DNA of 64,000 nt, taken from the NCBI RefSeq assembly GCF_000159695.1, contig NZ_CM000955.1, positions 1,274,264 to 1,338,263 of the forward strand. Direction: 5' to 3'. Every line of letters starts with the position of its first letter. The first letter of the stretch is position 1. This DNA comes from Finegoldia magna ATCC 53516 (GTDB lineage Bacteria > Bacillota > Clostridia > Tissierellales > Peptoniphilaceae). Positions 1-64,000 of the stretch are shown here, one piece after another. The position numbers and the translations under genes are program-made. Below the pieces are notes generated by a model. It did no database searches, was not told the DNA's origin, and worked only from the letters and a program-made list of their open reading frames with translations.

Positions 1-462
1 GAACACAAGCACATCAATGGCAAGCCAAGAATTTTGATTACTGGTTGTCCTATCGGTGGTGCGACTGAAAAAGTTATCGAAGCTGTCGAAAACAACGGTG
101 CAGTTGTGGTTAGCTACGAAAACTGCGGCGGTGCTAAGGCTATTGATGAAAATGTAGATGTTGAAAATCCAGATATGATTGATGCGATTGCTAGAAAATA
201 CATGAACATCGGTTGCGCTTGTGTGAGTCCAAATGAAAACAGACTTAAATTGTTGGACAAATTAATCGACGAATACAAGGTTGACGGAGTTATCGACATG
301 CATTTACAAGCTTGTACTCCTTACCAAGTTGAAGGTTTGTCAATTAAGAGATTCTGCAACGATAAGAAGAATGTTCCATACATTGCTGTAGAAACTGATT
401 ATTCAAAATCAGATATCGGACAATTAAATACAAGAATTGGAGCTTTTATTGAAATGTTATAA
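1..462 (+). CDS. 2-hydroxyacyl-CoA dehydratase-family protein, C-terminal part (5' end cut off)
   Basis: The reading frame is open from base 1, so the gene starts outside the window and only the last 153 codons are present. The segment has the late HgdB/double-cubane-cluster reductase pattern: an ITGCPIGG loop, Cys in NCGG, Cys in GCACVSP, an HLQACTPY segment and a C-terminal AVETDYS. Proteins of this family reduce or dehydrate substrates with iron-sulfur clusters after activation by an ATPase. Two subtypes exist (the 2-hydroxyacyl-CoA dehydratase subunit and the stand-alone double-cubane reductase), and this fragment cannot tell them apart. A hairpin terminator follows the stop. Confidence 0.7.
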   Translation, partial: EHKHINGKPRILITGCPIGGATEKVIEAVENNGAVVVSYENCGGAKAIDENVDVENPDMIDAIARKYMNIGCACVSPNENRLKLLDKLIDEYKVDGVIDMHLQACTPYQVEGLSIKRFCNDKKNVPYIAVETDYSKSDIGQLNTRIGAFIEML

Positions 463-520
463 CATTTTTTGAAAAATGTGATATAATAATTTCAGCAAAA
501 TCCATACAGGTATTACCTGG

Positions 521-559
521 AAAATAATCGTCATTGTTTTGAGGTGACGGTTATTTTTT
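521..559 (+). terminator. Rho-independent terminator
   Basis: An AAATAATCGTCA arm pairs with TGACGGTTATTT around a loop and runs into a T tract. It ends the transcript of the partial dehydratase-family gene. Confidence 0.75.
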
Positions 560-650
560 TGTTGGAAATTTTGAAATGTTGTAATAATCTATCTAGCTAG
601 GTGTGATACAATATAGTAAGTATAAATTTTGCACATAGGAGAGGAAAAAC

Positions 651-2111
651 TTGGCAAAGCAAAAATCACTTAAATTAAACGCAATGCTTAATTTAATCAA
701 AGTTGGGCTGAGCGTTGTCTACCCGTTGATAACTTTTCCTTACGCTACGAGAATTTTGCAAGTAGCAAACATGGGAAAGGTAAGCTACGGGGATTCAATT
801 ATTAAAATATTCATGCTGATTGCGTCTCTTGGAATTACCAATTACGCAGTCAGAGAGGGTTCCAAATACAGAGAAAACAGAACGAAACTCAATCGATTTT
901 CGAGGGAAGTTTTCTCCATCAACTTGTTATCAACGTTGATTTCTTATATTTGTTTATTGATATTCTGTGTAGTTTCTGTGAAAATGCACGATTATGCAAC
1001 GCTTGTTTTCATTCAAAGTTTGAGTATAATCTTCGCGACGCTTGGAGTTGAATGGGTCAATGCAATCCACGAGGATTATTTGTACATTACAATTAGAAGT
1101 ATCATAATTCAAACTATTGGTGTAATTTTACTATTTTTCGTAGTAAAAACTCAATCAGATTACTTAAAATACGCAGGCCTTACGGTTTTCGTAAATGGTT
1201 TGGTGTGCGTTTCGAATATGTTACATGTGAGAAGATACGTAAGTTTGAAACCAACACTCAAACTAAATCTGAAAAGACACTTGAAGCCTATCATGCTTTT
1301 CTTTTCAAACAGCATCGCAGTTTTGGTGTATGTCAGCGCAGACATGACAATGCTTGGCTGGATTTCAGGAGATTTTTACACAGGACTTTATGCAGTAAGC
1401 GTGAAGGTGTATTCTGTTGTAAAGCAAATGCTAGGCGCGATTTATATGGTTACAATTCCAAGATTATCAAAAGCTGCGACATTGGATGACAAGACAGAAT
1501 TCAGACATTTGTTAACAGAAATCTCAAGTTTCTTGCTATTATTAATGATACCAATGTGCACAGGACTTGGAGTTTTATCCAAAAATATCGTCTACATTCT
1601 CTCTGGAGAAAAATTCATTGCGGCGACACTTTCGTTGCAAATTCTAGCAGTGTCAGTGTTTTTTGCAATAACAGGTGGTGTAATCACAACGTGTATGAAC
1701 GTTCCATTGGGAAAAGAAGCGTTGAACTTAAAAGCGACGACGATATCGGCGTTCGTAAATGTAGGATTAAACCTAATTTTCATACCACTTTGGCAACAAA
1801 ATGGTGCAGCAGTGACTACGGCGATTTCGGAATTAGTAGTAGTTCTCGTGTGCTTATTTGAATTCAAAGAAGCGAGATTCTATTTCGAAATGGACAAATT
1901 ATTCTACACAGCGAAATTCGCAGTCGCAGGTGCGTTGTGGATACTTTTGACAAAATTTGTAGTTACAAAATTTATCACACACTACACACTTAACTTGTTG
2001 GTGGTATTTTTCATCAGCGTCATAGGCTACACATTGATATTGTTCTTCGGAAAAAATGAAGTATTTATCGAAACATTGAAGAAAACACCACTTAAAAAAT
2101 TAGTAAAATAA
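651..2111 (+). CDS. Polysaccharide flippase (Wzx/MOP superfamily)
   Basis: The 486-residue, highly hydrophobic protein has about 12-14 predicted membrane helices. The N-terminal pattern KVGLSVVYPLITFPYATRIL is typical of O-antigen and teichoic-acid-type flippases of the MOP superfamily. Such proteins move lipid-linked saccharide units across the cytoplasmic membrane. The start is TTG with an AGGAGAGG ribosome site about 9 bases upstream. No glycosyltransferase genes lie next to it, so the transported unit is unknown. The gene stands alone between two terminators. The family is fairly certain, the substrate is not. Confidence 0.85.
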   Translation: MAKQKSLKLNAMLNLIKVGLSVVYPLITFPYATRILQVANMGKVSYGDSIIKIFMLIASLGITNYAVREGSKYRENRTKLNRFSREVFSINLLSTLISYICLLIFCVVSVKMHDYATLVFIQSLSIIFATLGVEWVNAIHEDYLYITIRSIIIQTIGVILLFFVVKTQSDYLKYAGLTVFVNGLVCVSNMLHVRRYVSLKPTLKLNLKRHLKPIMLFFSNSIAVLVYVSADMTMLGWISGDFYTGLYAVSVKVYSVVKQMLGAIYMVTIPRLSKAATLDDKTEFRHLLTEISSFLLLLMIPMCTGLGVLSKNIVYILSGEKFIAATLSLQILAVSVFFAITGGVITTCMNVPLGKEALNLKATTISAFVNVGLNLIFIPLWQQNGAAVTTAISELVVVLVCLFEFKEARFYFEMDKLFYTAKFAVAGALWILLTKFVVTKFITHYTLNLLVVFFISVIGYTLILFFGKNEVFIETLKKTPLKKLVK

Positions 2112-2118
2112 ATTATGA

Positions 2119-2142
2119 GAGCATCACGTGATGCTCTTTTTT
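2119..2142 (+). terminator. Rho-independent terminator after flippase
   Basis: The perfect palindrome GAGCATCACGTGATGCTC is followed by six T residues. Confidence 0.85.
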
Positions 2143-2255
2143 GATTGCAACAAAACGCAGGACATTTACACTTGATATGGGAATCACTAAAAATAGACAG
2201 CCGCTCTTTTGTTTGAACAATGCAATAAAATGAGATTATAATGACAAAGTTTGTG

Positions 2256-2284
2256 TTGAATTTGAAAATTGAATTTTATATAAT
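2256..2284 (+). promoter_or_regulatory. Promoter of the two-component genes
   Basis: TTGAAT and TATAAT boxes are separated by 17 bases, about 70 bases before the regulator start. Boxes were identified by eye. Confidence 0.5.
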
Positions 2285-2351
2285 AAAAAAAGAATGACAA
2301 TGAATCAATAGTGCAAATTGAGTACATAAAAAACTTATGTTAGGAGGCACA

Positions 2352-3080
2352 ATGAATATAGCTATCTGTGATGATGATCTCAAACATATAAATTTAATAG
2401 AAGATATGATATATGATTTATCTCAAAAATTAGATAATTTTAAACCTGATATAGATGCTTATTTAAGTGGCGAAGAACTACTTAGATTGATAGATGTGAA
2501 AGATTTTCCATCTATTTTATTTATAGATGTTGAAATGCCAGGACTTAATGGAATTCAAACGGCTAGAGAACTCAGAAAGCTCTCCGAACAAGTTTTGATA
2601 ATTTATGTTACAAGTTACGAAACTTATACCTTGGAATCTTTTGAAGTTAGACCTTTTCGATATTTGTTAAAGCCTATTGATACAAAAAAGTTTGCCAGAG
2701 CTTTTTATGATGCTATTGAATACATAAATAATTCCAATAGTTATGTATTTTTTAAAAAAGGCAAGGATCACATTCAAATAGATAGTTCGTCTATAATATC
2801 TATATTCTCGGAATCGGGAAGAAAATTAAGGGTGAAAACTAACAATGAGTTAGATGACGAAGTATTTTATGGGAAAATCAAGAATATAGAAAAAGAACTC
2901 AATCCTTTAAGTTTTGTTAAGATAAACAGCGGAACCATTATCAACTTAAAAAGAGTCAAGATTTTAAACGCTCATGAGGTAATAATGATAGATGGTTCAA
3001 TATTACCCATTAGTAAAAACAGAAAGAAAAGTGTCATTGATTTGTATTCTAGTTTTATTTCTAAAGAGGTCGGAATATGA
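2352..3080 (+). CDS. LytTR-type response regulator (AgrA-like)
   Basis: This 242-residue regulator has an N-terminal receiver domain: acidic pair in ICDDD, phospho-acceptor Asp in LFIDVEMPG, switch residues in YVTSYE, and Lys in LLKP. It has a C-terminal LytTR DNA-binding domain (about residues 135-240; FVKINSGTIINLKRV). LytTR regulators bind pairs of 9-bp direct repeats. The chosen start has AGGAGG five bases upstream; a start 15 bases earlier would overlap that site. It overlaps the kinase gene by four bases (ATGA). Its likely target is the direct-repeat promoter at 4420-4484 driving the peptide genes; that link is inferred from position. Confidence 0.9.
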   Translation: MNIAICDDDLKHINLIEDMIYDLSQKLDNFKPDIDAYLSGEELLRLIDVKDFPSILFIDVEMPGLNGIQTARELRKLSEQVLIIYVTSYETYTLESFEVRPFRYLLKPIDTKKFARAFYDAIEYINNSNSYVFFKKGKDHIQIDSSSIISIFSESGRKLRVKTNNELDDEVFYGKIKNIEKELNPLSFVKINSGTIINLKRVKILNAHEVIMIDGSILPISKNRKKSVIDLYSSFISKEVGI

Positions 3081-4357
3081 GTATCACAGCTATTAAAATT
3101 CTGGTTACATTTTTAGTTATCGTGCTTTTGCAAACGACTATTTCTTATGTTTTTTTTAATGAATATTTTATCAATATAAGGAAAAATAGTATTCTATTCT
3201 TCAGCTTTTTTATTATCATACTTCTGGATAAATTCATGGGAAATTCTACTTTTCTTAAATTGTCGTTTTTAACTGTCGCAAATCTGGCTATCTCATTTAT
3301 GTTTTTTGATGGGACAGCTTACAAGAAAGTATTTTATGTCATCAGTTTTATTTGTAATTTCACTTTATACGAAGTTGTTGGACTAAGCTTTTCGTATTCA
3401 AGCATATACAAGGATTTTTTTGGCATAGATTTTTCTTTTTATTACATAATTTTGTATTTAGCTTTTTTGATATTGTTTTATGTGTACATAAAATTCATAA
3501 AAGATGGTAGTTACGAAAATTTTGACTTAGACAATACTGAATATTTGATTCTTACTATTGTATTTCTTTGTAACCTTGTAATGCTCATGGTACTAGGAGA
3601 TTATTCTTATAAAGTAAGTATTGTTTTAATATTCGTTGCGATTCTTTCGGATTTCTGTTATGTTTTTTTTCACAGGAAAATCAAAGAAAAGAATTTGATT
3701 CTGTCTAAATATCAAGTTGTAGATGAACAAAACAAAATCCTAAAAAGAGAGATAGAAAATGAGGCAAATTTTAGGAGATTAAAACATGACTTAAAAAACA
3801 CTTTGCTTCAGGTTGATATGAATATCAAAAGTGGTGACACTAATCTTGCTATAGCTCAAATTGAAAATATAGTCGGACAAAAATTGGATTATCCAACTTA
3901 TCTTAGTGGATTGACAGAGATTGACTATCTATTAAGCATGAAAATTCAAAAAATGGAACAACTAAATATAAAACATAAAATATCACTTCAAATCCCAAAG
4001 GACTTAAATATCAAGGAAATCTCAATAGATTTGTCTGCGATAATAGGAAATTTAATAGATAATGCTATTGAGGCGGTTGAACGACTTGGAGATGTTGACT
4101 CACCGATTATAATAAAACTGATATATCGAGATGAAAAAATATATGTATATACTGAAAATCCTTCTGAAAAACTTGAAGAAGATTTCTCGAAAGACTTTAT
4201 AAAGTCTTCAAAATCGGATAGATTTGGAGTTGGGATAAAGAGTATAAAGTTGCGTTTAGAAAAATTAAAAGGATTTTATAATTTTAAATATGAAGATGGC
4301 TTTTTTAAAGTTTTGATTATTGTACCTTGTAAACTGCAAAATCAAAGCTCTTTATAA
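3077..4357 (+). CDS. GHKL sensor histidine kinase (AgrC-like)
   Basis: The 426-residue kinase has about six N-terminal membrane helices (residues 1-200), then a coiled linker and a cytoplasmic kinase part. The phosphorylated His lies in RLKHDLKN, the N box is IIGNLIDNAIEAV and the G box is FGVGIKS. This is the HPK10 type used by Gram-positive peptide quorum-sensing and bacteriocin systems. It is translationally coupled to the response regulator. No agrB or agrD gene is next to it, so its ligand is unknown. The modified peptide made from 7203-7483 is a plausible inducer, by analogy with self-induced bacteriocins. Confidence 0.88.
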   Translation: MSITAIKILVTFLVIVLLQTTISYVFFNEYFINIRKNSILFFSFFIIILLDKFMGNSTFLKLSFLTVANLAISFMFFDGTAYKKVFYVISFICNFTLYEVVGLSFSYSSIYKDFFGIDFSFYYIILYLAFLILFYVYIKFIKDGSYENFDLDNTEYLILTIVFLCNLVMLMVLGDYSYKVSIVLIFVAILSDFCYVFFHRKIKEKNLILSKYQVVDEQNKILKREIENEANFRRLKHDLKNTLLQVDMNIKSGDTNLAIAQIENIVGQKLDYPTYLSGLTEIDYLLSMKIQKMEQLNIKHKISLQIPKDLNIKEISIDLSAIIGNLIDNAIEAVERLGDVDSPIIIKLIYRDEKIYVYTENPSEKLEEDFSKDFIKSSKSDRFGVGIKSIKLRLEKLKGFYNFKYEDGFFKVLIIVPCKLQNQSSL

Positions 4358-4373
4358 AAATTTGAAGAATTAA

Positions 4374-4424
4374 ACGAGTATTGAAAATTAGATTAAAAAC
4401 TAATTTTTGATGCTCGTTTTTTAA
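4374..4424 (+). terminator. Terminator after the sensor kinase
   Basis: A long stem (ACGAGTATTGAAAATTAG against CTAATTTTTGATGCTCGT, with some G-T pairs) runs into TTTTTT. Its T tract overlaps the first direct repeat of the next promoter. Confidence 0.8.
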
Positions 4425-4484
4425 TACAACTTTTTAGGCTATTTAATACATTTTGAAAATCCAATTAAAAATCCATTGTATAAT
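4420..4484 (+). promoter_or_regulatory. Putative LytTR-regulated promoter of the peptide operon
   Basis: Two exact copies of TTTAATACA lie at 4420-4428 and 4442-4450, 22 bases apart from start to start. Just after them come a TTGAAA box (4453-4458), a long 20-base spacer and TATAAT (4479-4484). LytTR regulators typically bind 9-bp direct repeats about two helix turns apart, next to promoters with poor spacing that need activation. The repeat does not match the published Agr/Com consensus closely, so the assignment rests on architecture and on the regulator gene next door. Confidence 0.6.
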
Positions 4485-4509
4485 CAATTTGAAAGTAGAG
4501 GTGAGGTGT

Positions 4510-5133
4510 ATGGAGATAAAAAAACGTAGAAATTATGATTTTAGTTTTTTAAATGTAAATGAGAAAAATCCTTTAGTAATAGCGATGTCGTTGGTAGTCA
4601 TCAATTTGTTATCACTGTTAACGCTTATAATTCTTTTATCGTATGTAAAAGTATCTAATCCGTTTTTAATGTTGACAGTACCAACTGTGATTTCATTTAT
4701 TACACTTCCAAAATTATTATTAAAATGTCTCAATATTGAAGATAATTTGGATGTATTCAGATATTTAAAAACTTCAAGTGTAATTTTTATATCTTTTGTA
4801 GCCGTCTATCTTTTAATATTTAGATCGAAACTTGATATGACATTTGTGGGGTTTTGGATAGTACATTATCTAATTGTTGCCACAGGCGAGGAGTACATAT
4901 ACAGGCATCTTTTAATTAGTCTGTTATCTAAAAAAATGAGTATCATTATTTCTTGTATTATATCAAGTATTGTTTTCGCATTTATCCTTCATAATAACGA
5001 AGATTTTGTAACAAACTTAGTAATCAGACTACCTTTGGCGCTTGTATTATCGGGAATTTATGTCAAAACAAAAAGTTTAAGTTTACCTATTGTCATACAC
5101 GCAATCTACAATTTATTAGTAATGATTGTTTAG
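4510..5133 (+). CDS. CPBP-family intramembrane metalloprotease
   Basis: The 207-residue membrane protein has about six helices and all three CPBP (Abi) motifs: EEYIYR, FxxxH in FAFILH, and HxxxN in HAIYN. The catalytic residues are therefore intact. CPBP proteins are related to CAAX prenyl proteases and often occur in bacteriocin loci, where they serve in self-immunity or leader removal. The start at 4510 sits behind GAGGTGAGGTG; an earlier in-frame ATG at 4453 lies within the promoter. It is the first gene of the operon. The exporter at 7565 has no C39 peptidase domain, which makes this protease the best candidate for cutting the precursor. Confidence 0.85.
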   Translation: MEIKKRRNYDFSFLNVNEKNPLVIAMSLVVINLLSLLTLIILLSYVKVSNPFLMLTVPTVISFITLPKLLLKCLNIEDNLDVFRYLKTSSVIFISFVAVYLLIFRSKLDMTFVGFWIVHYLIVATGEEYIYRHLLISLLSKKMSIIISCIISSIVFAFILHNNEDFVTNLVIRLPLALVLSGIYVKTKSLSLPIVIHAIYNLLVMIV

Positions 5134-5141
5134 GAGGGTTT

Positions 5142-5585
5142 ATGAAAAAAAATATTGTAGCTTTAGTAATATCTTTAGTAGCGTTGAGCTTTCTGATAGT
5201 AAAGGTATCAACTACTGTAAATTCATTAAATGTTGTGACGTTTTTAGTTTTTGGTGCTATTTTACCGGCGTTGGTTTCATCAATAATGGGCTGTTCACTT
5301 ATAAATATTTTAAAAATTCAAAAAGATAAAATAAGAATAATAGGCTCTGGAATTTTTGCCCTTATATATTCAGTTTGTTATTTTATTTTTATAAAATTGA
5401 TCAATTTGGATTTTACAGCTATAGCTAGAAATTCTCAGAATTTATCTAACAATTCTTCAATACAAATTAACTCTGTAAGCAGTCAGTCGGTACTGACAAC
5501 GGGTTTGATTAATTTCTTCTTGGTATTTTCTTTAATAGTAATATTTTCAAAAATAAAAGAAAAAGCAGGTGAAAGATATGTATAA
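5142..5585 (+). CDS. Small membrane protein of the peptide locus
   Basis: This 147-residue protein has about four hydrophobic segments and no recognised motif. It starts nine bases after the protease stop, behind AGGAGG, and its end overlaps the start of the maturase gene. Translational coupling on both sides marks it as part of the operon. Small polytopic proteins in such loci are often immunity factors, but nothing in the sequence proves that here. Confidence 0.7.
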   Translation: MKKNIVALVISLVALSFLIVKVSTTVNSLNVVTFLVFGAILPALVSSIMGCSLINILKIQKDKIRIIGSGIFALIYSVCYFIFIKLINLDFTAIARNSQNLSNNSSIQINSVSSQSVLTTGLINFFLVFSLIVIFSKIKEKAGERYV

Positions 5586-6777
5586 AAATCCTAATGTTAA
5601 AACAGAAAAATTTAACGGAGCAAACCTTCTGATTAATACAGCAAACTCAGCTGTATTAGGGCTTGACGATAAAACTTATGAAGAATATCTGGAAATTTTA
5701 CAAGATAAAAATGTCAATGAGGATTTGTATGAGTTTTTAGTAGAAAATGAATTCATTAAAAAAGTTAATGAGTTTACAAAAGGTGTCAATGTTAAAAATG
5801 CTTACATACACATAACAGACAGATGTAATTTGAAGTGTAAGGGATGTTATTCAGAAGATGAGAGATGTGATAAGAAAGAGCTATCATTTAATGAGTTAAC
5901 AAAAGTGGTTGGTAATTTAAAGCCTTTAAATCTAGAAAATATAATTATATCTGGCGGAGAGCCAATGATACGAAAAGATTTGGATAAAATACTAGAACTT
6001 ATCAAAACAGAACTAAAACCAGATAATTTAATTGTAATAACTAATGGTACTGTACATAATTTTGATATGTTAGAAAACATTGCACCATACGTTGATGTTC
6101 TTTCGGTGTCTTTGGATACTTACAGCTCAGATTGTAAAGCGTTCCTAAGAGAAGACAAAATTTTTGATAGAATAATGGAATTTATAGACAGGGCAAAAGA
6201 ATTAGACATTACTTTATCCATACTGCCAACTATTAATCACAAAAACGTGGATTACATTAATGAGTACACGAAGCTTTCGAAAAAACTAGGCACAAATATA
6301 AGTTTTAGTTTATTTACAGTAAAACCGGATGCTGAAAACAGAGAATTTGTTTTGACTACAGATGATCTCAAAAAGATCGTCGACTACTATAGAGTTAACG
6401 AAATAGAAGTGGAAGATGTTCCTCTTAAAGATTGCCTTGAAGGAAAATGCAATTGTGGTACAGGAGAACAACTGATTTCTGTAGGTACTGATGGATCCTT
6501 GTATCCTTGTCATATGCTAATGGAGGATGAATTCAAAATGGGAAATTTGTTGGAAAAAGACGTGATGAGTTTGCTTGTACATAATGCCAAAAGAAAATAC
6601 AAAGTAGAAGTAGACGATATGGATGGCTGCAAAGAATGTGAGTTCAAATATTTATGTGGTGGTGGATGTCGAGCAAGAGCTTACTTGTATACTGACAAAA
6701 TAACGAGTAAGGATCCGTTCTGCCCAATGTACTATGGGTTTTTTGATGAAGTTATGAATAATTTAATAGCAGGATAG
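5578..6777 (+). CDS. Radical SAM/SPASM peptide maturase
   Basis: The 399-residue enzyme has three parts. Residues 1-75 resemble a PqqD-like recognition domain (LLINTANSAVLGLD, then LYEFLVENEFIKK). The radical SAM core carries the CNLKCKGC cluster motif and SGGEP. The C-terminal SPASM region has Cys-rich segments GKCNCGTG, LYPCHM, CKECEFKYLCGGGC and DPFC for auxiliary [4Fe-4S] clusters. SPASM enzymes of this type install thioether or carbon-carbon links in peptides. The ATG at 5578 has AGGTG six bases upstream; a GTG three codons earlier is possible. Two cysteine-bearing precursor genes follow, so they are the likely substrate. Whether the product is a sactipeptide, ranthipeptide or another class cannot be told from sequence. 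Confidence 0.9.
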   Translation: MYKNPNVKTEKFNGANLLINTANSAVLGLDDKTYEEYLEILQDKNVNEDLYEFLVENEFIKKVNEFTKGVNVKNAYIHITDRCNLKCKGCYSEDERCDKKELSFNELTKVVGNLKPLNLENIIISGGEPMIRKDLDKILELIKTELKPDNLIVITNGTVHNFDMLENIAPYVDVLSVSLDTYSSDCKAFLREDKIFDRIMEFIDRAKELDITLSILPTINHKNVDYINEYTKLSKKLGTNISFSLFTVKPDAENREFVLTTDDLKKIVDYYRVNEIEVEDVPLKDCLEGKCNCGTGEQLISVGTDGSLYPCHMLMEDEFKMGNLLEKDVMSLLVHNAKRKYKVEVDDMDGCKECEFKYLCGGGCRARAYLYTDKITSKDPFCPMYYGFFDEVMNNLIAG

Positions 6778-6781
6778 ATTA

Positions 6782-7156
6782 ATGGACAAATATATTGCTT
6801 CTTCAATAGAAGAAATTTGTAATGAAAATAAAAATATAATGACAAGATTTAATGCGAAAAATTTGTTTAAACACAATGGGGAGTTTGTTTTGTCAGATAA
6901 ATACATAGAGTTTAAAGGGTATAAAACAATAAAATTTGATGAAATTGAAGATATATCCTTGGGAAATGATGATGTGGTATCTTCGGTGAATTTTGCCACT
7001 CAAAATAGGATGGTTTTTGGGAAATCAGCCAGACCAATAAGACTATTACTGAAAAATGAAGAGATAATATATTTTTATGTGAACTGGAATATATTAACAG
7101 GACTTAGCTCCAACAAAAAAATTTATGACATTTTAAATGATCATATAAAAAATTAA
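6782..7156 (+). CDS. Uncharacterised soluble protein of the peptide locus
   Basis: The 124-residue protein has no signal peptide or membrane helix and I do not recognise a family. The middle part alternates short beta-like stretches (FVLSDKYIEFKGYKTIKFDEIEDISLG, then IRLLLKNEEIIYFYVNW), which resembles a PH-like fold. It lies four bases after the maturase and 46 bases before the first precursor, so it probably belongs to the operon. It could be a partner of the maturase or part of self-protection; neither is shown. Confidence 0.7.
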   Translation: MDKYIASSIEEICNENKNIMTRFNAKNLFKHNGEFVLSDKYIEFKGYKTIKFDEIEDISLGNDDVVSSVNFATQNRMVFGKSARPIRLLLKNEEIIYFYVNWNILTGLSSNKKIYDILNDHIKN

Positions 7157-7202
7157 AGCTGGATTTTTCTAGAGAATCCAAAGGTTGAAGGAGGTGACAG
7201 AT

Positions 7203-7304
7203 ATGTTATTCAAATTTTTGAAGAAAAACAACGCAGGTTGTGCATCAGTAGGAATGGTAGTTTGTGGATCTATTGGATATTCAGGAAAAAAATGGTCAGC
7301 ATAA
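7203..7304 (+). CDS. Putative RiPP precursor peptide, copy 1 (33 aa)
   Basis: The peptide starts MLFKFLKKNN, has cysteines at 13 and 21, a Gly/Ser/Val-rich stretch between and after them, and ends GKKWSA. An ideal AAGGAGGTGA ribosome site lies 7 bases upstream. Placement between a radical SAM maturase and an exporter supports a precursor role. The two Cys residues are natural partners for thioether formation, and the Lys-Lys-Trp end could be another modification site. There is no double-Gly leader cleavage site, and the leader would be very short (about 10-12 residues). The ORF is far below usual gene-calling limits. Confidence 0.8.
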   Translation: MLFKFLKKNNAGCASVGMVVCGSIGYSGKKWSA

Positions 7305-7381
7305 TTGATCTGATTATTTTGAAAAACAACAAAACGGTAAACAAAAGAATTAATTATTAGAGTTATCATAAGGAGATAAAA

Positions 7382-7483
7382 ATGTTATTTAAATTTTTGA
7401 AGAAAAACAACGCAGGTTGTGCATCAGTAGGAATGGTAGTTTGTGGTTCTATCGGATACTCAGGAAAAAAATGGTCAGCGTAA
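7382..7483 (+). CDS. Putative RiPP precursor peptide, copy 2 (33 aa)
   Basis: This gene encodes exactly the same 33 residues as copy 1 but differs at several third-codon positions (for example TTC/TTT for Phe3, GGA/GGT for Gly22, ATT/ATC for Ile24). Synonymous change with no amino-acid change indicates purifying selection on the peptide, or recurrent conversion with selection. An AAGGAG site lies upstream. The 77-base spacer between copies is unlike the coding part, so the duplication is confined to the gene. A hairpin follows at 7517. Confidence 0.8.
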   Translation: MLFKFLKKNNAGCASVGMVVCGSIGYSGKKWSA

Positions 7484-7516
7484 TAATACTTAACTAATAT
7501 TAAAAGATTCATATTT

Positions 7517-7550
7517 AAATTTGGTGTCTGATTAAAGATGCCAAATTTTT
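7517..7550 (+). terminator. Attenuator-type hairpin between precursors and exporter
   Basis: AAATTTGGTGTCT pairs with AGATGCCAAATTT (two G-T pairs) around a five-base loop and ends in TTTTTAT. It sits just before the exporter ribosome site. Hairpins in this position commonly give more precursor mRNA than transporter mRNA. Confidence 0.65.
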
Positions 7551-7564
7551 ATATGGAGGTGTAT

Positions 7565-9247
7565 ATGAAAAAATATCTTAACTCACAAAAATTAAGGATA
7601 TTGTATATTGTAATACTTTCTATAGTGACAAGCTTATGTAGTATTTTTATCGTGAGAAACATCCAAAAGATTGTGGATAGCATGATAAACAGAGACTCTC
7701 TGACATTTAAACAAAGTATTTGGTTTTTGGTAATATCATTTATCATAAACTTCATATTAACTTATTTGTTGGTTATATCCAACGCAAATTTGAAAAAGAA
7801 TATACATAAATCAATAAAAAGAGATATCATAAAAAGCTTTTTTAAAATGGAACATAAAGATTTCATGAAAACTTCTTCTTCTCAAAAGATAAACGTATTT
7901 GAAACTGATTTGAATATAATAGACAATCAATATTTCGAAAACATACTAAACCTTTTGAAAAATAGCTTATTGATATGCTTTTGTTTGGTTTATTTGATGA
8001 AATTAAACATAAAAATGGCATTTATTATGATTTTTTGTTCATTTGTAATATTATTATTGCCAGTTTTTCTGGGTAAAAACATAGATGAATTAAGCGCGAA
8101 GTATTCAAAAAATAAAGATAAATTTCTGGAAAAGATTAAAGATGTTTTTGAATCAATGGATTTAATACATACTTATGGAATTGAATCAAAAATTCTAAAA
8201 CAATTTGATACGTCTTTGGAAGAATTAGAAAGGTCATTATACTTATTCAACACTAGCTTAGGACTTTATTCACAGATAATTGGTCTAGGCAACTACATCA
8301 TAATAGCCATCTCATTTTCTCTTGGAGGATATTTTGTAATAAATGGGAAATTAACAGTAGGTGGCCTTATTGCGATAACACAAATCATAAATATGATGCT
8401 GGGTCCGATAGGAGAATCTACAACAGCAATTATGGAAATTAAAGGAGCCAGTAAAATAAAGGATAAAATAACAAATTTACTATCCTACACAAAGACAAAT
8501 GACTTTTATATTACAGAAAATGCCTTTGACTCTATAAAACTAGATAATGTGTGCTATAAAAATGATGATTCTGAGTTTTCGTTGAATAATATAAATCTCA
8601 AAATTGAGAAAAATAAAAAATATGTAATACTTGGTCATAGCGGTAGTGGTAAATCGACATTGCTAAAAATTTTGGCAAATATTTTATCAAATACTTCTGG
8701 GAATCTGTACCTAAATGAAAGTGAATACTCAATTCATAAGAACATATCGCAGATGATTTCTTTTGTATCCCAAGAAACATTTATATTCAACGATACATTG
8801 ATAAACAACATTACCTTATACAACGAGTATTCTGATGAAGAAATAAATAAAGCAATAGAATTCTCCTTACTCGAGAATTTAAAGGATAGAAAGATACAAC
8901 AGAATTCAAACTTAAAGGATACTTTGTCAGGTGGCGAAAGGAAGAAAATTGGACTTGCAAGAGCGATTCTTAACGATACAGATGTAATTCTATTAGATGA
9001 ATTGAACTCGTCTCTTGATTCTACTAGTTCAAAAATTTTAGAGGATAGGATTTTTGATTTGGAAGACAAAACCATCGTCATGGTTACTCACAAGATTAAT
9101 TATCATAATTTAGTTAAAGCAGATGAAATAATCTGCATGGATGATGGAGAGATTGTAGAAAACGGAAACTTGGAAGAATTATTGGAAAAGAAGGGCTATT
9201 TTTATAGGAATTTTGGAGAATTATATGGAAAATATTTTAGAGATTAA
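7565..9247 (+). CDS. Peptide exporter, ABC transporter with fused membrane and ATPase domains
   Basis: This 560-residue protein has an N-terminal six-helix membrane domain (about 1-300) and a C-terminal ATPase: Walker A GHSGSGKST, signature LSGGERKKIGLA, Walker B VILLDE and the H-loop His in MVTHK. It is a half-transporter that should act as a dimer. It has no N-terminal C39 peptidase, unlike many bacteriocin exporters, so precursor cleavage must be done elsewhere. The start at 7565 follows GGAGGTGT; an earlier ATG at 7538 lies within the attenuator hairpin. Export of the modified peptide is the inferred role. Confidence 0.87.
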   Translation: MKKYLNSQKLRILYIVILSIVTSLCSIFIVRNIQKIVDSMINRDSLTFKQSIWFLVISFIINFILTYLLVISNANLKKNIHKSIKRDIIKSFFKMEHKDFMKTSSSQKINVFETDLNIIDNQYFENILNLLKNSLLICFCLVYLMKLNIKMAFIMIFCSFVILLLPVFLGKNIDELSAKYSKNKDKFLEKIKDVFESMDLIHTYGIESKILKQFDTSLEELERSLYLFNTSLGLYSQIIGLGNYIIIAISFSLGGYFVINGKLTVGGLIAITQIINMMLGPIGESTTAIMEIKGASKIKDKITNLLSYTKTNDFYITENAFDSIKLDNVCYKNDDSEFSLNNINLKIEKNKKYVILGHSGSGKSTLLKILANILSNTSGNLYLNESEYSIHKNISQMISFVSQETFIFNDTLINNITLYNEYSDEEINKAIEFSLLENLKDRKIQQNSNLKDTLSGGERKKIGLARAILNDTDVILLDELNSSLDSTSSKILEDRIFDLEDKTIVMVTHKINYHNLVKADEIICMDDGEIVENGNLEELLEKKGYFYRNFGELYGKYFRD

Positions 9248-10109
9248 TAATTTAAGGAAGTCTTACAAAGATGTGTTGATTTTAGATGATGTGAATTTTA
9301 CTCTTAAACCTAAAGAGATTGTGGGTTTAGTAGGGGCAAATGGAACAGGAAAAACAACTTTGATGAAGACGATATTGGGATTTATTTTTAAAGATAGTGG
9401 CGAGGTAAAATTTTTAAACGATCAATCTTATAGCAATAAACATGAATTAATGAGTAAGATAGGATTTTTGGTCGACACAAGACTTTATGAGAATTTAACA
9501 GCAGAGGAAAATATTCAAATTCAAATTCTTTACAGAAATTTGAAAAACGAAAAAGAAACCTGGGATAGAGCCAACTATTTATTAGAACTTGTGGGGCTAA
9601 AAGGTGTCAAGAAAAAGGTGTCTGATTATTCGTTTGGGATGAAACAAAGACTAAGTCTAACTTTGGCGCTACTTGGAGATGTGAAGTTACTTATATTAGA
9701 TGAGCCCTTTGTGGGACTTGATCCGAATGGTATAAATGGAGTTAAGAAATTTATTAAGGAGATTGTCGAAAAAGAAGAGATTGCACTTCTGATTTCTTCG
9801 CATCAAATGAAGGAAATAGACGAGTTGTGTGATAGGTTTTTATTCTTAGAAAACAAAAAAATAAGAAATCACAACTTAAACAAAGAAAAAATGTATGTAA
9901 TAGAAATTTCAAACAAAACACCAAACTTAGAAATAAATGATAAGAATATTGTCTTAAAAGAAAACAAAATACTTGTAAGTGATAAAAATCAACTAAACAA
10001 AACCTTTAAGTTATTGGCGGACAAAAATATTGAGATAAAGGACATTTTAATTGAATCAGATTCTATAAACAAGTTATTTGATGGGGTGGAAAATGAAAAA
10101 AATAGTTAA
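9225..10109 (+). CDS. ABC transporter ATPase (immunity-type)
   Basis: The 294-residue ATPase has Walker A GANGTGKT, signature YSFGMKQRLSL, Walker B LLILDEPFVGLDP and an H-loop in ISSHQMKE. It matches the CcmA/LanF class that works with ABC-2 permeases. It overlaps the exporter by 23 bases; ATG 9225 follows GGAGAA, and a TTG four codons earlier is less likely. The last 17 bases overlap the permease gene. In bacteriocin loci such ATPase-permease pairs usually remove the peptide from the producer's own membrane. Confidence 0.85.
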   Translation: MENILEINNLRKSYKDVLILDDVNFTLKPKEIVGLVGANGTGKTTLMKTILGFIFKDSGEVKFLNDQSYSNKHELMSKIGFLVDTRLYENLTAEENIQIQILYRNLKNEKETWDRANYLLELVGLKGVKKKVSDYSFGMKQRLSLTLALLGDVKLLILDEPFVGLDPNGINGVKKFIKEIVEKEEIALLISSHQMKEIDELCDRFLFLENKKIRNHNLNKEKMYVIEISNKTPNLEINDKNIVLKENKILVSDKNQLNKTFKLLADKNIEIKDILIESDSINKLFDGVENEKNS

Positions 10110-10842
10110 AGCAGAATTATTAAAGCTTAAAAAGAGTAGGGCTTTCTTGTTGATTTTATTATTGAATCTTGTTTCGATATTGTATGGAGCTGGTGTTAAA
10201 TTTGGATGGAGTTTTGTGGCTTTTAAAGGTCAATTTGACATATGCAGATACGTATTTTCAATATGGCAATTGTATTTCATACTGGGAGTTCCAATGATAA
10301 TTTTGATGTATGCTGGATCGAAAATTTTAGGAGATGAAATTCAAAAAGGTCAAATCATTCTGGAAGTAGCTCCTGTAGCAGACAGAAAAAAACTTATCTG
10401 CGGGAAATTTATATCCATGATTTGCATGACTCTTTTTTATTTCATCACGAATATAGCATTCAATGTTTTAGCTTATTTAATTTTTGTGAAGGGGACAAAT
10501 TATGCTGTAAGTGGAAATTTGTTTACTAAAGATAACTTCGAGATTTTAGTTCAGATATTGTTTGGGTTTTTAGAAGTTTATTTTATGGTAATCTCGGCGA
10601 TGTTAGTTTCCATCGATAAAGGAGCAATAGTCGGAACATTAAGTTCGATGGGGTTATATGTTGTTACATCGCTATTAACCAGAGCGAAAACAATAGACAA
10701 ATTTATCATAGGATATTTTAATTTAAAATCAGATAATATCATAAATCCAGAAACTATAATCATTCAATTAGTCGTATTCGCAGTATGTATAAGTTTAATA
10801 ATTTATGTTTCTGTTCGAAAATTTAGACAGAAAGATTTATAG
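10093..10842 (+). CDS. ABC-2 type permease (immunity-type)
   Basis: The 249-residue protein has six hydrophobic segments. It begins MKKIVKAELLKLKKSRAFLL, the usual amphipathic start of LanE/LanG-type ABC-2 permeases. The chosen ATG follows GGGGTGG; an ATG 15 bases earlier is possible. It pairs with the preceding ATPase and ends the operon at the terminator at 10865. Self-immunity is inferred from context, and the substrate is unproven. Confidence 0.8.
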   Translation: MKKIVKAELLKLKKSRAFLLILLLNLVSILYGAGVKFGWSFVAFKGQFDICRYVFSIWQLYFILGVPMIILMYAGSKILGDEIQKGQIILEVAPVADRKKLICGKFISMICMTLFYFITNIAFNVLAYLIFVKGTNYAVSGNLFTKDNFEILVQILFGFLEVYFMVISAMLVSIDKGAIVGTLSSMGLYVVTSLLTRAKTIDKFIIGYFNLKSDNIINPETIIIQLVVFAVCISLIIYVSVRKFRQKDL

Positions 10843-10864
10843 TAAATAATTAACAACAAAGTAG

Positions 10865-10911
10865 TCCATTGCATTAAATTTTATTTAAAGATTTATGCGA
10901 TGGATTTTTTG
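10865..10911 (+). terminator. Terminator of the peptide operon
   Basis: TCCATTGCATTAAA pairs with TTTATGCGATGGA and is followed by TTTTTT. Confidence 0.75.
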
Positions 10912-11029
10912 ATGAGTGATGTTGTTTTTTTGATTGGAGCTGGGGTGTGTAGTAAGAGGTGACTTCAGAAAACAAAAGCAGAAAACTAATCTTTGCAAGA
11001 AATTTGATATTACAAAACAAAAAACATCG

Positions 11030-11235
11030 TAAAGGAGCGAATCATTCGAAAAAAATTGTTTTAAATTCAATCGAAGAAATCTGTCCAAAATTTGACCGCG
11101 TAAGCGAAGCGCGCTTCAAATTTTAGGATTTCGAGATTAGAATTTATCAATTTTTGTAGACAGATGAGCGATTTACGAGTTTTTGTAGTTTTCTTCGTTC
11201 GTAGTCTAGATGTTCGTGCAAACTGGTTTTCTGCG
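11030..11235 (-). repeat. Dispersed hairpin repeat R1, divergent copy
   Basis: Read on the minus strand, this gene-free stretch has the R1 layout: a TTTGCACGAACATCTAGACTA-like start (around 11203-11222), a second CATCTGTCTACAAAAA, then two inverted arms around a CGCTTCGC-like tip and a closing AATGATTCG. It is more diverged than the other copies. The flanks 10912-11029 and 11236-11330 show nothing else I can name. Confidence 0.5.
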
Positions 11236-11369
11236 TTGTGAAGCAATCTTCGATAATGAATCACTCGTTTCGCACATCAAAGCCTCAAATTAATACTAGA
11301 AAAATTTCACAATGATGGTATAATTAAATAATTGGGTATAAGGAGTGGATTTTTATTTTTTTAGTTACG

Positions 11370-12287
11370 TTGCAGCAGATTTTGATTATGTTTGTGTTCA
11401 TGGCTATGGGATATATTTTTGCAAGAACTGGGTTTTTCAGCAGAGAAACCATTCGTGAAATGACAGGTTTTGTAATGTATGTTGTGGGATCAAGTGTTAT
11501 TATCAACGCGTTTAATAGACCCGTTACGCCAGTGCTATTGAACAATTTTGGTATGACTGCCTTCGCTGCGGTGGTTTTGATGGGTTCATCTATTTTGATT
11601 TCTCATTTTTTGTTCAAATTCGATAGATTTTCTAAAAACGAAAATTTAAGTACGTACAAGTTTGCATCTGTGTATAGCAATTGTGGTTTCATGGGGATTC
11701 CTTTGATTGAAGCATTGCTTGGAGCTGATGGAACTTTTTTCGCTATTCCTTACTTGGCGGTGTTCAATATTTTGTTGTGGAGTCACGGGATTGGTTTGTA
11801 CGAAATGACTGGAAACGGGAAAATTCAATGGAATAAGGTTGTGAAAAATCCTTGTATTATTTCGTCTGTTTTAGGATTTGTTTTGTTTTTCTTCGGGGTT
11901 ATTTATAAAATGCCGAATGTTGTGACAAAACCTGTTTTTTATTTGGCTAGTATGAATACTCCTCTTAGTATGATAATTATCGGTGCAAATTTCGTGAGTA
12001 TTACAGAGCCTTTTCACAAAGACAAAATGGCGTGGGAAGTTTCTTTTATCAGAAATATTTTGTTTCCTTTGATTTATATCGCAATTTTGTTAATTATTCC
12101 GATGAATACAGATTCAAAGATTGCAACGTTGGCGATGGCATCAGCTCCGATTGCAGGAGTGAGTGTGCTTTTCTGTTTAATGTTTAATAAATCTACGGAT
12201 TTTCCATCAAGGGCTTTGTGTTTGTCGACGATATTTTCGGTGGTGACTTTGCCGGTAATAATTTTGATTGGTAGTTTAATCCTTTAA
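11370..12287 (+). CDS. AEC-family transporter (auxin efflux carrier family)
   Basis: The 305-residue protein has about ten membrane helices. The N-terminal GYIFARTGFFSRETI and the YSNCGFMGIPLIEALLG segment are characteristic of AEC carriers, which in bacteria export or exchange organic acids such as malate or lactate. The start is uncertain. The strong AAGGAGTG site (11340-11347) is 23 bases from the TTG at 11370 but 7 bases from an in-frame ATT at 11355. A start at 11355 would give M(F)LVTLQQ, the usual length for the family. The substrate cannot be inferred from context. Confidence 0.8.
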   Translation: MQQILIMFVFMAMGYIFARTGFFSRETIREMTGFVMYVVGSSVIINAFNRPVTPVLLNNFGMTAFAAVVLMGSSILISHFLFKFDRFSKNENLSTYKFASVYSNCGFMGIPLIEALLGADGTFFAIPYLAVFNILLWSHGIGLYEMTGNGKIQWNKVVKNPCIISSVLGFVLFFFGVIYKMPNVVTKPVFYLASMNTPLSMIIIGANFVSITEPFHKDKMAWEVSFIRNILFPLIYIAILLIIPMNTDSKIATLAMASAPIAGVSVLFCLMFNKSTDFPSRALCLSTIFSVVTLPVIILIGSLIL

Positions 12288-12344
12288 ATTGGCAAATTTT
12301 TTTGAAACGCATATATAATCTAATGTAAATATATGGTAAAATAA

Positions 12345-12376
12345 GGTTAACAATACTTTTGTTAACCAATATTTTT
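12345..12376 (+). promoter_or_regulatory. Inverted repeat before the PTS genes (operator or terminator)
   Basis: GGTTAACA and TGTTAACC are perfect inverted arms around seven bases, followed by AATATTTTTTT. The site lies 60 bases after the AEC gene and 27 bases before the PTS start. It could end the AEC transcript, act as an attenuator, or bind a repressor. Confidence 0.55.
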
Positions 12377-12394
12377 TTGTAAAGAGGTGATAGT

Positions 12395-12865
12395 TTGAGC
12401 GATTTAATAAAAAAAGAATTAATACGAATTGAAGATCGTGCAAATGATTGGAAGGATGCAATAAGAATTGCAGCAAAAAGTTTGTTGGACAATGGTTACA
12501 TTAACGAACAATATGTAGAAGACATGATAAAAAGCGTTGAGGATGCGGGCCCATACATTGTGCTTGCTCCGAACATTGCGGTTCCTCATGCACGACCAAA
12601 CGGCAATGTAGCCAAAATGGCGATTAGTTTGACAAAATTAAATGAGCCTGTGAATTTTAGAAACGAAGAAGAGGATGAGGACAACTGGGTAAGAATTTTG
12701 TTCTGTTTGGCAGCGGTGGATTCTTCATCACACATTGTGGCACTTCAACAATTGGCAGTGCTTTTGGATTCAGACGAAATTACAGATGAGCTTATTGGCG
12801 CAAAATCTGAAGACGAAATGTTGGATATTATTAACGAAAAATTAGAGGAGGGAAATGATGATTAA
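12395..12865 (+). CDS. PTS EIIA component, ascorbate/mannitol-fructose superfamily
   Basis: This 156-residue protein has the PTS EIIA type-2 fold signature, with the phosphorylated His in IAVPHARP (around residue 67). It would accept phosphate from HPr and pass it to the EIIB encoded next. The start is TTG with AAAGAGGTG upstream. Its end overlaps the EIIB start. It most resembles UlaC/SgaA-type proteins that accompany an SgaT-like permease, as here. Confidence 0.85.
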   Translation: MSDLIKKELIRIEDRANDWKDAIRIAAKSLLDNGYINEQYVEDMIKSVEDAGPYIVLAPNIAVPHARPNGNVAKMAISLTKLNEPVNFRNEEEDEDNWVRILFCLAAVDSSSHIVALQQLAVLLDSDEITDELIGAKSEDEMLDIINEKLEEGNDD

Positions 12866-13133
12866 TATTGTTACTGTATGTGGAAACGGAATTGGAAGTA
12901 GTCTTCTTTTGAAAATGAAAGTGGAAGCTATTTGCAAGGATATGGGAATTGAAGCTAACGTAGAATCTTGTGATTCTAACGCAGCTGTAGGAAAAGGCGC
13001 TGACCTTTTTGTAACTGTTAAGGAATTTAAGTCAATTTTTTCAGATGATCAAAAAGTAGCCATAGTAAAAAGCTACACTAACAGAAAGAAAATCGAAGAA
13101 GATTTGGTTCCTGTTTTAGAAGAATTCAAATAA
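12855..13133 (+). CDS. PTS EIIB component (SgaB/UlaB-like)
   Basis: The 92-residue protein has the phospho-Cys loop TVCGNGIGSS near the N terminus, typical of SgaB-type EIIB. It carries phosphate from EIIA to the sugar in the permease. Two adjacent ATG codons follow GAGGAGGG; either may be used. It overlaps the EIIA gene by 11 bases and lies 28 bases before the permease. Confidence 0.87.
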   Translation: MMINIVTVCGNGIGSSLLLKMKVEAICKDMGIEANVESCDSNAAVGKGADLFVTVKEFKSIFSDDQKVAIVKSYTNRKKIEEDLVPVLEEFK

Positions 13134-13161
13134 ATTGATTTAAAAAATTAAGGAGGAATTT

Positions 13162-14520
13162 ATGGGATTTTTAAATGTTTTAAAAGACATTCTATCTGAG
13201 CCTGCGTTTTTGATGGGTCTTATCGCAATGGTAGGTCTTATCGCACTTAAAAAACCAGCTCACAAGGTAATGACTGGTACATTGGGTCCTATTTTGGGAT
13301 ATTTAATGTTGGCTGCAGGTGCTAATGTCATCACGACTAACTTGGATCCATTGAGTCAAATGATTCAACACGGATTCAACATCACAGGTGTTGTTCCTAA
13401 TAACGAAGCCATCACATCTGTTGCGCAAAAAGTTTTGGGCGTAGAAACAATGTCAATTTTGTTAGTAGGACTTATTTTTAACTTATTAATAGCAAGATTT
13501 ACAAGATACAAATACATTTTCTTAACTGGTCACCACAGCTTCTTCATGGCTTGTCTATTGTCAGCAACTTTAGGTGCAATCGGATTTAAGGGCGTGGCTT
13601 TGGTATTGGCTGGTGGATTTATATTGGGAGCTTGGAGTTCAATTTCTCCAGCAATCGGACAAAAATACACTTTGAAAGCTACTGACGGAGACGAAATCGC
13701 ACTTGGTCACTTCGGATCATTGGGATATTATTTGTCAGCTTTTATCGGTTCATTAGTTGGAAAAGATTCCAAATCAACTGAAGATATCGAAATTCCAGAA
13801 AAATGGGGTTTCTTGAGAAATACTACAATTTCAACAGCGTTGACAATGATTGTGTTCTATTTAATCGCAAGTATCAAAGCTGGTCCTGATTTTGTCGGCA
13901 AACTGTCTAACGGACAAAACCCATATTTGTTTGCAATCATCTCTGCGTTAAACTTCGCAGTTGGTGTAGCAATCGTATATGCAGGTGTTAGAATGATTTT
14001 AGCAGATTTGATTCCTGCATTCGAAGGAATTGCTACAAAACTTATTCCTAACTCTGTTCCTGCAGTTGACTGTGCAGTATTCTTCCCATACGCACCAACA
14101 GCAGTTATTTTGGGATTTGCATGTAGTTTTGTAGGCGGATTAATCGGTATGTTTATTTTGGGAGCTATCGGTGGAGTATTAATTATTCCAGGACTTGTTC
14201 CTCACTTCTTCTGCGGTGCAACTGCTGGTATTTACGGTAATGCAACTGGTGGTAGAAGAGGAGCTATGGTGGGTTCATTCATCAACGGATTATTCTTGGC
14301 ATTCTTACCAGCATTCTTACTTCCAGTTTTAGGACAATTAGGATTTAACAATACAACATTCGGGGATTTTGACTTCGGAGTTTTGGGAATTTTATTAGGA
14401 AAAATCGGAAATGCTATGGGTAATGTCGGAGTGTATATCATTATCGCAGTTTTATTAGTAGCGTTAATCGCTCCATCAATAATTACAAAGAAAGATACTG
14501 CAATTAACAACGAACAATAA
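13162..14520 (+). CDS. PTS EIIC permease (SgaT/UlaA-like)
   Basis: This 452-residue membrane protein has about 11 helices. It has the features of the ascorbate-type EIIC family, including TGHHSFFMA and the HFFCGATAGIYGNATGGRRGA segment. The family takes up L-ascorbate and related sugar acids or pentitols with phosphorylation. AAGGAGGAA precedes the start. No ulaG lactonase or other ascorbate genes are nearby; only a transaldolase-like gene follows, so the true substrate may differ from ascorbate. Confidence 0.87.
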   Translation: MGFLNVLKDILSEPAFLMGLIAMVGLIALKKPAHKVMTGTLGPILGYLMLAAGANVITTNLDPLSQMIQHGFNITGVVPNNEAITSVAQKVLGVETMSILLVGLIFNLLIARFTRYKYIFLTGHHSFFMACLLSATLGAIGFKGVALVLAGGFILGAWSSISPAIGQKYTLKATDGDEIALGHFGSLGYYLSAFIGSLVGKDSKSTEDIEIPEKWGFLRNTTISTALTMIVFYLIASIKAGPDFVGKLSNGQNPYLFAIISALNFAVGVAIVYAGVRMILADLIPAFEGIATKLIPNSVPAVDCAVFFPYAPTAVILGFACSFVGGLIGMFILGAIGGVLIIPGLVPHFFCGATAGIYGNATGGRRGAMVGSFINGLFLAFLPAFLLPVLGQLGFNNTTFGDFDFGVLGILLGKIGNAMGNVGVYIIIAVLLVALIAPSIITKKDTAINNEQ

Positions 14521-14553
14521 TTCACATTTTACTACACGAAAAGAGAGGTTGAA

Positions 14554-15264
14554 ATGGAGAAAATTAATACAAAAATTTATTCAGACGGTGCAGTCTTAGA
14601 AGATATGTTAGAATCATTGGCATCAAAAAAAGTAACTGGATTTACAACTAATCCATCTTTGATGAAAAAAGCTGGAATCACAGATTACGTTGAATTTGCC
14701 AAGAAAGTTTTAGAAGAAATCACAGGATATCCAGTATCATTTGAAGTATTTGCAGATGATTTGGAAACTATGGAAAAAGAAGCAGACAAAATCTCTTCAT
14801 TAGGAGACAATGTTTACGTCAAAATTCCTGTGACTACAAGTAATGGAACATCAACTGCTCCACTATTGAAAAAACTTAGCTCAAAAGGAATTAAACTTAA
14901 CGTAACAGCAATCTTCACAGTGGATCAAGTAAGAGAAGTCGTAGACAACTTGACAGAAGGAGTGCCTAGCATCGTTTCAGTATTTGCTGGAAGAATTGCA
15001 GACACTGGAGTTGATCCAATGCCAATCATGAAAGAATCCTTGGAAATTTGCAAAACTAAAAAAGGTTGTGAATTGTTGTGGGCATCTCCAAGAGAAGTGT
15101 TCAACATTTACCAAGCAAATGAATTGGGAGTAGACATCATCACATGTACTCCTGCAATCATCAAGAAACTTTCATTGATGGGAAAAGATTTAAACGAATA
15201 TTCACTAGACACAGTGAAAACATTCTGCAAAGACTCAAAAGAATTAGGATTTTCAATCCTTTAA
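14554..15264 (+). CDS. Transaldolase / fructose-6-phosphate aldolase-like protein
   Basis: The 236-residue protein matches the small transaldolase family. It has TGFTTNPSLMKKAG at the N terminus, the Schiff-base Lys in NVYVKIPVT (about residue 90) and LNVTAIF. These enzymes exchange or cleave three-carbon dihydroxyacetone units on sugar phosphates. It is 33 bases after the EIIC gene and ends at a terminator, so it is very likely in the PTS operon and handles the phosphorylated product of uptake. Confidence 0.87.
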   Translation: MEKINTKIYSDGAVLEDMLESLASKKVTGFTTNPSLMKKAGITDYVEFAKKVLEEITGYPVSFEVFADDLETMEKEADKISSLGDNVYVKIPVTTSNGTSTAPLLKKLSSKGIKLNVTAIFTVDQVREVVDNLTEGVPSIVSVFAGRIADTGVDPMPIMKESLEICKTKKGCELLWASPREVFNIYQANELGVDIITCTPAIIKKLSLMGKDLNEYSLDTVKTFCKDSKELGFSIL

Positions 15265-15271
15265 TAAATAC

Positions 15272-15299
15272 AAGAGCTCATAAAAGTGGGCTCTTTTTT
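15272..15299 (+). terminator. Terminator of the PTS-transaldolase operon
   Basis: AAGAGCTC pairs with GGGCTCTT (one G-T pair) and is followed by TTTTTT. Confidence 0.75.
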
Positions 15300-15344
15300 C
15301 GTGAAATAATTGAAAAACCATGATGCAAAGGATAAAGAGAAAAA

Positions 15345-15620
15345 CCATCATGCACGAATATCTAGACTACGCGCAACAATCGCGCACGAATATCTTGGTG
15401 AAAATTTAATAATCTTATTCAGACACAACACAGATCAAGCATTTTGCACGAATATCTAGACTACAAAAATAAATAAATTCTAAGCTTGTGAACCTAAAAT
15501 TGTGAACTCGTGCTACGCACTCAGACAGCACAATTTTTTAACGGTTCACTTCACTTGAATTTATGATTATTTTCTCCGTATGATATTCTTAGCAAAAAGG
15601 CTTGACTGTTTACATAAATT
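15345..15620 (+). repeat. Dispersed repeat R1: fragment plus full copy
   Basis: Two GCACGAATATCT motifs lie in a fragment at 15350-15420. A full R1 copy follows at about 15435-15620: TTTGCACGAATATCT, AAATAAATTC, GTGAACC-type left arm, a tip around CGTGCTACGCAC, AACGGTTCAC right arm, TATGATATTCTTAGCAAA end. It is about 95% identical by eye to the copy at 16940-17140. Apart from a terminator-like hairpin at 15717 I see no other feature in 15300-15928. Confidence 0.8.
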
Positions 15621-15716
15621 GAGGATATTCAGCTGGATTGTTTGATTAAACGGACACAAGGATGATTGCAGAGTGAATTTTAGCAAACTAAATTATACAG
15701 TCTTTGGTGACAAGTT

Positions 15717-15753
15717 AAAAGGCTAAGAGCAGAGATGCTCTTAGCCTTTTTAA
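15717..15753. terminator. Strong symmetrical terminator hairpin
   Basis: AAAGGCTAAGAGCA and TGCTCTTAGCCTTT form a near-perfect stem with a GAGA loop, A-rich on one side and T-rich on the other. It could end transcripts from either side. The nearest gene ending here is the toxin gene on the minus strand, 176 bases away. Confidence 0.7.
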
Positions 15754-15928
15754 TTTAATTAATTATATAATGACATCTTTCAATTGGTCTGACGTATCTT
15801 TTATGGTACGGGAATATGTGTATAAAAAAAGGACAGTTAAGAATGAAACAAGAAATTTTGAAAAGATTATAAACAGCAGTTAATGCAATTTCTAATCATT
15901 ACATCAACCTCATAAATTCCAATTTGCT

Positions 15929-16264
15929 CTACTTATCGTATTTTGTGTATTTGTTAAGTTGAACATCAATATCACGACCTAAATACATCACTCGCATGAT
16001 TGAAACTGTTGTATCATCATTATCTACAATATATAGAATGCAATAATTATCTACCGGAACAATATGAAGTCCACGACTTTTCCACGGTTCGCTATCATAA
16101 AAACGATGGCGCTCTGGCATATCGTGAAGACTCATAATACACTTTTCAATTCTGTCCAGTTGACCATTGGCATTCTCAGGTGACTGCAATTCGTAGGCAA
16201 TATATTCATATATATTACGAATATCATTATCAGCTTGGTCAGTAATTTTGATTTCATAAATCAT
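15929..16264 (-). CDS. RelE/ParE-family toxin
   Basis: This 111-residue basic protein begins with the RelE/ParE pattern (YEIKITDQADNDIRNIYEYIAYEL) and ends with a strand pattern typical of the fold (ILYIVDNDDTTVSIMRVMYLGRDI). Toxins of this family cut mRNA at the ribosome or poison gyrase; the subtype cannot be fixed here. It overlaps the antitoxin stop by four bases, the standard antitoxin-first arrangement. The pair sits between long R1 repeats, which suggests a mobile or recently exchanged segment. Confidence 0.87.
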   Translation of the reverse strand: MIYEIKITDQADNDIRNIYEYIAYELQSPENANGQLDRIEKCIMSLHDMPERHRFYDSEPWKSRGLHIVPVDNYCILYIVDNDDTTVSIMRVMYLGRDIDVQLNKYTKYDK

Positions 16265-16569
16265 AGGTTGTAATCCTTACGGATGTCTGCAAAAACTGCG
16301 CTTGCTTCTCTTGTTCTTCCTGCTTTGATATCCGCATATCCTTTCTCAAGCTCTTCGTTCAGTTCTGTTTCTGATAAAAAGGACATATCTACAGGACGAG
16401 AAGATGGCAATTTCACTTCAAAAGGAAGTCCTCTCTGAAGAATTATCTGTTTATAAAACATATTAATAGCACTGGATGCAGGAATACCAAGTGCAGATAA
16501 AATACTTTCTGCCTTTTCTTTTACCTCTGGTTCAATACGAGCATAAAGATTTGCTGATTTTGCTGCCAT
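16261..16569 (-). CDS. RelB/DinJ-family antitoxin
   Basis: The 102-residue protein has an N-terminal ribbon-helix-helix pattern (MAAKSANLYARIEPEVKEKAESILSALG then PASSAINMFYKQI) of the RelB/DinJ family and an acidic C-terminal tail that would wrap the toxin. The ATG at 16569 follows AAGGTGGTG; a GTG four codons upstream overlaps that site. Such antitoxins usually repress their own promoter with the toxin as co-repressor. Confidence 0.88.
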   Translation of the reverse strand: MAAKSANLYARIEPEVKEKAESILSALGIPASSAINMFYKQIILQRGLPFEVKLPSSRPVDMSFLSETELNEELEKGYADIKAGRTREASAVFADIRKDYNL

Positions 16570-16659
16570 ATAAAGCACCACCTTTCTGAAATTTTTATAA
16601 TATTATTATATCAAAATGTGCGTACAACAGCAATACAAATAACATATATTCTAGTTTAA

Positions 16660-17140
16660 TCATCTTATTCGCAAGAAATCACAGATCAAGCATTTTGCAC
16701 GAATATCTAGGCTACGGCAACAATCGCGCACGAATATCTTGGTGAAAATTTAATAATCTTATTCGCTCAGCCTCACTGCGAAAATCTTCTATGTAGGCAA
16801 ACGAAATGAAGATTTTCTTGTTCGAAGCGTCGCTCATAAGAAACATTAAATTTTCTATGATGATATTCAGCTTGATTGTTTGCTTAAAGGTTTCGCAGGA
16901 TTTAGAAATGCAGGACAAATGTAGATTACAACCTTCGCAAGAAATCACAGATCAAGCATTTTGCACGAATATCTAGACTACAAAAATAAATAAATTCTAA
17001 GCTTGTGAACCTAAAATCGTGAACTCGTGCTACGCACTCAGGCAGCACAATTTTTTAACGGTTCACTTCACTTGAATTTATACATATTTTTTCCGTATGA
17101 TATTCTTAGCAAAAAGGCTTGACTGTTTGCATAAATTCAA
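16660..17140 (+). repeat. Dispersed repeat R1: fragment plus full copy
   Basis: A fragment at 16680-16763 repeats almost exactly the sequence at 15350-15420 (GCACGAATATCT twice, then TTAATAATCTTATTC). A second inverted structure with GCGAAAATCTTC and GAAGATTTTC arms lies at 16775-16820. A full R1 copy spans about 16940-17140. The stretch 17141-17300 shows nothing more than AT-rich sequence. Confidence 0.8.
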
Positions 17141-17302
17141 ATTATTCTTATTTTCGATCGTTTGCTTGAGTTTTTTTTCGATGATTGCAGAGTGTATTTT
17201 AACTTAAACGGGGAAAGAGGAAGGACTTGCACCTAAAATTATATGCTCTGTAATTTATTGGAAAATTTTATAAGTGATTTCCTTTAAATGTTGATGTTTT
17301 TG

Positions 17303-17331
17303 TTGTAAATGATATGTTTTAATGTTAAAAT
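17303..17331 (+). promoter_or_regulatory. secA promoter
   Basis: TTGTAA and TAAAAT are 17 bases apart, 40 bases before the secA start. Confidence 0.5.
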
Positions 17332-17371
17332 AAAAGGTAGTATTTATAGATATTAAAGTAAGGAGATTTAT

Positions 17372-20101
17372 ATGGGAGTATTTGAATCTATTTTTGGCTC
17401 AGCTAATAAAAAAGAGCTAAAGAAAATAGAACCAATTATTAAAAAAATTGAATCATATGATAAGTCTATGCAACAATTATCAGATGATGAATTAAAGCAT
17501 AAAACTGTTGAATTCAAGGAAAGATTAAAAAACGGAGAAACTTTGGATGATATTTTGCCAGAAGCGTTTGCTGTAGTTAGAGAAGCCAGCTACAGAGTTT
17601 TGGGTATGAAACAATATCGTGTGCAATTAATCGGTGGTGTTGTATTACACCAAGGTAGAATTGCAGAAATGAAAACTGGTGAAGGTAAGACTTTGGTTGC
17701 AACTTTACCTGCATATTTGAATGCGCTTAGTGGTAAGGGCGTTCACGTGGTTACTGTCAATGATTATCTTGCAAAGAGAGATAAGGAATGGATGGGAAAA
17801 GTTCACGAATTTTTAGGATTAACTGTAGGCGTTATCGTTTATGGTTTGGACAATGATGAAAGACGTGAAAACTACGCTTGTGACATTACTTACGGTACTA
17901 ATAACCAATACGGTTTCGACTATTTGCGTGACAACATGGTTATTTACAAAAAAGACAAGGTTCAAAGAGGCCTTAACTTTGCAATCGTGGACGAAGTTGA
18001 CTCTATCTTAATAGATGAAGCTAGAACTCCACTTATTATTTCTGGTCAAGGCGACGAATCCACAGATATGTACATGAGAGCAAATATGTTTGCTAATGGT
18101 TTGACTGGACGTATTATGGATCCAGAAGAAGACAAGCCAGATATTTTCGATCGTGAATTCAAGGATGAAACTGTTGATTTCTTGGTTGACGAAAAGAGAA
18201 AAACTGCCAGTCTTACAGAAATTGGTACTAAAAAAGCCGAAGAATATTTTGGCGTGGAAAACTTGTCTGACCCTAATAACATGGAATTAGCTCACCACAT
18301 TAACCAAGCTTTGAAGGCTAACAATACAATGAAACGTGATATTGATTACGTAGTAAAAGATGACGAAATCCTTATCGTTGATGAATTTACTGGTCGTATC
18401 ATGGAAGGTAGAAGATATTCTGATGGTCTTCACCAAGCTATAGAAGCAAAAGAAGGTGTTGAAGTTAAGAGCGAATCTAAAACTTTGGCAACAGTTACAT
18501 TCCAAAACTACTTCAGAATGTACAACAAATTAAGTGGTATGACTGGTACTGCCAAGACTGAAGAAGCAGAATTCAATGAAATTTACAAGATGGACGTTGT
18601 TGAAATCCCTACTAACAAACCAGTAGCCAGAGTTGACGAACAAGACAGAGTATACATCAACGAAAACGCTAAGTTCAACGCAATCGTTGAAGAAATAAAA
18701 GAAATTCATAAGACTGGACAACCAATTCTAGTTGGTACTATTTCAATTGAAGTTTCAGAAAAGTTGTCCAAATTGTTGAAGAAAAATGGAATCAAACACG
18801 ACGTATTGAACGCTAAGCAACACGAACGTGAAGCAGAAATTGTAGCACAAGCAGGTATGTTTGACAAAGTTACTATCGCAACAAACATGGCAGGTCGTGG
18901 TACCGACATTCTTTTAGGTGGTAACCCAGATTTCTTAGCAAAACACGATATGAAAAAACAAGGTTACGGCGAATACGTAATCGAAAGTTTGGATTCATTC
19001 TTGCCAAGTACAGACGAAGAATTAGTTGCAGCAAGAAATGTATACAACGAATTATACAAAAAATACAAGAAAATGACTGACGAAGATAAGAAGAAAGTTC
19101 TTGAAGTCGGAGGATTATATATAATTGGTACTGAACGTCACGAATCACGTCGTATCGACAACCAATTGCGTGGTCGTTCTGGCCGTCAAGGAGACCCTGG
19201 TAAATCAAGATTCTTCGTATCATTAGGAGACAACTTAATGAGATTGTTCGGTGGAGAAACTATCCAAAAATACGCTGAATCTGGCAAATTCCCAGAAGAC
19301 GAACCAATGGAATTCAGAACAATCACTAAAGCAATCGAAAGAGCGCAAACAAAAGTTGAATCTAATAACTTTGGTATCAGAAAGAACGTATTGAAATACG
19401 ACGACGTTATGAATGCACAACGTAAAGTAATTTATACTGAAAGAGATAAAGTACTTGACGGAGAAGACATGCACGAATCTATCGTGGCTATGATTAAGGA
19501 CATCATTGCTAATGCAATTGACACATATTGCCAAGATCCAAAATCAGAAAATTGGGAAATGGAAGCGTTGATGACATATCTTAACACATTCATTCCAGAA
19601 GGAACATTGGATCTTACAAGACTTAACAGCTACAACAAGAAAACTTTCACAGATTATGTAACACAAAAAGCATTGGAAGTTTATGGAGAAAAAGAAGAAG
19701 CCATCGGCAAAGAAAAATTCAGAGAAATCGAACGTGTAATTCTTCTTATGGTTGTAGATAGAAAATGGATGGATCACATTGATGCGATGGATCAATTGCG
19801 TCAAGGTATCGGTCTAAGAGCGTTCGGTCAACAAGACCCAGTAAGAGCTTACAACAATGAAGGTTTCGAAATGTTTGAAGATATGAACCACTCTATAAAA
19901 GAAGACACAGTTAGAGGAATGTTCAACGTTCAACCAGTTGAAGAAATCGAAAGAAAACAAGTTGCTCACGAAACATCAGCAACAGGTGGAGAAGAAGAAA
20001 TTAACAAACCAGTAGTTAAAGGTAAGAAGATCGGTAGAAACGATCCATGTCCATGCGGAAGTGGTAAGAAATACAAAAACTGCTGTGGTAAAAATAGATA
20101 A
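17372..20101 (+). CDS. secA: Preprotein translocase ATPase SecA
   Basis: The 909-residue protein is full-length SecA. It shows Walker A MKTGEGKT, Walker B in [13 protein letters not shown], the second motor domain with MAGRGTDI, and [10 protein letters not shown]. The C-terminal tail [14 protein letters not shown] binds zinc and contacts SecB or the ribosome. SecA drives secreted proteins through SecYEG; secY is at 54265. AAGGAG precedes the ATG. It stands alone with its own promoter and a terminator downstream at 20478. Confidence 0.97.
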
Positions 20102-20179
20102 AAATAAATAGTGGATAAGGGCGAAGTAAATTAGCCAGGGTGAAATGTTTGTTTGTGAATATTAAACATCAAACATTTA

Positions 20180-20425
20180 TAGCTTAGGATATCATACGGA
20201 AAAAATTGTGTTAATTTCAAATTGAAGAACACCGTTAAAAAATCGGACCGCCCGAGCGAAAGCGAGGCTTGCGATTTTAGGTGTTCGAAATTATGAAATT
20301 GCCAATTTTTGTAGTCAGATATCCGTGCTATAAAGTTTGATGTTAACAGTTGAACAACTTAGCATAAGAATAAATACTTCTTAGAATGCGAAAAGGTAGA
20401 TATCCGTGCTATAAAGTTTGGTGTC
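20180..20425 (-). repeat. Dispersed repeat R1, minus-strand copy
   Basis: On the minus strand the stretch 20185-20330 has the R1 order: GCACGGATATCTGACTACAAAAA, CTAAAATCGCAAG left arm, GCTTTCGCTC tip, GATTTTTTAACGG right arm, CCGTATGATATCCTAAG end. A second piece carrying GATATCCGTGCTATAAAG recurs at about 20399-20416, so the first ~27 bases of the element are present twice. Confidence 0.65.
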
Positions 20426-20477
20426 ATTTATCAAACTTTTCAAACACCACCACTATTATAATAACAAATACAAACAC

Positions 20478-20502
20478 AAAGGAGGAGAAATCCTCCTTTT
20501 TT
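20478..20502 (+). terminator. Terminator between secA and prfB
   Basis: AAAGGAGGA pairs with TCCTCCTTT around a GAAA-type loop and runs into TTTTTTG. Confidence 0.8.
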
Positions 20503-20534
20503 GTTCAAAAAATATATGCAATTGGAGGATAAAA

Positions 20535-21630
20535 ATGGACGTATTTTTAATTAACGAAAAAATAGAAAATTTATCTCAAAATCTAAAAGAAATAAAGGAG
20601 TCTCTTTGACTTAGACAATTTAAGAAAAAAATTAGATGAATTGCAACAAGAAACATTGAAACAGGGCTTTTGGGATGACAGCGACAAAGCACAAGCAATC
20701 TTCGACGAATTGAATTCCATAAAAGCTGATGTCGAAAACTACGATGAAATCGAAGAAAAAATCGAAGAAGTCAAGATGATGCTCGAAATCAGCAAGGAAG
20801 ACAACACAGAAGAATACGAAAAAGAAATCTCCAAGACACTCAAAAGTTTGGAAGAAAAAGTCGACGAATTCAAAATCAAAACGCTCTTGGTGGGAGAATA
20901 CGACAAGAATAATGCGATTATGTCCATTCACGCAGGTGCAGGTGGGACTGAAGCACAAGATTGGGCGGAAATGTTACTGAGAATGTACACGAGGTGGATT
21001 GCGGACAAGAAATATTCCTATAAAATCACCGACTACAACCAAGATACAGAAGGTGGCATCAAATCCGTATCGTTAATCGTACAAGGAATTAACGCTTATG
21101 GATTTTTGAAAAGCGAAAAAGGAGTCCACAGACTTGTCAGGATTTCTCCGTTTGACCAACAAAAACGTCGCCACACATCATTCGCATCAGTGGACGTCTT
21201 CCCAGAAATCAAAGACAGTCACAACATCCAAATAGACGACAAAGATTTGAAAGTGGACACTTACAGAGCATCAGGTGCCGGTGGACAACACGTCAACATG
21301 ACAGACTCTGCAGTTAGAATCACACACATTCCAACAGGAGTCACAGTCCAATGTCAAACAGAAAGATCACAAATCGCCAACAGAAAATACGCCATGGATA
21401 TGCTTATCGCCAAGCTCATCATGATAAAAGAAGAAGAAAAGCGTGAAAAAATCGAAGACATCCAAGGAAAATACAACCAAATAGCGTGGGGCTCCCAAAT
21501 CAGATCCTACGTCTTCCAACCATACACATTGGTAAAAGATCACAGAACAAACTTTGAAAGTTCACAAGTGCAAGATGTGCTTGATGGTGATTTGGATAAA
21601 TTCATAAATGCGTATTTGAGCCACAATTAA
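20535..21630 (+). CDS. prfB: Peptide chain release factor 2 (programmed +1 frameshift)
   Basis: The protein is made from two frames. The first 24 codons run from ATG 20535 to the in-frame TGA at 20607-20609. After a +1 shift at the slippery CTT, reading continues from GAC at 20608 to 21630. The second part has the RF2 hallmarks: the GGQ loop in SGAGGQHVN and the codon-recognition tripeptide SPF in RISPFDQ. RF2 ends translation at UGA and UAA, and the internal UGA makes its own synthesis self-limiting. GGAGG precedes the start. The total of about 365 residues is normal for the family. Confidence 0.96.
20595..20610 (+). promoter_or_regulatory. RF2 programmed frameshift signal
   Basis: The sequence AAGGAGTCTCTTTGAC contains a Shine-Dalgarno-like AAGGAG, the slippery codon CTT, the stop TGA and a following C. 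This is the classic RF2 arrangement, with the internal Shine-Dalgarno three bases before the slip codon. Confidence 0.95.
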
Positions 21631-21683
21631 ATTTACAATAAAATAACACAAATATAGTACAATATAGAAAAGGAGGGGATAGA

Positions 21684-22802
21684 ATGGAATATGTAATCTA
21701 CAATAAAAACACGCTGGTGTTTTCGTTTGAAATGATTCACAACAAAATCATAAAAATCATAGAAATATATAATCCAAAATACAGACCGGTGCAAGTTAAA
21801 TACAACAACAAGAAAAATATAATCGAAAAAAGTAGCTTCGAGCATTTTCTAAAAGGTAGAAGAATTCCAGATACCAGACAGGACAAGGACATTATTTTGA
21901 AAAACATTCAAGGCAAATCGCTTTACGAACTTAGCTTGGCGTATTACGGACTATCTCTTTCCGATCAATATTGGATAAAAGAAAAAAACGACAGCGTAGA
22001 ATGGAAAGACATCAACTTTTTCCAAAATGATTTCTCACAAGATATGGGGCTTTTTATGTTTGGCAAATCCGACAGTTCTTTTTCATTAAAAACTCCGAAC
22101 AACACATCAGATGGTTGGCTTAAAAAAGCATGGATGCTAAATGAAGGTAAGAGAATTCTCGTTAAAGGCTCATCAAAACCATTTTATCAAGAAGCTTTCA
22201 ACGAAAAAATAGCGTATGAAATCTCAAAAATTCTTGGAATTAATCATATAAAATACGAGATTAAAAAAATCGGAGATAAATATTGTTCGGTGTGTGAGAA
22301 TTTCATCGATGAAAATACGGAGCTTGTCCCAGTTAATGCGATTGTTCAAAATGTTCAAAAACCTAATCATATTTCAATGTATGATTTCGTGGTAGAAGAA
22401 TTACAAAAACTTGGGATATCTGATGCAAAAGCCAAAATCGATGACATGCTATTTCTTGATTATATAATTTTCAACGAAGACAGACATTTTAATAATTTTG
22501 GATTCATAAGAGATGTTGAAACGCTTGAAGTTAGAGGAATGGCTCCGATTTATGATTCGGGAACAAGCTTATTCTACAACACGCTTGATACTGCGATAAA
22601 TTCTTACAATCCTGATGTGAAGCCGTTCTACACTGACAGAAAAAAACAGTTTGAATTAATCAAAGAAAAAATCGACAAAAAAATTGATGCGAATAAAATT
22701 TACGAAATAATCGTAGACGTACTTTCAGAAAGTGAGTATCTCGAAGAATTTGCACCTGATAGGAAAAAAATCATCGCAGACAGAGTAGCAAAATCTATAT
22801 AA
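21684..22802 (+). CDS. HipA-like kinase domain protein
   Basis: The 372-residue protein has the C-terminal HipA-type kinase motifs: YIIFNEDRHFNNFGF (catalytic Asp and Asn region) and PIYDSGTSLFY (metal-binding Asp). Upstream, ILVKGSS and an acidic helix fit the ATP-binding part. HipA proteins are serine/threonine kinases that can inactivate glutamyl-tRNA synthetase; this one has an unusual N terminus (1-110) with no HipA-N domain I can recognise. No HipB-type helix-turn-helix partner is next to it. AAAGGAGGGG precedes the ATG. The kinase fold is likely; the target is unknown. Confidence 0.75.
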   Translation: MEYVIYNKNTLVFSFEMIHNKIIKIIEIYNPKYRPVQVKYNNKKNIIEKSSFEHFLKGRRIPDTRQDKDIILKNIQGKSLYELSLAYYGLSLSDQYWIKEKNDSVEWKDINFFQNDFSQDMGLFMFGKSDSSFSLKTPNNTSDGWLKKAWMLNEGKRILVKGSSKPFYQEAFNEKIAYEISKILGINHIKYEIKKIGDKYCSVCENFIDENTELVPVNAIVQNVQKPNHISMYDFVVEELQKLGISDAKAKIDDMLFLDYIIFNEDRHFNNFGFIRDVETLEVRGMAPIYDSGTSLFYNTLDTAINSYNPDVKPFYTDRKKQFELIKEKIDKKIDANKIYEIIVDVLSESEYLEEFAPDRKKIIADRVAKSI

Positions 22803-22866
22803 TTAATGCATAAAATTTGTGGTTTTTGATTTCATATTGGGTATATAAGTCTTGAGGTGTAATTAA

Positions 22867-24258
22867 ATGAAAAATATAGTATTAGAAAATTTTAGAGAAT
22901 TGTCGAATGTTCCTCGTTGTTCATTTGACCAAAAAAGAATTAACGAATACTTAGTAAATAAAGCAAAACAACTAGGGCTTGACTACGATGTTGACGATGA
23001 ATTAAACATCGTAATCAGAAAGCCTGCAACAGAAGATAAAAAAGGTCATCCAGGAGTTATTTTGCAAGGTCACATGGACATGGTTTGCGAAAAAGAAGAT
23101 GACAGCGATCACGATTTTACAAAAGATCCTATCGAGTTCATCGAAAAGGATGGCAAGTTAACTGCCAACAAAACAACACTTGGAGCTGACAATGGAATAG
23201 CAATCGCAATGGGATTTGCTATTTTGCAAGATGAAAACTTGTCACATCCTGATTTGGAATTGATGATTACGACAAACGAAGAAGTTGGACTTATCGGTGC
23301 GAATGCCGTAAGCGAAGATTTCTTAAAAGGCAAATACCTAATCAACGTTGACAGCGAAGAAGAAGGAATCATGACTTGTGGTTGCGCTGGTGGAAACACT
23401 TTGAATTCTGAATTTGCAATCAAACGCGAAGATTTTGGAAAATATTTCTACAGGATAGCAATCAATGGTTTCAGAGGTGGTCACAGTGGTCAAGATATCA
23501 ACAAAAATCACCTTAATGCGATTGAATCTACAGTTAAAATCCTAAAAGAATTATCGACACGTCACAATTTGAGAATTGTATCATTAAATGGTGGTACAAA
23601 ACACAACGCAATCCCAAGAAATTGTGAACTTATAATTGCAAGTGAAGATGAAATCAAAGACGAAGAACTAAACGTTGATGGTTTCAAACAAGTCGAAAAA
23701 AAGATGGAATTTAAGTTTGAACAAGTAGATGAAAAAACTCCAATGGACGAACAATCTACTGAACACATCTTGAATTTCCTAACAACAATTCCAAACGGAG
23801 TTGTGGACATGGTAAAAGGAAACGCCGATTTGGTGGAAACTTCTCTTAACCAATCAATCGCAACAACAGAAGATGACAAATTCGTGTTTATGGTATCAAT
23901 CAGATCCTCAGTTTTGGATAAGATAAAAGAAGTTGAAGATTTGATTACAAATACAACAAAATCAAACAATGGAATAGTTAAATCTGAAGGATTCTACGAA
24001 CCTTGGGAATACCGTGAAGATAGCGAACTAAGAGACAAATGTTTGAAAGTTTATAAGGAAGTCACAGGAAAAGATATGCAAGTGAATGTTATTCACGCAG
24101 GTCTTGAATGTGCAGTATTTTCAAAGAAATATCCGGACATGGACATGATTTCCATCGGCCCAGATATGACGGGAGTTCACACACCAAAAGAAACTTTGGA
24201 TTTGGAATCTACAGCTAGGGTGTACGAATTCTTGAAGAAATTGGTAGAATCATTATAA
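22867..24258 (+). CDS. pepD: Aminoacyl-histidine dipeptidase (M20 family)
   Basis: The 463-residue cytosolic metallopeptidase matches PepD. It has the metal site in LQGHMDMVCEKEDDSDHDF, a second in TLGADNGIA, the catalytic Glu pair in TTNEEVGLIGA and the late HAGLECAVF and DMTGVHTPKE. PepD enzymes cut Xaa-His and other dipeptides, which fits an amino-acid-fermenting anaerobe. A run of tightly packed genes follows, with 14 bases to the next. Confidence 0.92.
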   Translation: MKNIVLENFRELSNVPRCSFDQKRINEYLVNKAKQLGLDYDVDDELNIVIRKPATEDKKGHPGVILQGHMDMVCEKEDDSDHDFTKDPIEFIEKDGKLTANKTTLGADNGIAIAMGFAILQDENLSHPDLELMITTNEEVGLIGANAVSEDFLKGKYLINVDSEEEGIMTCGCAGGNTLNSEFAIKREDFGKYFYRIAINGFRGGHSGQDINKNHLNAIESTVKILKELSTRHNLRIVSLNGGTKHNAIPRNCELIIASEDEIKDEELNVDGFKQVEKKMEFKFEQVDEKTPMDEQSTEHILNFLTTIPNGVVDMVKGNADLVETSLNQSIATTEDDKFVFMVSIRSSVLDKIKEVEDLITNTTKSNNGIVKSEGFYEPWEYREDSELRDKCLKVYKEVTGKDMQVNVIHAGLECAVFSKKYPDMDMISIGPDMTGVHTPKETLDLESTARVYEFLKKLVESL

Positions 24259-24272
24259 AATGGAGGATAAAA

Positions 24273-24596
24273 ATGAGTGACGAAAGAAATTTAGAAAACG
24301 AAGAATTAAACGAAGAAATGTATGATGAAGAAGAGTTAGATACAATCGTATTAACATTAGAAGATGGCGGAGAAATCGAATGCGGAATCCTTGGAGTATT
24401 CGAAGTTGAAGGCTACGACAGTGATTACATCGCACTTGTATCTGAAGATGACAACGAAATTATGATTTACAAATACGAAGAAATCAACGAAGAAGAAGCT
24501 AACTTAGATGTTATCGAAGACGATGCTGAATACGAAAAAGCAAAAGAAACATTTGAATCTCTTTTCGTGGATTTTGAAGGAGAAGATGAAGAATAA
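24273..24596 (+). CDS. DUF1292-family acidic protein
   Basis: The 107-residue, very acidic protein has the DUF1292 pattern LTLEDGGEIECGILGVFEVEG, then YIALVSEDDNEIMIYKY. The family is widespread in Firmicutes, usually near Holliday-junction resolvase or tRNA-modification genes. Its function is unknown. Here it lies between pepD and a HAD phosphatase, and its last 11 bases overlap the phosphatase start. Confidence 0.88.
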   Translation: MSDERNLENEELNEEMYDEEELDTIVLTLEDGGEIECGILGVFEVEGYDSDYIALVSEDDNEIMIYKYEEINEEEANLDVIEDDAEYEKAKETFESLFVDFEGEDEE

Positions 24597-25422
24597 TTTT
24601 AAGGCTGTTATGATTGATCTGGACGGAACTCTTCTGACAGACGATAAAAAAATTACTGATTTCAGTAATCAAGTTTTACAAAAACTTTATGACAACGGCA
24701 TAAAGATTATTATTGCGACAGGAAGAGGTCTATCCAGAGCTAAGCAATTAACCGAAAAATTAGATTTTGACAAAATAATCCTTGCAAATAATGGAGCTAT
24801 TATTTACAGTAGCTCCAATATTGCAACGGATGAGGATTTGAAGTTGGAATCCAATGTGGTGGATGAGCTTAGCACTCTATCAGAGGAGTATGGGATAAGA
24901 CCGTATTTTTTTGTGGAAAATAAATGCGCACTTCTCATCCAAGATGAAGAAGATAAGAAGAATTTTGAGGATAGCGTGGGAGATATTGGTGAGATAATGA
25001 CGGTGTCTGAGAGGAATTTGCCGATAGATGACTGCGTGAGCATGATTATGATAGCAAGAAAAGACCGTATTTACGATATTGTTGATCATATCAGAACTAA
25101 CCCGAACGTGACATATCACATTCACACGAAGTATTTTTCCAAAAACATTAGAATGCTCGAAGTGCAAAACGTTAACACGGACAAATACAAAAGGGCAATT
25201 CATGTGCTTAAACATTTTGGAATAACAAGTGATGAAGTGGTTGCTATTGGCGATGCGCACAACGATTTGGAAATGGTTGTGAACAGTGGACTTGGAGTTG
25301 CGATGAAAAACTCCGATGATATTTTGAAACAAAACGCAGACATCATAACACAATACACAAACGAACAAGACGGACTGGCGAAATTTTTAGAAGAACTATT
25401 TGAGTTGAGGGATTATGAATAA
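24586..25422 (+). CDS. Cof-type HAD-IIB phosphatase
   Basis: The 278-residue protein has HAD motif 1 MIDLDGTLLTDD, motif 2 IATGR and motif 4 IGDAHNDLEMV, with a Cof-type cap between. It probably dephosphorylates sugar phosphates or flavin-type metabolites. The ATG at 24586 lies in the preceding gene's tail, behind GAAGGAGAA; an upstream in-frame start at 24508 would run deep into that gene. It overlaps the next gene by eight bases. Confidence 0.9.
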   Translation: MKNNFKAVMIDLDGTLLTDDKKITDFSNQVLQKLYDNGIKIIIATGRGLSRAKQLTEKLDFDKIILANNGAIIYSSSNIATDEDLKLESNVVDELSTLSEEYGIRPYFFVENKCALLIQDEEDKKNFEDSVGDIGEIMTVSERNLPIDDCVSMIMIARKDRIYDIVDHIRTNPNVTYHIHTKYFSKNIRMLEVQNVNTDKYKRAIHVLKHFGITSDEVVAIGDAHNDLEMVVNSGLGVAMKNSDDILKQNADIITQYTNEQDGLAKFLEELFELRDYE

Positions 25423-25855
25423 TTTAAAAGAATTTTTGAATGAAGAATATTATGACAAATACAAGGGCAAAAACTTGGTAGTATACATTTATCCAAAAGA
25501 TAACACAAGTGGATGTACAATAGAAGCGGACGGATTTTCCGAAATTTACGACGAATTTCAAAAGATTAATACAGAAGTTGTGGGAATTAGCAAGGACACA
25601 GAAAAGACACACGAAAATTTCAGAAAAAAACAAGGACTAAAACAAGAATTGATATCCGACCCAGAAAGAATATTCTTGAACAATTTTGGTTGCGTGTACA
25701 AGGGCAAAATGTTCGGCAAAGAAGTTACCAAAACAGAAAGAAGCACGTTTGTATTTGACAAGGATATGAACTTGGTCAAAGAATTCAGAAAAGTAAAACC
25801 AGACGAAAATCCACAAGAAGTCTTGGATTTCGTACGAGACAACCTAAATGACTGA
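25415..25855 (+). CDS. bcp: Thioredoxin-dependent peroxiredoxin, Bcp/PrxQ type
   Basis: The 146-residue protein has the PrxQ peroxidatic motif YPKDNTSGCTIEA with the active Cys. In most PrxQ proteins a resolving Cys follows five residues later (CxxEAC); here that position is Asp-Gly (EADGF), so the enzyme is of the one-Cys type or uses another partner. The Thr and Arg of the active site are present (SGCT, TERSTFV). The role would be removal of hydroperoxides during oxygen exposure. It overlaps both neighbours by eight bases. Confidence 0.88.
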   Translation: MNNLKEFLNEEYYDKYKGKNLVVYIYPKDNTSGCTIEADGFSEIYDEFQKINTEVVGISKDTEKTHENFRKKQGLKQELISDPERIFLNNFGCVYKGKMFGKEVTKTERSTFVFDKDMNLVKEFRKVKPDENPQEVLDFVRDNLND

Positions 25856-26783
25856 TAGATATAATATTTACAGCAAATATCTAAAAGAACATTACGGAGA
25901 AAAAGTCTACAAACTTCCAATAAAACTGGATTTGACTTGTCCCAACAGAGATGGAAGGTTGGGGCATGGTGGTTGCATTTATTGTCACGAAGAAGGTGGA
26001 AGCTTCGAAAACAAAGAAAAACACCTTTCAATTCGTGAGCAATTGGAAAAAGACAAACAAACCATCGAAAACAAATACAACGCCCACAAATTCATATCGT
26101 ATTTTCAAAATTACTCCAACACATACATGCCGCTTGAATTGTTCAGACAATACGTCAACGAAGCAGTTGTAGAAAATGTCGTTGCAGTCAGCGTATCCAC
26201 AAGACCGGATTGCATAGCACGTGAGCATTTGGAAATATTGAAACAACTTCAAGACGAAAAAAACGTCGACATCATCATAGAGCTTGGACTTCAAACATCC
26301 AACAACAAAACTTTGAAGATAATCAACAGACAACACACAGTCGCGGATTTCATTCGTGCTTGTTTGATGATAAAAGAATACGGATTTAGAATTTGCACAC
26401 ACGTAATACTTGCACTTCCATGGGATGACATGGACGATGTCAGAGAAACAGCGAAGCTTTTATCGGTACTCGAAATCGACGAATGCAAAATCCATTCCCT
26501 ATACATTCCAAAACACACAATACTTGCGAAGTGGTATGAAGAAGGAAAAGTTAAACTCAAATCACTGGACGATTATGTGAATGAAGTTTGCGAATTTTTG
26601 AAATATTTGGATAAGGATATCCTGATTCAACGCCTAGTCGGCAGAATGCCCGAAGAAGATTCTGTGTTTTGCAACTGGAATACAAGTCACTGGAAGATTC
26701 AAGATATGATAATCGAAAAAATGGAACGAGAAAATATTTTCCAAGGTGATAATTTTGATAAAAGAATGGGTATAATAATATAA
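25848..26783 (+). CDS. TIGR01212/YhcC-type radical SAM protein
   Basis: The 311-residue protein has the characteristic radical SAM cluster segment CPNRDGRLGHGGCIYC, followed by SVSTRPDCI and ELGLQTSN and a VILALPWDD segment. This matches the YhcC/TIGR01212 family related to Elp3. The biochemical role is not established. The start overlaps the peroxiredoxin end. Confidence 0.88.
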   Translation: MTDRYNIYSKYLKEHYGEKVYKLPIKLDLTCPNRDGRLGHGGCIYCHEEGGSFENKEKHLSIREQLEKDKQTIENKYNAHKFISYFQNYSNTYMPLELFRQYVNEAVVENVVAVSVSTRPDCIAREHLEILKQLQDEKNVDIIIELGLQTSNNKTLKIINRQHTVADFIRACLMIKEYGFRICTHVILALPWDDMDDVRETAKLLSVLEIDECKIHSLYIPKHTILAKWYEEGKVKLKSLDDYVNEVCEFLKYLDKDILIQRLVGRMPEEDSVFCNWNTSHWKIQDMIIEKMERENIFQGDNFDKRMGIII

Positions 26784-26827
26784 AGTAAATTAAACTTTTT
26801 AAAATGGTTTAAGAAAGGATGATAATA

Positions 26828-27250
26828 ATGGTTAAATTTGTAGTAGGTCCTAAAGGCAGCGGAAAAACAAAATGGTTGATTGACAAGGCCAACGACGAAA
26901 AACAAAACAAAAACGGTAACATAATATTTATAGACTCTGATGACAAGCACATATTCTCACTTGATCACTCAGTAAGACTTATAGATGCATCGACATTCCA
27001 CATCTCAAGTCCAGAAAGTTTGTATGGATTTTTGGCAGGAATAATGTCACAAGATTTCGACATCGAAACAATTTACGTAGACGGAATTTACTCAATCGTT
27101 GAAATGACAGAACAACAATTAGAAGAATTCCTAGAAAACTTGGAAGTTTTATCAAAAGAAGCTAACGTTAACTTCTTCATAGGAATGAACAAAGAAAAAA
27201 CAAGCTTACCAGCAAAATACCACGAAGAAACAGTGGAATTGCACGCATAA
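26828..27250 (+). CDS. Small P-loop ATPase-like protein
   Basis: The protein has about 140 residues and a Walker A motif GPKGSGKT at the N terminus, then a hydrophobic strand and Asp in NIIFIDSDD and a second in IETIYVDGIYS. It lacks any recognisable C-terminal domain. Similar small NTPases are found in Clostridia without assigned function. ATG 26828 is preferred because the ATG nine bases earlier overlaps the AAAGGA site. A 37-base piece of this gene (27104-27140) is repeated downstream at 27851. Confidence 0.75.
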   Translation: MVKFVVGPKGSGKTKWLIDKANDEKQNKNGNIIFIDSDDKHIFSLDHSVRLIDASTFHISSPESLYGFLAGIMSQDFDIETIYVDGIYSIVEMTEQQLEEFLENLEVLSKEANVNFFIGMNKEKTSLPAKYHEETVELHA

Positions 27251-27264
27251 TTTAAAAAGTTTAG

Positions 27265-27299
27265 AATAGATCTCTATATTCTGTAGAGGTCTATTTTTG
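27265..27299 (+). terminator. Terminator
   Basis: ATAGATCTCTA pairs with TAGAGGTCTAT and is followed by TTTTG. Confidence 0.8.
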
Positions 27300-27322
27300 T
27301 AAAATATTCAATGGAGTGTAAA

Positions 27323-27805
27323 ATGATATTGGAATTAATCATTAAATATTTAATAATTATTTTGCTTATTTTTTGTCATGAAATGGGACATATTCTTATG
27401 TGTGTTATTTTCTTTAATTGCAAAGAGTGGAAAGTACAGCTGGGATTTGGAAAAGTTTTATTTGAAACGAGGAGATTTATTGTTAAACCTCTCATTATTT
27501 GTGGTAAAATATTGCCAAACATAGATCCAGAATACTATATGAATAAAAGTAAATTAGAGAAAACAATGATTCCTCTAGGTGGACCGTTATTTAATATTCT
27601 AGTGTTGCTATTAGCTTTGCCGATAGCTTTAAATAATGGAGCTGCTATTGAGGGATATTCTGAACTTTTTATAAATTGTTTCAAATTTTTCTATAAGTGT
27701 AATGCTGGGATGCTTTTTTGGACATTGTTGCCGATATACTACAAAAAAGGGGAACCTAGTGACGGTAGAAGAATTCTAAATATAATTAGAAATCAATATA
27801 ATTAA
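27323..27805 (+). CDS. Small M50-type membrane metalloprotease, paralogue 1
   Basis: The 160-residue protein begins with a membrane helix carrying the zinc motif HEMGH (in FCHEMGHIL). It has further hydrophobic segments and a late SDGRRI, which matches the second metal-ligand Asp of site-2 proteases (usually DG). Length is much shorter than SpoIVFB or RseP, without a PDZ domain. ATG 27323 follows GGAGTG; the earlier ATG at 27311 overlaps it. About 60% of residues match the gene at 30479 by eye. A role in membrane-protein cleavage is inferred. Confidence 0.78.
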   Translation: MILELIIKYLIIILLIFCHEMGHILMCVIFFNCKEWKVQLGFGKVLFETRRFIVKPLIICGKILPNIDPEYYMNKSKLEKTMIPLGGPLFNILVLLLALPIALNNGAAIEGYSELFINCFKFFYKCNAGMLFWTLLPIYYKKGEPSDGRRILNIIRNQYN

Positions 27806-27808
27806 AGT

Positions 27809-27840
27809 AATCCTTGTCTGAGTAAGGCAAGGATTTTTAT
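27809..27840 (+). terminator. Terminator
   Basis: AATCCTTG pairs with CAAGGATT and a T-rich tail follows. Confidence 0.75.
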
Positions 27841-27850
27841 ATAAGTTGTG

Positions 27851-27887
27851 ATGACAGAACAACAATTAGAAGAATTCTTAGAAAACT
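27851..27887 (+). pseudogene. Duplicated fragment of the P-loop gene
   Basis: 36 of 37 bases match 27104-27140, inside the P-loop gene. The copy encodes MTEQQLEEFLEN and is then cut by the start of the repeat sequence (GATTTGCACGAA). Nothing else of that gene is seen here, so this is a remnant. Confidence 0.75.
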
Positions 27888-27931
27888 GATTTGCACGAAC
27901 ACTGAGACAAGGAAATTTATCGCAACACAAA

Positions 27932-27980
27932 AAATACGGAATAAAAGTCGTAACACGCAAAATCTCACTTACGAAAATTG
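27932..27980 (+). repeat. Repeat R2, copy 1
   Basis: ATACGGAATAAAAGTCGTAAC followed by ACGCAAAATCTCACTTACG. The same unit recurs at 28233 and 30224, each time close to an R1 element. Confidence 0.7.
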
Positions 27981-28014
27981 GTGCAATAGAGCAGACTGTT
28001 TAGGTTTATGGGAA

Positions 28015-28200
28015 ATCAGAAAACTGATTTGCACGAATATCTGCTTACGAAAATAAAAAAATCCTCACGCTTGTGCCCCTAAAATCTCAAGTGCGTCTGC
28101 GACTGGCACGAGTGAGATTTTTGACGGGTCACTTCGCTTGGATTTTTGGTTATTTTCTCCAGACGATATTCTTAGCAAATGCAGTAATCTGATTGTTTCA
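28015..28200 (+). repeat. Dispersed repeat R1, full copy
   Basis: The element reads GATTTGCACGAATATCTG, CCTCACGCTTGTGCCCCTAA, an ATCTCAAGTGCG left arm, a GAGTGAGATTTTTGACGG right arm, GGTCACTTCGCTTGGATTTTT and GACGATATTCTTAGCAAA. The arms can fold into a long hairpin. It is nearly identical to the copy at 29998-30183. Confidence 0.85.
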
Positions 28201-28232
28201 CTGATATGCAAAAAAGTTTGTCGCTTCACAAA

Positions 28233-28280
28233 GATACGGAATAAAAGTCGTAACGCGCATCGTCTGGCTTACGCAAATTG
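28233..28280 (+). repeat. Repeat R2, copy 2
   Basis: ATACGGAATAAAAGTCGTAAC then GCGCATCGTCTGGCTTACG, directly between two R1 elements. Confidence 0.7.
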
Positions 28281-28309
28281 AATGCCGATATTGTTTCAGA
28301 CCTAGATAA

Positions 28310-28500
28310 ATCAGAAAACTTATTTGCACGAATATCTGACTTACGAAAATAAAAAAATCCTCACGCTCATGCCCCTAAAATCTCAAGTGCGCCTTTGGCT
28401 TTCACGAGTGAGATTTTTGACGGGTCACTTCGCTTGGATTTTTAGTTATTTTCTCCAGACGATATTCTTAGCAAAAGCAGTAATCTGATTGTTTCACTGA
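28310..28500 (+). repeat. Dispersed repeat R1, full copy
   Basis: Same order of blocks as the copy at 28015, with changes in the hairpin tip (GCGCCTTTGGCTTTCACG) that keep it paired or near-paired. Together the R1 and R2 units fill almost the whole gap 27890-28500. Confidence 0.85.
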
Positions 28501-28548
28501 AAAAGGGAGTGGAAAAAACGGAAAAATTGTTGAAATATTAAGGATATA

Positions 28549-28577
28549 TTGTATTACCTAAAATCATATAGTATAAT
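28549..28577 (+). promoter_or_regulatory. Surface-protein promoter
   Basis: TTGTAT and TATAAT with a 17-base spacer that ends in ATATAG. The protein L gene has the same layout and spacer end (33947-33975). The start codon lies about 260 bases downstream, so the leader RNA is long. Confidence 0.65.
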
Positions 28578-28733
28578 AAAAATATCAATATAAATAGTTA
28601 TATGCAAAACTACTTTTGACAAATCAAAATTTGTATACATAATAACAAAAAATTCAAATTTTTTGTGCAGAAAACGAGGAGTATTTCGGTAGGAATATTT
28701 CTGTTGAAGCTAATACGAGTAGATAGTGTAAAT

Positions 28734-28838
28734 GGAATGGCAAGAAATTGCTTGGAAACGGATTTGAAATGTATTTGAAAAGCTGAAGGGAGGCGACAAA
28801 TTCCACCCGTTGAGGGAAGTTTCCATTGTCATATTAAT
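28734..28838 (+). promoter_or_regulatory. Conserved leader RNA with hairpin between ribosome site and start
   Basis: The block begins GGAATGGCAA and TTGCTTGGAAACG. It then has GGGAGG (28788-28793), one base, a hairpin whose outer arms are GACAA (28795-28799) and TTGTC (28826-28830) with an inner CCC/GGG pair, eight bases, and the ATG. The same parts, with identical arm sequences and the same 8-base distance, precede protein L. Confidence 0.75.
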
Positions 28839-29909
28839 ATGAAATTTAATAAGAAATTATTGGTAGCAGCGCTTGCGGGAACTTTAGTTCTTGGCAGTGG
28901 AGTTAGCGCTTATGCTACAGCGGACAATACAAATAATGCAAAAATGCTACAAGAAAAAGTTTCGGTTGAAGTTTTAAATGAAATATTGAATAATGTTGAT
29001 AAAATTATAGAAAAATTAGAAAAAGATCCTGAATTATTAAAATTAGAAAAAGATCCTGAATTAAAGAAGCTTGGAAAAATTTCCGAAGTAGAAAAATTAA
29101 AGATAGAATTAAAAAAGGAAAGAGCAGTTTTTGATATACCAACAGGTTTAAACACTGAATATGCAATAGGAATGTTGAGACGTTTTGATGAAGCAATTGA
29201 AAAGATCAAACAATTAAAGCCTCAATCTGATTTTGATACTAAGGAAAAAGCAGAAGAAGCAGCCAAGAAAGATTTGGACACAGAATTAGTGAAGAATGCA
29301 TTTGACGTGGAAGAAAAAGATGGAAAATGGCACTACACATTAAAATTCAAAAAAATCGAACCAGAAAAATCAACAAATTCAGATAAAAAAGAAAAAACAG
29401 AAGAAAAGACTGCCGATGAAAAGAAAAAAGCAGAAAATGAAAAGAAAATCGATGGATTGAAAAATTCAGCAGAAAAACAAAAAGAAGAAGAAGCAAAGAA
29501 GAAAGCTGAAGAAGAAGCAAAAAAAGCCGAAGAAGAAAAGAAAAGGGCAGAAGAAGAAGCTAAAAAGGCCGAAGAAGAAAAGAAAAAGGCTGAAGAAGAA
29601 GCAAAGAAAAAAGCCGAAGAAGAAAAGAAGGCTGAAGAGGAAAAGAAATCTGAAGAAATGAAAGCTGAAGCTAAGAAAAAAGCCGAAGAATTCAAGAAAA
29701 ATGCAGAAAAGAAGAAAGTAACTCTTGCTAGAAAATCGGAAAAAGTAAACACAACTACTTCGGACAACAAAGTTAGTAAACCAGTAACAACTACTACAGA
29801 TAAGAAAAAACTACCAAAAGCTGGTATTGAAACAGAAGTATTAACACTAGCAACAGCATCATTGGCAAGTGTTGTGGGTGCATTCTTATCACTTAAAAAA
29901 CGTAAATAA
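28839..29909 (+). CDS. LPKAG-anchored coiled-coil surface protein
   Basis: The 356-residue protein has a signal peptide cleaved after about residue 26 (SAYA). A charged helical N-terminal domain (30-130) follows. Next is one module FDTKEKAEEAAKKDL...DGKWHYTLKF, which resembles the C repeats of protein L. A long Glu/Lys/Ala coiled coil (about 180-285) and a sorting signal LPKAG (325-329) with membrane helix and Lys/Arg tail complete it. The signal peptide and anchor closely match those of protein L at 34459. I see no GA albumin-binding module, so it is not a standard PAB protein. Ligand unknown. Flanked by R1 repeats. Confidence 0.85.
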   Translation: MKFNKKLLVAALAGTLVLGSGVSAYATADNTNNAKMLQEKVSVEVLNEILNNVDKIIEKLEKDPELLKLEKDPELKKLGKISEVEKLKIELKKERAVFDIPTGLNTEYAIGMLRRFDEAIEKIKQLKPQSDFDTKEKAEEAAKKDLDTELVKNAFDVEEKDGKWHYTLKFKKIEPEKSTNSDKKEKTEEKTADEKKKAENEKKIDGLKNSAEKQKEEEAKKKAEEEAKKAEEEKKRAEEEAKKAEEEKKKAEEEAKKKAEEEKKAEEEKKSEEMKAEAKKKAEEFKKNAEKKKVTLARKSEKVNTTTSDNKVSKPVTTTTDKKKLPKAGIETEVLTLATASLASVVGAFLSLKKRK

Positions 29910-29930
29910 AACTAAGATTTAAGAATAGTA

Positions 29931-29957
29931 AAATGGGGTCTTGTGATCCCATTTTTT
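29931..29957 (+). terminator. Terminator of surface protein gene
   Basis: AAATGGGGTC pairs with GATCCCATTT and is followed by TTTT. Confidence 0.8.
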
Positions 29958-29989
29958 ATTTGGAAATTAGAACATTGCCACGACTCTTT

Positions 29990-30190
29990 CGGCTCAAGAA
30001 AAATCAGAAAACTGTTTTGCACGAATATCTGACTTACGAAAATAAAAAAATCCTCACGCTTGTGCCCCTAAAATCTCAAGTGCGTCTGCGACTGGCACGA
30101 GTGAGATTTTTGACGGGTCACTTCGCTTGGATTTTTAGTTATTTTCTCCAGACGATATTCTTAGCAAAAGCAGTAATCTGATTTGTTTCA
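29990..30190 (+). repeat. Dispersed repeat R1, full copy
   Basis: Same block order as at 28015 and nearly identical through the hairpin. An ORF of 82 codons across it (29933-30181) is only a by-product of the repeat. Confidence 0.85.
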
Positions 30191-30223
30191 CCGACAAGTA
30201 AAATAAGTTTTTCGCAGTACATA

Positions 30224-30270
30224 GATATGGAATAAAAGTCGCACCACGCATCGTCTGGCTTACGGAAATT
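30224..30270 (+). repeat. Repeat R2, copy 3
   Basis: ATATGGAATAAAAGTCGCACC then ACGCATCGTCTGGCTTACGG. It is followed by a second partial R1 end (TTCTTAGCAAATGCAGTAAT, 30322-30341). Confidence 0.65.
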
Positions 30271-30415
30271 TTCTCCAGATGACTCGCTTAGTTACGATCT
30301 TTTATTTGAGTGCTAATTTTTTCTTAGCAAATGCAGTAATCTGATTTTTTTCAATGACAAGCAAAAGACACCATGCACCATCTACTCCCAAAATGCATAT
30401 TTTTTCACAAAATAC

Positions 30416-30445
30416 TTGACAAAAAATAGTGTGGGGAGGTAGAAT
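30416..30445 (+). promoter_or_regulatory. Promoter of the M50 pair
   Basis: TTGACA and TAGAAT are 18 bases apart, about 34 bases before the start codon. Confidence 0.6.
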
Positions 30446-30478
30446 GAAATCGTAATCATAAATACTCAGGAGGAGACG

Positions 30479-30952
30479 ATGATGATTGAGTTAATCATTA
30501 AATACTTGATAATAATTGTACTGGTTTTTTGTCATGAAATGGGACATATTTTAATGTGTATTATTTTCTTTAAATGTAAAGATTGGAAAATAGATATGGG
30601 ACTTGGTAAGGTTTTATTTGAAACTAAAAGACTTATTATAAGACCTATAATTGTTGTTGGTAAAATACTCCCACAGTTAGATGGAGAATATTATAATAGC
30701 AAGAGCAAATTACAAAAAATAATGATTCCATTAGGTGGACCATTATTTAATTTAATAGTACTGATTATTACAATTCCATTATTAATAAGTGAAGGGAAAA
30801 TGATAGCTGGATATTCACATCTTTTTCAAGAATCAATAAAGTTTTTGTTGCGATTTAATATGGCACAACTTTTCTGGACTTTGTTGCCAATTTATTATAA
30901 AAGAGATGTTCCTAGCGACGGAAGAAGAATAATTGAAATAATTAAGAACTAA
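30479..30952 (+). CDS. Small M50-type membrane metalloprotease, paralogue 2
   Basis: The 157-residue protein closely resembles the one at 27323: the N-terminal helix with HEMGH, KVLFETKRL, GGPLFN after the second segment, a TLLPIYYKR segment and late SDGRRI. AGGAGG precedes two adjacent ATG codons. Strong conservation of the zinc motif and of the late Asp suggests an active protease. It probably shares a transcript with the next gene 36 bases downstream. Confidence 0.8.
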   Translation: MMIELIIKYLIIIVLVFCHEMGHILMCIIFFKCKDWKIDMGLGKVLFETKRLIIRPIIVVGKILPQLDGEYYNSKSKLQKIMIPLGGPLFNLIVLIITIPLLISEGKMIAGYSHLFQESIKFLLRFNMAQLFWTLLPIYYKRDVPSDGRRIIEIIKN

Positions 30953-30987
30953 TTTATGATTGTATAATTTACATAATCGAGGTTAAA

Positions 30988-31494
30988 ATGTTTAATACAC
31001 TAATGATAGTCGTAATATCTTATTTTGTTTATCAAATTTCTCAACTCTTACATGAGATGGGACATGCTATTGCTTATCGCTTAGCTTATCAATCAAAGAA
31101 ATGGAGAATTGAAATCGGAAGAGGCAAACAAATATTGAAAACCAAAAGGTTTAAAATACATTTAATTCCCGCCGATGGAGCATGCTACTTAGATGATGAT
31201 TATGAAGATTGGTATTACAAGAAAAATTTGATCGTGTTTTTGGCGGGACCACTTGTTAACATTATTTTATTTGTAAGTATGATTCCATTTATCTATGATA
31301 TCAATCATTCAACTGATGTGAGTAGTTTTTACCGTAACATCGTATTTATCACATTTTATATTAATTTCTGGAAGGCTTTGATTAGTTTGTTACCAAAAGA
31401 ATATGAAAATATGAAAGTAAATCAAACTGACGGATTGAAACTTCTTAATATTATAAAAGCGATGAAAAACTCACGAAAATCAAACAACAACTAA
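30988..31494 (+). CDS. Small M50-type membrane metalloprotease, paralogue 3
   Basis: The 168-residue protein is more distant but has the same plan: HEMGH in LLHEMGHAI, FLAGPLVNI, and a late Asp in QTDGLKLLNII. The central loop differs and has an acidic patch (YLDDDYEDWYYKK). Having three paralogues within 4.2 kb around a sortase-anchored gene suggests a shared job at the cell envelope. The target is unknown. Confidence 0.78.
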   Translation: MFNTLMIVVISYFVYQISQLLHEMGHAIAYRLAYQSKKWRIEIGRGKQILKTKRFKIHLIPADGACYLDDDYEDWYYKKNLIVFLAGPLVNIILFVSMIPFIYDINHSTDVSSFYRNIVFITFYINFWKALISLLPKEYENMKVNQTDGLKLLNIIKAMKNSRKSNNN

Positions 31495-31498
31495 CTAA

Positions 31499-31530
31499 AA
31501 ATCCCTTGCCATCTGACAAGGGATTATTAT
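31499..31530. terminator. Terminator hairpin
   Basis: AATCCCTTG pairs with CAAGGGATT, with A-rich and T-rich flanks, so it can serve both the M50 genes and the MFS gene on the other strand. It is almost identical to the hairpin at 32755. Confidence 0.8.
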
Positions 31531-31560
31531 AATTTATATCATACTTACTAAACTCACAAA

Positions 31561-32709
31561 TCACGATACAGACTTTACGGTATTATCATTTCTAAGCATA
31601 ATTGCACTCAACAATAGTGATGCGGCTATAAACACGAAGATATATTTGTAATTGAAAGATGAAATATACGAGTTTGCCAACAAGAATACGACTTCGAAGA
31701 CATCAGCGAAGAAGCTAAATGCTGATAGCATGGTTGCTCTGTGATTTTTGAAGCCTATTGTGTCTATATAATTGTTTTGGATTTTTTCAATAAATATTCC
31801 CAGAACTGATAAAACTGTTGGAAGTATAATCATTAACAACACTACAGGTTTTCCAGATATCACACATAATCCAGCAAAGAACAATGATGCAATAACTGAA
31901 AATAATCGAACTTTGTTCCATGCTTTTTGTTCTCCTAGATATTTTATGATAAATGTTTGTGAGAGTTGAAGTCCCGAGTAAGCTAGGATGAGTGGCGACA
32001 CTATGTTTTCCGAATATCCATTGTCAATTATAACTTTTACATAGAAGAAGTTGATCAACAAAAATGACAAATTAAACAACGACACGATTAACACGATTAC
32101 TCTAAAAGTTTTATCGTGTACCAATAGCTTCAATGTTTTTGACAAATTAAAATGTTCCTCATTATCACTTGAGTTGTCAGTATCTGGAATAAGGATAGAA
32201 ATCACAGTTGCGATTACATTTGCAATTATGGTTACCCAAATCAAAGCGTTAATGTTCCATCTTGAATTAATAAAAGGAAATATTACGGTTGATACGATAA
32301 AAGCGATCGTTCCCCAATTATAGAACTTCGAAATATTATTACTGTAATTATCGTCGCCGAAAAGCTTGTATATATAGGCGCTTATTGTTCCGGAATTCAA
32401 TGCAAAAGCAATTCCTTCAAGCAAGGCTTCCACCGCAAAAAGCATAAAATTATTGGATACCAGTAAAATTATCCTTGCAGTTAGCATAGTAAACTGTGCG
32501 AGAACTATTGACTTTTTTAGCCCGATTTTATCGGTCAACACACCCAATGGAAATTCACAAATCATGCAAGTAACAGATAGTATCGCTTGTAACACAAAAA
32601 ACTGCGACAAGCTAATTCCTCTATTCGTCCTAACCAACAACGCAACAGGCGCATAAAATATTAAATTGGAAAATAAATTCATTGCGTATATTTTTCTTGA
32701 AATTTTCAT
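31561..32709 (-). CDS. MFS transporter
   Basis: The roughly 382-residue protein has about 12 membrane helices. It has the loop motif between helices 2 and 3 (EFPLGVLTDKIGLKKSI), typical of major facilitator drug or solute exporters. An upstream extension of 23 codons exists but crosses a TATAAT box, so the ATG at 32709 is chosen. The box ends only six bases before that ATG, which would give a leaderless or nearly leaderless mRNA. No substrate hint from neighbours. Confidence 0.82.
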   Translation of the reverse strand: MKISRKIYAMNLFSNLIFYAPVALLVRTNRGISLSQFFVLQAILSVTCMICEFPLGVLTDKIGLKKSIVLAQFTMLTARIILLVSNNFMLFAVEALLEGIAFALNSGTISAYIYKLFGDDNYSNNISKFYNWGTIAFIVSTVIFPFINSRWNINALIWVTIIANVIATVISILIPDTDNSSDNEEHFNLSKTLKLLVHDKTFRVIVLIVSLFNLSFLLINFFYVKVIIDNGYSENIVSPLILAYSGLQLSQTFIIKYLGEQKAWNKVRLFSVIASLFFAGLCVISGKPVVLLMIILPTVLSVLGIFIEKIQNNYIDTIGFKNHRATMLSAFSFFADVFEVVFLLANSYISSFNYKYIFVFIAASLLLSAIMLRNDNTVKSVS

Positions 32710-32754
32710 ACATACATTATAACCCTTTTTCAATAAAATATACTTTATCACACA

Positions 32755-32786
32755 CAAAAATCCCTTGCCATACGACAAGGGATTGA
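32755..32786. terminator. Terminator hairpin
   Basis: AATCCCTTG pairs with CAAGGGATT, as at 31499. It ends the minus-strand gene at 32790. Confidence 0.8.
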
Positions 32787-32789
32787 TTA

Positions 32790-33002
32790 TTATAATTTAC
32801 TTCTATCGTTATCTGAGTTCATCAACAATTGATAAACTTGAATTTCTCCGATTAACTTTAATTCTTCAAAACCACGGCGGCGAAGTTCGTCACGATCGTG
32901 TTCGTCTTCGTAATTTGCATCTGTTTTGAAATAATTTTCCAAAATCTCTGACACTTTTTCCTTATTATTCGCGTTTTTAAGTACTTCTTCTCTAATATAC
33001 AT
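32790..33002 (-). CDS. Small uncharacterised protein
   Basis: The 70-residue, highly charged protein is predicted to be mainly helical, with no Cys, signal or membrane segment. AGGAGGT lies upstream of the ATG. I do not recognise a family. It is 60 bases after the gene at 33063-33614 on the same strand and may be cotranscribed with it. Confidence 0.65.
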   Translation of the reverse strand: MYIREEVLKNANNKEKVSEILENYFKTDANYEDEHDRDELRRRGFEELKLIGEIQVYQLLMNSDNDRSKL

Positions 33003-33062
33003 AACATACCTCCTACAATTGTTGTTATCTTACATATATTTATACCCCAAAAACATACAAAT

Positions 33063-33614
33063 CTATCTTATAATATTAACTCCGTCTTCCACAAAGTATT
33101 TCAAATCACAATCGCTCAACAATCCATTCATCCACGCACGACGAAACTCATCGTAAACTTCAGAAGATTCTCCGTAGATGTAATATTGTTCGTGCACATC
33201 AATTCTCTTAATCCAACGGAACTCTCCACCATTTGATTCCACCGGCAAATTCGCCATATCACAAGGCATCCCATCCAAGAATTTATCGGACATAAATTGG
33301 AACGCATCAGAAGCATCGCCCGAGAAATCTTCCTTCGCACCAAAATCATACGCGATTTTAAGAGCATCTTCAAGCTTATCTTCTTTTTTCAGCTCACTTA
33401 AAATCTTCGCCAAATTATCCTCGACGATTCCAACTCTCACCTGCAACCATCCGTGAATATTGTCCGTGTCAATCAAATCCTCCAACGCTCCACGTTCAAT
33501 ATTTTTCAAATCAACATTTTCATCCAACAACTCACTCATCTTGCGTGTAATCTCGTCAACGTAATTTATCTTATCGAACATTATATAATGAATTTTTCCT
33601 AAAAATCTTGACAT
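33063..33614 (-). CDS. Uncharacterised soluble protein
   Basis: The 183-residue acidic protein has no signal peptide, membrane segment or known motif that I can see. The N-terminal half is helical; the C-terminal half has aromatic-rich strands (GGEFRWIKRIDVHEQYYIYG). GGAGGGA precedes the ATG. Function unknown. Confidence 0.7.
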   Translation of the reverse strand: MSRFLGKIHYIMFDKINYVDEITRKMSELLDENVDLKNIERGALEDLIDTDNIHGWLQVRVGIVEDNLAKILSELKKEDKLEDALKIAYDFGAKEDFSGDASDAFQFMSDKFLDGMPCDMANLPVESNGGEFRWIKRIDVHEQYYIYGESSEVYDEFRRAWMNGLLSDCDLKYFVEDGVNIIR

Positions 33615-33946
33615 GTAATCCCTCCATTTTTTGATTATATTATACTGGTAAGAGTTACAATAATCCGTAACCGTTGTTACAGGATATAATTAAATGGAAA
33701 AGGAAAATTCGTAGAATTAGCTCGTAAAACAAATAAAATTTGAAAATTCACACACAAAAAATCAAATTCAAAACATTTTAAAATAATAAAAAAACAAAAT
33801 ATTGCAACAATATTTTAAGTGAACACAATAAGTGATTAAAAACACAAGAAATGTACTACATATTGACATCGAAACAAAAAATATTGAATAACAAATTGCA
33901 TAACTATTCTGCAAAATATATACGCAAAAAGATTTTTGTAAACTTA

Positions 33947-33975
33947 TTGTAATATTTGAAATTATATAGTATAAT
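33947..33975 (+). promoter_or_regulatory. Protein L promoter
   Basis: TTGTAA and TATAAT with a 17-base spacer ending in ATATAG, as at 28549-28577. The start codon is about 480 bases downstream. Confidence 0.65.
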
Positions 33976-34336
33976 GAGCATAAGTCGATATAGTAATGTG
34001 ATAAAGGAAACTTTATGAATAGCAAAAGATTGGATAATTATTAACGAATATTCAGTTTTGAGAATGTGTAATAAGTTTTAGGTTAATTAATGAAACAAAA
34101 CTTAACACTGTTATATTTAACAAATATAATAATGTTTTCATATAATCACAACAAGACACATGATTCTAACTACTAGAAATAGTAGCTACAATAAAGGTAG
34201 GCACTGAACTTACCGAACCTAACGCTTGTGGACATTGTTCTTGGGAAATTTTGGACAGTGGACGAATCAAGAACACCATTAATTAAATTGGTGAAGTTCG
34301 ATTGTTGATCACCCTTTTTGGGTAAACAATAACTAA
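33976..34336 (+). promoter_or_regulatory. Long 5' leader of the protein L mRNA
   Basis: This 360-base stretch has no ORF. It contains several inverted pairs: ACTACTAGAAATAGTAG around 34170, ACACCATTAATT against AATTGGTGAAG at 34282-34312, and TTGTTGATCACCC against GGGTAAACAA around 34302-34328. It probably folds, but I do not recognise a known riboswitch. The stretch 33640-33940 upstream is only AT-rich. Confidence 0.4.
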
Positions 34337-36642
<2,306 letters not shown>

Positions 36643-36676
36643 TTAATCTTAGATAAAAAATAGATTAATCTAAAAA

Positions 36677-36705
36677 AATGGGACTTTTATAAGTCCCATT
36701 TTTGA
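36677..36705 (+). terminator. Terminator of protein L gene
   Basis: AAATGGGACTT and AAGTCCCATTT form a perfect stem followed by T residues. Confidence 0.85.
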
Positions 36706-36713
36706 TTGCAATG

Positions 36714-36743
36714 AAACTGATACAAAAAATGTATCAGTTTTTT
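36714..36743. terminator. Second terminator hairpin
   Basis: AAACTGATACA and TGTATCAGTTT form a perfect stem. It lies between converging genes and probably ends the minus-strand ComK-like gene. Confidence 0.75.
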
Positions 36744-36752
36744 CATTTACGC

Positions 36753-37208
36753 TTATTTTCCTGTGAGTATGTCCAAGTTTGTCGTATAATCATCTATCAA
36801 AAGCCTGGCGAGTTTCGCTTTTTGGATTTTGTCTTCGATGCTTTTCTTGGATTCTAGTGTTGTGATTTTTTGATTATTCGCAAGTATTATGTGTCCTGTT
36901 GTTATTTCTTCGATGGATTCGATGTTGAACAGTCCATAACTTCCGTCGTTTTTGGATATTGGTTTTCTGACTTTGATCATGCAGTACGTTCCGTTTTTAA
37001 AACAAATAGGAGGATTTTTGGTTATGTTCAAGGATTTTTTGATTAATTTCTTGGCCTCTGTGATGTCTATTAATTGGTTGCGGGCGATTTTTTTGATGCA
37101 GCAATCCAATGAACAATAATTGGTAGTGGTGAAATCATTAAAATAAAGTTTGACTGCATTGCCGATATTGTCTACGTATATCGGAATGATTGCTTGTAAT
37201 TGTTTCAT
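36753..37208 (-). CDS. ComK-like competence transcription factor
   Basis: The 151-residue protein shows the general ComK plan: a conserved N-terminal strand pair, the KNGTYCMIKVRKPISKNDGSYGLFNIESIEEI segment (which corresponds to ComK's MFPT-SP---CIW-- region) and a C-terminal TGHIILANNQKITTLESK followed by a helix. The match is by pattern and moderate only. ComK activates DNA-uptake genes in bacilli. A sigma factor gene lies 240 bases away in the opposite direction, which fits a regulatory pair. Confidence 0.5.
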   Translation of the reverse strand: MKQLQAIIPIYVDNIGNAVKLYFNDFTTTNYCSLDCCIKKIARNQLIDITEAKKLIKKSLNITKNPPICFKNGTYCMIKVRKPISKNDGSYGLFNIESIEEITTGHIILANNQKITTLESKKSIEDKIQKAKLARLLIDDYTTNLDILTGK

Positions 37209-37446
37209 TGATTCTCCTTTTATTTTATGATAATTTTATTATAACAGAACATACGTTCTTATTCAAGCGTTTTCAATTTGAATTTACAATGAATTGGTTT
37301 GTTTTGTGAAGAATGATGATGATTTTTTACAAAATAGTCGAATAGTTCACGCTATTACTATCTGTTTTGGTGTGGTTTTACGTTTTATTCTTGATTAATA
37401 AAATCTTCTTATCGATTGTAAAATTGAGTAAAAGGAGATGGAAATC

Positions 37447-37986
37447 ATGAATTTTGAAGAGATAGATTATATTGTGAACAACAAAATTTTGAATGATAAG
37501 AGAATTTACAAGGCTTTTGAGCCGTTGATTATTAGTAGTATCAAAAAATATTATGATAGGGCGGATATTTTTGAGGAGCTTGTGGATGATGGCAAGACTG
37601 AGATTATGTATGCGATTATGGAGTATGATGCTTCGAAGAAGGTTCCGTTCAATTATTATTTGAAGCAGAGGTTGAGGTTTTTCTATTTGAAGAAGAATCC
37701 TAGAAGAAGTGTTTCGTCGTTGAATTATACTAATGAGGATGGAGATGAGGTGATGAATTTGATTGAATCTGATGAGAATATCGAACAGGATTTTGAGGAT
37801 AGGTTGGAGATTAAAAAGCTTTATGAGAAGGTGCGTAAGCTTCCGGAAAAGCAACAGAAGATTATTTATGAGAATTTTCTTCGTGAAAAAAGTGCGAGGG
37901 AGATTTGCAAAGAATTGAATATGAAACAGTCCACTTTCTACAACACGAGAAGCAAGGCGTTGGAGAATTTGCGCAAGATGTATTGA
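37447..37986 (+). CDS. Sigma-70-family RNA polymerase sigma factor
   Basis: The 179-residue protein has a region 2-like half (FEPLIISSIKKYY, ELVDDGKTEIMYAIMEYD, FNYYLKQRLRFFYLKK) and a region 4 helix-turn-helix (LREKSAREICKELNMKQSTFYNTRSKALENLRK). It is close in size to SigH/ComX-like and phage-type sigma factors. The ATG at 37447 lies 9 bases after AAAGGAG; the ATG at 37438 touches it. There is no anti-sigma gene nearby. Association with the ComK-like gene hints at competence, unproven. Confidence 0.78.
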   Translation: MNFEEIDYIVNNKILNDKRIYKAFEPLIISSIKKYYDRADIFEELVDDGKTEIMYAIMEYDASKKVPFNYYLKQRLRFFYLKKNPRRSVSSLNYTNEDGDEVMNLIESDENIEQDFEDRLEIKKLYEKVRKLPEKQQKIIYENFLREKSAREICKELNMKQSTFYNTRSKALENLRKMY

Positions 37987-38034
37987 GCTTTGGGTGTGGA
38001 GTGGGTGGGTTAATATATATGGAATGTGTTTATT

Positions 38035-38140
38035 ATCTCGCCATGTTGGATTTATCTACGCCAAATTGATAAAAATGGCGAGAAAAATCTCGCCAATATT
38101 GATTTATCTACGCCATTTATGATATAATGGCGAGAAAGAT
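38035..38140 (+). promoter_or_regulatory. fic promoter inside 52-base direct repeats
   Basis: GATTTATCTACGCCA occurs at 38049-38063 and 38101-38115, and ATGGCGAGAAA at 38075 and 38127; both pairs are 52 bases apart. ATCTCGCCA occurs at 38035 and 38088. TGGCGAGA and TCTCGCCA form a perfect hairpin (38076-38095). The boxes TTGATT (38099) and TATAAT (38123), 18 bases apart, lie within the repeats, so a repressor site is likely. Confidence 0.65.
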
Positions 38141-38151
38141 GGTGAGAATGC

Positions 38152-39195
38152 ATGAGAGAGTTTGATTATTCAAAATTATTAAATCTAAATATTTCTGCTA
38201 ATATGTACGATTTGATATCAAAAATTTACGAATATAAAGGCAAACAGGAACTTTATGTAGCTAATTTTTCGGACGTGCTTGAAAAGATGGTGGAGGTTGC
38301 GAAGATTCAGTCGACAAAATCATCTAATGCAATCGAAGGAATTTCTACAAATGATAGTAGATTAGAAGAGTTAATGAACAAAAAAAGTGAACCTAGGAAT
38401 AGAAATGAAGAGGAAATATACGGATATAGGGAAGTGCTTGATATTATCCACGAAAATTATGCAAATATAGAATTAACCAAGAATAATATTTTGACTTTGC
38501 ATAGTAGGCTGTATTATTACTCTTCAGAAAATCATAAAGGGAAATTCAAAACTATTGATAATAGCATTGTGGAAACAAATGCATTTGGGGAGAAAAAAAT
38601 AAGGTTTCAGCCGGTATCTGCGTTTGAAACAGAAAATTATATTGATAAGATGATAGGTGCTTATGATGAAGCGGTAAAATTAAAAGTACCACCGTTGTTG
38701 CTAATTCCAGCTGTGGTGCATGATTTTCTGTGTATTCATCCTTTTTATGATGGAAATGGCAGAATGTCAAGGTTGTTGACGCTTTTACTTTTATACAAAA
38801 ATGGTTTCTTTGTAGGGAAATATATTTCCTTGGAAATGATAATTGAGGATACCAAGGACATGTATTATGAACAATTACAAGCATCAAGCGAGAATTGGCA
38901 TTCTGGAGAAAATGACGAGTTGCCATTTATAAAATATATGTTATCGGTTATTTACAAGGCATATGTTGAGTGTGATGAGAGATTCAGACTTATAGGAGAG
39001 AAATCTTTGACATCTGCTGAGAGAATCATGAAGGTTTTCGAAAAAAATCTAAAACCATTGTCAAAGTCTGATATAGTTATACTATGTCCCGACATTTCAC
39101 AGAGAACTATTGAAAGATCCTTAAAAGAATTAAAAGACACACATTTAATCAAACAAATAGGCAGTGGAAGAGCAACTAAATATATCAAAGCGTGA
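38152..39195 (+). CDS. Fic-domain AMP-transferase family protein
   Basis: The 347-residue protein has a complete Fic motif HPFYDGNGRMSR (around 200-211), and an inhibitory motif SNAIEG (around 65) in the N-terminal helix, which makes it a class II Fic protein. The C-terminal quarter has a winged-helix pattern. Fic enzymes add AMP to target hydroxyl groups and the inhibitory Glu keeps them off until displaced. The repeat-rich promoter and winged helix suggest self-regulation. ATG 38152 follows GATGGTGAGAATGC, a weak ribosome site. Confidence 0.9.
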   Translation: MREFDYSKLLNLNISANMYDLISKIYEYKGKQELYVANFSDVLEKMVEVAKIQSTKSSNAIEGISTNDSRLEELMNKKSEPRNRNEEEIYGYREVLDIIHENYANIELTKNNILTLHSRLYYYSSENHKGKFKTIDNSIVETNAFGEKKIRFQPVSAFETENYIDKMIGAYDEAVKLKVPPLLLIPAVVHDFLCIHPFYDGNGRMSRLLTLLLLYKNGFFVGKYISLEMIIEDTKDMYYEQLQASSENWHSGENDELPFIKYMLSVIYKAYVECDERFRLIGEKSLTSAERIMKVFEKNLKPLSKSDIVILCPDISQRTIERSLKELKDTHLIKQIGSGRATKYIKA

Positions 39196-39208
39196 TGTTG
39201 GCGCAATC

Positions 39209-39240
39209 AAAAAAGCTGTGAGTTTTCTCACAGCTTTTGC
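39209..39240. terminator. Bidirectional terminator between fic and arsM
   Basis: AAAAGCTGTGAG and CTCACAGCTTTT form a perfect stem around a TTTT loop, flanked by A and T runs. Confidence 0.85.
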
Positions 39241-39245
39241 TTTTG

Positions 39246-40310
39246 TTAGCAGCAGCAAGATCCGCCGTCGCAGCCACAGTCGTCTGCAGCAGGTGCGCCT
39301 GCATCGCCGCAACCGTCGAACAAGCCAAAGTGTTTGCTTCTGTCTCCGACTACGTCAAAGTATTTTCCGAATCTTGTATCTTGTACCATTGCACAGCTGT
39401 TTCCACATACTGCCATTGGTAAATCTACGAAAAATCTGTGGTGGTCGTCAAGGTCGAAGTAGTGTTCGCTTCCTAATATTCCTCCACGATATGTCGCAAA
39501 TTGTCCGTATTGTTCACATTTATCTTCAATAATTCCTGGTAATTTTATTGCTCTGACTGTTCTTGAAGTGAAGTTTACGTTGCCTACTAATTCTTCTATT
39601 TTTCTATTTTCTATAGGTGCTTTTGTAATCTTAGTGTATCTGAAATCTTCCCAGCCGATTTTTCTTAGAAGTCTTCTGAAATCTTCAACATACATTGCTC
39701 CCGCTAAACATTCACCACGTAATACAGAGTTTTGGTAAATTTCATCAGAAACTCTTCTGTCAGCGAAAATGTCTGAGAAGTACAATTCTCCACCTTTTTT
39801 CAAAACTCTCCACACTTCTTTGAACACTTCTTCCTTGAATGGAGAAAGGTTGATAACGCAGTTACTGATTACAACATCAACAGATTCATCTTCTATTCCT
39901 ATAGATTTCAAATCTTCAATGTAACCTTTTTTAAATTCTACGTTTGATTTCTTGTAGCCAAATTTTTCAGCCATTTGATCTTGATATTTCTTAGCAAAAT
40001 CCAATTGATCATCTGTCATGTCGACGCCGATTACTTTTCCGTTTTCACCGACTAATTTAGAAGCGACATACACATCGACCCCTGTTCCACATCCCAAATC
40101 CAACACAGTACATCCTTCAAGTGCTGACGGAATTGGAGAGCCACAACCGTAAAATCTTTTCAAAATTTCAGGATTTATCATTCCTCTTATTTTCTTGATA
40201 TAAAGTGGCATAGTGTCTGAACAGCTACAGATTTGTGTTTGCATTTGTCCTTCTTTTTCTGTAGTTATGTTGCTATAATATTCTGATACTTGCTTTCTAA
40301 TGTCTTCCAT
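39246..40310 (-). CDS. arsM: Arsenite S-adenosylmethionine methyltransferase
   Basis: The 354-residue protein has the methyltransferase motif VLDLGCGTG and the ArsM cysteines: SCSD at the start, SNCVINLSP, and RGECLAGAM. The C-terminal domain has the ArsM pattern DLDDHHRFFVDLPMAVCGNSCAM and GDRSKHFG. It then ends with an unusual cysteine tail (CGCDGGSCCC). ArsM methylates As(III) to less ionic species. It is 37 bases after the aquaporin gene on the same strand. AGGAGGT precedes the ATG. Confidence 0.9.
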   Translation of the reverse strand: MEDIRKQVSEYYSNITTEKEGQMQTQICSCSDTMPLYIKKIRGMINPEILKRFYGCGSPIPSALEGCTVLDLGCGTGVDVYVASKLVGENGKVIGVDMTDDQLDFAKKYQDQMAEKFGYKKSNVEFKKGYIEDLKSIGIEDESVDVVISNCVINLSPFKEEVFKEVWRVLKKGGELYFSDIFADRRVSDEIYQNSVLRGECLAGAMYVEDFRRLLRKIGWEDFRYTKITKAPIENRKIEELVGNVNFTSRTVRAIKLPGIIEDKCEQYGQFATYRGGILGSEHYFDLDDHHRFFVDLPMAVCGNSCAMVQDTRFGKYFDVVGDRSKHFGLFDGCGDAGAPAADDCGCDGGSCCC

Positions 40311-40347
40311 AAATACCTCCTATTGTTACTCTAATATTATTATATCA

Positions 40348-41184
40348 TTAATTGCAACCGCAACTATTTTTTGAGTTTTGCATTGGTTCGATTACTTTTG
40401 TAAAGAAAATCGCTGCAAGTCCTGCCCCGATTAGTGGTGCAAGTACATAAACTATGAATGCATCCATTGTGAATGCGATGTTTTTCCATCCAACAAAATA
40501 CGCCACGATTCTTGGGCCGAAATCTCTCGCTGGATTAAGTCCTGCATCAGTCATAGGTCCAATTGTACAGATCAACACTGATACTGTTAGACCGATGAAT
40601 AATGGGAAAATATCATCGCTTGGTCTACCTACGTTACAACCTTCAGTCATTGAGAAAATAATCATAACCAAAATGAAAACTCCAAGTGCCTCTGCGAAAG
40701 CCGCAACAGGCATGCTGATTACGCCGTTTGCTGTGTTAGGGAACACTTCACACCAGATACTTGATGCTGGTGTTGCCACATCCATTGTCAAGTTGGCAGC
40801 ATCCAAGCTTTTCTTCACAGAATCTGCAAAGAACACCCACAATGCACTAGCTGCTAAGATAGCCCCAACAAATTGACCTAGTATGTATACAGGGAAATTC
40901 TTCCATGAACATCTTTTGGAAACGCACATTGCAAAAGTAACTGCAGGGTTGAAGTGCGCACAAGACAAGTTTCTAGTAGCGTAAATCGCAATAGCGATTG
41001 CAAGACCCCACACGATACCAACTTGGAATGGACCAGTGTGCGCTTGGTACAATGTAGCTGTGGCTACAGATCCAATTCCTAAAAAGCACATCAAAAATGT
41101 ACCGATAACTTCTCCTGTAAATCCTTGCATGAGGCTTTCTTTCGTCACGACTTCGCAACAGCAATTGTTTTCTTCTGAACTCAT
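40348..41184 (-). CDS. Aquaglyceroporin-type MIP channel, probably arsenite-linked
   Basis: The 278-residue protein has six membrane helices and the two pore motifs NPA (in AHFNPAVT) and NPA (in GLNPARDF). Both ends carry Cys clusters (ENNCCCE at the start, SCGCN at the end), which is not usual for this family. MIP channels can pass uncharged arsenite. The direct link with arsM suggests uptake or release of arsenic species. GGAGGTGAA precedes the start. A palindrome lies just upstream at 41209. Confidence 0.88.
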   Translation of the reverse strand: MSSEENNCCCEVVTKESLMQGFTGEVIGTFLMCFLGIGSVATATLYQAHTGPFQVGIVWGLAIAIAIYATRNLSCAHFNPAVTFAMCVSKRCSWKNFPVYILGQFVGAILAASALWVFFADSVKKSLDAANLTMDVATPASSIWCEVFPNTANGVISMPVAAFAEALGVFILVMIIFSMTEGCNVGRPSDDIFPLFIGLTVSVLICTIGPMTDAGLNPARDFGPRIVAYFVGWKNIAFTMDAFIVYVLAPLIGAGLAAIFFTKVIEPMQNSKNSCGCN

Positions 41185-41208
41185 TAGTTCACCTCCAGAA
41201 ATTATTTA

Positions 41209-41225
41209 ACGATAAATACTATCGT
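41209..41225. promoter_or_regulatory. Palindromic operator candidate before the arsenic genes
   Basis: ACGATA and TATCGT are perfect inverted arms around AATAC. The site lies 25 bases before the aquaporin start, where an arsenic- or metal-sensing repressor could act. No ArsR-type gene is seen in the window. Confidence 0.5.
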
Positions 41226-41343
41226 GATTTAATTATAAATTATAAAATATAACTAGTCAACGAAATTGATAACTTTCTATCTTAAAAGTGGTTAGTGCAA
41301 AGAAAAATAATGTGCTATTATATATAAAAAGGAATGTGCAATT

Positions 41344-42306
41344 ATGAAAACTGACAAAATGATTTTAAGAAAATTTACGATAAATGACGCAGTCAAAATG
41401 TATGAAAACTGGGCAAGTGACAGCAGAGTTACGAAGTTTTTGACATGGGAGCCTCACACATCAATCCACCAAACTGAAAGTATAATTAAACAATGGATAA
41501 ATGACGACAAGGATGTGTACTTTGCGATTTGCAACACAAACGATGAAAACATCGGCTGCATATCTGCATCATTAATCAAAGAAAATCCAAAAACTTACGC
41601 TATTGGCTACTGCTTGGCATACGTTTATTGGTCACAGGGAATAATGACTGAGTCTTTGAAACTGATGATAAAATATTTATTTGAAGAAAAAAACGCCGTA
41701 AGAGTTGAAGCCACACACGACAGGAGAAACTCTGCAAGTGGCAAGGTTATGATGAATGCAAACATGAAATACGAAGGATGCCTTAGAAAATCAGCCGCAA
41801 ACAACCAAGGTGTTGCAGATTCTTGCATGTATTCTATGATTGACGAAGACTACGAATGTGATTTTGTGATTCCTGAATACGATGAGTTGAATTTCAGAGA
41901 AAAGTTGTTGGCAGATGAAAACACGATGAGTTTCAACGAAAAATACGGTGGAGCTATTGATTTTCCAGAAGACAAATGGCAAAGTTGGTATGACAAATGG
42001 ATAAATTCTGACGACAGATTTTACTATTACATTATGGGTCATAACAAGCCTCTCGGAGAATGTTGTATATATAAGGAAGATGATAGGTGGATTTGCAGTT
42101 TAATTGTAAAAGACGAATACAGAAACAATGGCTACGGGAAAAGAGCGTTGATGTTTTTGATTGATTTGGCAAAAAAATTGGACATAGATGAGCTTTACGA
42201 TAATATTGGTATAGGCAATCCTTCGTTGAATTTGTTTTTGAGCTGTAGATTTGAAGTTGTATATACTAATGAAGAATATTCAACTGTGAGAATTAAGACA
42301 CGCTAA
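41344..42306 (+). CDS. Two-domain GNAT acetyltransferase
   Basis: The 320-residue protein has two GNAT halves. Residues 1-175 resemble RimJ-type enzymes (YAIGYCLAYVYWSQGIMTESL, then ARNS-like RRNSASGKVMMNANMKYEG). Residues 185-320 form a second, shorter domain with the acetyl-CoA loop RNNGYGKRA and IGNPSLNLFLSCRFE. No neighbouring gene indicates the substrate. AAAGGAAT precedes the ATG. Confidence 0.87.
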   Translation: MKTDKMILRKFTINDAVKMYENWASDSRVTKFLTWEPHTSIHQTESIIKQWINDDKDVYFAICNTNDENIGCISASLIKENPKTYAIGYCLAYVYWSQGIMTESLKLMIKYLFEEKNAVRVEATHDRRNSASGKVMMNANMKYEGCLRKSAANNQGVADSCMYSMIDEDYECDFVIPEYDELNFREKLLADENTMSFNEKYGGAIDFPEDKWQSWYDKWINSDDRFYYYIMGHNKPLGECCIYKEDDRWICSLIVKDEYRNNGYGKRALMFLIDLAKKLDIDELYDNIGIGNPSLNLFLSCRFEVVYTNEEYSTVRIKTR

Positions 42307-42402
42307 CTTGTATTAATTTTTTGCTAGTAGTATGATGTAGTATATAATTTTATTTTTAGATTGAGTATTAGAATTAGATTGAACGATAGAATGGATGATT
42401 AA

Positions 42403-43743
42403 ATGAAGAATAAGAATTTTTACAAAAGAGCAATACAGGTGGCGTGGCCGTCGGTGTTGGAGAGCTTTTTCATTGCACTTGCGGGGATTATCGACACGTA
42501 TATGGTGTCGTCGATTGGAAGTTCTGCAGTCGCAGCAGTAGGTCTTACAACACAACCCAAATTCATAGCATTAGCGATATTTTTCTCCATAAACATTGCT
42601 ACGTCGGCACTTGTTGCCAGACGTCTTGGCGAAGAAGACAAGGAAGGAGCGAACAGGATACTTGTCACAGCGATTATCATGGGGCTTGTGCTAACGGTTG
42701 TGATAAGCACTGTGATGGTGTATTTCTCGGATAGCATTCTGAGACTTGCCGGAAGTAACTCAGACACGCATACTGATGCGCTGAATTATTTCAGAATAAT
42801 CATGGGCGGAATGATTTTCTCCGTAGTGAGCATGGCGATAAATGCAGCGCAAAGAGGAAGCGGCAACACTAGAATAGCGTTCACGACTAACTTGGTGTCA
42901 AGCATTGTCAATATATTTTTCAATTACTGATTGATAGGTGGTAATTTGGGTTTTCCGAAAATGGGAGTTTCTGGAGCGGCACTTGCGACGGTACTTGGAA
43001 CAGTCGTAAGTAGCATTATGTGCATCAGATCGCTTTTCAGAAAAGATGGTTTCGTACAAATCAAATACATTTTCAAGAAGAAAATCAAGCCAACAGTTGA
43101 AGTATTCACAAGTATCGTCAAACTTGGAACCAATTTGTTCGTTGAAAATATAGCCATGAGAATAGGGTTCTTGACAACGGCGTTGATGGCAGCGGGACTT
43201 GGAACGGACACATTTGCAGCACATAACGTAGGGATGAATCTGCTTAGCATTTGCTTTGCGTTTGCAGACGGAATGCAAGTCGCAGCAGTTGTTCTAACGG
43301 GATCAAGCCTTGGCGCTGGTAAGAAAGAAAACGCGAAGATTTACGGCAAAGTCTGCCAACGAATCGGGCTTATGATATCTCTTGTATTGTCTGTGATATT
43401 GTTGTTATTTGGAAAAGGAATATTCCATTTGTTCTTCGACAAACTATCCATCATAGAAACTGGAGAAATCATCGCAAGATTCATCACGGTAATAGTCCTT
43501 CTACAAATCTCACAAATCATCTACGGAGGATGTCTAAGATCGGCAGGAGATGTAAAATACACACTCATCTCTTCAATTATAAGTGTAACAATCATAAGAA
43601 CAGCAGTAACATACATCCTTGTATCTGTGTTTGAAATGGGAATCGTGGGAATATGGCTAGGAATCTTCTCCGACCAATTCTCCAGATACATGTTCAACTC
43701 GATCAGATTCAGACAAGGAAAATGGGTTAACATTAAAATATAA
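42403..43743 (+). pseudogene. MATE efflux pump interrupted by one in-frame stop
   Basis: The frame is open over 446 codons except for a TGA at 42928-42930. Before it lies a normal MATE N-terminal half (AWPSVLESFFIALAGIIDTYMV, TTQPKFIALAIFF); after it the frame continues without shift (IGGNLGFPKMGVSGAALATVLGT, then helices 6-12). In intact relatives the position is a Leu in FNYLLIGG; changing TGA to TTA would restore it. The two halves would not work alone. A real nonsense mutation or a sequencing error are both possible. Confidence 0.88.
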
Positions 43744-43826
43744 AAAATCGTCTCGTTTTGATATGTACCATCCTTACTGGATGACCCGGTAAAGATGGTG
43801 CACATCATTTTGAGACGATTTTTTTA
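43743..43826. terminator. Long bidirectional terminator
   Basis: AAAAATCGTCTC pairs with GAGACGATTTTT at the base, and TACCATCC with GGATG and GATGGTG further in. The T run overlaps the stop of the minus-strand gene. Confidence 0.8.
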
Positions 43827-44357
43827 ATACTCATGTTCAAAAGCATATGCAATATATTTAACGCCAGATATTGTCAAATACATTCCAATTAAAAATACAA
43901 CCGTAAAAGATGCTCTTAAAGGGTTATACAACATCATAATTCCGAGAATTAAAGTAATAATATTAATTATGATATTGAGGTGATAAAGTCTACCTGGAAC
44001 AAACCTTAGATATCTTCCAAAGCTAATATCGTTGATTGAATCGATAATAAACCAAATCGAGAACACATACGGAATGATCGATACAGCGGATTTGACATTA
44101 AAAACAAGAATGAGTCCAAGTATTATATCTATTATGCTTATCCAAAAGAATGATTTTATGTTCAGTCTTGTAAAATCTTTTATCTGTTTATAAATAAAAA
44201 CTCCACCTACGCCTTTAACAATCTCAATTATTCCAAAATAAATCACCAGACTCGCTAAGCTGGCATATGGATTTTTAAAAGCTATGAATGAAACTATAAT
44301 AAAACAAATACCTGTAATAAGAGAAATCCAATCAACTGATTTCTTTTCTTCTACCAT
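43824..44357 (-). CDS. DUF308/HdeD-type membrane protein
   Basis: The 177-residue protein has six hydrophobic segments arranged as three repeated pairs, typical of the HdeD/DUF308 family. HdeD is linked to acid resistance in E. coli; the role in Firmicutes is unknown. AGGAGGTG precedes the ATG. It has a terminator at its end and no operon partner. Confidence 0.82.
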   Translation of the reverse strand: MVEEKKSVDWISLITGICFIIVSFIAFKNPYASLASLVIYFGIIEIVKGVGGVFIYKQIKDFTRLNIKSFFWISIIDIILGLILVFNVKSAVSIIPYVFSIWFIIDSINDISFGRYLRFVPGRLYHLNIIINIITLILGIMMLYNPLRASFTVVFLIGMYLTISGVKYIAYAFEHEY

Positions 44358-44529
44358 ACTAACACCTCCTTAAATTGTTGATATACTTTATATACCCAGA
44401 TTTAAAGAATATTATTCACTAAATATTAAGAAAATTATTAACAACACTTTGTTGAAAGTTAAAACGAAAATTGTTGGATGAAAATTTGTCGCAAGTTAAA
44501 ACGAAAAATGTTACCGAAAATTACTGACG

Positions 44530-44720
44530 ACACTTCTTAGCAATAAAAACAAAAATAGTTTTAGCTAAGAATATCATTCGTAAAAAATAATCACAAATTC
44601 TAGCGAAGTGAACCGTGAAAAAATCTCACTCGTGCCAGAGCGAAGCTCGCACTTGAGATTTTAGGTTCACAAGCTTTGAATTTGTTTATTTTTGGAGACA
44701 GATATTCGTGCTAAATTATT
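44530..44720 (-). repeat. Dispersed repeat R1, minus-strand copy
   Basis: On the minus strand: TTTAGCACGAATATCTGTCT, AAGCTTGTGAACCTAAAATC, CTCAAGTGCGAGC arm, GCACGAGTGAGATTTT arm, CACGGTTCACTTCGCT and ATGATATTCTTAGCT. It lies between the DUF308 gene and the S10 promoter. The rest of the gap 44358-44880 shows nothing more. Confidence 0.8.
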
Positions 44721-44881
44721 TTTGCTTTTGATGTACGCCCAGCAAGTCAAAAAATCCGTAAATTATCTGGAAAATTTCCCTCAAAACTCATTTTATTCCG
44801 CGCCCTTTTATTATATAATAAGGAAGGAAGTAATAATTTAAAAAAATATTGAAAATTTTACAAAAAAACTTCAAAAAGGTG

Positions 44882-44910
44882 TTGACATTGTTGTGTAGAC
44901 AATGTATAAT
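44882..44910 (+). promoter_or_regulatory. Main promoter of the ribosomal protein cluster
   Basis: Consensus TTGACA and TATAAT with a 17-base spacer. No other strong promoter is seen before 59058, so the transcript may run over about 14 kb. Confidence 0.8.
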
Positions 44911-44914
44911 ACCA

Positions 44915-45120
44915 GTTGTGCCTAAAGTTAGTAAGCGTAGAAGTGGAAGGTTGCTCGGGAAACGTGATTAATCTTCCGAGGTAATTTTCACCGAGAAGTC
45001 CTACTGGATTAGGGCGATGGGTTAAACTTTTTAAAAAAGTTTTTTAAATTTTAGGTCACTGTACACCCGGAAGGGTGTATGAACATAACCCAGCAAGACG
45101 CTTCTTCAAAAATATAGAGG
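44915..45120 (+). promoter_or_regulatory. S10 operon leader RNA
   Basis: The roughly 200-base leader has several inverted pairs (GGAAGGTTGCTCGGG against CTTCCGAGG; ACACCCGGAAGGGTGT; a run of AAACTTTTTAAAAAAGTTTTTT) and no ORF. It is followed by GAGGAGGTG and rpsJ. By position it should control the operon through ribosomal protein binding, as in other bacteria. The exact class is not recognised. Confidence 0.55.
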
Positions 45121-45130
45121 AGGTGCCTAA

Positions 45131-45439
45131 ATGGCAAATCAAAAAATCAGAATCAGACTAAGAGCTTATGATCACGAATTAATCGATCAATCAGCTCAAA
45201 AAATCGTTGAGGCAGCTAAGAGAACTGACGTTAAAGTTTCAGGTCCTATTCCGTTGCCAACAGAAAAAGAAGTTATTACAATCTTAAGAGCTGTTCACAA
45301 GTACAAAGACTCAAGAGAACAATTCGAACAAAGAACACATAAGAGATTAATCGATATCATTAATCCTAACGCAAAGACATTGGAAGCGCTTAAAAAACTT
45401 AACCTTCCTGCCGGCGTAGATATCGAAATTAAACTTTAA
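45131..45439 (+). CDS. rpsJ: 30S ribosomal protein S10
   Basis: The 102-residue protein is standard S10 ([42 protein letters not shown]). S10 sits in the head of the 30S subunit and also takes part in antitermination as NusE. It is the first gene of the cluster, behind the structured leader. Confidence 0.97.
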
Positions 45440-45514
45440 TCTTAGTATGATTGTAAAGCAATCCGCTGTAAGTAAAATTTTAATGTGGATATCACACTAT
45501 AGGAGGTGTACTCA

Positions 45515-46144
45515 ATGAAGAGTATTTTAGGTAAAAAAATCGGAATGACTCAAATCTTCAACGAAGATGGTAGTGTTGTTCCAGTAACTGTCATTGAAGC
45601 GGGTCCAATGGTTGTTACACAAATCAAAACTAAAGAAAAAGAAGGATATAACGCAATTCAAGTTGGTTACATCGAAAAGAAAGAAAAACATGTAAACCAA
45701 CCAATGAGAGGTCATTTTGGCAAAGCAGGCGTTTCATTCAAGAAACACTTACAAGAGTTCAAAATAGGTGATGACCAACAATTCAACCTTGGAGATGAAA
45801 TCAAATTAGATATCTTCCAAGACGGAGATGTTGTAGATGTTATCGGTATTTCAAAAGGTAAAGGAACTCAAGGTTCAATAGTTAGACACAACTATTCAAG
45901 AGGACCTATGGGACACGGTTCTAAATCACACAGAGTTGCAGGTGCAAGAAGTGCCGGATCTTATCCAGCAAGAGTTTTCAAAGGACGTAAAGGTTCTGGA
46001 AAGATGGGTCATGACCGTGTAACTGTTCAAAACTTGAAAATTGTTAAAGTTGACAATGAAAGAAACTTACTTCTTATTAAGGGAGCTGTTCCAGGAAACA
46101 AAGGTGGAGTAGTTACTGTTAGAGAAGCTATTAAGTCAAAATAG
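45515..46144 (+). CDS. rplC: 50S ribosomal protein L3
   Basis: The 209-residue protein begins MKSILGKKIGMTQIF and has the RGPMGHGSKSHR loop that reaches the peptidyl transferase centre. The ATG at 45515 follows AGGAGGTG; an in-frame GTG three codons earlier overlaps that site. Confidence 0.97.
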   Translation: MKSILGKKIGMTQIFNEDGSVVPVTVIEAGPMVVTQIKTKEKEGYNAIQVGYIEKKEKHVNQPMRGHFGKAGVSFKKHLQEFKIGDDQQFNLGDEIKLDIFQDGDVVDVIGISKGKGTQGSIVRHNYSRGPMGHGSKSHRVAGARSAGSYPARVFKGRKGSGKMGHDRVTVQNLKIVKVDNERNLLLIKGAVPGNKGGVVTVREAIKSK

Positions 46145-46159
46145 GAAGGAGGATGAAAC

Positions 46160-46783
46160 ATGCCTAAAGTTCAAATTTTAAACCAACAAGGAGAAAATGT
46201 TGGAGAATTAGAATTAAATGAAGCCATTTTCGGCGTTGATGTTAATGAGCACGTTGTTTACGAAGTAGTTAGAAATCAACTTGCTAATAAAAGACAAGGC
46301 ACACAATCTGCTAAAACTCGTAGTGAGGTAAGAGGTGGAGGAAAGAAGCCTTGGAGACAAAAAGGTACAGGTAGAGCAAGACAAGGATCTATCAGATCTC
46401 CACAATGGAGAGGTGGTGGGGTAGTATTCGCTCCAAAACCTAGAGATTACAGCTATGCTGTTCCTAAGAAAGTTAGAAGACTTGCAATCAAATCAGTATT
46501 AACTGACAAAGTTAATGACAATGAAATGATCGTTTTAGATAAATTAAGCTTAGATGCTATTAGCACTAAAAAAGCTGTTGAAGTATTAAAGAATATTAAA
46601 GCAGACAAGAAAGCTTTAGTAGTTGTTGATAAAAATGATGATACACTTTACAGATCATTTAGAAACATTGAAAATGTAGCTATTTGTGAAGCTAGATTAA
46701 TCAATGTATATGATTGTTTGAAATACAACTCATTAGTTATTACAACTGATGCTGTTAAAATTCTTGAGGAGGTGTTTCAATAA
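46160..46783 (+). CDS. rplD: 50S ribosomal protein L4
   Basis: The 207-residue protein has the internal loop [20 protein letters not shown] that lines the exit tunnel. In other bacteria L4 represses the S10 operon by binding its leader. Its stop overlaps the L23 start by one base. Confidence 0.97.
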
Positions 46784-47073
46784 TGAAATCACCATATGAT
46801 ATTATTTTGAAACCAATTATTTCTGAAGATTCTATGGAAAAAATGGAAGACAAGAAATATGTATTCAAAGTAGATAAAAATGCGAATAAAATAGAAATCA
46901 GAAACGCTATCGAAAAGATTTTTGATGTTAAAGTAAAATCTGTTAACACTATGAACGTTAAAGGAAAAGTTAAGAGAATGGGCGCTCACAGTGGTAAGAG
47001 ATCTGATTGGAAGAAAGCTATAGTTGCATTAACAGAAGATTCAAAAGAAATTGAATTTTTCGAAGGAATGTAA
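46783..47073 (+). CDS. rplW: 50S ribosomal protein L23
   Basis: The 96-residue protein has the L23 pattern ([34 protein letters not shown]). L23 sits at the tunnel exit and binds trigger factor and SRP. Confidence 0.97.
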
Positions 47074-47089
47074 TTAAGGGGGTAAAAAC

Positions 47090-47920
47090 ATGGCAATAAA
47101 AAAATATAAACCGACTTCTGCCGGTGTACGTGGTATGAGTGTTTTATCATTTGATGAAATCACAAAAACTACTCCTGAAAAATCATTAACTGTTAGCTTG
47201 AACAAATCTGGCGGAAGAAACTCTTATGGTAGAGTAACTATTCGTCACAGAGGCGGCGGAGCTAAGAGAAAATATAGAATTATAGATTTTAAGAGAAATA
47301 AAGACGGTATCAAAGCTGTTGTTAAATCAATCGAATACGATCCAAACAGAACAGCAAATATCGCTTTGTTACAATATGAAGATGGTGAAAAGAGATACAT
47401 CATTCAACCAGTAGGACTAAAAGTTGGAGATGTAGTTGAAAGTGGTCCAGACGTAGACATCGTTCCTGGTAATGCTCTTCCATTGAGAAACATTCCAGTA
47501 GGTACTACAGTTCACAACATCGAAATGAAAGTTGGCAAAGGAGCTCAATTAGTTAGAACAGCTGGTGCTGAAGCACAACTTATGGCTAAGGAAGGCAAAT
47601 TTGCACAATTAAGATTACCATCAGGAGAATTCAGATTAATTCACCTTGACTGCAAAGCTACTGTAGGACAAGTTGGAAATATCTCTCACGAATTAGTTAC
47701 AATCGGTAAAGCTGGACGTAACAGACACTTAGGTAAGAGACCTTACGTAAGAGGTTCAGCAATGAACCCAGTAGATCACCCTCACGGTGGTGGTGAAGGT
47801 AGAGCACCAATCGGTAGACCAGCTCCTTCAACTCCATGGGGTAAACCAGCACTTGGACTTAAGACTCGTAAGAAAAACAAAAAGTCTAATAAGTACATTG
47901 TAAGAAGAAGAAAGAAATAA
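47090..47920 (+). CDS. rplB: 50S ribosomal protein L2
   Basis: The 276-residue protein has the signature [19 protein letters not shown] near the C terminus, including the His needed for peptidyl transfer support. Length and basic tail are normal. Confidence 0.97.
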
Positions 47921-47932
47921 CGGAGGGATAGA

Positions 47933-48217
47933 ATGAGTAGATCACTTAAAAAAGGACCTTTCTGCGATGAACACTTAATGAAGAAAGTGGAAGAACTTAA
48001 CAAAAACGATGAAAAGAAGATCATTAAAACTTGGTCTCGTCGTTCTACAATATTCCCTAACTTCGTAGGTCACACAATTGCAGTTCACGATGGAAGAAAG
48101 CATGTGCCTGTTTATATTACTGACGATATGGTTGGTCATAAATTAGGAGAATTTGTTCCTACAAGAACATACAAAGGTCACATTAAAAACGAAAAAACGA
48201 GTAAGGTTCGTAATTAA
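47933..48217 (+). CDS. rpsS: 30S ribosomal protein S19
   Basis: The 94-residue protein begins [15 protein letters not shown] and has [17 protein letters not shown], standard for S19. It contacts S13 in the 30S head. Confidence 0.97.
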
Positions 48218-48234
48218 TATAAGGAGGTATGACA

Positions 48235-48573
48235 ATGCAAGCTAAAGCTATAGCGAAATATGTACGTATTTCTCCTCTAAAAGTTAACTTTATATGCAAA
48301 GAAATTAGAGGTAAACAAGTTGATGAAGCCCTTGCTATATTGAAATTCACTCCTAAAAAAGGTGCTAGAATTTTAGAAAAAGTGCTAAATTCAGCAATTG
48401 CAAACGCAGAACACAATTTTGGATTAAACAGAGAAGATCTTTTTGTATCACAAGCATACGCTAATAATGCTCCAGTAATGAAAAGATGGAGACCAAAAGC
48501 TAAAGGAATGGCTTATCCAATCCTTAAAAGATCAAGTCATGTTGGCGTAGTTGTAGAAGAAAGAGAATTATAA
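48235..48573 (+). CDS. rplV: 50S ribosomal protein L22
   Basis: The 112-residue protein has the L22 pattern, with the [17 protein letters not shown] tunnel loop. An ATG two codons earlier (48229) lies directly on AAGGAGGT, so 48235 is chosen. Confidence 0.96.
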
Positions 48574-48584
48574 GGAGGAGTCTG

Positions 48585-49319
48585 ATGGGTCAAAAAGTTA
48601 ATCCTAAAGGATTAAGAGTTGGTGTTATCAAAGACTGGGATTCAAGATGGTTTGCAGACAAAAAAGATTTTAGTGATTATTTAGTAGAAGATCACAAAAT
48701 TCGTGAACTAATCAAGAAAGAATCTTTCAGCGCTGGTATTAGCAGTATAGCCATCGAAAGAGCATCAAACAAAATTAAAGTAACTATCAACACAGCTAAA
48801 CCTGGTATGGTTATTGGCCGTCAAGGTGCTGGCGTTGAAGAATTAAAGAATAAATTAGAAAAATTAACAGGTAAAAAATTAATCATAAATGTAGAAGAAA
48901 TTAAGTTCCAAGACTTAGATGCACAATTAGTTGCAGAAAACATCGCAAGTCAATTAGAAAGACGTATTTCTTTCAGACGTGCAATGAAACAAACAATGCA
49001 AAGAAGCATGAGAGCAGGAGCTTTGGGTATTAAGACTATGGTTTCTGGTAGACTTGGTGGAGCTGATATGGCAAGAAGCGAAGGATACAGCGAAGGAACT
49101 ATTCCTCTTCAAACTCTAAGAGCCGCTATCGACTATGGTTTCGCAGAAGCGGATACAACTTATGGTAAGCTTGGTGTTAAAGTTTGGTTATACAAAGGTG
49201 AAATGTTACCTGGTATGACAGAAGAAGATTTACCTGTTTACAAAAACAAAAAAAACGACAAAAACAAAAAAAGAAGAAACAATAACAGAAAAGGTAAATC
49301 CCAAGCAGCTAAAAACTAA
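48585..49319 (+). CDS. rpsC: 30S ribosomal protein S3
   Basis: The 244-residue protein has the KH domain [14 protein letters not shown] and the C-terminal S3 domain. A Lys/Asn-rich tail of about 25 residues ([17 protein letters not shown]) extends beyond the usual end. S3 has mRNA helicase activity at the entry site. Confidence 0.97.
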
Positions 49320-49340
49320 TTTGAGAGGAGGAAATATTCT

Positions 49341-49784
49341 ATGTTAATGCCTAAAAGAGTAAAATACCGTAGAGTTCACAGAGGCAGAATGAAAGGTAAA
49401 GCATTAAAAGGCAATACTTTAACTTACGGTGATTATGGTATACAAGCGTTAGGTTCTTGTTGGTTAACAGCTAATCAAATAGAAGCAGCACGTCGTGCGA
49501 TGACAAGATATATAAAAAGAGGCGGTAACATCTGGATCAAAGTTTTCCCAGATAAGCCAGTGTCAAAGAAGCCTATCGGTATTCGTATGGGTTCAGGTAA
49601 AGGAGCTCCAGAATATTGGGTAGCAGTAATTAAACCAGGTAGAGTATTATTTGAAATGGCAGGTGTTCCTGAAGATGTAGCTCGTGAAGCTATGAGACTT
49701 GCTCAACACAAACTACCTATCAAAACTAAATTTATAGCTCGTGAAGAGTTCGGAGAAAAGGACGGTGAAGCTGATGAAAACTAA
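49341..49784 (+). CDS. rplP: 50S ribosomal protein L16
   Basis: The 147-residue protein starts [11 protein letters not shown] and has the [18 protein letters not shown] loop. L16 organises the A site and binds tRNA. Its end overlaps the L29 start by 11 bases. Confidence 0.97.
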
Positions 49785-49980
49785 AGAAATTCGTAATCTA
49801 TCAGATCAAGATTTACAAAAACAATTAGAACAATCTAAAAGTGAATTGTTTAATCTACGTTTTCAATTAGCTACTGGGCAATTAGAAAACCCTATGATGA
49901 TAGGACTTGTAAAAAAAGATATAGCTCGCATTAAGACTATTATTAGAGAACGTGAGCTAAACATTGGTAAGGAGGCTTAA
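49774..49980 (+). CDS. rpmC: 50S ribosomal protein L29
   Basis: The 68-residue protein begins [14 protein letters not shown] and has [16 protein letters not shown], standard for L29. The start inside the L16 gene is chosen from the normal family length; the frame is open 33 bases further upstream. Confidence 0.95.
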
Positions 49981-49985
49981 CAATT

Positions 49986-50240
49986 ATGGAAAGAAATATG
50001 AGAAAAACCATAGTTGGTATAGTTGTTTCAGATAAAATGGATAAGTCAATTGTTGTAGAAGTTAAAACACTTGTCAAAGATCCTAAATACGGTAAACAAT
50101 TAAGAAAAACAACTAAATTTAAAGCACACGATGAAGAAAACATTGCTGGTATCGGCGATAAAGTTAAAATAATGGAAACAAGACCTCTTTCTAAGACAAA
50201 GAACTGGAGACTTGTAGAAGTTATAGAAAAAGCTAAGTAA
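49986..50240 (+). CDS. rpsQ: 30S ribosomal protein S17
   Basis: The 84-residue protein has [21 protein letters not shown] and the [17 protein letters not shown] ending. S17 is an OB-fold protein that binds 16S rRNA early in assembly. Confidence 0.97.
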
Positions 50241-50264
50241 TTCTTATTACGAAAGGAGAATTTT

Positions 50265-50633
50265 ATGATTCAACAAGAAAGTCGTTTGAGAGTTGCAGAT
50301 AACTCTGGTGCAAAAGAACTACTAGTAATAAGAGTTTTAGGTGGTACTAAAAGAAAGTACGCAGCTATCGGAGACATCGTAGTTTGCTCAGTTAAATCTG
50401 CACAACCGGGCGGTATGGTTAAAAAAGGTGATGTAGTAAAAGCTGTTATCGTAAGAACAACTAAACCATTGGGAAGAGCTGATGGAAGTTACATCAGATT
50501 TGACGATAACGCAGCTGTAATTATAAAAGATGATAAAAATCCAGTGGGAACAAGAATTTTTGGTTCAGTAACTCGTGAATTGAGAGCCAATAACTTCATG
50601 AAAATAATCTCATTGGCACCTGAAGTATTATAA
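50265..50633 (+). CDS. rplN: 50S ribosomal protein L14
   Basis: The 122-residue protein begins [20 protein letters not shown] and is standard L14. It forms an intersubunit bridge. Confidence 0.97.
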
Positions 50634-50651
50634 TTGGAGGTGTAAAGAGAT

Positions 50652-50960
50652 ATGAAGATTAAAAATGGAGATACTGTAATAGTTATTTCTGGTAAGGATA
50701 AAGGAAAGACTGGAAATGTTATTGAAGTATTAGCCAAACAAAATAGAGTAGTAGTAGAAGGAGTTAACATAGTTACTAAACACCAAAAAGCTAACGGACG
50801 TGGTGTTGAAAGCGGACTAATCAAAAAAGAAGCTCCTATTGATGTTTCAAACGTAATGTATTATGATGCTAAAAACAAGAAAGGCACAAGATTAGGTTAC
50901 AAGTTTGAAGACGGTAAGAAAGTTAGATTTATGAAATCTAACAACGAAACTATTAAGTAA
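50652..50960 (+). CDS. rplX: 50S ribosomal protein L24
   Basis: The 102-residue protein has an N-terminal KOW motif (NGDTVIVISGKDKGKTGNVIEVL). L24 starts assembly of the 50S subunit. Confidence 0.97.
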   Translation: MKIKNGDTVIVISGKDKGKTGNVIEVLAKQNRVVVEGVNIVTKHQKANGRGVESGLIKKEAPIDVSNVMYYDAKNKKGTRLGYKFEDGKKVRFMKSNNETIK

Positions 50961-50978
50961 CATAAGGAGGGTATAAAC

Positions 50979-51521
50979 TTGACTTCCAGATTAAAAGAAA
51001 AATATACAAATGAAGTTGTTCCTTTCTTGGTTGAACGTTTCAAATATGAAAACATCATGCAAGTTCCAAGATTGGAAAAAATCGTGCTTAACATGGGTTT
51101 AGGTTCTTCAAAAGAAAATCCTAAAGCTATCGAAAGCGCTGTTAAAGAATTAGAAACAATTACAGGACAACACCCAATTGTAACAAAAGCAAGAAAATCT
51201 ATCGCTAACTTCAAACTTAGAGAAGGAATGAATGTTGGTGTTAAAGTTACATTACGTGGTGAAAAAATGTATGATTTCTTAGATAAATTTATGAACATTT
51301 CTCTTCCACGTGTAAGAGACTTTAGAGGTATTTCTTCTAAATCTTTCGATGGTAGAGGAAACTATGCTGTAGGTATCAAAGAACAATTAATCTTCCCTGA
51401 AATTGAATACGATATGGTAGATCAAATTAGAGGTATGGATATTGTGGTCGTTACTACTGCAAACACTGACGAAGAAGCTAAGGAATTATTAGACAAAATG
51501 GGAATGCCATTTAAGAAATAA
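50979..51521 (+). CDS. rplE: 50S ribosomal protein L5
   Basis: The 180-residue protein has [14 protein letters not shown] and the [20 protein letters not shown] segment. L5 binds 5S rRNA. It starts with TTG, 8 bases after AAGGAGGG. Confidence 0.97.
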
Positions 51522-51533
51522 GGAGGAGTTTTA

Positions 51534-51719
51534 GTGGCTAAAAAATCAATGATCGCAAAACAAAAAAGACCTGCAAAGTTTAGCACGAGAGAATATAACA
51601 GATGCAAAATTTGTGGTAGACCTCACGGATATTTAAAGAAATATGGCATCTGCCGTATATGCTTTAGAGAATTGGCTTATAAAGGCGAAATCCCTGGCGT
51701 AAGAAAAGCAAGCTGGTAA
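51534..51719 (+). CDS. rpsN: 30S ribosomal protein S14, zinc-binding type Z
   Basis: The 61-residue protein has two CxxC pairs (CKICGR and CRICF) that form a zinc ribbon, so it is the short zinc-dependent form. The start is GTG, behind AGGAGGAG. Confidence 0.97.
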
Positions 51720-51740
51720 GAAAGGAAGGAGGAAGCTTTT

Positions 51741-52136
51741 ATGATGACTGATCCTATAGCAGATATGCTAACAAGAATAAGAAACGCGGTTAATGCGAAA
51801 CATAAAGTTGTTGAAGTTCCTGCATCTAATATCAAAAAATCAATAGCACAAATTTTATTAGATGAAGGATTTATCGATGGTTTCAATGTTACTGATGATG
51901 GTAAACAAGGAATCATTACAATAGATTTAAAATATGGTCCTAACGAAGAAAAAGTAATTTCAGGTATCAAGAGAATATCTAAACCTGGACTTCGTGTCTA
52001 TGCCAGAGCAAATGAAGTTCCTAAGGTTTTAGGCGGACTTGGTATTGCTATTGTCTCTACATCAAAAGGCCTTGTAACTGATAAAGTTGCTAGAAAAGAA
52101 GGTATTGGTGGAGAAGTAATTTGTTACGTATGGTAA
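51741..52136 (+). CDS. rpsH: 30S ribosomal protein S8
   Basis: The 131-residue protein begins [16 protein letters not shown] and ends with the GGEVICYVW pattern of S8. S8 binds central 16S rRNA and, in E. coli, represses the spc operon. The second ATG (51744) may be the true start. Confidence 0.97.
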
Positions 52137-52162
52137 CACAAACATTATAAGGAGGTTTGACC

Positions 52163-52702
52163 ATGTCAAGAATTGGATTAAAACCAATTGAAATTCCTAA
52201 TGGCGTTGAAGTAAAAATAACTGAAGACAATTTGTGTACTGTAAAAGGACCAAAAGGTGAATTAGTTCAACAAATGCCAAAGGAAATGATTATCAAAGTA
52301 GAAGATAATACAATCACAGTTTCAAGACCTTCAGACATTAAAAGACACAAATCACTTCATGGTTTAACAAGAACTCTTGTTTTTAACATGATTGAAGGTG
52401 TTACTGAAGGATTTAAGAAAACTTTAATTATAGAAGGTACTGGTTACAGAGCAGCAAAACAAGGTAAAAAATTAGTGTTAAACTTGGGATACTCTCACAC
52501 AATTGAAAAAGAAGATCCAGAAGGAATCACAGTAGAAGTACCAGAACAACACACAATAATTGTAAGTGGTAACGACAAGCAACAAGTTGGTAACTACTCT
52601 GCAAAAATCAGAGACCTAAGAGGACCTGAACCATACAAAGGTAAAGGTATCAGATATGAAAATGAACATATTAGACGTAAAGTCGGTAAAACAGGTAAGT
52701 AA
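52163..52702 (+). CDS. rplF: 50S ribosomal protein L6
   Basis: The 179-residue protein has the two L6 repeats and the [22 protein letters not shown] ending. ATG 52163 follows AGGAGGTTTGACC; a TTG two codons earlier is closer to the site. Confidence 0.96.
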
Positions 52703-52716
52703 GAAAGGAGTAAGGT

Positions 52717-53079
52717 ATGTTTAAGAAAATTGATAAAAACGCAAATAGAGTTAAAAGACATTTACGTATTCGTAAGAACCTTACAGGAACTTCTGAAAAA
52801 CCAAGATTATGCGTATTCAAGTCTAATACTAACATCTATGCACAATTAATCGATGATGTTAACCACAACACATTAGTATCTGCATCAACATTAGATAAAG
52901 ATTACAAAGGCGAATCAAAATCTAACATGGAAGCTGCAAAACTTGTTGGTGAATTAATCGGTAAAAAAGCTATCGACAAAGGCATTGAACAATGCGTATT
53001 TGACAGATCTGGATATTTATATCACGGAAAAGTTAAAGAATTAGCTGAAGGTGCTAGAAGCGCCGGACTTAAATTTTAG
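52717..53079 (+). CDS. rplR: 50S ribosomal protein L18
   Basis: The 120-residue protein has [18 protein letters not shown] and the [20 protein letters not shown] ending. L18 binds 5S rRNA with L5 and L25. Confidence 0.97.
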
Positions 53080-53099
53080 TGCAAGGGAGGTATTTAGTA

Positions 53100-53606
53100 T
53101 TGGAACTTTTAAATAAAGAAATAGAAGGTTTAGAATTAGAAGAAAGAGTTGTAAATATTAACCGTGTAGCTAAGGTTGTTAAGGGTGGTAGAAACTTTAG
53201 ATTCGCAGCCCTTGTAGTAGTTGGAGATAAAAACGGACACGTTGGTGTTGGTATTGGTAAAGCACAAGAAGTACCAGAAGCTATCAGAAAAGCAAGCCAA
53301 GACGCTAAAAAACACATCTTCACAGTTCCTATCGTAAACACAACTATTCCTCACCAAGTAACAGGAATATTCGGTGCTGGTAGAGTATTATTGAAACCAG
53401 CTGGAGAAGGTACTGGAGTTATCGCAGGCGGTCCTGTTCGTGCGGTATGTGAATTAGCAGGTATCAAAGACGTTCGTTCTAAATCATTGGGAACATCAAA
53501 CCCTCAAAACATTGTTAATGCAACTGTAGAAGGACTTAAATCACTTAAGACAGCTGAACAAGTAGCTAAATTAAGAGGAAAGTCTGTAGAAGAAATTTTA
53601 AAATAA
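53100..53606 (+). CDS. rpsE: 30S ribosomal protein S5
   Basis: The 168-residue protein has the double-stranded RNA-binding half ([21 protein letters not shown]) and the [20 protein letters not shown] half. The TTG at 53100 lies 8 bases after GGGAGG; an ORF start at 53079 overlaps the L18 stop and has no ribosome site. Confidence 0.95.
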
Positions 53607-53619
53607 GGAGGGCTTTTAA

Positions 53620-53802
53620 GTGAGTAAATTAAAGATCACTCTTAAAAAGAGCAAAATCGGTAGAATTGAAAAACACATTAGAACTTGTGAAGCCCTTGGA
53701 CTTCATAAAATCGGACAATCAGTAATCAAAGAAGACAATGATGCAATTCGTGGAATGATTAGACACATTGCATTCATGGTTGACGTTGAAGAAGTTAAGT
53801 AG
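53620..53802 (+). CDS. rpmD: 50S ribosomal protein L30
   Basis: The 60-residue protein ([28 protein letters not shown]) is standard L30. It starts with GTG behind AAGGAGGGC. Confidence 0.96.
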
Positions 53803-53813
53803 GAGGTGTTATA

Positions 53814-54263
53814 GTGAAATTACACAACTTAAGACCTGCTAAAGGTGGAGAAGTAAAAGCAAGAAAAAGAGTTGGTAGAGGTTACGGTTCAGGATTAGGA
53901 CACAATGCTGGACGTGGTAGAGACGGACAAAACTCAAGATCAGGCGGAGGCGTAAGACCAGGATTTGAAGGGGGTCAAATGCCTTTATTCAGAAGACTTC
54001 CTAAGAGAGGCTTCAAAAACCACTTCGCAAAACAATACGCTGAAATCAACATCAGAGACTTAAATTGTTTTGAAGATGGAGATGAAATAACACCAGAAAT
54101 TCTAGCAAACGCAGGATTCTTTAAACCAGTTAAGGCAAAAGACGGCGTTAAGATTTTAGGTGACGGAGAATTAACTAAGAAATTAACTATAAAAGCTAAT
54201 AAATTTACTAAATCAGCTGAAGAAAAAATTACAAAAGCCGGAGGAAAGGTAGAGGTGATTTAA
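53814..54263 (+). CDS. rplO: 50S ribosomal protein L15
   Basis: The 149-residue protein has the Gly/Arg-rich start ([20 protein letters not shown]) of L15. It starts with GTG and ends one base before secY, which suggests coupled translation. Confidence 0.97.
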
Positions 54264-54264
54264 G

Positions 54265-55539
54265 ATGCTTAAAACCTTAAAAGACGCATGGAAGGTTTTA
54301 GACATTCGTAAAAGAATCGGCTTTACTCTACTAATGGTTGTAGTTTTTAGATTAGGTAATGCAATACCGGTTCCTTTTATGGATAAGGCCATTATTAAAC
54401 AAATAATGAGTGGTCAAGAAGGCGGAATAGTTTCTTTATTGAACCTATTAAGTGGGGGATCATTGAGACAAATGAGCATATTTGCTCTTTCAATATACCC
54501 TTACATTACCGCTTCAATCATTCTTCAACTTTTAACAGTAGCATTTCCTAGATTAGGAGAACTTACTCGTGAAGGTGAAGAAGGAAAGAAGAGAATGGGT
54601 AAATACACTAAAATCTGTAGTATAATTTTGGCATTCATACAAGGATATGCTACAGTTAATGGTTTATTTAACAGAGCAATCGTAGACAAAAGCTTTTTAA
54701 CAGGATTTGTTATACTAATAAGCTTGGTAGCAGGATCAATGTTTCTAGTATGGCTAGGAGAAATGATTACTGAAAGAGGTATCGGTAACGGAATTTCAAT
54801 CTTGATTTTCTTAGGTATCATTTCAAATATGCCAAGACAAATCGGTACAATGATTTATCAATCTAGACAAGGAATGCTATCTTGGTGGAAAATATTACTT
54901 TTTGTACTAATAGCGATTATAATATTAGTAGTAGTGGTATTAATTAACCAAGGTGAAAGAAGAATTCCTGTACAATACGCTAAAAGAGTAGTAGGAAGAA
55001 AAATGTATGGTGGTCAATCAACTCATATTCCAATTAAAGTTAATATGGGTGGTGTAATGCCAGTAATCTTTGCATCAGCAATCTTACAATTACCACAAAC
55101 AATAGCATTATTATTCGGCAAAGACATGCCAGGATGGTTAGCCCACATATTCACAGTACAAACAACATCAGGGTTAGTTATCTTCTCAATAGTAAACATG
55201 TTATTGATCATAATATTCGCATTCTTCTACTCAGCAATTCAGTTCAACACTGTTGAATACGCTAAGAACTTGCAACAATATGGCGGATTCATTATGGGAA
55301 TTAGACCTGGTAAACCAACAGGCATGTATCTAAAGAAAATTTCTGATAGAGTAACATTTATAGGCGCAATCATATTAGCGTTAGTAGCATCAGCACCAAT
55401 GCTAATATCAAAAGCTATAGGAATACAAATCCTATTCGGTGGTACATCAATCATCATCGTAGTAGGTGTAGTATTAGATACTGTAAAACAAATGGAAAGT
55501 ATGCTAACTATGAAACACTATAAAGGATTTTTGAAGTAA
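54265..55539 (+). CDS. secY: Protein translocase channel subunit SecY
   Basis: The 424-residue membrane protein has ten helices, the SecY motifs RLGNAIPVPF and GGSLRQMSIFALSIYPYITASII, and the C-terminal cytosolic loops that bind SecA and ribosomes. It forms the SecYEG pore with SecA (17372). Position between L15 and adk is standard. Confidence 0.97.
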   Translation: MLKTLKDAWKVLDIRKRIGFTLLMVVVFRLGNAIPVPFMDKAIIKQIMSGQEGGIVSLLNLLSGGSLRQMSIFALSIYPYITASIILQLLTVAFPRLGELTREGEEGKKRMGKYTKICSIILAFIQGYATVNGLFNRAIVDKSFLTGFVILISLVAGSMFLVWLGEMITERGIGNGISILIFLGIISNMPRQIGTMIYQSRQGMLSWWKILLFVLIAIIILVVVVLINQGERRIPVQYAKRVVGRKMYGGQSTHIPIKVNMGGVMPVIFASAILQLPQTIALLFGKDMPGWLAHIFTVQTTSGLVIFSIVNMLLIIIFAFFYSAIQFNTVEYAKNLQQYGGFIMGIRPGKPTGMYLKKISDRVTFIGAIILALVASAPMLISKAIGIQILFGGTSIIIVVGVVLDTVKQMESMLTMKHYKGFLK

Positions 55540-55549
55540 GGAGTTTATA

Positions 55550-56197
55550 ATGAGATTAATATTATTAGGACCTCCGGGAGCAGGTAAAGGAACTCAAGCT
55601 AAAAGAGTTATTGAAGAATTTGATATTCCTCACATTTCAACAGGTGATATTTTCAGAAAAAATATCAAAGAAAAGACAGAACTAGGTCAAAAAGTTGAAG
55701 GCTTACTTGCAGAAGGAAAACTTGTACCTGATGAATTAACAATAGAAATGGTTTGGGACAGATTAGATCAAGAAGATTGCAAAAACGGATTCTTACTTGA
55801 CGGATTCCCAAGAACAATTCCTCAAGCCGAAGCCCTTGATGAAGGACTAGCTAAAAGAGGATTGAAACTAGACCGCGTATTAAACATAGACGTTGACAAA
55901 GATTCTCTTGTAAAAAGACTTTCAGGAAGACGTGTATGTCCAAACTGTGGTGCAAGCTATCACATTGATAACAACCCAACAAAAGTTGAAGGGATATGTG
56001 ATGTATGCCAAACTCCAGTAATCCAAAGAGAAGACGACAAAGAACAAACTGTACTAGACAGAATCAAAGTATACGATTCACAAACTAAACCTTTAGTAGA
56101 CTTCTACAACAAACAAGATTTAGTATTCACAGTTGACGGAACTCTTCCAATAGATGAAATCACTAATAAGTTAGTAACAGAATTAAAAAAAGGTTAG
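55550..56197 (+). CDS. adk: Adenylate kinase (zinc-binding LID)
   Basis: The 215-residue enzyme has Walker A GPPGAGKGTQA, DGFPRT, and a LID domain with four Cys (CPNCG and CDVCQ) that hold zinc, as in many Gram-positive enzymes. It converts AMP and ATP to two ADP. AAGGAG precedes the start. Confidence 0.97.
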   Translation: MRLILLGPPGAGKGTQAKRVIEEFDIPHISTGDIFRKNIKEKTELGQKVEGLLAEGKLVPDELTIEMVWDRLDQEDCKNGFLLDGFPRTIPQAEALDEGLAKRGLKLDRVLNIDVDKDSLVKRLSGRRVCPNCGASYHIDNNPTKVEGICDVCQTPVIQREDDKEQTVLDRIKVYDSQTKPLVDFYNKQDLVFTVDGTLPIDEITNKLVTELKKG

Positions 56198-56202
56198 AAT
56201 TA

Positions 56203-56487
56203 ATGAGCCAATACAACAAACTTGAAACAGGACAAGTTGTTTTAAGTACTTGTGGTCGTGATATGGGCAAACTACAAATGGTTTTGGAAATTCTTGACGA
56301 TTCTTATGTATTGGTAGTAGATGGAAAACAACGTAAAATCGAAAAACCAAAGAAAAAGAAGATCAAACATCTTCAAAAGTACAACAAAAAGTTGCAATTA
56401 GAGAATTTAACAGATAAGAAACTAAGATATATGTTAAACAATTTAAAAAAGGAGGATCAAGACAAGGATGTCCAAAGAAGTTATTGA
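56203..56487 (+). CDS. KOW-domain RNA-binding protein
   Basis: The 94-residue protein has an N-terminal KOW-like segment ([45 protein letters not shown]) and a basic tail. It resembles the L14e-type KOW proteins that lie between map and infA in Clostridia. Here map itself is missing. Its end overlaps infA by 20 bases. Confidence 0.87.
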
Positions 56488-56683
56488 ATTAGAAGGAACA
56501 GTAGTAGATGCTCTTCCTAATACGGTATTTAAGGTAGAACTTCAAAATGGCCATGTAATAACAGCTCATATTTCAGGCAAATTAAGAATGAATTATATAA
56601 GAATTCTTCCAGGAGACAAGGTAACGGTTGAATTATCACCATACGATTTGGATCGTGGAAGAATAACATGGAGAAAGAAATAA
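56468..56683 (+). CDS. infA: Translation initiation factor IF-1
   Basis: The 71-residue S1/OB-fold protein ([35 protein letters not shown]) is standard IF-1. It blocks the A site during initiation. The start lies within the KOW gene, behind AAGGAGG. Confidence 0.97.
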
Positions 56684-56697
56684 ACGGAGGTTAAGCA

Positions 56698-56811
56698 ATG
56701 AAAGTAAGACCATCAGTTAAAAAAATGTGCGAAAAGTGCAAGATTATAAAAAGAAAAGGTCGTGTTATGGTTATTTGCGATAACCCTAAACACAAACAAA
56801 GACAAGGTTAG
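56698..56811 (+). CDS. rpmJ: 50S ribosomal protein L36
   Basis: The 37-residue protein begins [15 protein letters not shown] and has Cys 11, 14 and 27 and His 32, the zinc-binding (C+) form. CGGAGG precedes the ATG. It is too short for most ORF lists. Confidence 0.96.
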
Positions 56812-56823
56812 TAGGAGGTATAA

Positions 56824-57174
56824 ATGGCAAGAATTCAAGGTGTCGACTTACCAAATGACAAACGTGTAGAAATTGGACTAACTGCAATTTATGGAATAGG
56901 TAGACAATCATCAAATAAAATCTTAGCTAAATTAGGAATCAATCCTGACACAAGAGTAAAAGATTTAACAGAATCTGAATTATCTGATATCAGAACTGAA
57001 TTAGATAACTATCTTACTGAAGGGGATTTACGTCGTGATGTAGCAATGAACATCAAAAGATTAAAAGAAATCAACTGCTACAGAGGATCAAGACACAAAA
57101 AAGGCCTTCCAGTAAGAGGACAACATACAAAGAACAACGCAAGAACTCGTAAGGGTCCTAGAAAACAAGCATAG
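56824..57174 (+). CDS. rpsM: 30S ribosomal protein S13
   Basis: The 116-residue protein begins [20 protein letters not shown] and has [14 protein letters not shown] near its end. S13 contacts the P-site tRNA and the 50S subunit. Slightly shorter at the C terminus than the common 121-122 residues. Confidence 0.97.
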
Positions 57175-57189
57175 AGAGGGGGAAATTAA

Positions 57190-57597
57190 TTGGCACTAAA
57201 AACTAAAGGCGCAAAACGTAACGTTCGCGGTAAAAAAAGAGTAAAAAAGAATATTGAAAAAGGTCAAGCACACATTTCTTCTACATTCAACAACACTATG
57301 GTATGTTTAACTGACCTTAACGGTAACGTATTAAGCTGGGCTTCTGCTGGACAATTAGGATTCAGAGGATCTAGAAAATCAACTCCATACGCTGCACAAC
57401 AAGCTGCTGAAGAAGCTGCTAAGAAAGCTATGGAACACGGATTAAAAACTGTTGAAGTTTATGTAAAAGGACCAGGTTCAGGAAGAGAATCTGCAATTAG
57501 AAGTTTGCAAGCTTCTGGACTTGAAGTTAGCTCTATTAAAGATGTAACTCCAATCCCTCACAACGGTTGTAGACCACCAAAGAAGAGAAGAGTATAA
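57190..57597 (+). CDS. rpsK: 30S ribosomal protein S11
   Basis: The 135-residue protein has [19 protein letters not shown] and the [14 protein letters not shown] end. It lies on the platform of the 30S subunit. The start is TTG behind GAGGGGG. In most bacteria rpsD follows here; in this window it does not. Confidence 0.96.
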
Positions 57598-57652
57598 CAC
57601 ATAGGCTTAATTCAGGATTTCCTGATGGGACTTGTCGAAGGAGGCTGTATTT

Positions 57653-58606
57653 ATGACTGAACAATTAGATACTAAAATAAAAATCGTTGAATTAGATGAA
57701 CAAAATAATTACGGTAAATTTGTCATAATGCCACTGGAAAGGGGATATGGAACTACTCTAGGAAACTCTCTAAGAAGAGTTTTATTATCATCATTACCAG
57801 GAGCTGCTATATCAAAGATAAATATCCAAGGTGTAGCTCATGAAATGTCTACGATTAAAGGTGTCAAAGAAGACGTACCTGAAATAATTTTGAATTTAAA
57901 AGGTATCGCTGTAAAGAAATACAATGAAGAACCTATATCATTGAATGTAGACATAAAAGGTCCATGTGTTCTAACAGCTAAGGATATTTTAGTTGATACT
58001 GATTTGGAAGTTAAAAACCCAGATCACTACATTGCAACACTTAATGAAGACGCTTCATTAGAAATGCAAATCACAGTTATCAACGGAAAAGGCTACAAAA
58101 TATCTGAATTTAACAAAACAGACGAAGATATTATAGGAGATATCGCTATTGACTCACTGTTTAGCCCTGTGAAAAAGGTTAATTTCACAGTAGATAATGC
58201 CAGAGTTGGCCAAGTAATTGATTACGATAAGCTTACGATAGAAGTGTGGACTAATGGAACAATTAGACCACAAGATGCCTTAAGTGAAGGAAGCAACATC
58301 CTAATCAATTGCCTGGAATTATTCAGTGAATTACCTAACTACGAGTGTAATACAAACAGTGACGACGAAGACAATCAAAAAGATAAAGAAACTCAAATGG
58401 GCATCAATATCGAAGAATTAGATTTCTCTTTAAGATCATTTAACTGTTTGAAAAGAGCAAATATCAATACTGTAGGAGATATCGTATCTCATACAAAAGC
58501 AGATATGATGAAAATAAAGAACTTTGGTAAAAAATCCTTAGACGAAGTTGAAGAAAAACTTCAAGAAATGGGCCTTGCATTTAAAGAAGAAATAAAAGAC
58601 GAATAA
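57653..58606 (+). CDS. rpoA: RNA polymerase alpha subunit
   Basis: The 317-residue protein has the N-terminal assembly domain (GYGTTLGNSLRRVLLSSLPG) and the C-terminal DNA-binding domain (LRSFNCLKRANINTVGDI, KIKNFGKKSLDEV). ATG 57653 follows AAGGAGG; a TTG seven codons earlier is possible but overlaps that site. A small hairpin (TCAGGATTTCCTGA) lies in the 55-base leader. Confidence 0.96.
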   Translation: MTEQLDTKIKIVELDEQNNYGKFVIMPLERGYGTTLGNSLRRVLLSSLPGAAISKINIQGVAHEMSTIKGVKEDVPEIILNLKGIAVKKYNEEPISLNVDIKGPCVLTAKDILVDTDLEVKNPDHYIATLNEDASLEMQITVINGKGYKISEFNKTDEDIIGDIAIDSLFSPVKKVNFTVDNARVGQVIDYDKLTIEVWTNGTIRPQDALSEGSNILINCLELFSELPNYECNTNSDDEDNQKDKETQMGINIEELDFSLRSFNCLKRANINTVGDIVSHTKADMMKIKNFGKKSLDEVEEKLQEMGLAFKEEIKDE

Positions 58607-58619
58607 AGGAGGATAGACA

Positions 58620-59015
58620 TTGGCTAACTTAAGAAAATTAGGTAGAAGAACTGATCACAGAACAGCAATGTTAAGAAACCTAGTTCAATCATTGTTCGAA
58701 AATGGAAAAATCGAAACAACAGTTACTCGTGCAAAAGAAGCTAGAAGAGAAGCTGAAAAGATGATTACACTTGGTAAAAAAGGTGATTTGAGCGCTAGAA
58801 GAGAAGCTCTTAAATATATATACAAAACAGACGTTGTACACACATTGTTTGAAGAAATCGCACCAATTTATGCTGACAGACAAGGTGGATACACAAGAAT
58901 CTTAAAATTAGGACCTCGTAGAGGAGACGGTTCTGAAATGTGTATACTTGAATTAGTAGATTACACTAAAAAAGAATCCTCAGAAGAAAAAGAAACAGTG
59001 AAAGCTGACAAATAG
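58620..59015 (+). CDS. rplQ: 50S ribosomal protein L17
   Basis: The 131-residue protein begins [21 protein letters not shown] and is standard L17. The acidic end ([13 protein letters not shown]) is an extension. The start is TTG behind AAGGAGG. It ends the main cluster at a strong terminator. Confidence 0.96.
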
Positions 59016-59050
59016 AAAATAACTAAGCATTTGCTTAGTTATTTTTTTTA
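59016..59050 (+). terminator. Terminator of the ribosomal cluster
   Basis: AATAACTAAGC and GCTTAGTTATT form a perfect stem followed by eight or more T residues. Confidence 0.9.
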
Positions 59051-59057
59051 TGCCTAA

Positions 59058-59086
59058 TTGCAAAAGAAAAATCATAGGATTATAAT
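59058..59086 (+). promoter_or_regulatory. Promoter of the CWB2 gene
   Basis: TTGCAA and TATAAT with a 17-base spacer, 62 bases before the start codon. Confidence 0.6.
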
Positions 59087-59148
59087 AAAATAAAGAATAA
59101 TTTGTTAGCAAATAATGAATAATTCAAAAAAATTATTGGGAGGAACCT

Positions 59149-61122
59149 ATGAACAAAAAAATAGTAGCTGCACTAACTTTATCAGCCTTGTTATTATCAA
59201 CAAACTCATTCGCTTCAAATGAAACACAAAAGTTAGATGCAATCGAAAAACTTGGTCTAAAAATCGATCAATCCATCGATAAGACCAACCTAGCAGATGA
59301 AATCAAATTACAAAATGGAATCACATTGAAATTTGACAAAGACGGAAAACTTGTAGGAATTAATGCACTTTCTAGCACGGAAAAATTATTATCAGGAAAA
59401 ACAGACGACAAATTTGAAGATTACTTAAACAGCACAATAGCTAAGCTTCAAAAAGATGGCTACATTCCTGAAGGATACAAATTAGTCGACAAACAAGACA
59501 TACTTGATAACGGATACAAAGTTGTATTTGAAAAAGAAAATTCTTTTAATGTCAAAAATCCGTACAACATTATAACAGTATCATTTGACAAGAAAACAAA
59601 TGAACTCAAAACATTCAACAAAATTGAAAAGTTTGAGGTTACAAAAGCACCTACAGCAAAGCTTGAAGATGCAAAGAAAGTTGCAATCGAAAAACTAAAA
59701 TCCATCAAAGATTTTGATGAAACAAAAGTAAAATCAGAAACCTCAGTAATCAACATAGACAACTTGTCAACAAAGTTTACAAAAAACAAAGGTCTAGTAG
59801 TTGCATATGTATTTGAATATGAAGATACAAAAGTTTATGTCGACGCTAATACAAAAGAATTGTTGGGAGCTGATAAGCTTAAATCAGACGACAATACACA
59901 AAGCACAAAACAATACCTAGTATCCAGAATTTACGGTAAAGACAGAATTGACACATCAATCCAAATAGCTAAAAGCTACATCAAAACATCAGAATTTGCT
60001 ATCCTTGCAAATCAAAACAACTTCCCAGATTCACTAAGTGCAACAGTCCTATCAAAAAAATACAACGCACCAATATTATTGACTGATGCGATAAAAGCTG
60101 ACAAAAGTTTAATCCAAGAAATCAAAAGATTACAAACAAAATACTTTGTAAAAATCGGCGGCGAAAAATCCATCAGCAATGAAGTAGCCACACAATTACT
60201 ACCAAAAGGAAGTAAAGTAAAATCATACAAAGGCGCTGACAGATACGCAACAAACGCCGAAATCATCAAAGAATTCAAAGACACAGACACTTGTATCATA
60301 GCAAGTGGCGAAAACTTTGCAGACTCACTAAGTATTGGCGCATACGCAACTAAAAACGGATACCCAATCGTATTAGTACAAAAAAATAAAATCAACGACG
60401 TAACTAAACAAGCACTAAAAGATTCCAATATCAAAAAGTGCTACATCGTAGGTGGAGAAAACTCAGTATCCAAATCATTGGAAAAAGAATTACCACAAGT
60501 AATCGAAAGAATCGCTGGCAATGACAGATACGAAACATCACTTAAAATAGCTGACAAATTCTACAAAGACGCACAAGGAGCCTACCTTGCAAGTGGAGAA
60601 GTTTTTGCAGACAGCTTGGCAATCAACCCAATCGCTGCAAGATTTGATGTACCATTGATTCTTACACCAAAAGACAAACTACCACAAAAAACACAACAAT
60701 ACCTTGAAAAATCCAAAATCGTTCAAGTAGCTATAATAGGTGGAGAAAAGACAGTATCCAAGGAAATTCAACAAGAATTAGCCAAAACCAACCCAAACGT
60801 TGCGACATCTGTTAAATTCACATACACAAAAGACGGAAAGAAATTTACAAGAGAACTTACAAACGCAGAAGCTAACGAATTAGCAAAATTAATGAATGAA
60901 CACGACAAATATGTAAAAGATCTAAGATTAAAAAGCATATTTGACAACTACTTCACATTAGTAGGAGCTAATGGTAAAACAAAAGTAGCGGTATCAGTAA
61001 ATATCGAAAAAGATGAAGTCGTAATAGACGATGCAATCCTTGAAAAAGGTGCTACACTAAACAAAGACAACGAGCTTGCAAAACAATACATCAAATTCAT
61101 CGAAAATTTACAACAAAATTAA
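59149..61122 (+). CDS. Secreted cell-wall protein with three CWB2 repeats
   Basis: The 657-residue protein has a signal peptide (cleaved near residue 22, SFA) and an N-terminal domain of about 230 residues with PepSY/YcdB-like strands and helices. Three CWB2 repeats follow between about 258 and 550, each with a R(I/Y)xGxDRYxTS-like start, an (A)SGExFADSL segment and an IIGGExxVS end. A C-terminal domain (about 555-657) with a KFTYTKDGKKFTREL start closes it. CWB2 repeats hold proteins on the wall by binding polymer such as PSII or teichoic acid. The gene lies between ribosomal genes rplQ and rpsD, an unusual site. GGGAGG precedes the ATG. Confidence 0.9.
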   Translation: MNKKIVAALTLSALLLSTNSFASNETQKLDAIEKLGLKIDQSIDKTNLADEIKLQNGITLKFDKDGKLVGINALSSTEKLLSGKTDDKFEDYLNSTIAKLQKDGYIPEGYKLVDKQDILDNGYKVVFEKENSFNVKNPYNIITVSFDKKTNELKTFNKIEKFEVTKAPTAKLEDAKKVAIEKLKSIKDFDETKVKSETSVINIDNLSTKFTKNKGLVVAYVFEYEDTKVYVDANTKELLGADKLKSDDNTQSTKQYLVSRIYGKDRIDTSIQIAKSYIKTSEFAILANQNNFPDSLSATVLSKKYNAPILLTDAIKADKSLIQEIKRLQTKYFVKIGGEKSISNEVATQLLPKGSKVKSYKGADRYATNAEIIKEFKDTDTCIIASGENFADSLSIGAYATKNGYPIVLVQKNKINDVTKQALKDSNIKKCYIVGGENSVSKSLEKELPQVIERIAGNDRYETSLKIADKFYKDAQGAYLASGEVFADSLAINPIAARFDVPLILTPKDKLPQKTQQYLEKSKIVQVAIIGGEKTVSKEIQQELAKTNPNVATSVKFTYTKDGKKFTRELTNAEANELAKLMNEHDKYVKDLRLKSIFDNYFTLVGANGKTKVAVSVNIEKDEVVIDDAILEKGATLNKDNELAKQYIKFIENLQQN

Positions 61123-61133
61123 CACAAAAATTG

Positions 61134-61162
61134 TTGAAAAACAAACTTATAGGTGATATAAT
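61134..61162 (+). promoter_or_regulatory. rpsD promoter
   Basis: TTGAAA and TATAAT with a 17-base spacer; about 57 bases of leader follow. Confidence 0.65.
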
Positions 61163-61218
61163 AGCGTTGGCTTAAAAAATTATCGCGGCAAATAATTTTT
61201 TAATGGAGATGAATATTA

Positions 61219-61815
61219 ATGGCAAGAATGATGGGACCTAGATTTAAACAATCTAGAAGATTAGGTCTAAACGTATGCGGTCACCCAAAAGCTAACAAAA
61301 GAATGGGTAAAGGACTTGGAAGAAACGACAAGAAGTTAACTGAATATGGTATGCAACTTCTTGAAAAACAAAGATTAAGAGCATATTACGGAGTAAACGA
61401 AAAACAAATGCACAAATACTTCGAAAAAGCCCTTAACAACAAAGAAGGTCTTACAACAGGGGATGTAATGGTAAGACAATTAGAAACTAGATTGGACAAC
61501 CTAGTACTAAGAGCTTCATTTGCATCATCAATCAGACAAGCAAGACAAATGGTATCTCACGGTTTAATCAGAGTAAACGGTAAAAAAGTAGATATCCCTT
61601 CTTACCAAGTAGCTGAAGGATCTGTAATCGAATTGAAAGAAAAATCAAGATCAAATGAATTGTTCAAAGAAAACTACGAAACAAACTTTGCACAATCATT
61701 ACCTTACATTGACAAGGAAGAAAACTTCAAAGTAACATTGACAAGACTTCCTGAAAGACAAGAAATTCCAATCGAAATTACAGACTCATTAATAGTTGAG
61801 TTGTACTCAAGATAA
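61219..61815 (+). CDS. rpsD: 30S ribosomal protein S4
   Basis: The 198-residue protein has the S4 N-terminal domain (GPRFKQSRRLGLNVCGHPKA) and the S4 RNA-binding domain (RQARQMVSHGLIRVNGKKVDIPSYQV). S4 starts 30S assembly. The N terminus has a single Cys, so this is a zinc-free form. The gene has its own promoter and terminator, unlike in most bacteria, where it lies between rpsK and rpoA. Confidence 0.97.
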   Translation: MARMMGPRFKQSRRLGLNVCGHPKANKRMGKGLGRNDKKLTEYGMQLLEKQRLRAYYGVNEKQMHKYFEKALNNKEGLTTGDVMVRQLETRLDNLVLRASFASSIRQARQMVSHGLIRVNGKKVDIPSYQVAEGSVIELKEKSRSNELFKENYETNFAQSLPYIDKEENFKVTLTRLPERQEIPIEITDSLIVELYSR

Positions 61816-61817
61816 TC

Positions 61818-61848
61818 AAAAGGCGAGTTATTATACTCGCTTTTTTTA
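61818..61848 (+). terminator. rpsD terminator
   Basis: AAAGGCGAGT pairs with ACTCGCTTT and is followed by TTTT. Confidence 0.85.
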
Positions 61849-61857
61849 TTGCAATCA

Positions 61858-61886
61858 TTGATATATACTCAAATTAAAAGTACAAT
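61858..61886 (+). promoter_or_regulatory. Promoter of the transpeptidase-like gene
   Basis: TTGATA and TACAAT with a 17-base spacer, 30 bases before the start. Confidence 0.55.
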
Positions 61887-61916
61887 AATATTAATTACAA
61901 CGAAAAGGAAAATCAA

Positions 61917-63152
61917 ATGAAAAAACGAGCACTCATAACCACAATACTATTCTTGTTTCTAGTGTATTTTAGTGGAACGACATTCTTCGCATTCTACGCA
62001 CTACCAAACACATACGTCAACGGTTACAATATGAGCTTTGTCGAAAAATCCAAAATAGTCGACAGAAACGCAGACATCAGGACACTTACAATTAACGCCA
62101 CCGATAATCGCAAACTCATAATAGATGCAAAAGAAGTGGATTTCAACCTAAAAATACCGGAAGATTTCAAAATAGAACAAAATCCATTCTCGTGGCCATT
62201 GTCATTCTTCGACACCAAAAAATACAACATCAATTTCGACTACACAATTGACGAAGACAAACTCAACAAGAAAATATACCAAACACAGCTTAACAAAAAC
62301 GCCAAGAAATCGTACAACGCCTACATCAGTTACTTGGATGACGAATACACAATAATACCAGAAGAAGTGGGAAACGAAATTGATACGAATAAACTCAAAG
62401 ACACCATCAAAAAATCACTCCTAGAACAAAGAGAAGACATTACACTCAAAAACGAATACATCAAACCAACAGTCTACGCAAACGACTGGAATATCATACG
62501 CGCCAAAAACAAACTTAACAAACTCAAAGACATCGAAATAAGCTTTGATTTCAACGACACAATCCATAAACTCAAAGGCGCACAGCTTCGTGACATGATG
62601 GACTTTGATGAAAAGGAAGGATTTGTATATAAGGACAGTGAAATCGAACACTACGTAGATGATTTGAAAAAAGAAACCGACACCTATGACAAACCACACA
62701 CAATAAACACAGTCGAAAACAAAACACTCACACTCAACGCAACAGACTACGGCTGGGAAATCGACAAACACAAAACGGTAGAACTTATAAAACTCACACT
62801 AGATGATGCAGAAGATAAAACAATAGAACCGGTGTATTCCAAAAAAGCGAAGTCAAGACTTAAAAACGACATTCAAGACGAATACATTGAAATCGACCAA
62901 CAAAACAAAACACTCTACTACATTAATAACTACAAAATCAACAAAAGTATCCCCATCAGAATTAGACAACCAATCCCAAAAGGAATCTACAACATAGATA
63001 ACAAAATAAAAGGCTACTCCAAAAACTACACGCTGGGATTTTACAGACACACAATATCTACAGAACAAAACTCTGACATACAAGCAAATCCCAACCTATT
63101 AGAAAGCATTTATTATGACGTAACAGACAACATTCCAGTAATAGTGTACTAA
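61917..63152 (+). CDS. L,D-transpeptidase-like protein without catalytic motif
   Basis: The 411-residue protein has one N-terminal membrane helix (about 5-27) and two peptidoglycan-binding-type domains (about 35-170 and 190-310). A C-terminal segment resembles the YkuD fold at its two ends (EYIEIDQQNKTLYYINNYKI at 315 and IPVIVY at the end). The middle is only about 50 residues and lacks the essential HxxxxxxSHGCxR motif. In active enzymes this Cys makes 3-3 cross-links in the wall. The protein therefore probably binds peptidoglycan without joining it. A weak AAGGAAA lies upstream. Confidence 0.75.
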   Translation: MKKRALITTILFLFLVYFSGTTFFAFYALPNTYVNGYNMSFVEKSKIVDRNADIRTLTINATDNRKLIIDAKEVDFNLKIPEDFKIEQNPFSWPLSFFDTKKYNINFDYTIDEDKLNKKIYQTQLNKNAKKSYNAYISYLDDEYTIIPEEVGNEIDTNKLKDTIKKSLLEQREDITLKNEYIKPTVYANDWNIIRAKNKLNKLKDIEISFDFNDTIHKLKGAQLRDMMDFDEKEGFVYKDSEIEHYVDDLKKETDTYDKPHTINTVENKTLTLNATDYGWEIDKHKTVELIKLTLDDAEDKTIEPVYSKKAKSRLKNDIQDEYIEIDQQNKTLYYINNYKINKSIPIRIRQPIPKGIYNIDNKIKGYSKNYTLGFYRHTISTEQNSDIQANPNLLESIYYDVTDNIPVIVY

Positions 63153-63186
63153 AGTAAAATAAAAGTAAAAAAAATTTAAAATTCAC

Positions 63187-63215
63187 TTGACATTACAGTG
63201 CAAACTTGATAATAT
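63187..63215 (+). promoter_or_regulatory. rRNA promoter P1
   Basis: TTGACA and TAATAT are 17 bases apart. It is one of two in tandem before the 16S gene. Confidence 0.7.
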
Positions 63216-63273
63216 ATATAAGCACTCAATTGTTCGGTGAATTTTTTAATTAAAATAAAAATTAAAAAAACAC

Positions 63274-63302
63274 TTGACAACAAAGAAATACAAGAGTATA
63301 AT
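63274..63302 (+). promoter_or_regulatory. rRNA promoter P2
   Basis: Consensus TTGACA and TATAAT with a 17-base spacer, about 190 bases before the 16S start. Confidence 0.8.
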
Positions 63303-63491
63303 GTAATAGTTAGCTCACAAAACGAGAACTTCAAATAAACTTTGAAAATCACGTTTTAAAATATATTTCGTGAGTATAGAACCTTAATAAATTAAATAAA
63401 GTAAATACTTTGAGAGAAGTACAAACCAAACAATAATTCGGTGAGAATATAAAAGCAAAAGTCAGCTGAAAAGCTAGCTTCAAACAAACAT

Positions 63492-64000
<509 letters not shown>

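Follow-up and report, generated by a model that had tools for sequence, protein, structure and literature searches.

A probable radical SAM RiPP operon with LytTR-type regulation and short MLF peptides in Finegoldia magna ATCC 53516

Results

Gene content and setting of the cluster

The stretch of Finegoldia magna DNA that we analysed, referred to here as the window, is 64,000 nucleotides long and holds a cluster of regulatory, maturase, precursor and transporter genes (Table 1). The locus is real and complete. It is not a chance assembly, because peptide genes of this kind are found again next to relatives of the maturase and because another locus, L014, keeps the gene order of the window, with a single precursor and with 25-50% identity per protein. 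A reading made from the sequence alone had described a complete locus running in one direction, and every part that it named was found, all on the plus strand; its fourteen features are 11 genes by our count, and fourteen is reached only when the promoter and the two strong hairpins are added. The Pfam families by which we name the cluster products all score above their respective cut-offs.

No long repeat is common to the left and right flanks, the best being 21 bases at 86%, and none of the cluster products matched a transposase or integrase family in Pfam. Viral contigs gave seven weak matches.

Table 1. Features of the cluster, in window coordinates
Feature	Position	Strand	Evidence or detail
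Whole cluster	2352-10842	+	11 genes, all on the same strand
LytTR-type (AgrA-like) response regulator	2352-3080	+	PF00072 51.2 bits (cut-off 30.2), PF04397 38.6 bits (22.6)
GHKL sensor histidine kinase (AgrC-like)	3077-4357	+	PF14501 53.2 bits (cut-off 22)
Terminator-like hairpin and T run, 3' of kinase gene	4372-4419	+	-21.5 kcal/mol, z -7.6
Activator-type promoter	4422-4484	+	Tandem TAATACA half-sites (4422-4428, 4444-4450; spaced 22 bp), 28 bp gap, -10 TATAAT (4479-4484)
CPBP-family intramembrane protease	4510-5133	+	PF02517 57 bits (cut-off 22.4)
147-aa membrane protein	5142-5585	+	Relatives in L014, L016, L018, L067
Radical SAM/SPASM peptide maturase, 399 aa	5578-6777	+	PF04055, PF13186
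124-aa PH-like protein	6782-7156	+	A source labels two relatives as YokE-like PH or GRAM domain proteins
Precursor copy 1, 33 aa	7203-7304	+	
Precursor copy 2, identical 33 aa	7382-7483	+	
Terminator/attenuator-like hairpin, 3' of precursors	7510-7555	+	-20.3 kcal/mol, z -6.0
ABC exporter with fused membrane and ATPase domains	7565-9247	+	PF00664 and PF00005 above cut-off
ABC ATPase, lantibiotic-protection type	9225-10109	+	Best NCBIfam match TIGR03740, 167.1 bits, below cut-off 309.75
ABC-2 permease partner	10093-10842	+	PF12730 31.8 bits (cut-off 27)

Two of the products have no firm family. The 147-aa membrane protein has only a sub-threshold match to MsaC (12.1 bits against 45), and the 124-aa protein matched nothing in Pfam or NCBIfam; its predicted model (pLDDT 78) gave only weak matches to the PH fold. 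A peptidase domain is absent from the exporter among the 25 of its 26 Pfam matches that were listed.

Regulators and promoter

Regulators 40-50% identical to that of the window occur at loci L014, L017, L019, L020 and L021, and at all of these, as in the window, a LytTR/GHKL pair accompanies the peptide. The kinase counterpart at L014 gives a full-length but weak match to the staphylococcal AgrC model (24 bits, cut-off 500). The hairpin that follows the kinase gene is terminator-like, with a T run behind it, and sets the regulator pair apart from the biosynthetic operon; neither it nor the hairpin behind the precursors was equalled in stability by any of 200 shuffles. A small hairpin 5' of precursor 1 was no better than shuffles (z -0.35).

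The promoter, which had been called activator-type beforehand, has tandem half-sites and a -10 box, and it is the sole perfect match to its motif in the window. The same geometry (TAMTACA-N15-TAMTACA-N28-TATAMT) stands before the operons of the same five loci, from which the motif was itself derived. It is also present at a plasmid locus, L113, which is 91-94% identical to L019 and hence not an independent lineage. When up to three mismatches were allowed, 12 promoter-like matches were obtained, only six of them before MLF operons.

A LytTR regulator, a GHKL kinase and a tandem repeat site 5' of a -10 box are all shared with Agr-type systems. Unlike those systems, the cluster has no recognised AgrB or AgrD: no AgrB family was matched in Pfam among the ten cluster products scanned, and neither the precursors nor six other small ORFs matched an NCBIfam model. 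Of the quorum-type regulation claimed earlier, then, the receptor, regulator and promoter are present and the AgrA/AgrC-like pair was correctly recognised, but no signal gene was found, and a quorum function of the pair is putative.

The maturase

The maturase carries the radical SAM motif CX3CX2C (C83, C87, C90) together with the full SPASM set of seven cysteines (C293, C311, C351, C354, C360, C364, C382), the combination by which a RaS-RiPP enzyme is recognised. Its N terminus (residues 1 to about 66) is predicted to form an RRE-like domain of beta-beta-beta-alpha-alpha order; the model aligns with CteB from residue 6, in keeping with the recognition-like N terminus proposed from the sequence, and the PqqD/RRE family is absent among the enzyme's five Pfam matches. 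In fold and profile taken together the nearest protein is the RiPP maturase CteB, although by Z score alone (27.2 for CteB, 26.6 for a sulfatase-maturase core) the two fit equally well.

Of 85 models matching the window enzyme, the best 25 included no curated maturase family at or above its cut-off; for ten of its relatives the same held for all models scoring E 1e-30 or better. A characterised anaerobic sulfatase-type enzyme, the identity that the sequence-only reading had named as speaking against a peptide maturase, is not indicated by the model TIGR03942 (77.7 bits, cut-off 349.45), though the core fold matches one such enzyme closely. We likewise rejected the StsB family of sactipeptide maturases (NF045574, 110.5 bits where 625 are needed; best value listed among the ten relatives, 137.2) and SCIFF/thermocellin (TIGR03974, 75 bits, cut-off 425), whose six-Cys precursor differs from the two-Cys precursor here. 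The WgkB-type model scored 101 bits.

Precursor peptides

The two precursor copies differ at five codons, all synonymous, and each is preceded by a Shine-Dalgarno-like sequence. Related peptides are tiny, start with Met-Leu-Phe (or MLK) and contain Cys-x3-Gly; we call them the MLF family after the first three residues. Among 54 distinct peptides, picked by their length, an MLF/MLK start, a ribosome site and the presence of one Cys but not for Gly, 82 of 96 cysteines have Gly at +4 and 13 have it at +5. At position +2, Ser follows 51 of the 96 cysteines, and D, T, V, R, N, E, K, I or P also occur there. All 22 precursors that were aligned share the first Cys with Gly at its +4 position. Several precursors end in Trp, and those of L017, L019, L020 and L021 contain none. 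Because the second Cys is missing from the streptococcal precursors (L019, L020, L113) and from 16 of 56 nearby precursor ORFs (13 of the 16 from a Collinsella/Olsenella-type branch), two rings are not general in the family.

Ten precursors scanned against NCBIfam gave no match at E 10. Against Pfam they gave two chance-level matches, neither reaching a family: zf-C2HC5 for the L033 precursor (14.2 bits, cut-off 25.8) and Kazal_3 for that of L022 (12.8 bits, cut-off 26.2). The earlier statement that the precursor belongs to no named class holds, for these ten, in both libraries. A search of openly licensed literature with the motif letters returned no RiPP paper by title.

Distribution of the family

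Relatives of the maturase in Bacillota and Coriobacteriia adjoin MLF/MLK Cys-peptides, with members in Kandleria, Enterococcus, Streptococcus, Staphylococcus, Paenibacillus, Neobacillus, Thermoanaerobacter, Collinsella, Olsenella and others. Such a peptide lies close by at 45 of 59 maturase loci and at 1 of 22 other loci, a split that was drawn after an earlier precursor listing had been viewed; the minus strand of the 59 loci, taken as a control, yielded one ORF. Loci L001-L013 stand outside this count, and when every one of them was searched with a profile, only L001, a repeat of L032, was matched. Loss of the precursor where the maturase is kept, which had been foreseen as telling against the peptide assignment, is therefore not the pattern found. 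Among the 14 misses, the precursor lies further off in four (L023, L061, L067, L070), has a non-MLF start in four (L029, L062, L065, L066), and in five a contig end is close on the side concerned (L015, L018, L045, L051, L052); L041, the one left over, has no recognisable precursor.

The maturase tree alone is independent of the split. It was built by a quick method, has long outside branches, and comprises 75 rows, six of 81 maturases having been left out as partial, frame-shifted or near-duplicate (L051, L055, L060, L065, L067, L070). A single 52-row branch (SH-aLRT 99) includes all 45 rows labelled MLF, L023 and L061 being so labelled from precursors beyond the distance used for the nearby count; L029 falls outside it. 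The label changes 7 times on the tree, or 3 times when four cut loci are uncounted; shuffled labels need 23.7 changes, and none of 500 shuffles was as low as 7.

Two further proteins accompany the maturase, at frequencies obtained by BLAST with queries drawn from such loci: a DUF2975-like membrane protein at 25 of 59 loci and an HTH_26 protein at 27 of 59, each at 0 of 22 others. The DUF2975 label is below the Pfam cut-off in all three proteins that match it.

Discussion

Comparison with known systems

Streptosactin, a GGG-type RaS-RiPP, has a short precursor, two cysteines, small unnested rings and radical SAM/SPASM chemistry, as described in the available portions of PMC8172795 and PMC13361665, and in these respects resembles the system proposed for the window. 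Streptosactin is under Rgg/SHP control and has links Cys25-Ser28 and Cys31-Gly34, whereas the window has LytTR/GHKL control and Cys-x3-Gly spacing. The window exporter matches the model for the streptosactin exporter GggC only weakly (NF050039, 129.9 bits, cut-off 750), and we rejected membership of the GGG group, having found neither a GggC-level exporter nor Rgg/SHP regulation in the cluster. The sporulation killing factor (skf) operon has a precursor of another length and motif and is regulated differently; the window precursor, for its part, has no NCBIfam match. The closest solved maturase is that of the SCIFF (thermocellin) ranthipeptides, CteB, with which the window enzyme aligns over nearly its full length including the N-terminal domain, but the SCIFF maturase model and the six-Cys precursor set that class apart. 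Suisactin (QMP) and the NxxC streptococcal RaS-RiPPs have small thioether rings made by radical SAM enzymes, like those proposed here, but in the accessible text of PMC13361665 they are Rgg-linked subfamilies with precursor motifs unlike that of the window.

Several other candidates were tried and rejected, within the portions of each source at hand. The LPP family of PMC13381572 is different, "radical SAM" occurring zero times in that portion; the sactipeptide cores given in PMC8792950 are unlike the window precursor; no pathway in the section 4 text of PMC9062424 matches; and a subtilosin-like identity (PMC12300986) and the candidates from PMC13289728 and PMC12710340 were also set aside.

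Proposed function and alternatives

The cluster is probably an unnamed RaS-RiPP operon of the MLF family, with Cys-to-Gly(+4) alpha-thioether rings in a bacteriocin-like and perhaps self-inducing product. The earlier view, in which a RiPP locus is governed by a two-component system of its own, is the best reading, its quorum component being supported only in part. The GHKL kinase would sense an extracellular peptide, most simply its own product; such self-induction is a guess, because no signal gene was found. The LytTR regulator may then bind the tandem TAATACA repeats and activate transcription from about position 4490, and the stem-loop behind the precursors could hold their message in excess over that of the transporters. 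The RRE-like domain would grip a leader of about 12 residues beginning MLF, and the maturase would join C13 to G17 and C21 to G25, giving 5-residue rings and a total change of -4 Da; the calculated monoisotopic mass of the full precursor is 3480.754 Da without links and 3476.723 Da with two. Since Gly offers an alpha carbon only, rings to Gly would be sactionines; that CteB makes gamma-thioethers, not sactionines, speaks against this reading. We propose the CPBP protease as leader peptidase, after whose action the product would leave through the ABC exporter, the producer presumably being protected by the lantibiotic-protection-type ABC pair. We expect a small, cationic product that resembles a bacteriocin of narrow spectrum and may induce its own synthesis. 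Most likely the peptide is a bacterial weapon or signal whose production follows its being sensed by the cells.

The ring chemistry can be drawn otherwise. Thioethers to the residue at Cys+2 would give very small, suisactin-like rings in the same RiPP family, the +4 Gly being kept for a turn; Ser is at +2 in just over half of the cysteines, and QMP-type maturases form rings with one intervening residue (available text of PMC13361665), but the variety of residues at +2, against the prevalence of Gly at +4, makes this unlikely. Another radical link, such as a beta-thioether, an ether or a C-C bond (for example Lys-Trp in GKKWSA) with the cysteines in a disulfide, draws on the C-terminal Trp of several precursors and on the WgkB-type and StsB-type scores, which leave the chemistry unfixed by sequence. 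Four precursors lack Trp altogether, while every aligned precursor keeps the first Cys with its +4 Gly, and we regard such a link as improbable.

As to function, the peptide might be mainly a pheromone and not a bacteriocin, received by the AgrAC-like pair (in Coriobacteriia, by the membrane protein and HTH_26 regulator), with the ABC pair a second transporter or receptor-linked pump. Dedicated regulators do travel with the peptide in several branches; however, the ATPase is nearest to lantibiotic-protection ABC ATPases, an indication that the Bacillota form confers self-immunity, and the DUF2975 label is sub-threshold, so we entertain this idea only with reserve. That the cluster is a decayed or silent remnant, productless in this strain, could be argued from its AT-richness and from its being missing from the two nearest genomes searched, both of the same genus. 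This is very improbable, given that all frames are open, the precursor copies differ only synonymously, the promoter is intact, and other records, among them one named F. magna, contain maturases 97-99% identical.

For the preferred RaS-RiPP reading we tentatively extend the scheme to the whole family: MLF peptides may follow a ring rule of their own (Cys to Gly +4), have a minimal leader read via its first residues, and serve as self-sensed signals in two phyla, with AgrAC-like pairs and immunity transporters in Bacillota and the DUF2975-like protein and HTH_26 in Coriobacteriia. Should export leave the N terminus uncleaved, a formyl-Met-Leu-Phe start would also match the classic ligand to which formyl-peptide receptors of the host respond. 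Such a role is an unlikely reason for the conservation of MLF, since Paenibacillus and Neobacillus retain it too.

Although the family spans many genera, all ten precursors that were scanned fall short of every curated model. The rule for RaS-RiPPs in the available part of PMC13289728 pairs PF04055 with TIGR01716, and as given there it would overlook LytTR-controlled clusters like that of the window. MLF peptides are short enough for synthesis, so that their chemistry, activity and self-induction would be directly testable.

Composition of the cluster

Eleven genes read in the same direction make up the cluster in the window, which also has two stable hairpins and a promoter of the activator type. 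Near-identical proteins listed under Finegoldia magna point to that species as the host. Most of the cluster's products match known domain models. Pfam and NCBIfam gave no significant model for two of them, the 147-aa membrane protein and the protein of 124 aa. The two precursor genes differ at five codons, each synonymous, and encode the identical 33-residue product MLFKFLKKNNAGCASVGMVVCGSIGYSGKKWSA. The hairpin 3' of the kinase gene (z -7.6) points to separate transcription units for the regulator pair and for the biosynthetic genes. We recognized no AgrB or AgrD among the ten cluster products searched with Pfam or among the precursors and six other small ORFs searched with NCBIfam.

Features of the cluster, its surroundings and related loci (all Pfam models listed were matched over their cut-offs)
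Feature	Coordinates	Models or description
Cluster	window 2352-10842 (+)	
Response regulator		PF00072, PF04397
Sensor kinase		PF14501
CPBP protease		PF02517
Maturase		PF04055, PF13186
Exporter		PF00664, PF00005
ABC ATPase		PF00005
Permease		PF12730
Dispersed intergenic repeat	window 10971-11240	just downstream of cluster
Further partial copies of repeat	window, near 15424-15506, 20191-20320	
Flank query	window 10860-12300	G001: 47 matches, G002: 37; in each, a single one is not to the repeat or a piece of it
Cys-rich ORF	window 34-462	142 aa; by eye resembles a 2-hydroxyacyl-CoA dehydratase-type component
16S rRNA gene start	window 63492-64000	at the window's end
Tandem precursors	L036 9263-9730	Lachnospiraceae; four different MLF precursors
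Compact Coriobacteriia cassette	L040 7947-10128	also L054, L073 and others
Plasmid copy of the cluster	L113 6995-7825, 5366-6918	maturase frame adjoins IS1595-like transposase and predicted lincosamide-resistance gene

A precursor family beside maturase relatives

Genome contigs were scanned from the maturase alignment, giving 229 pattern-matching stretches, of which 159 encode relatives; the best 80 of these 159 were retained. Small ORFs adjoining these maturases share Cys-x3-Gly motifs and a Met-Leu-Phe start, which in some Enterococcus and Streptococcus is Met-Leu-Lys. We counted ORFs of 18-60 residues near the maturase that begin ATG-Leu-Phe/Lys, follow a ribosome site and encode at least one Cys. 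Such ORFs occur in 45 of the 59 family-type loci, made up of the window and 58 others (56 ORFs, against one on the opposite strand), and once, without the motif, in the other 22 (again one on the opposite strand), a comparison that is not blind, since the split was drawn after the motif had been seen. The 14 misses include four loci with a more distant precursor (L023, L061, L067, L070), four with a non-MLF start (L029, L062, L065, L066), five near a contig end (L015, L018, L045, L051, L052) and L041, where the absence is unexplained. We found no description of this proposed MLF family in the open-licence papers searched, a set outside which most subscription journals lie.

With six of the 81 maturases omitted, a tree of the remaining 75, built by a quick method and with long branches for several outside rows, contains a 52-row branch (SH-aLRT 99) holding 45 rows with an MLF/MLK peptide, four cut, two relaxed and one without. 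No MLF/MLK-labelled row lies outside this branch; the L029 maturase does. The label requires 7 changes on the tree (3 once cut rows are uncounted) versus 23.7 in shuffles, with 0 of 500 as low. The window maturase clusters with those of L014 (Eubacteriales) and L016 (Kandleria vitulina) with support 98.

Accessory proteins

Within the window's Bacillota branch (support 91, not starred), CPBP homologs are present in 20 of 22 loci, the exceptions being L016 and L018, whose contigs are both cut near the maturase. Outside it, chiefly in Coriobacteriia, the maturase is accompanied by a DUF2975-like membrane protein (sub-threshold matches; 25/59 loci versus 0/22 others) and an HTH_26 protein (27/59, including the bacilli L025 and L033, versus 0/22). 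The compact Coriobacteriia cassette contains both, with the maturase and a precursor of 21-25 aa that usually has one Cys. The ABC ATPase scores highest against a lantibiotic-protection subfamily model, under its cut-off. For the 124-aa protein, 118 relatives reach E 0.01 or better, the majority >90% identical; Finegoldia, Blautia, Peptoniphilus and Gottfriedia are among those with names. In fold comparisons its predicted structure matches PH domains best, each match being weak (E no better than 0.013).

Promoter

A perfect tandem site, TAATACA-N15-TAATACA, occurs once in the window, followed by 28 bases and TATAAT. Searching 1,400,403 bases of the window and loci (both strands, some overlapping) for TAMTACA-N15-TAMTACA-N28-TATAMT, a motif derived from the same loci, gave four matches with at most one mismatch (window, L014, L019, L020), all directly upstream of the operon; L017 (two mismatches) and L021 (three) follow. 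With up to three mismatches there are 12 matches, six of them elsewhere than before these operons, versus 2-7 when the first gap is altered and 0-8 when the second is. The Streptococcus salivarius plasmid locus L113 has a perfect copy upstream of its MLK precursor, a weak check because L113 and L019 are 91-94% identical over shared stretches.

Distribution and mobility

Of the 61 genomes searched, two (G001 and G002) belong to the same genus; both lack the cluster, and in them its flanking genes are neighbors. Maturase matches at 1e-20 occur in seven of the 61, these two not among them. The cluster's G+C content is 28.5%, versus 32.0-36.2% in 45 other same-size overlapping stretches of the window. 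Around the cluster, two species of Enterococcus are 99.9% identical over 10.5 kb. The L113 plasmid carries a related cluster with an interrupted maturase gene, the annotated frame being short; it keeps precursor, promoter, exporter and regulator genes.

Ring prediction

Among the 96 cysteines of 54 distinct precursors, Gly stands at Cys+4 in 82 and at Cys+5 in 13, and Ser at Cys+2 in 51. An alignment of 22 precursors shows no variation at M1, L2, C13, G17 and G25 and almost none at C21. If Gly were the acceptor, only an alpha-carbon link would be possible. Precedent for small unnested rings comes from two cases: streptosactin, with links Cys25-Ser28 and Cys31-Gly34 (another sentence of that paper gives Cys15; PMC8172795), and QMP-type maturases, which form rings with one intervening residue (PMC13361665). 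The second Cys is missing in the streptococcal L019, L020 and L113, and 16 of the 56 precursor ORFs have a single Cys. The different precursors in tandem at L036 look as if that locus made a peptide cocktail.
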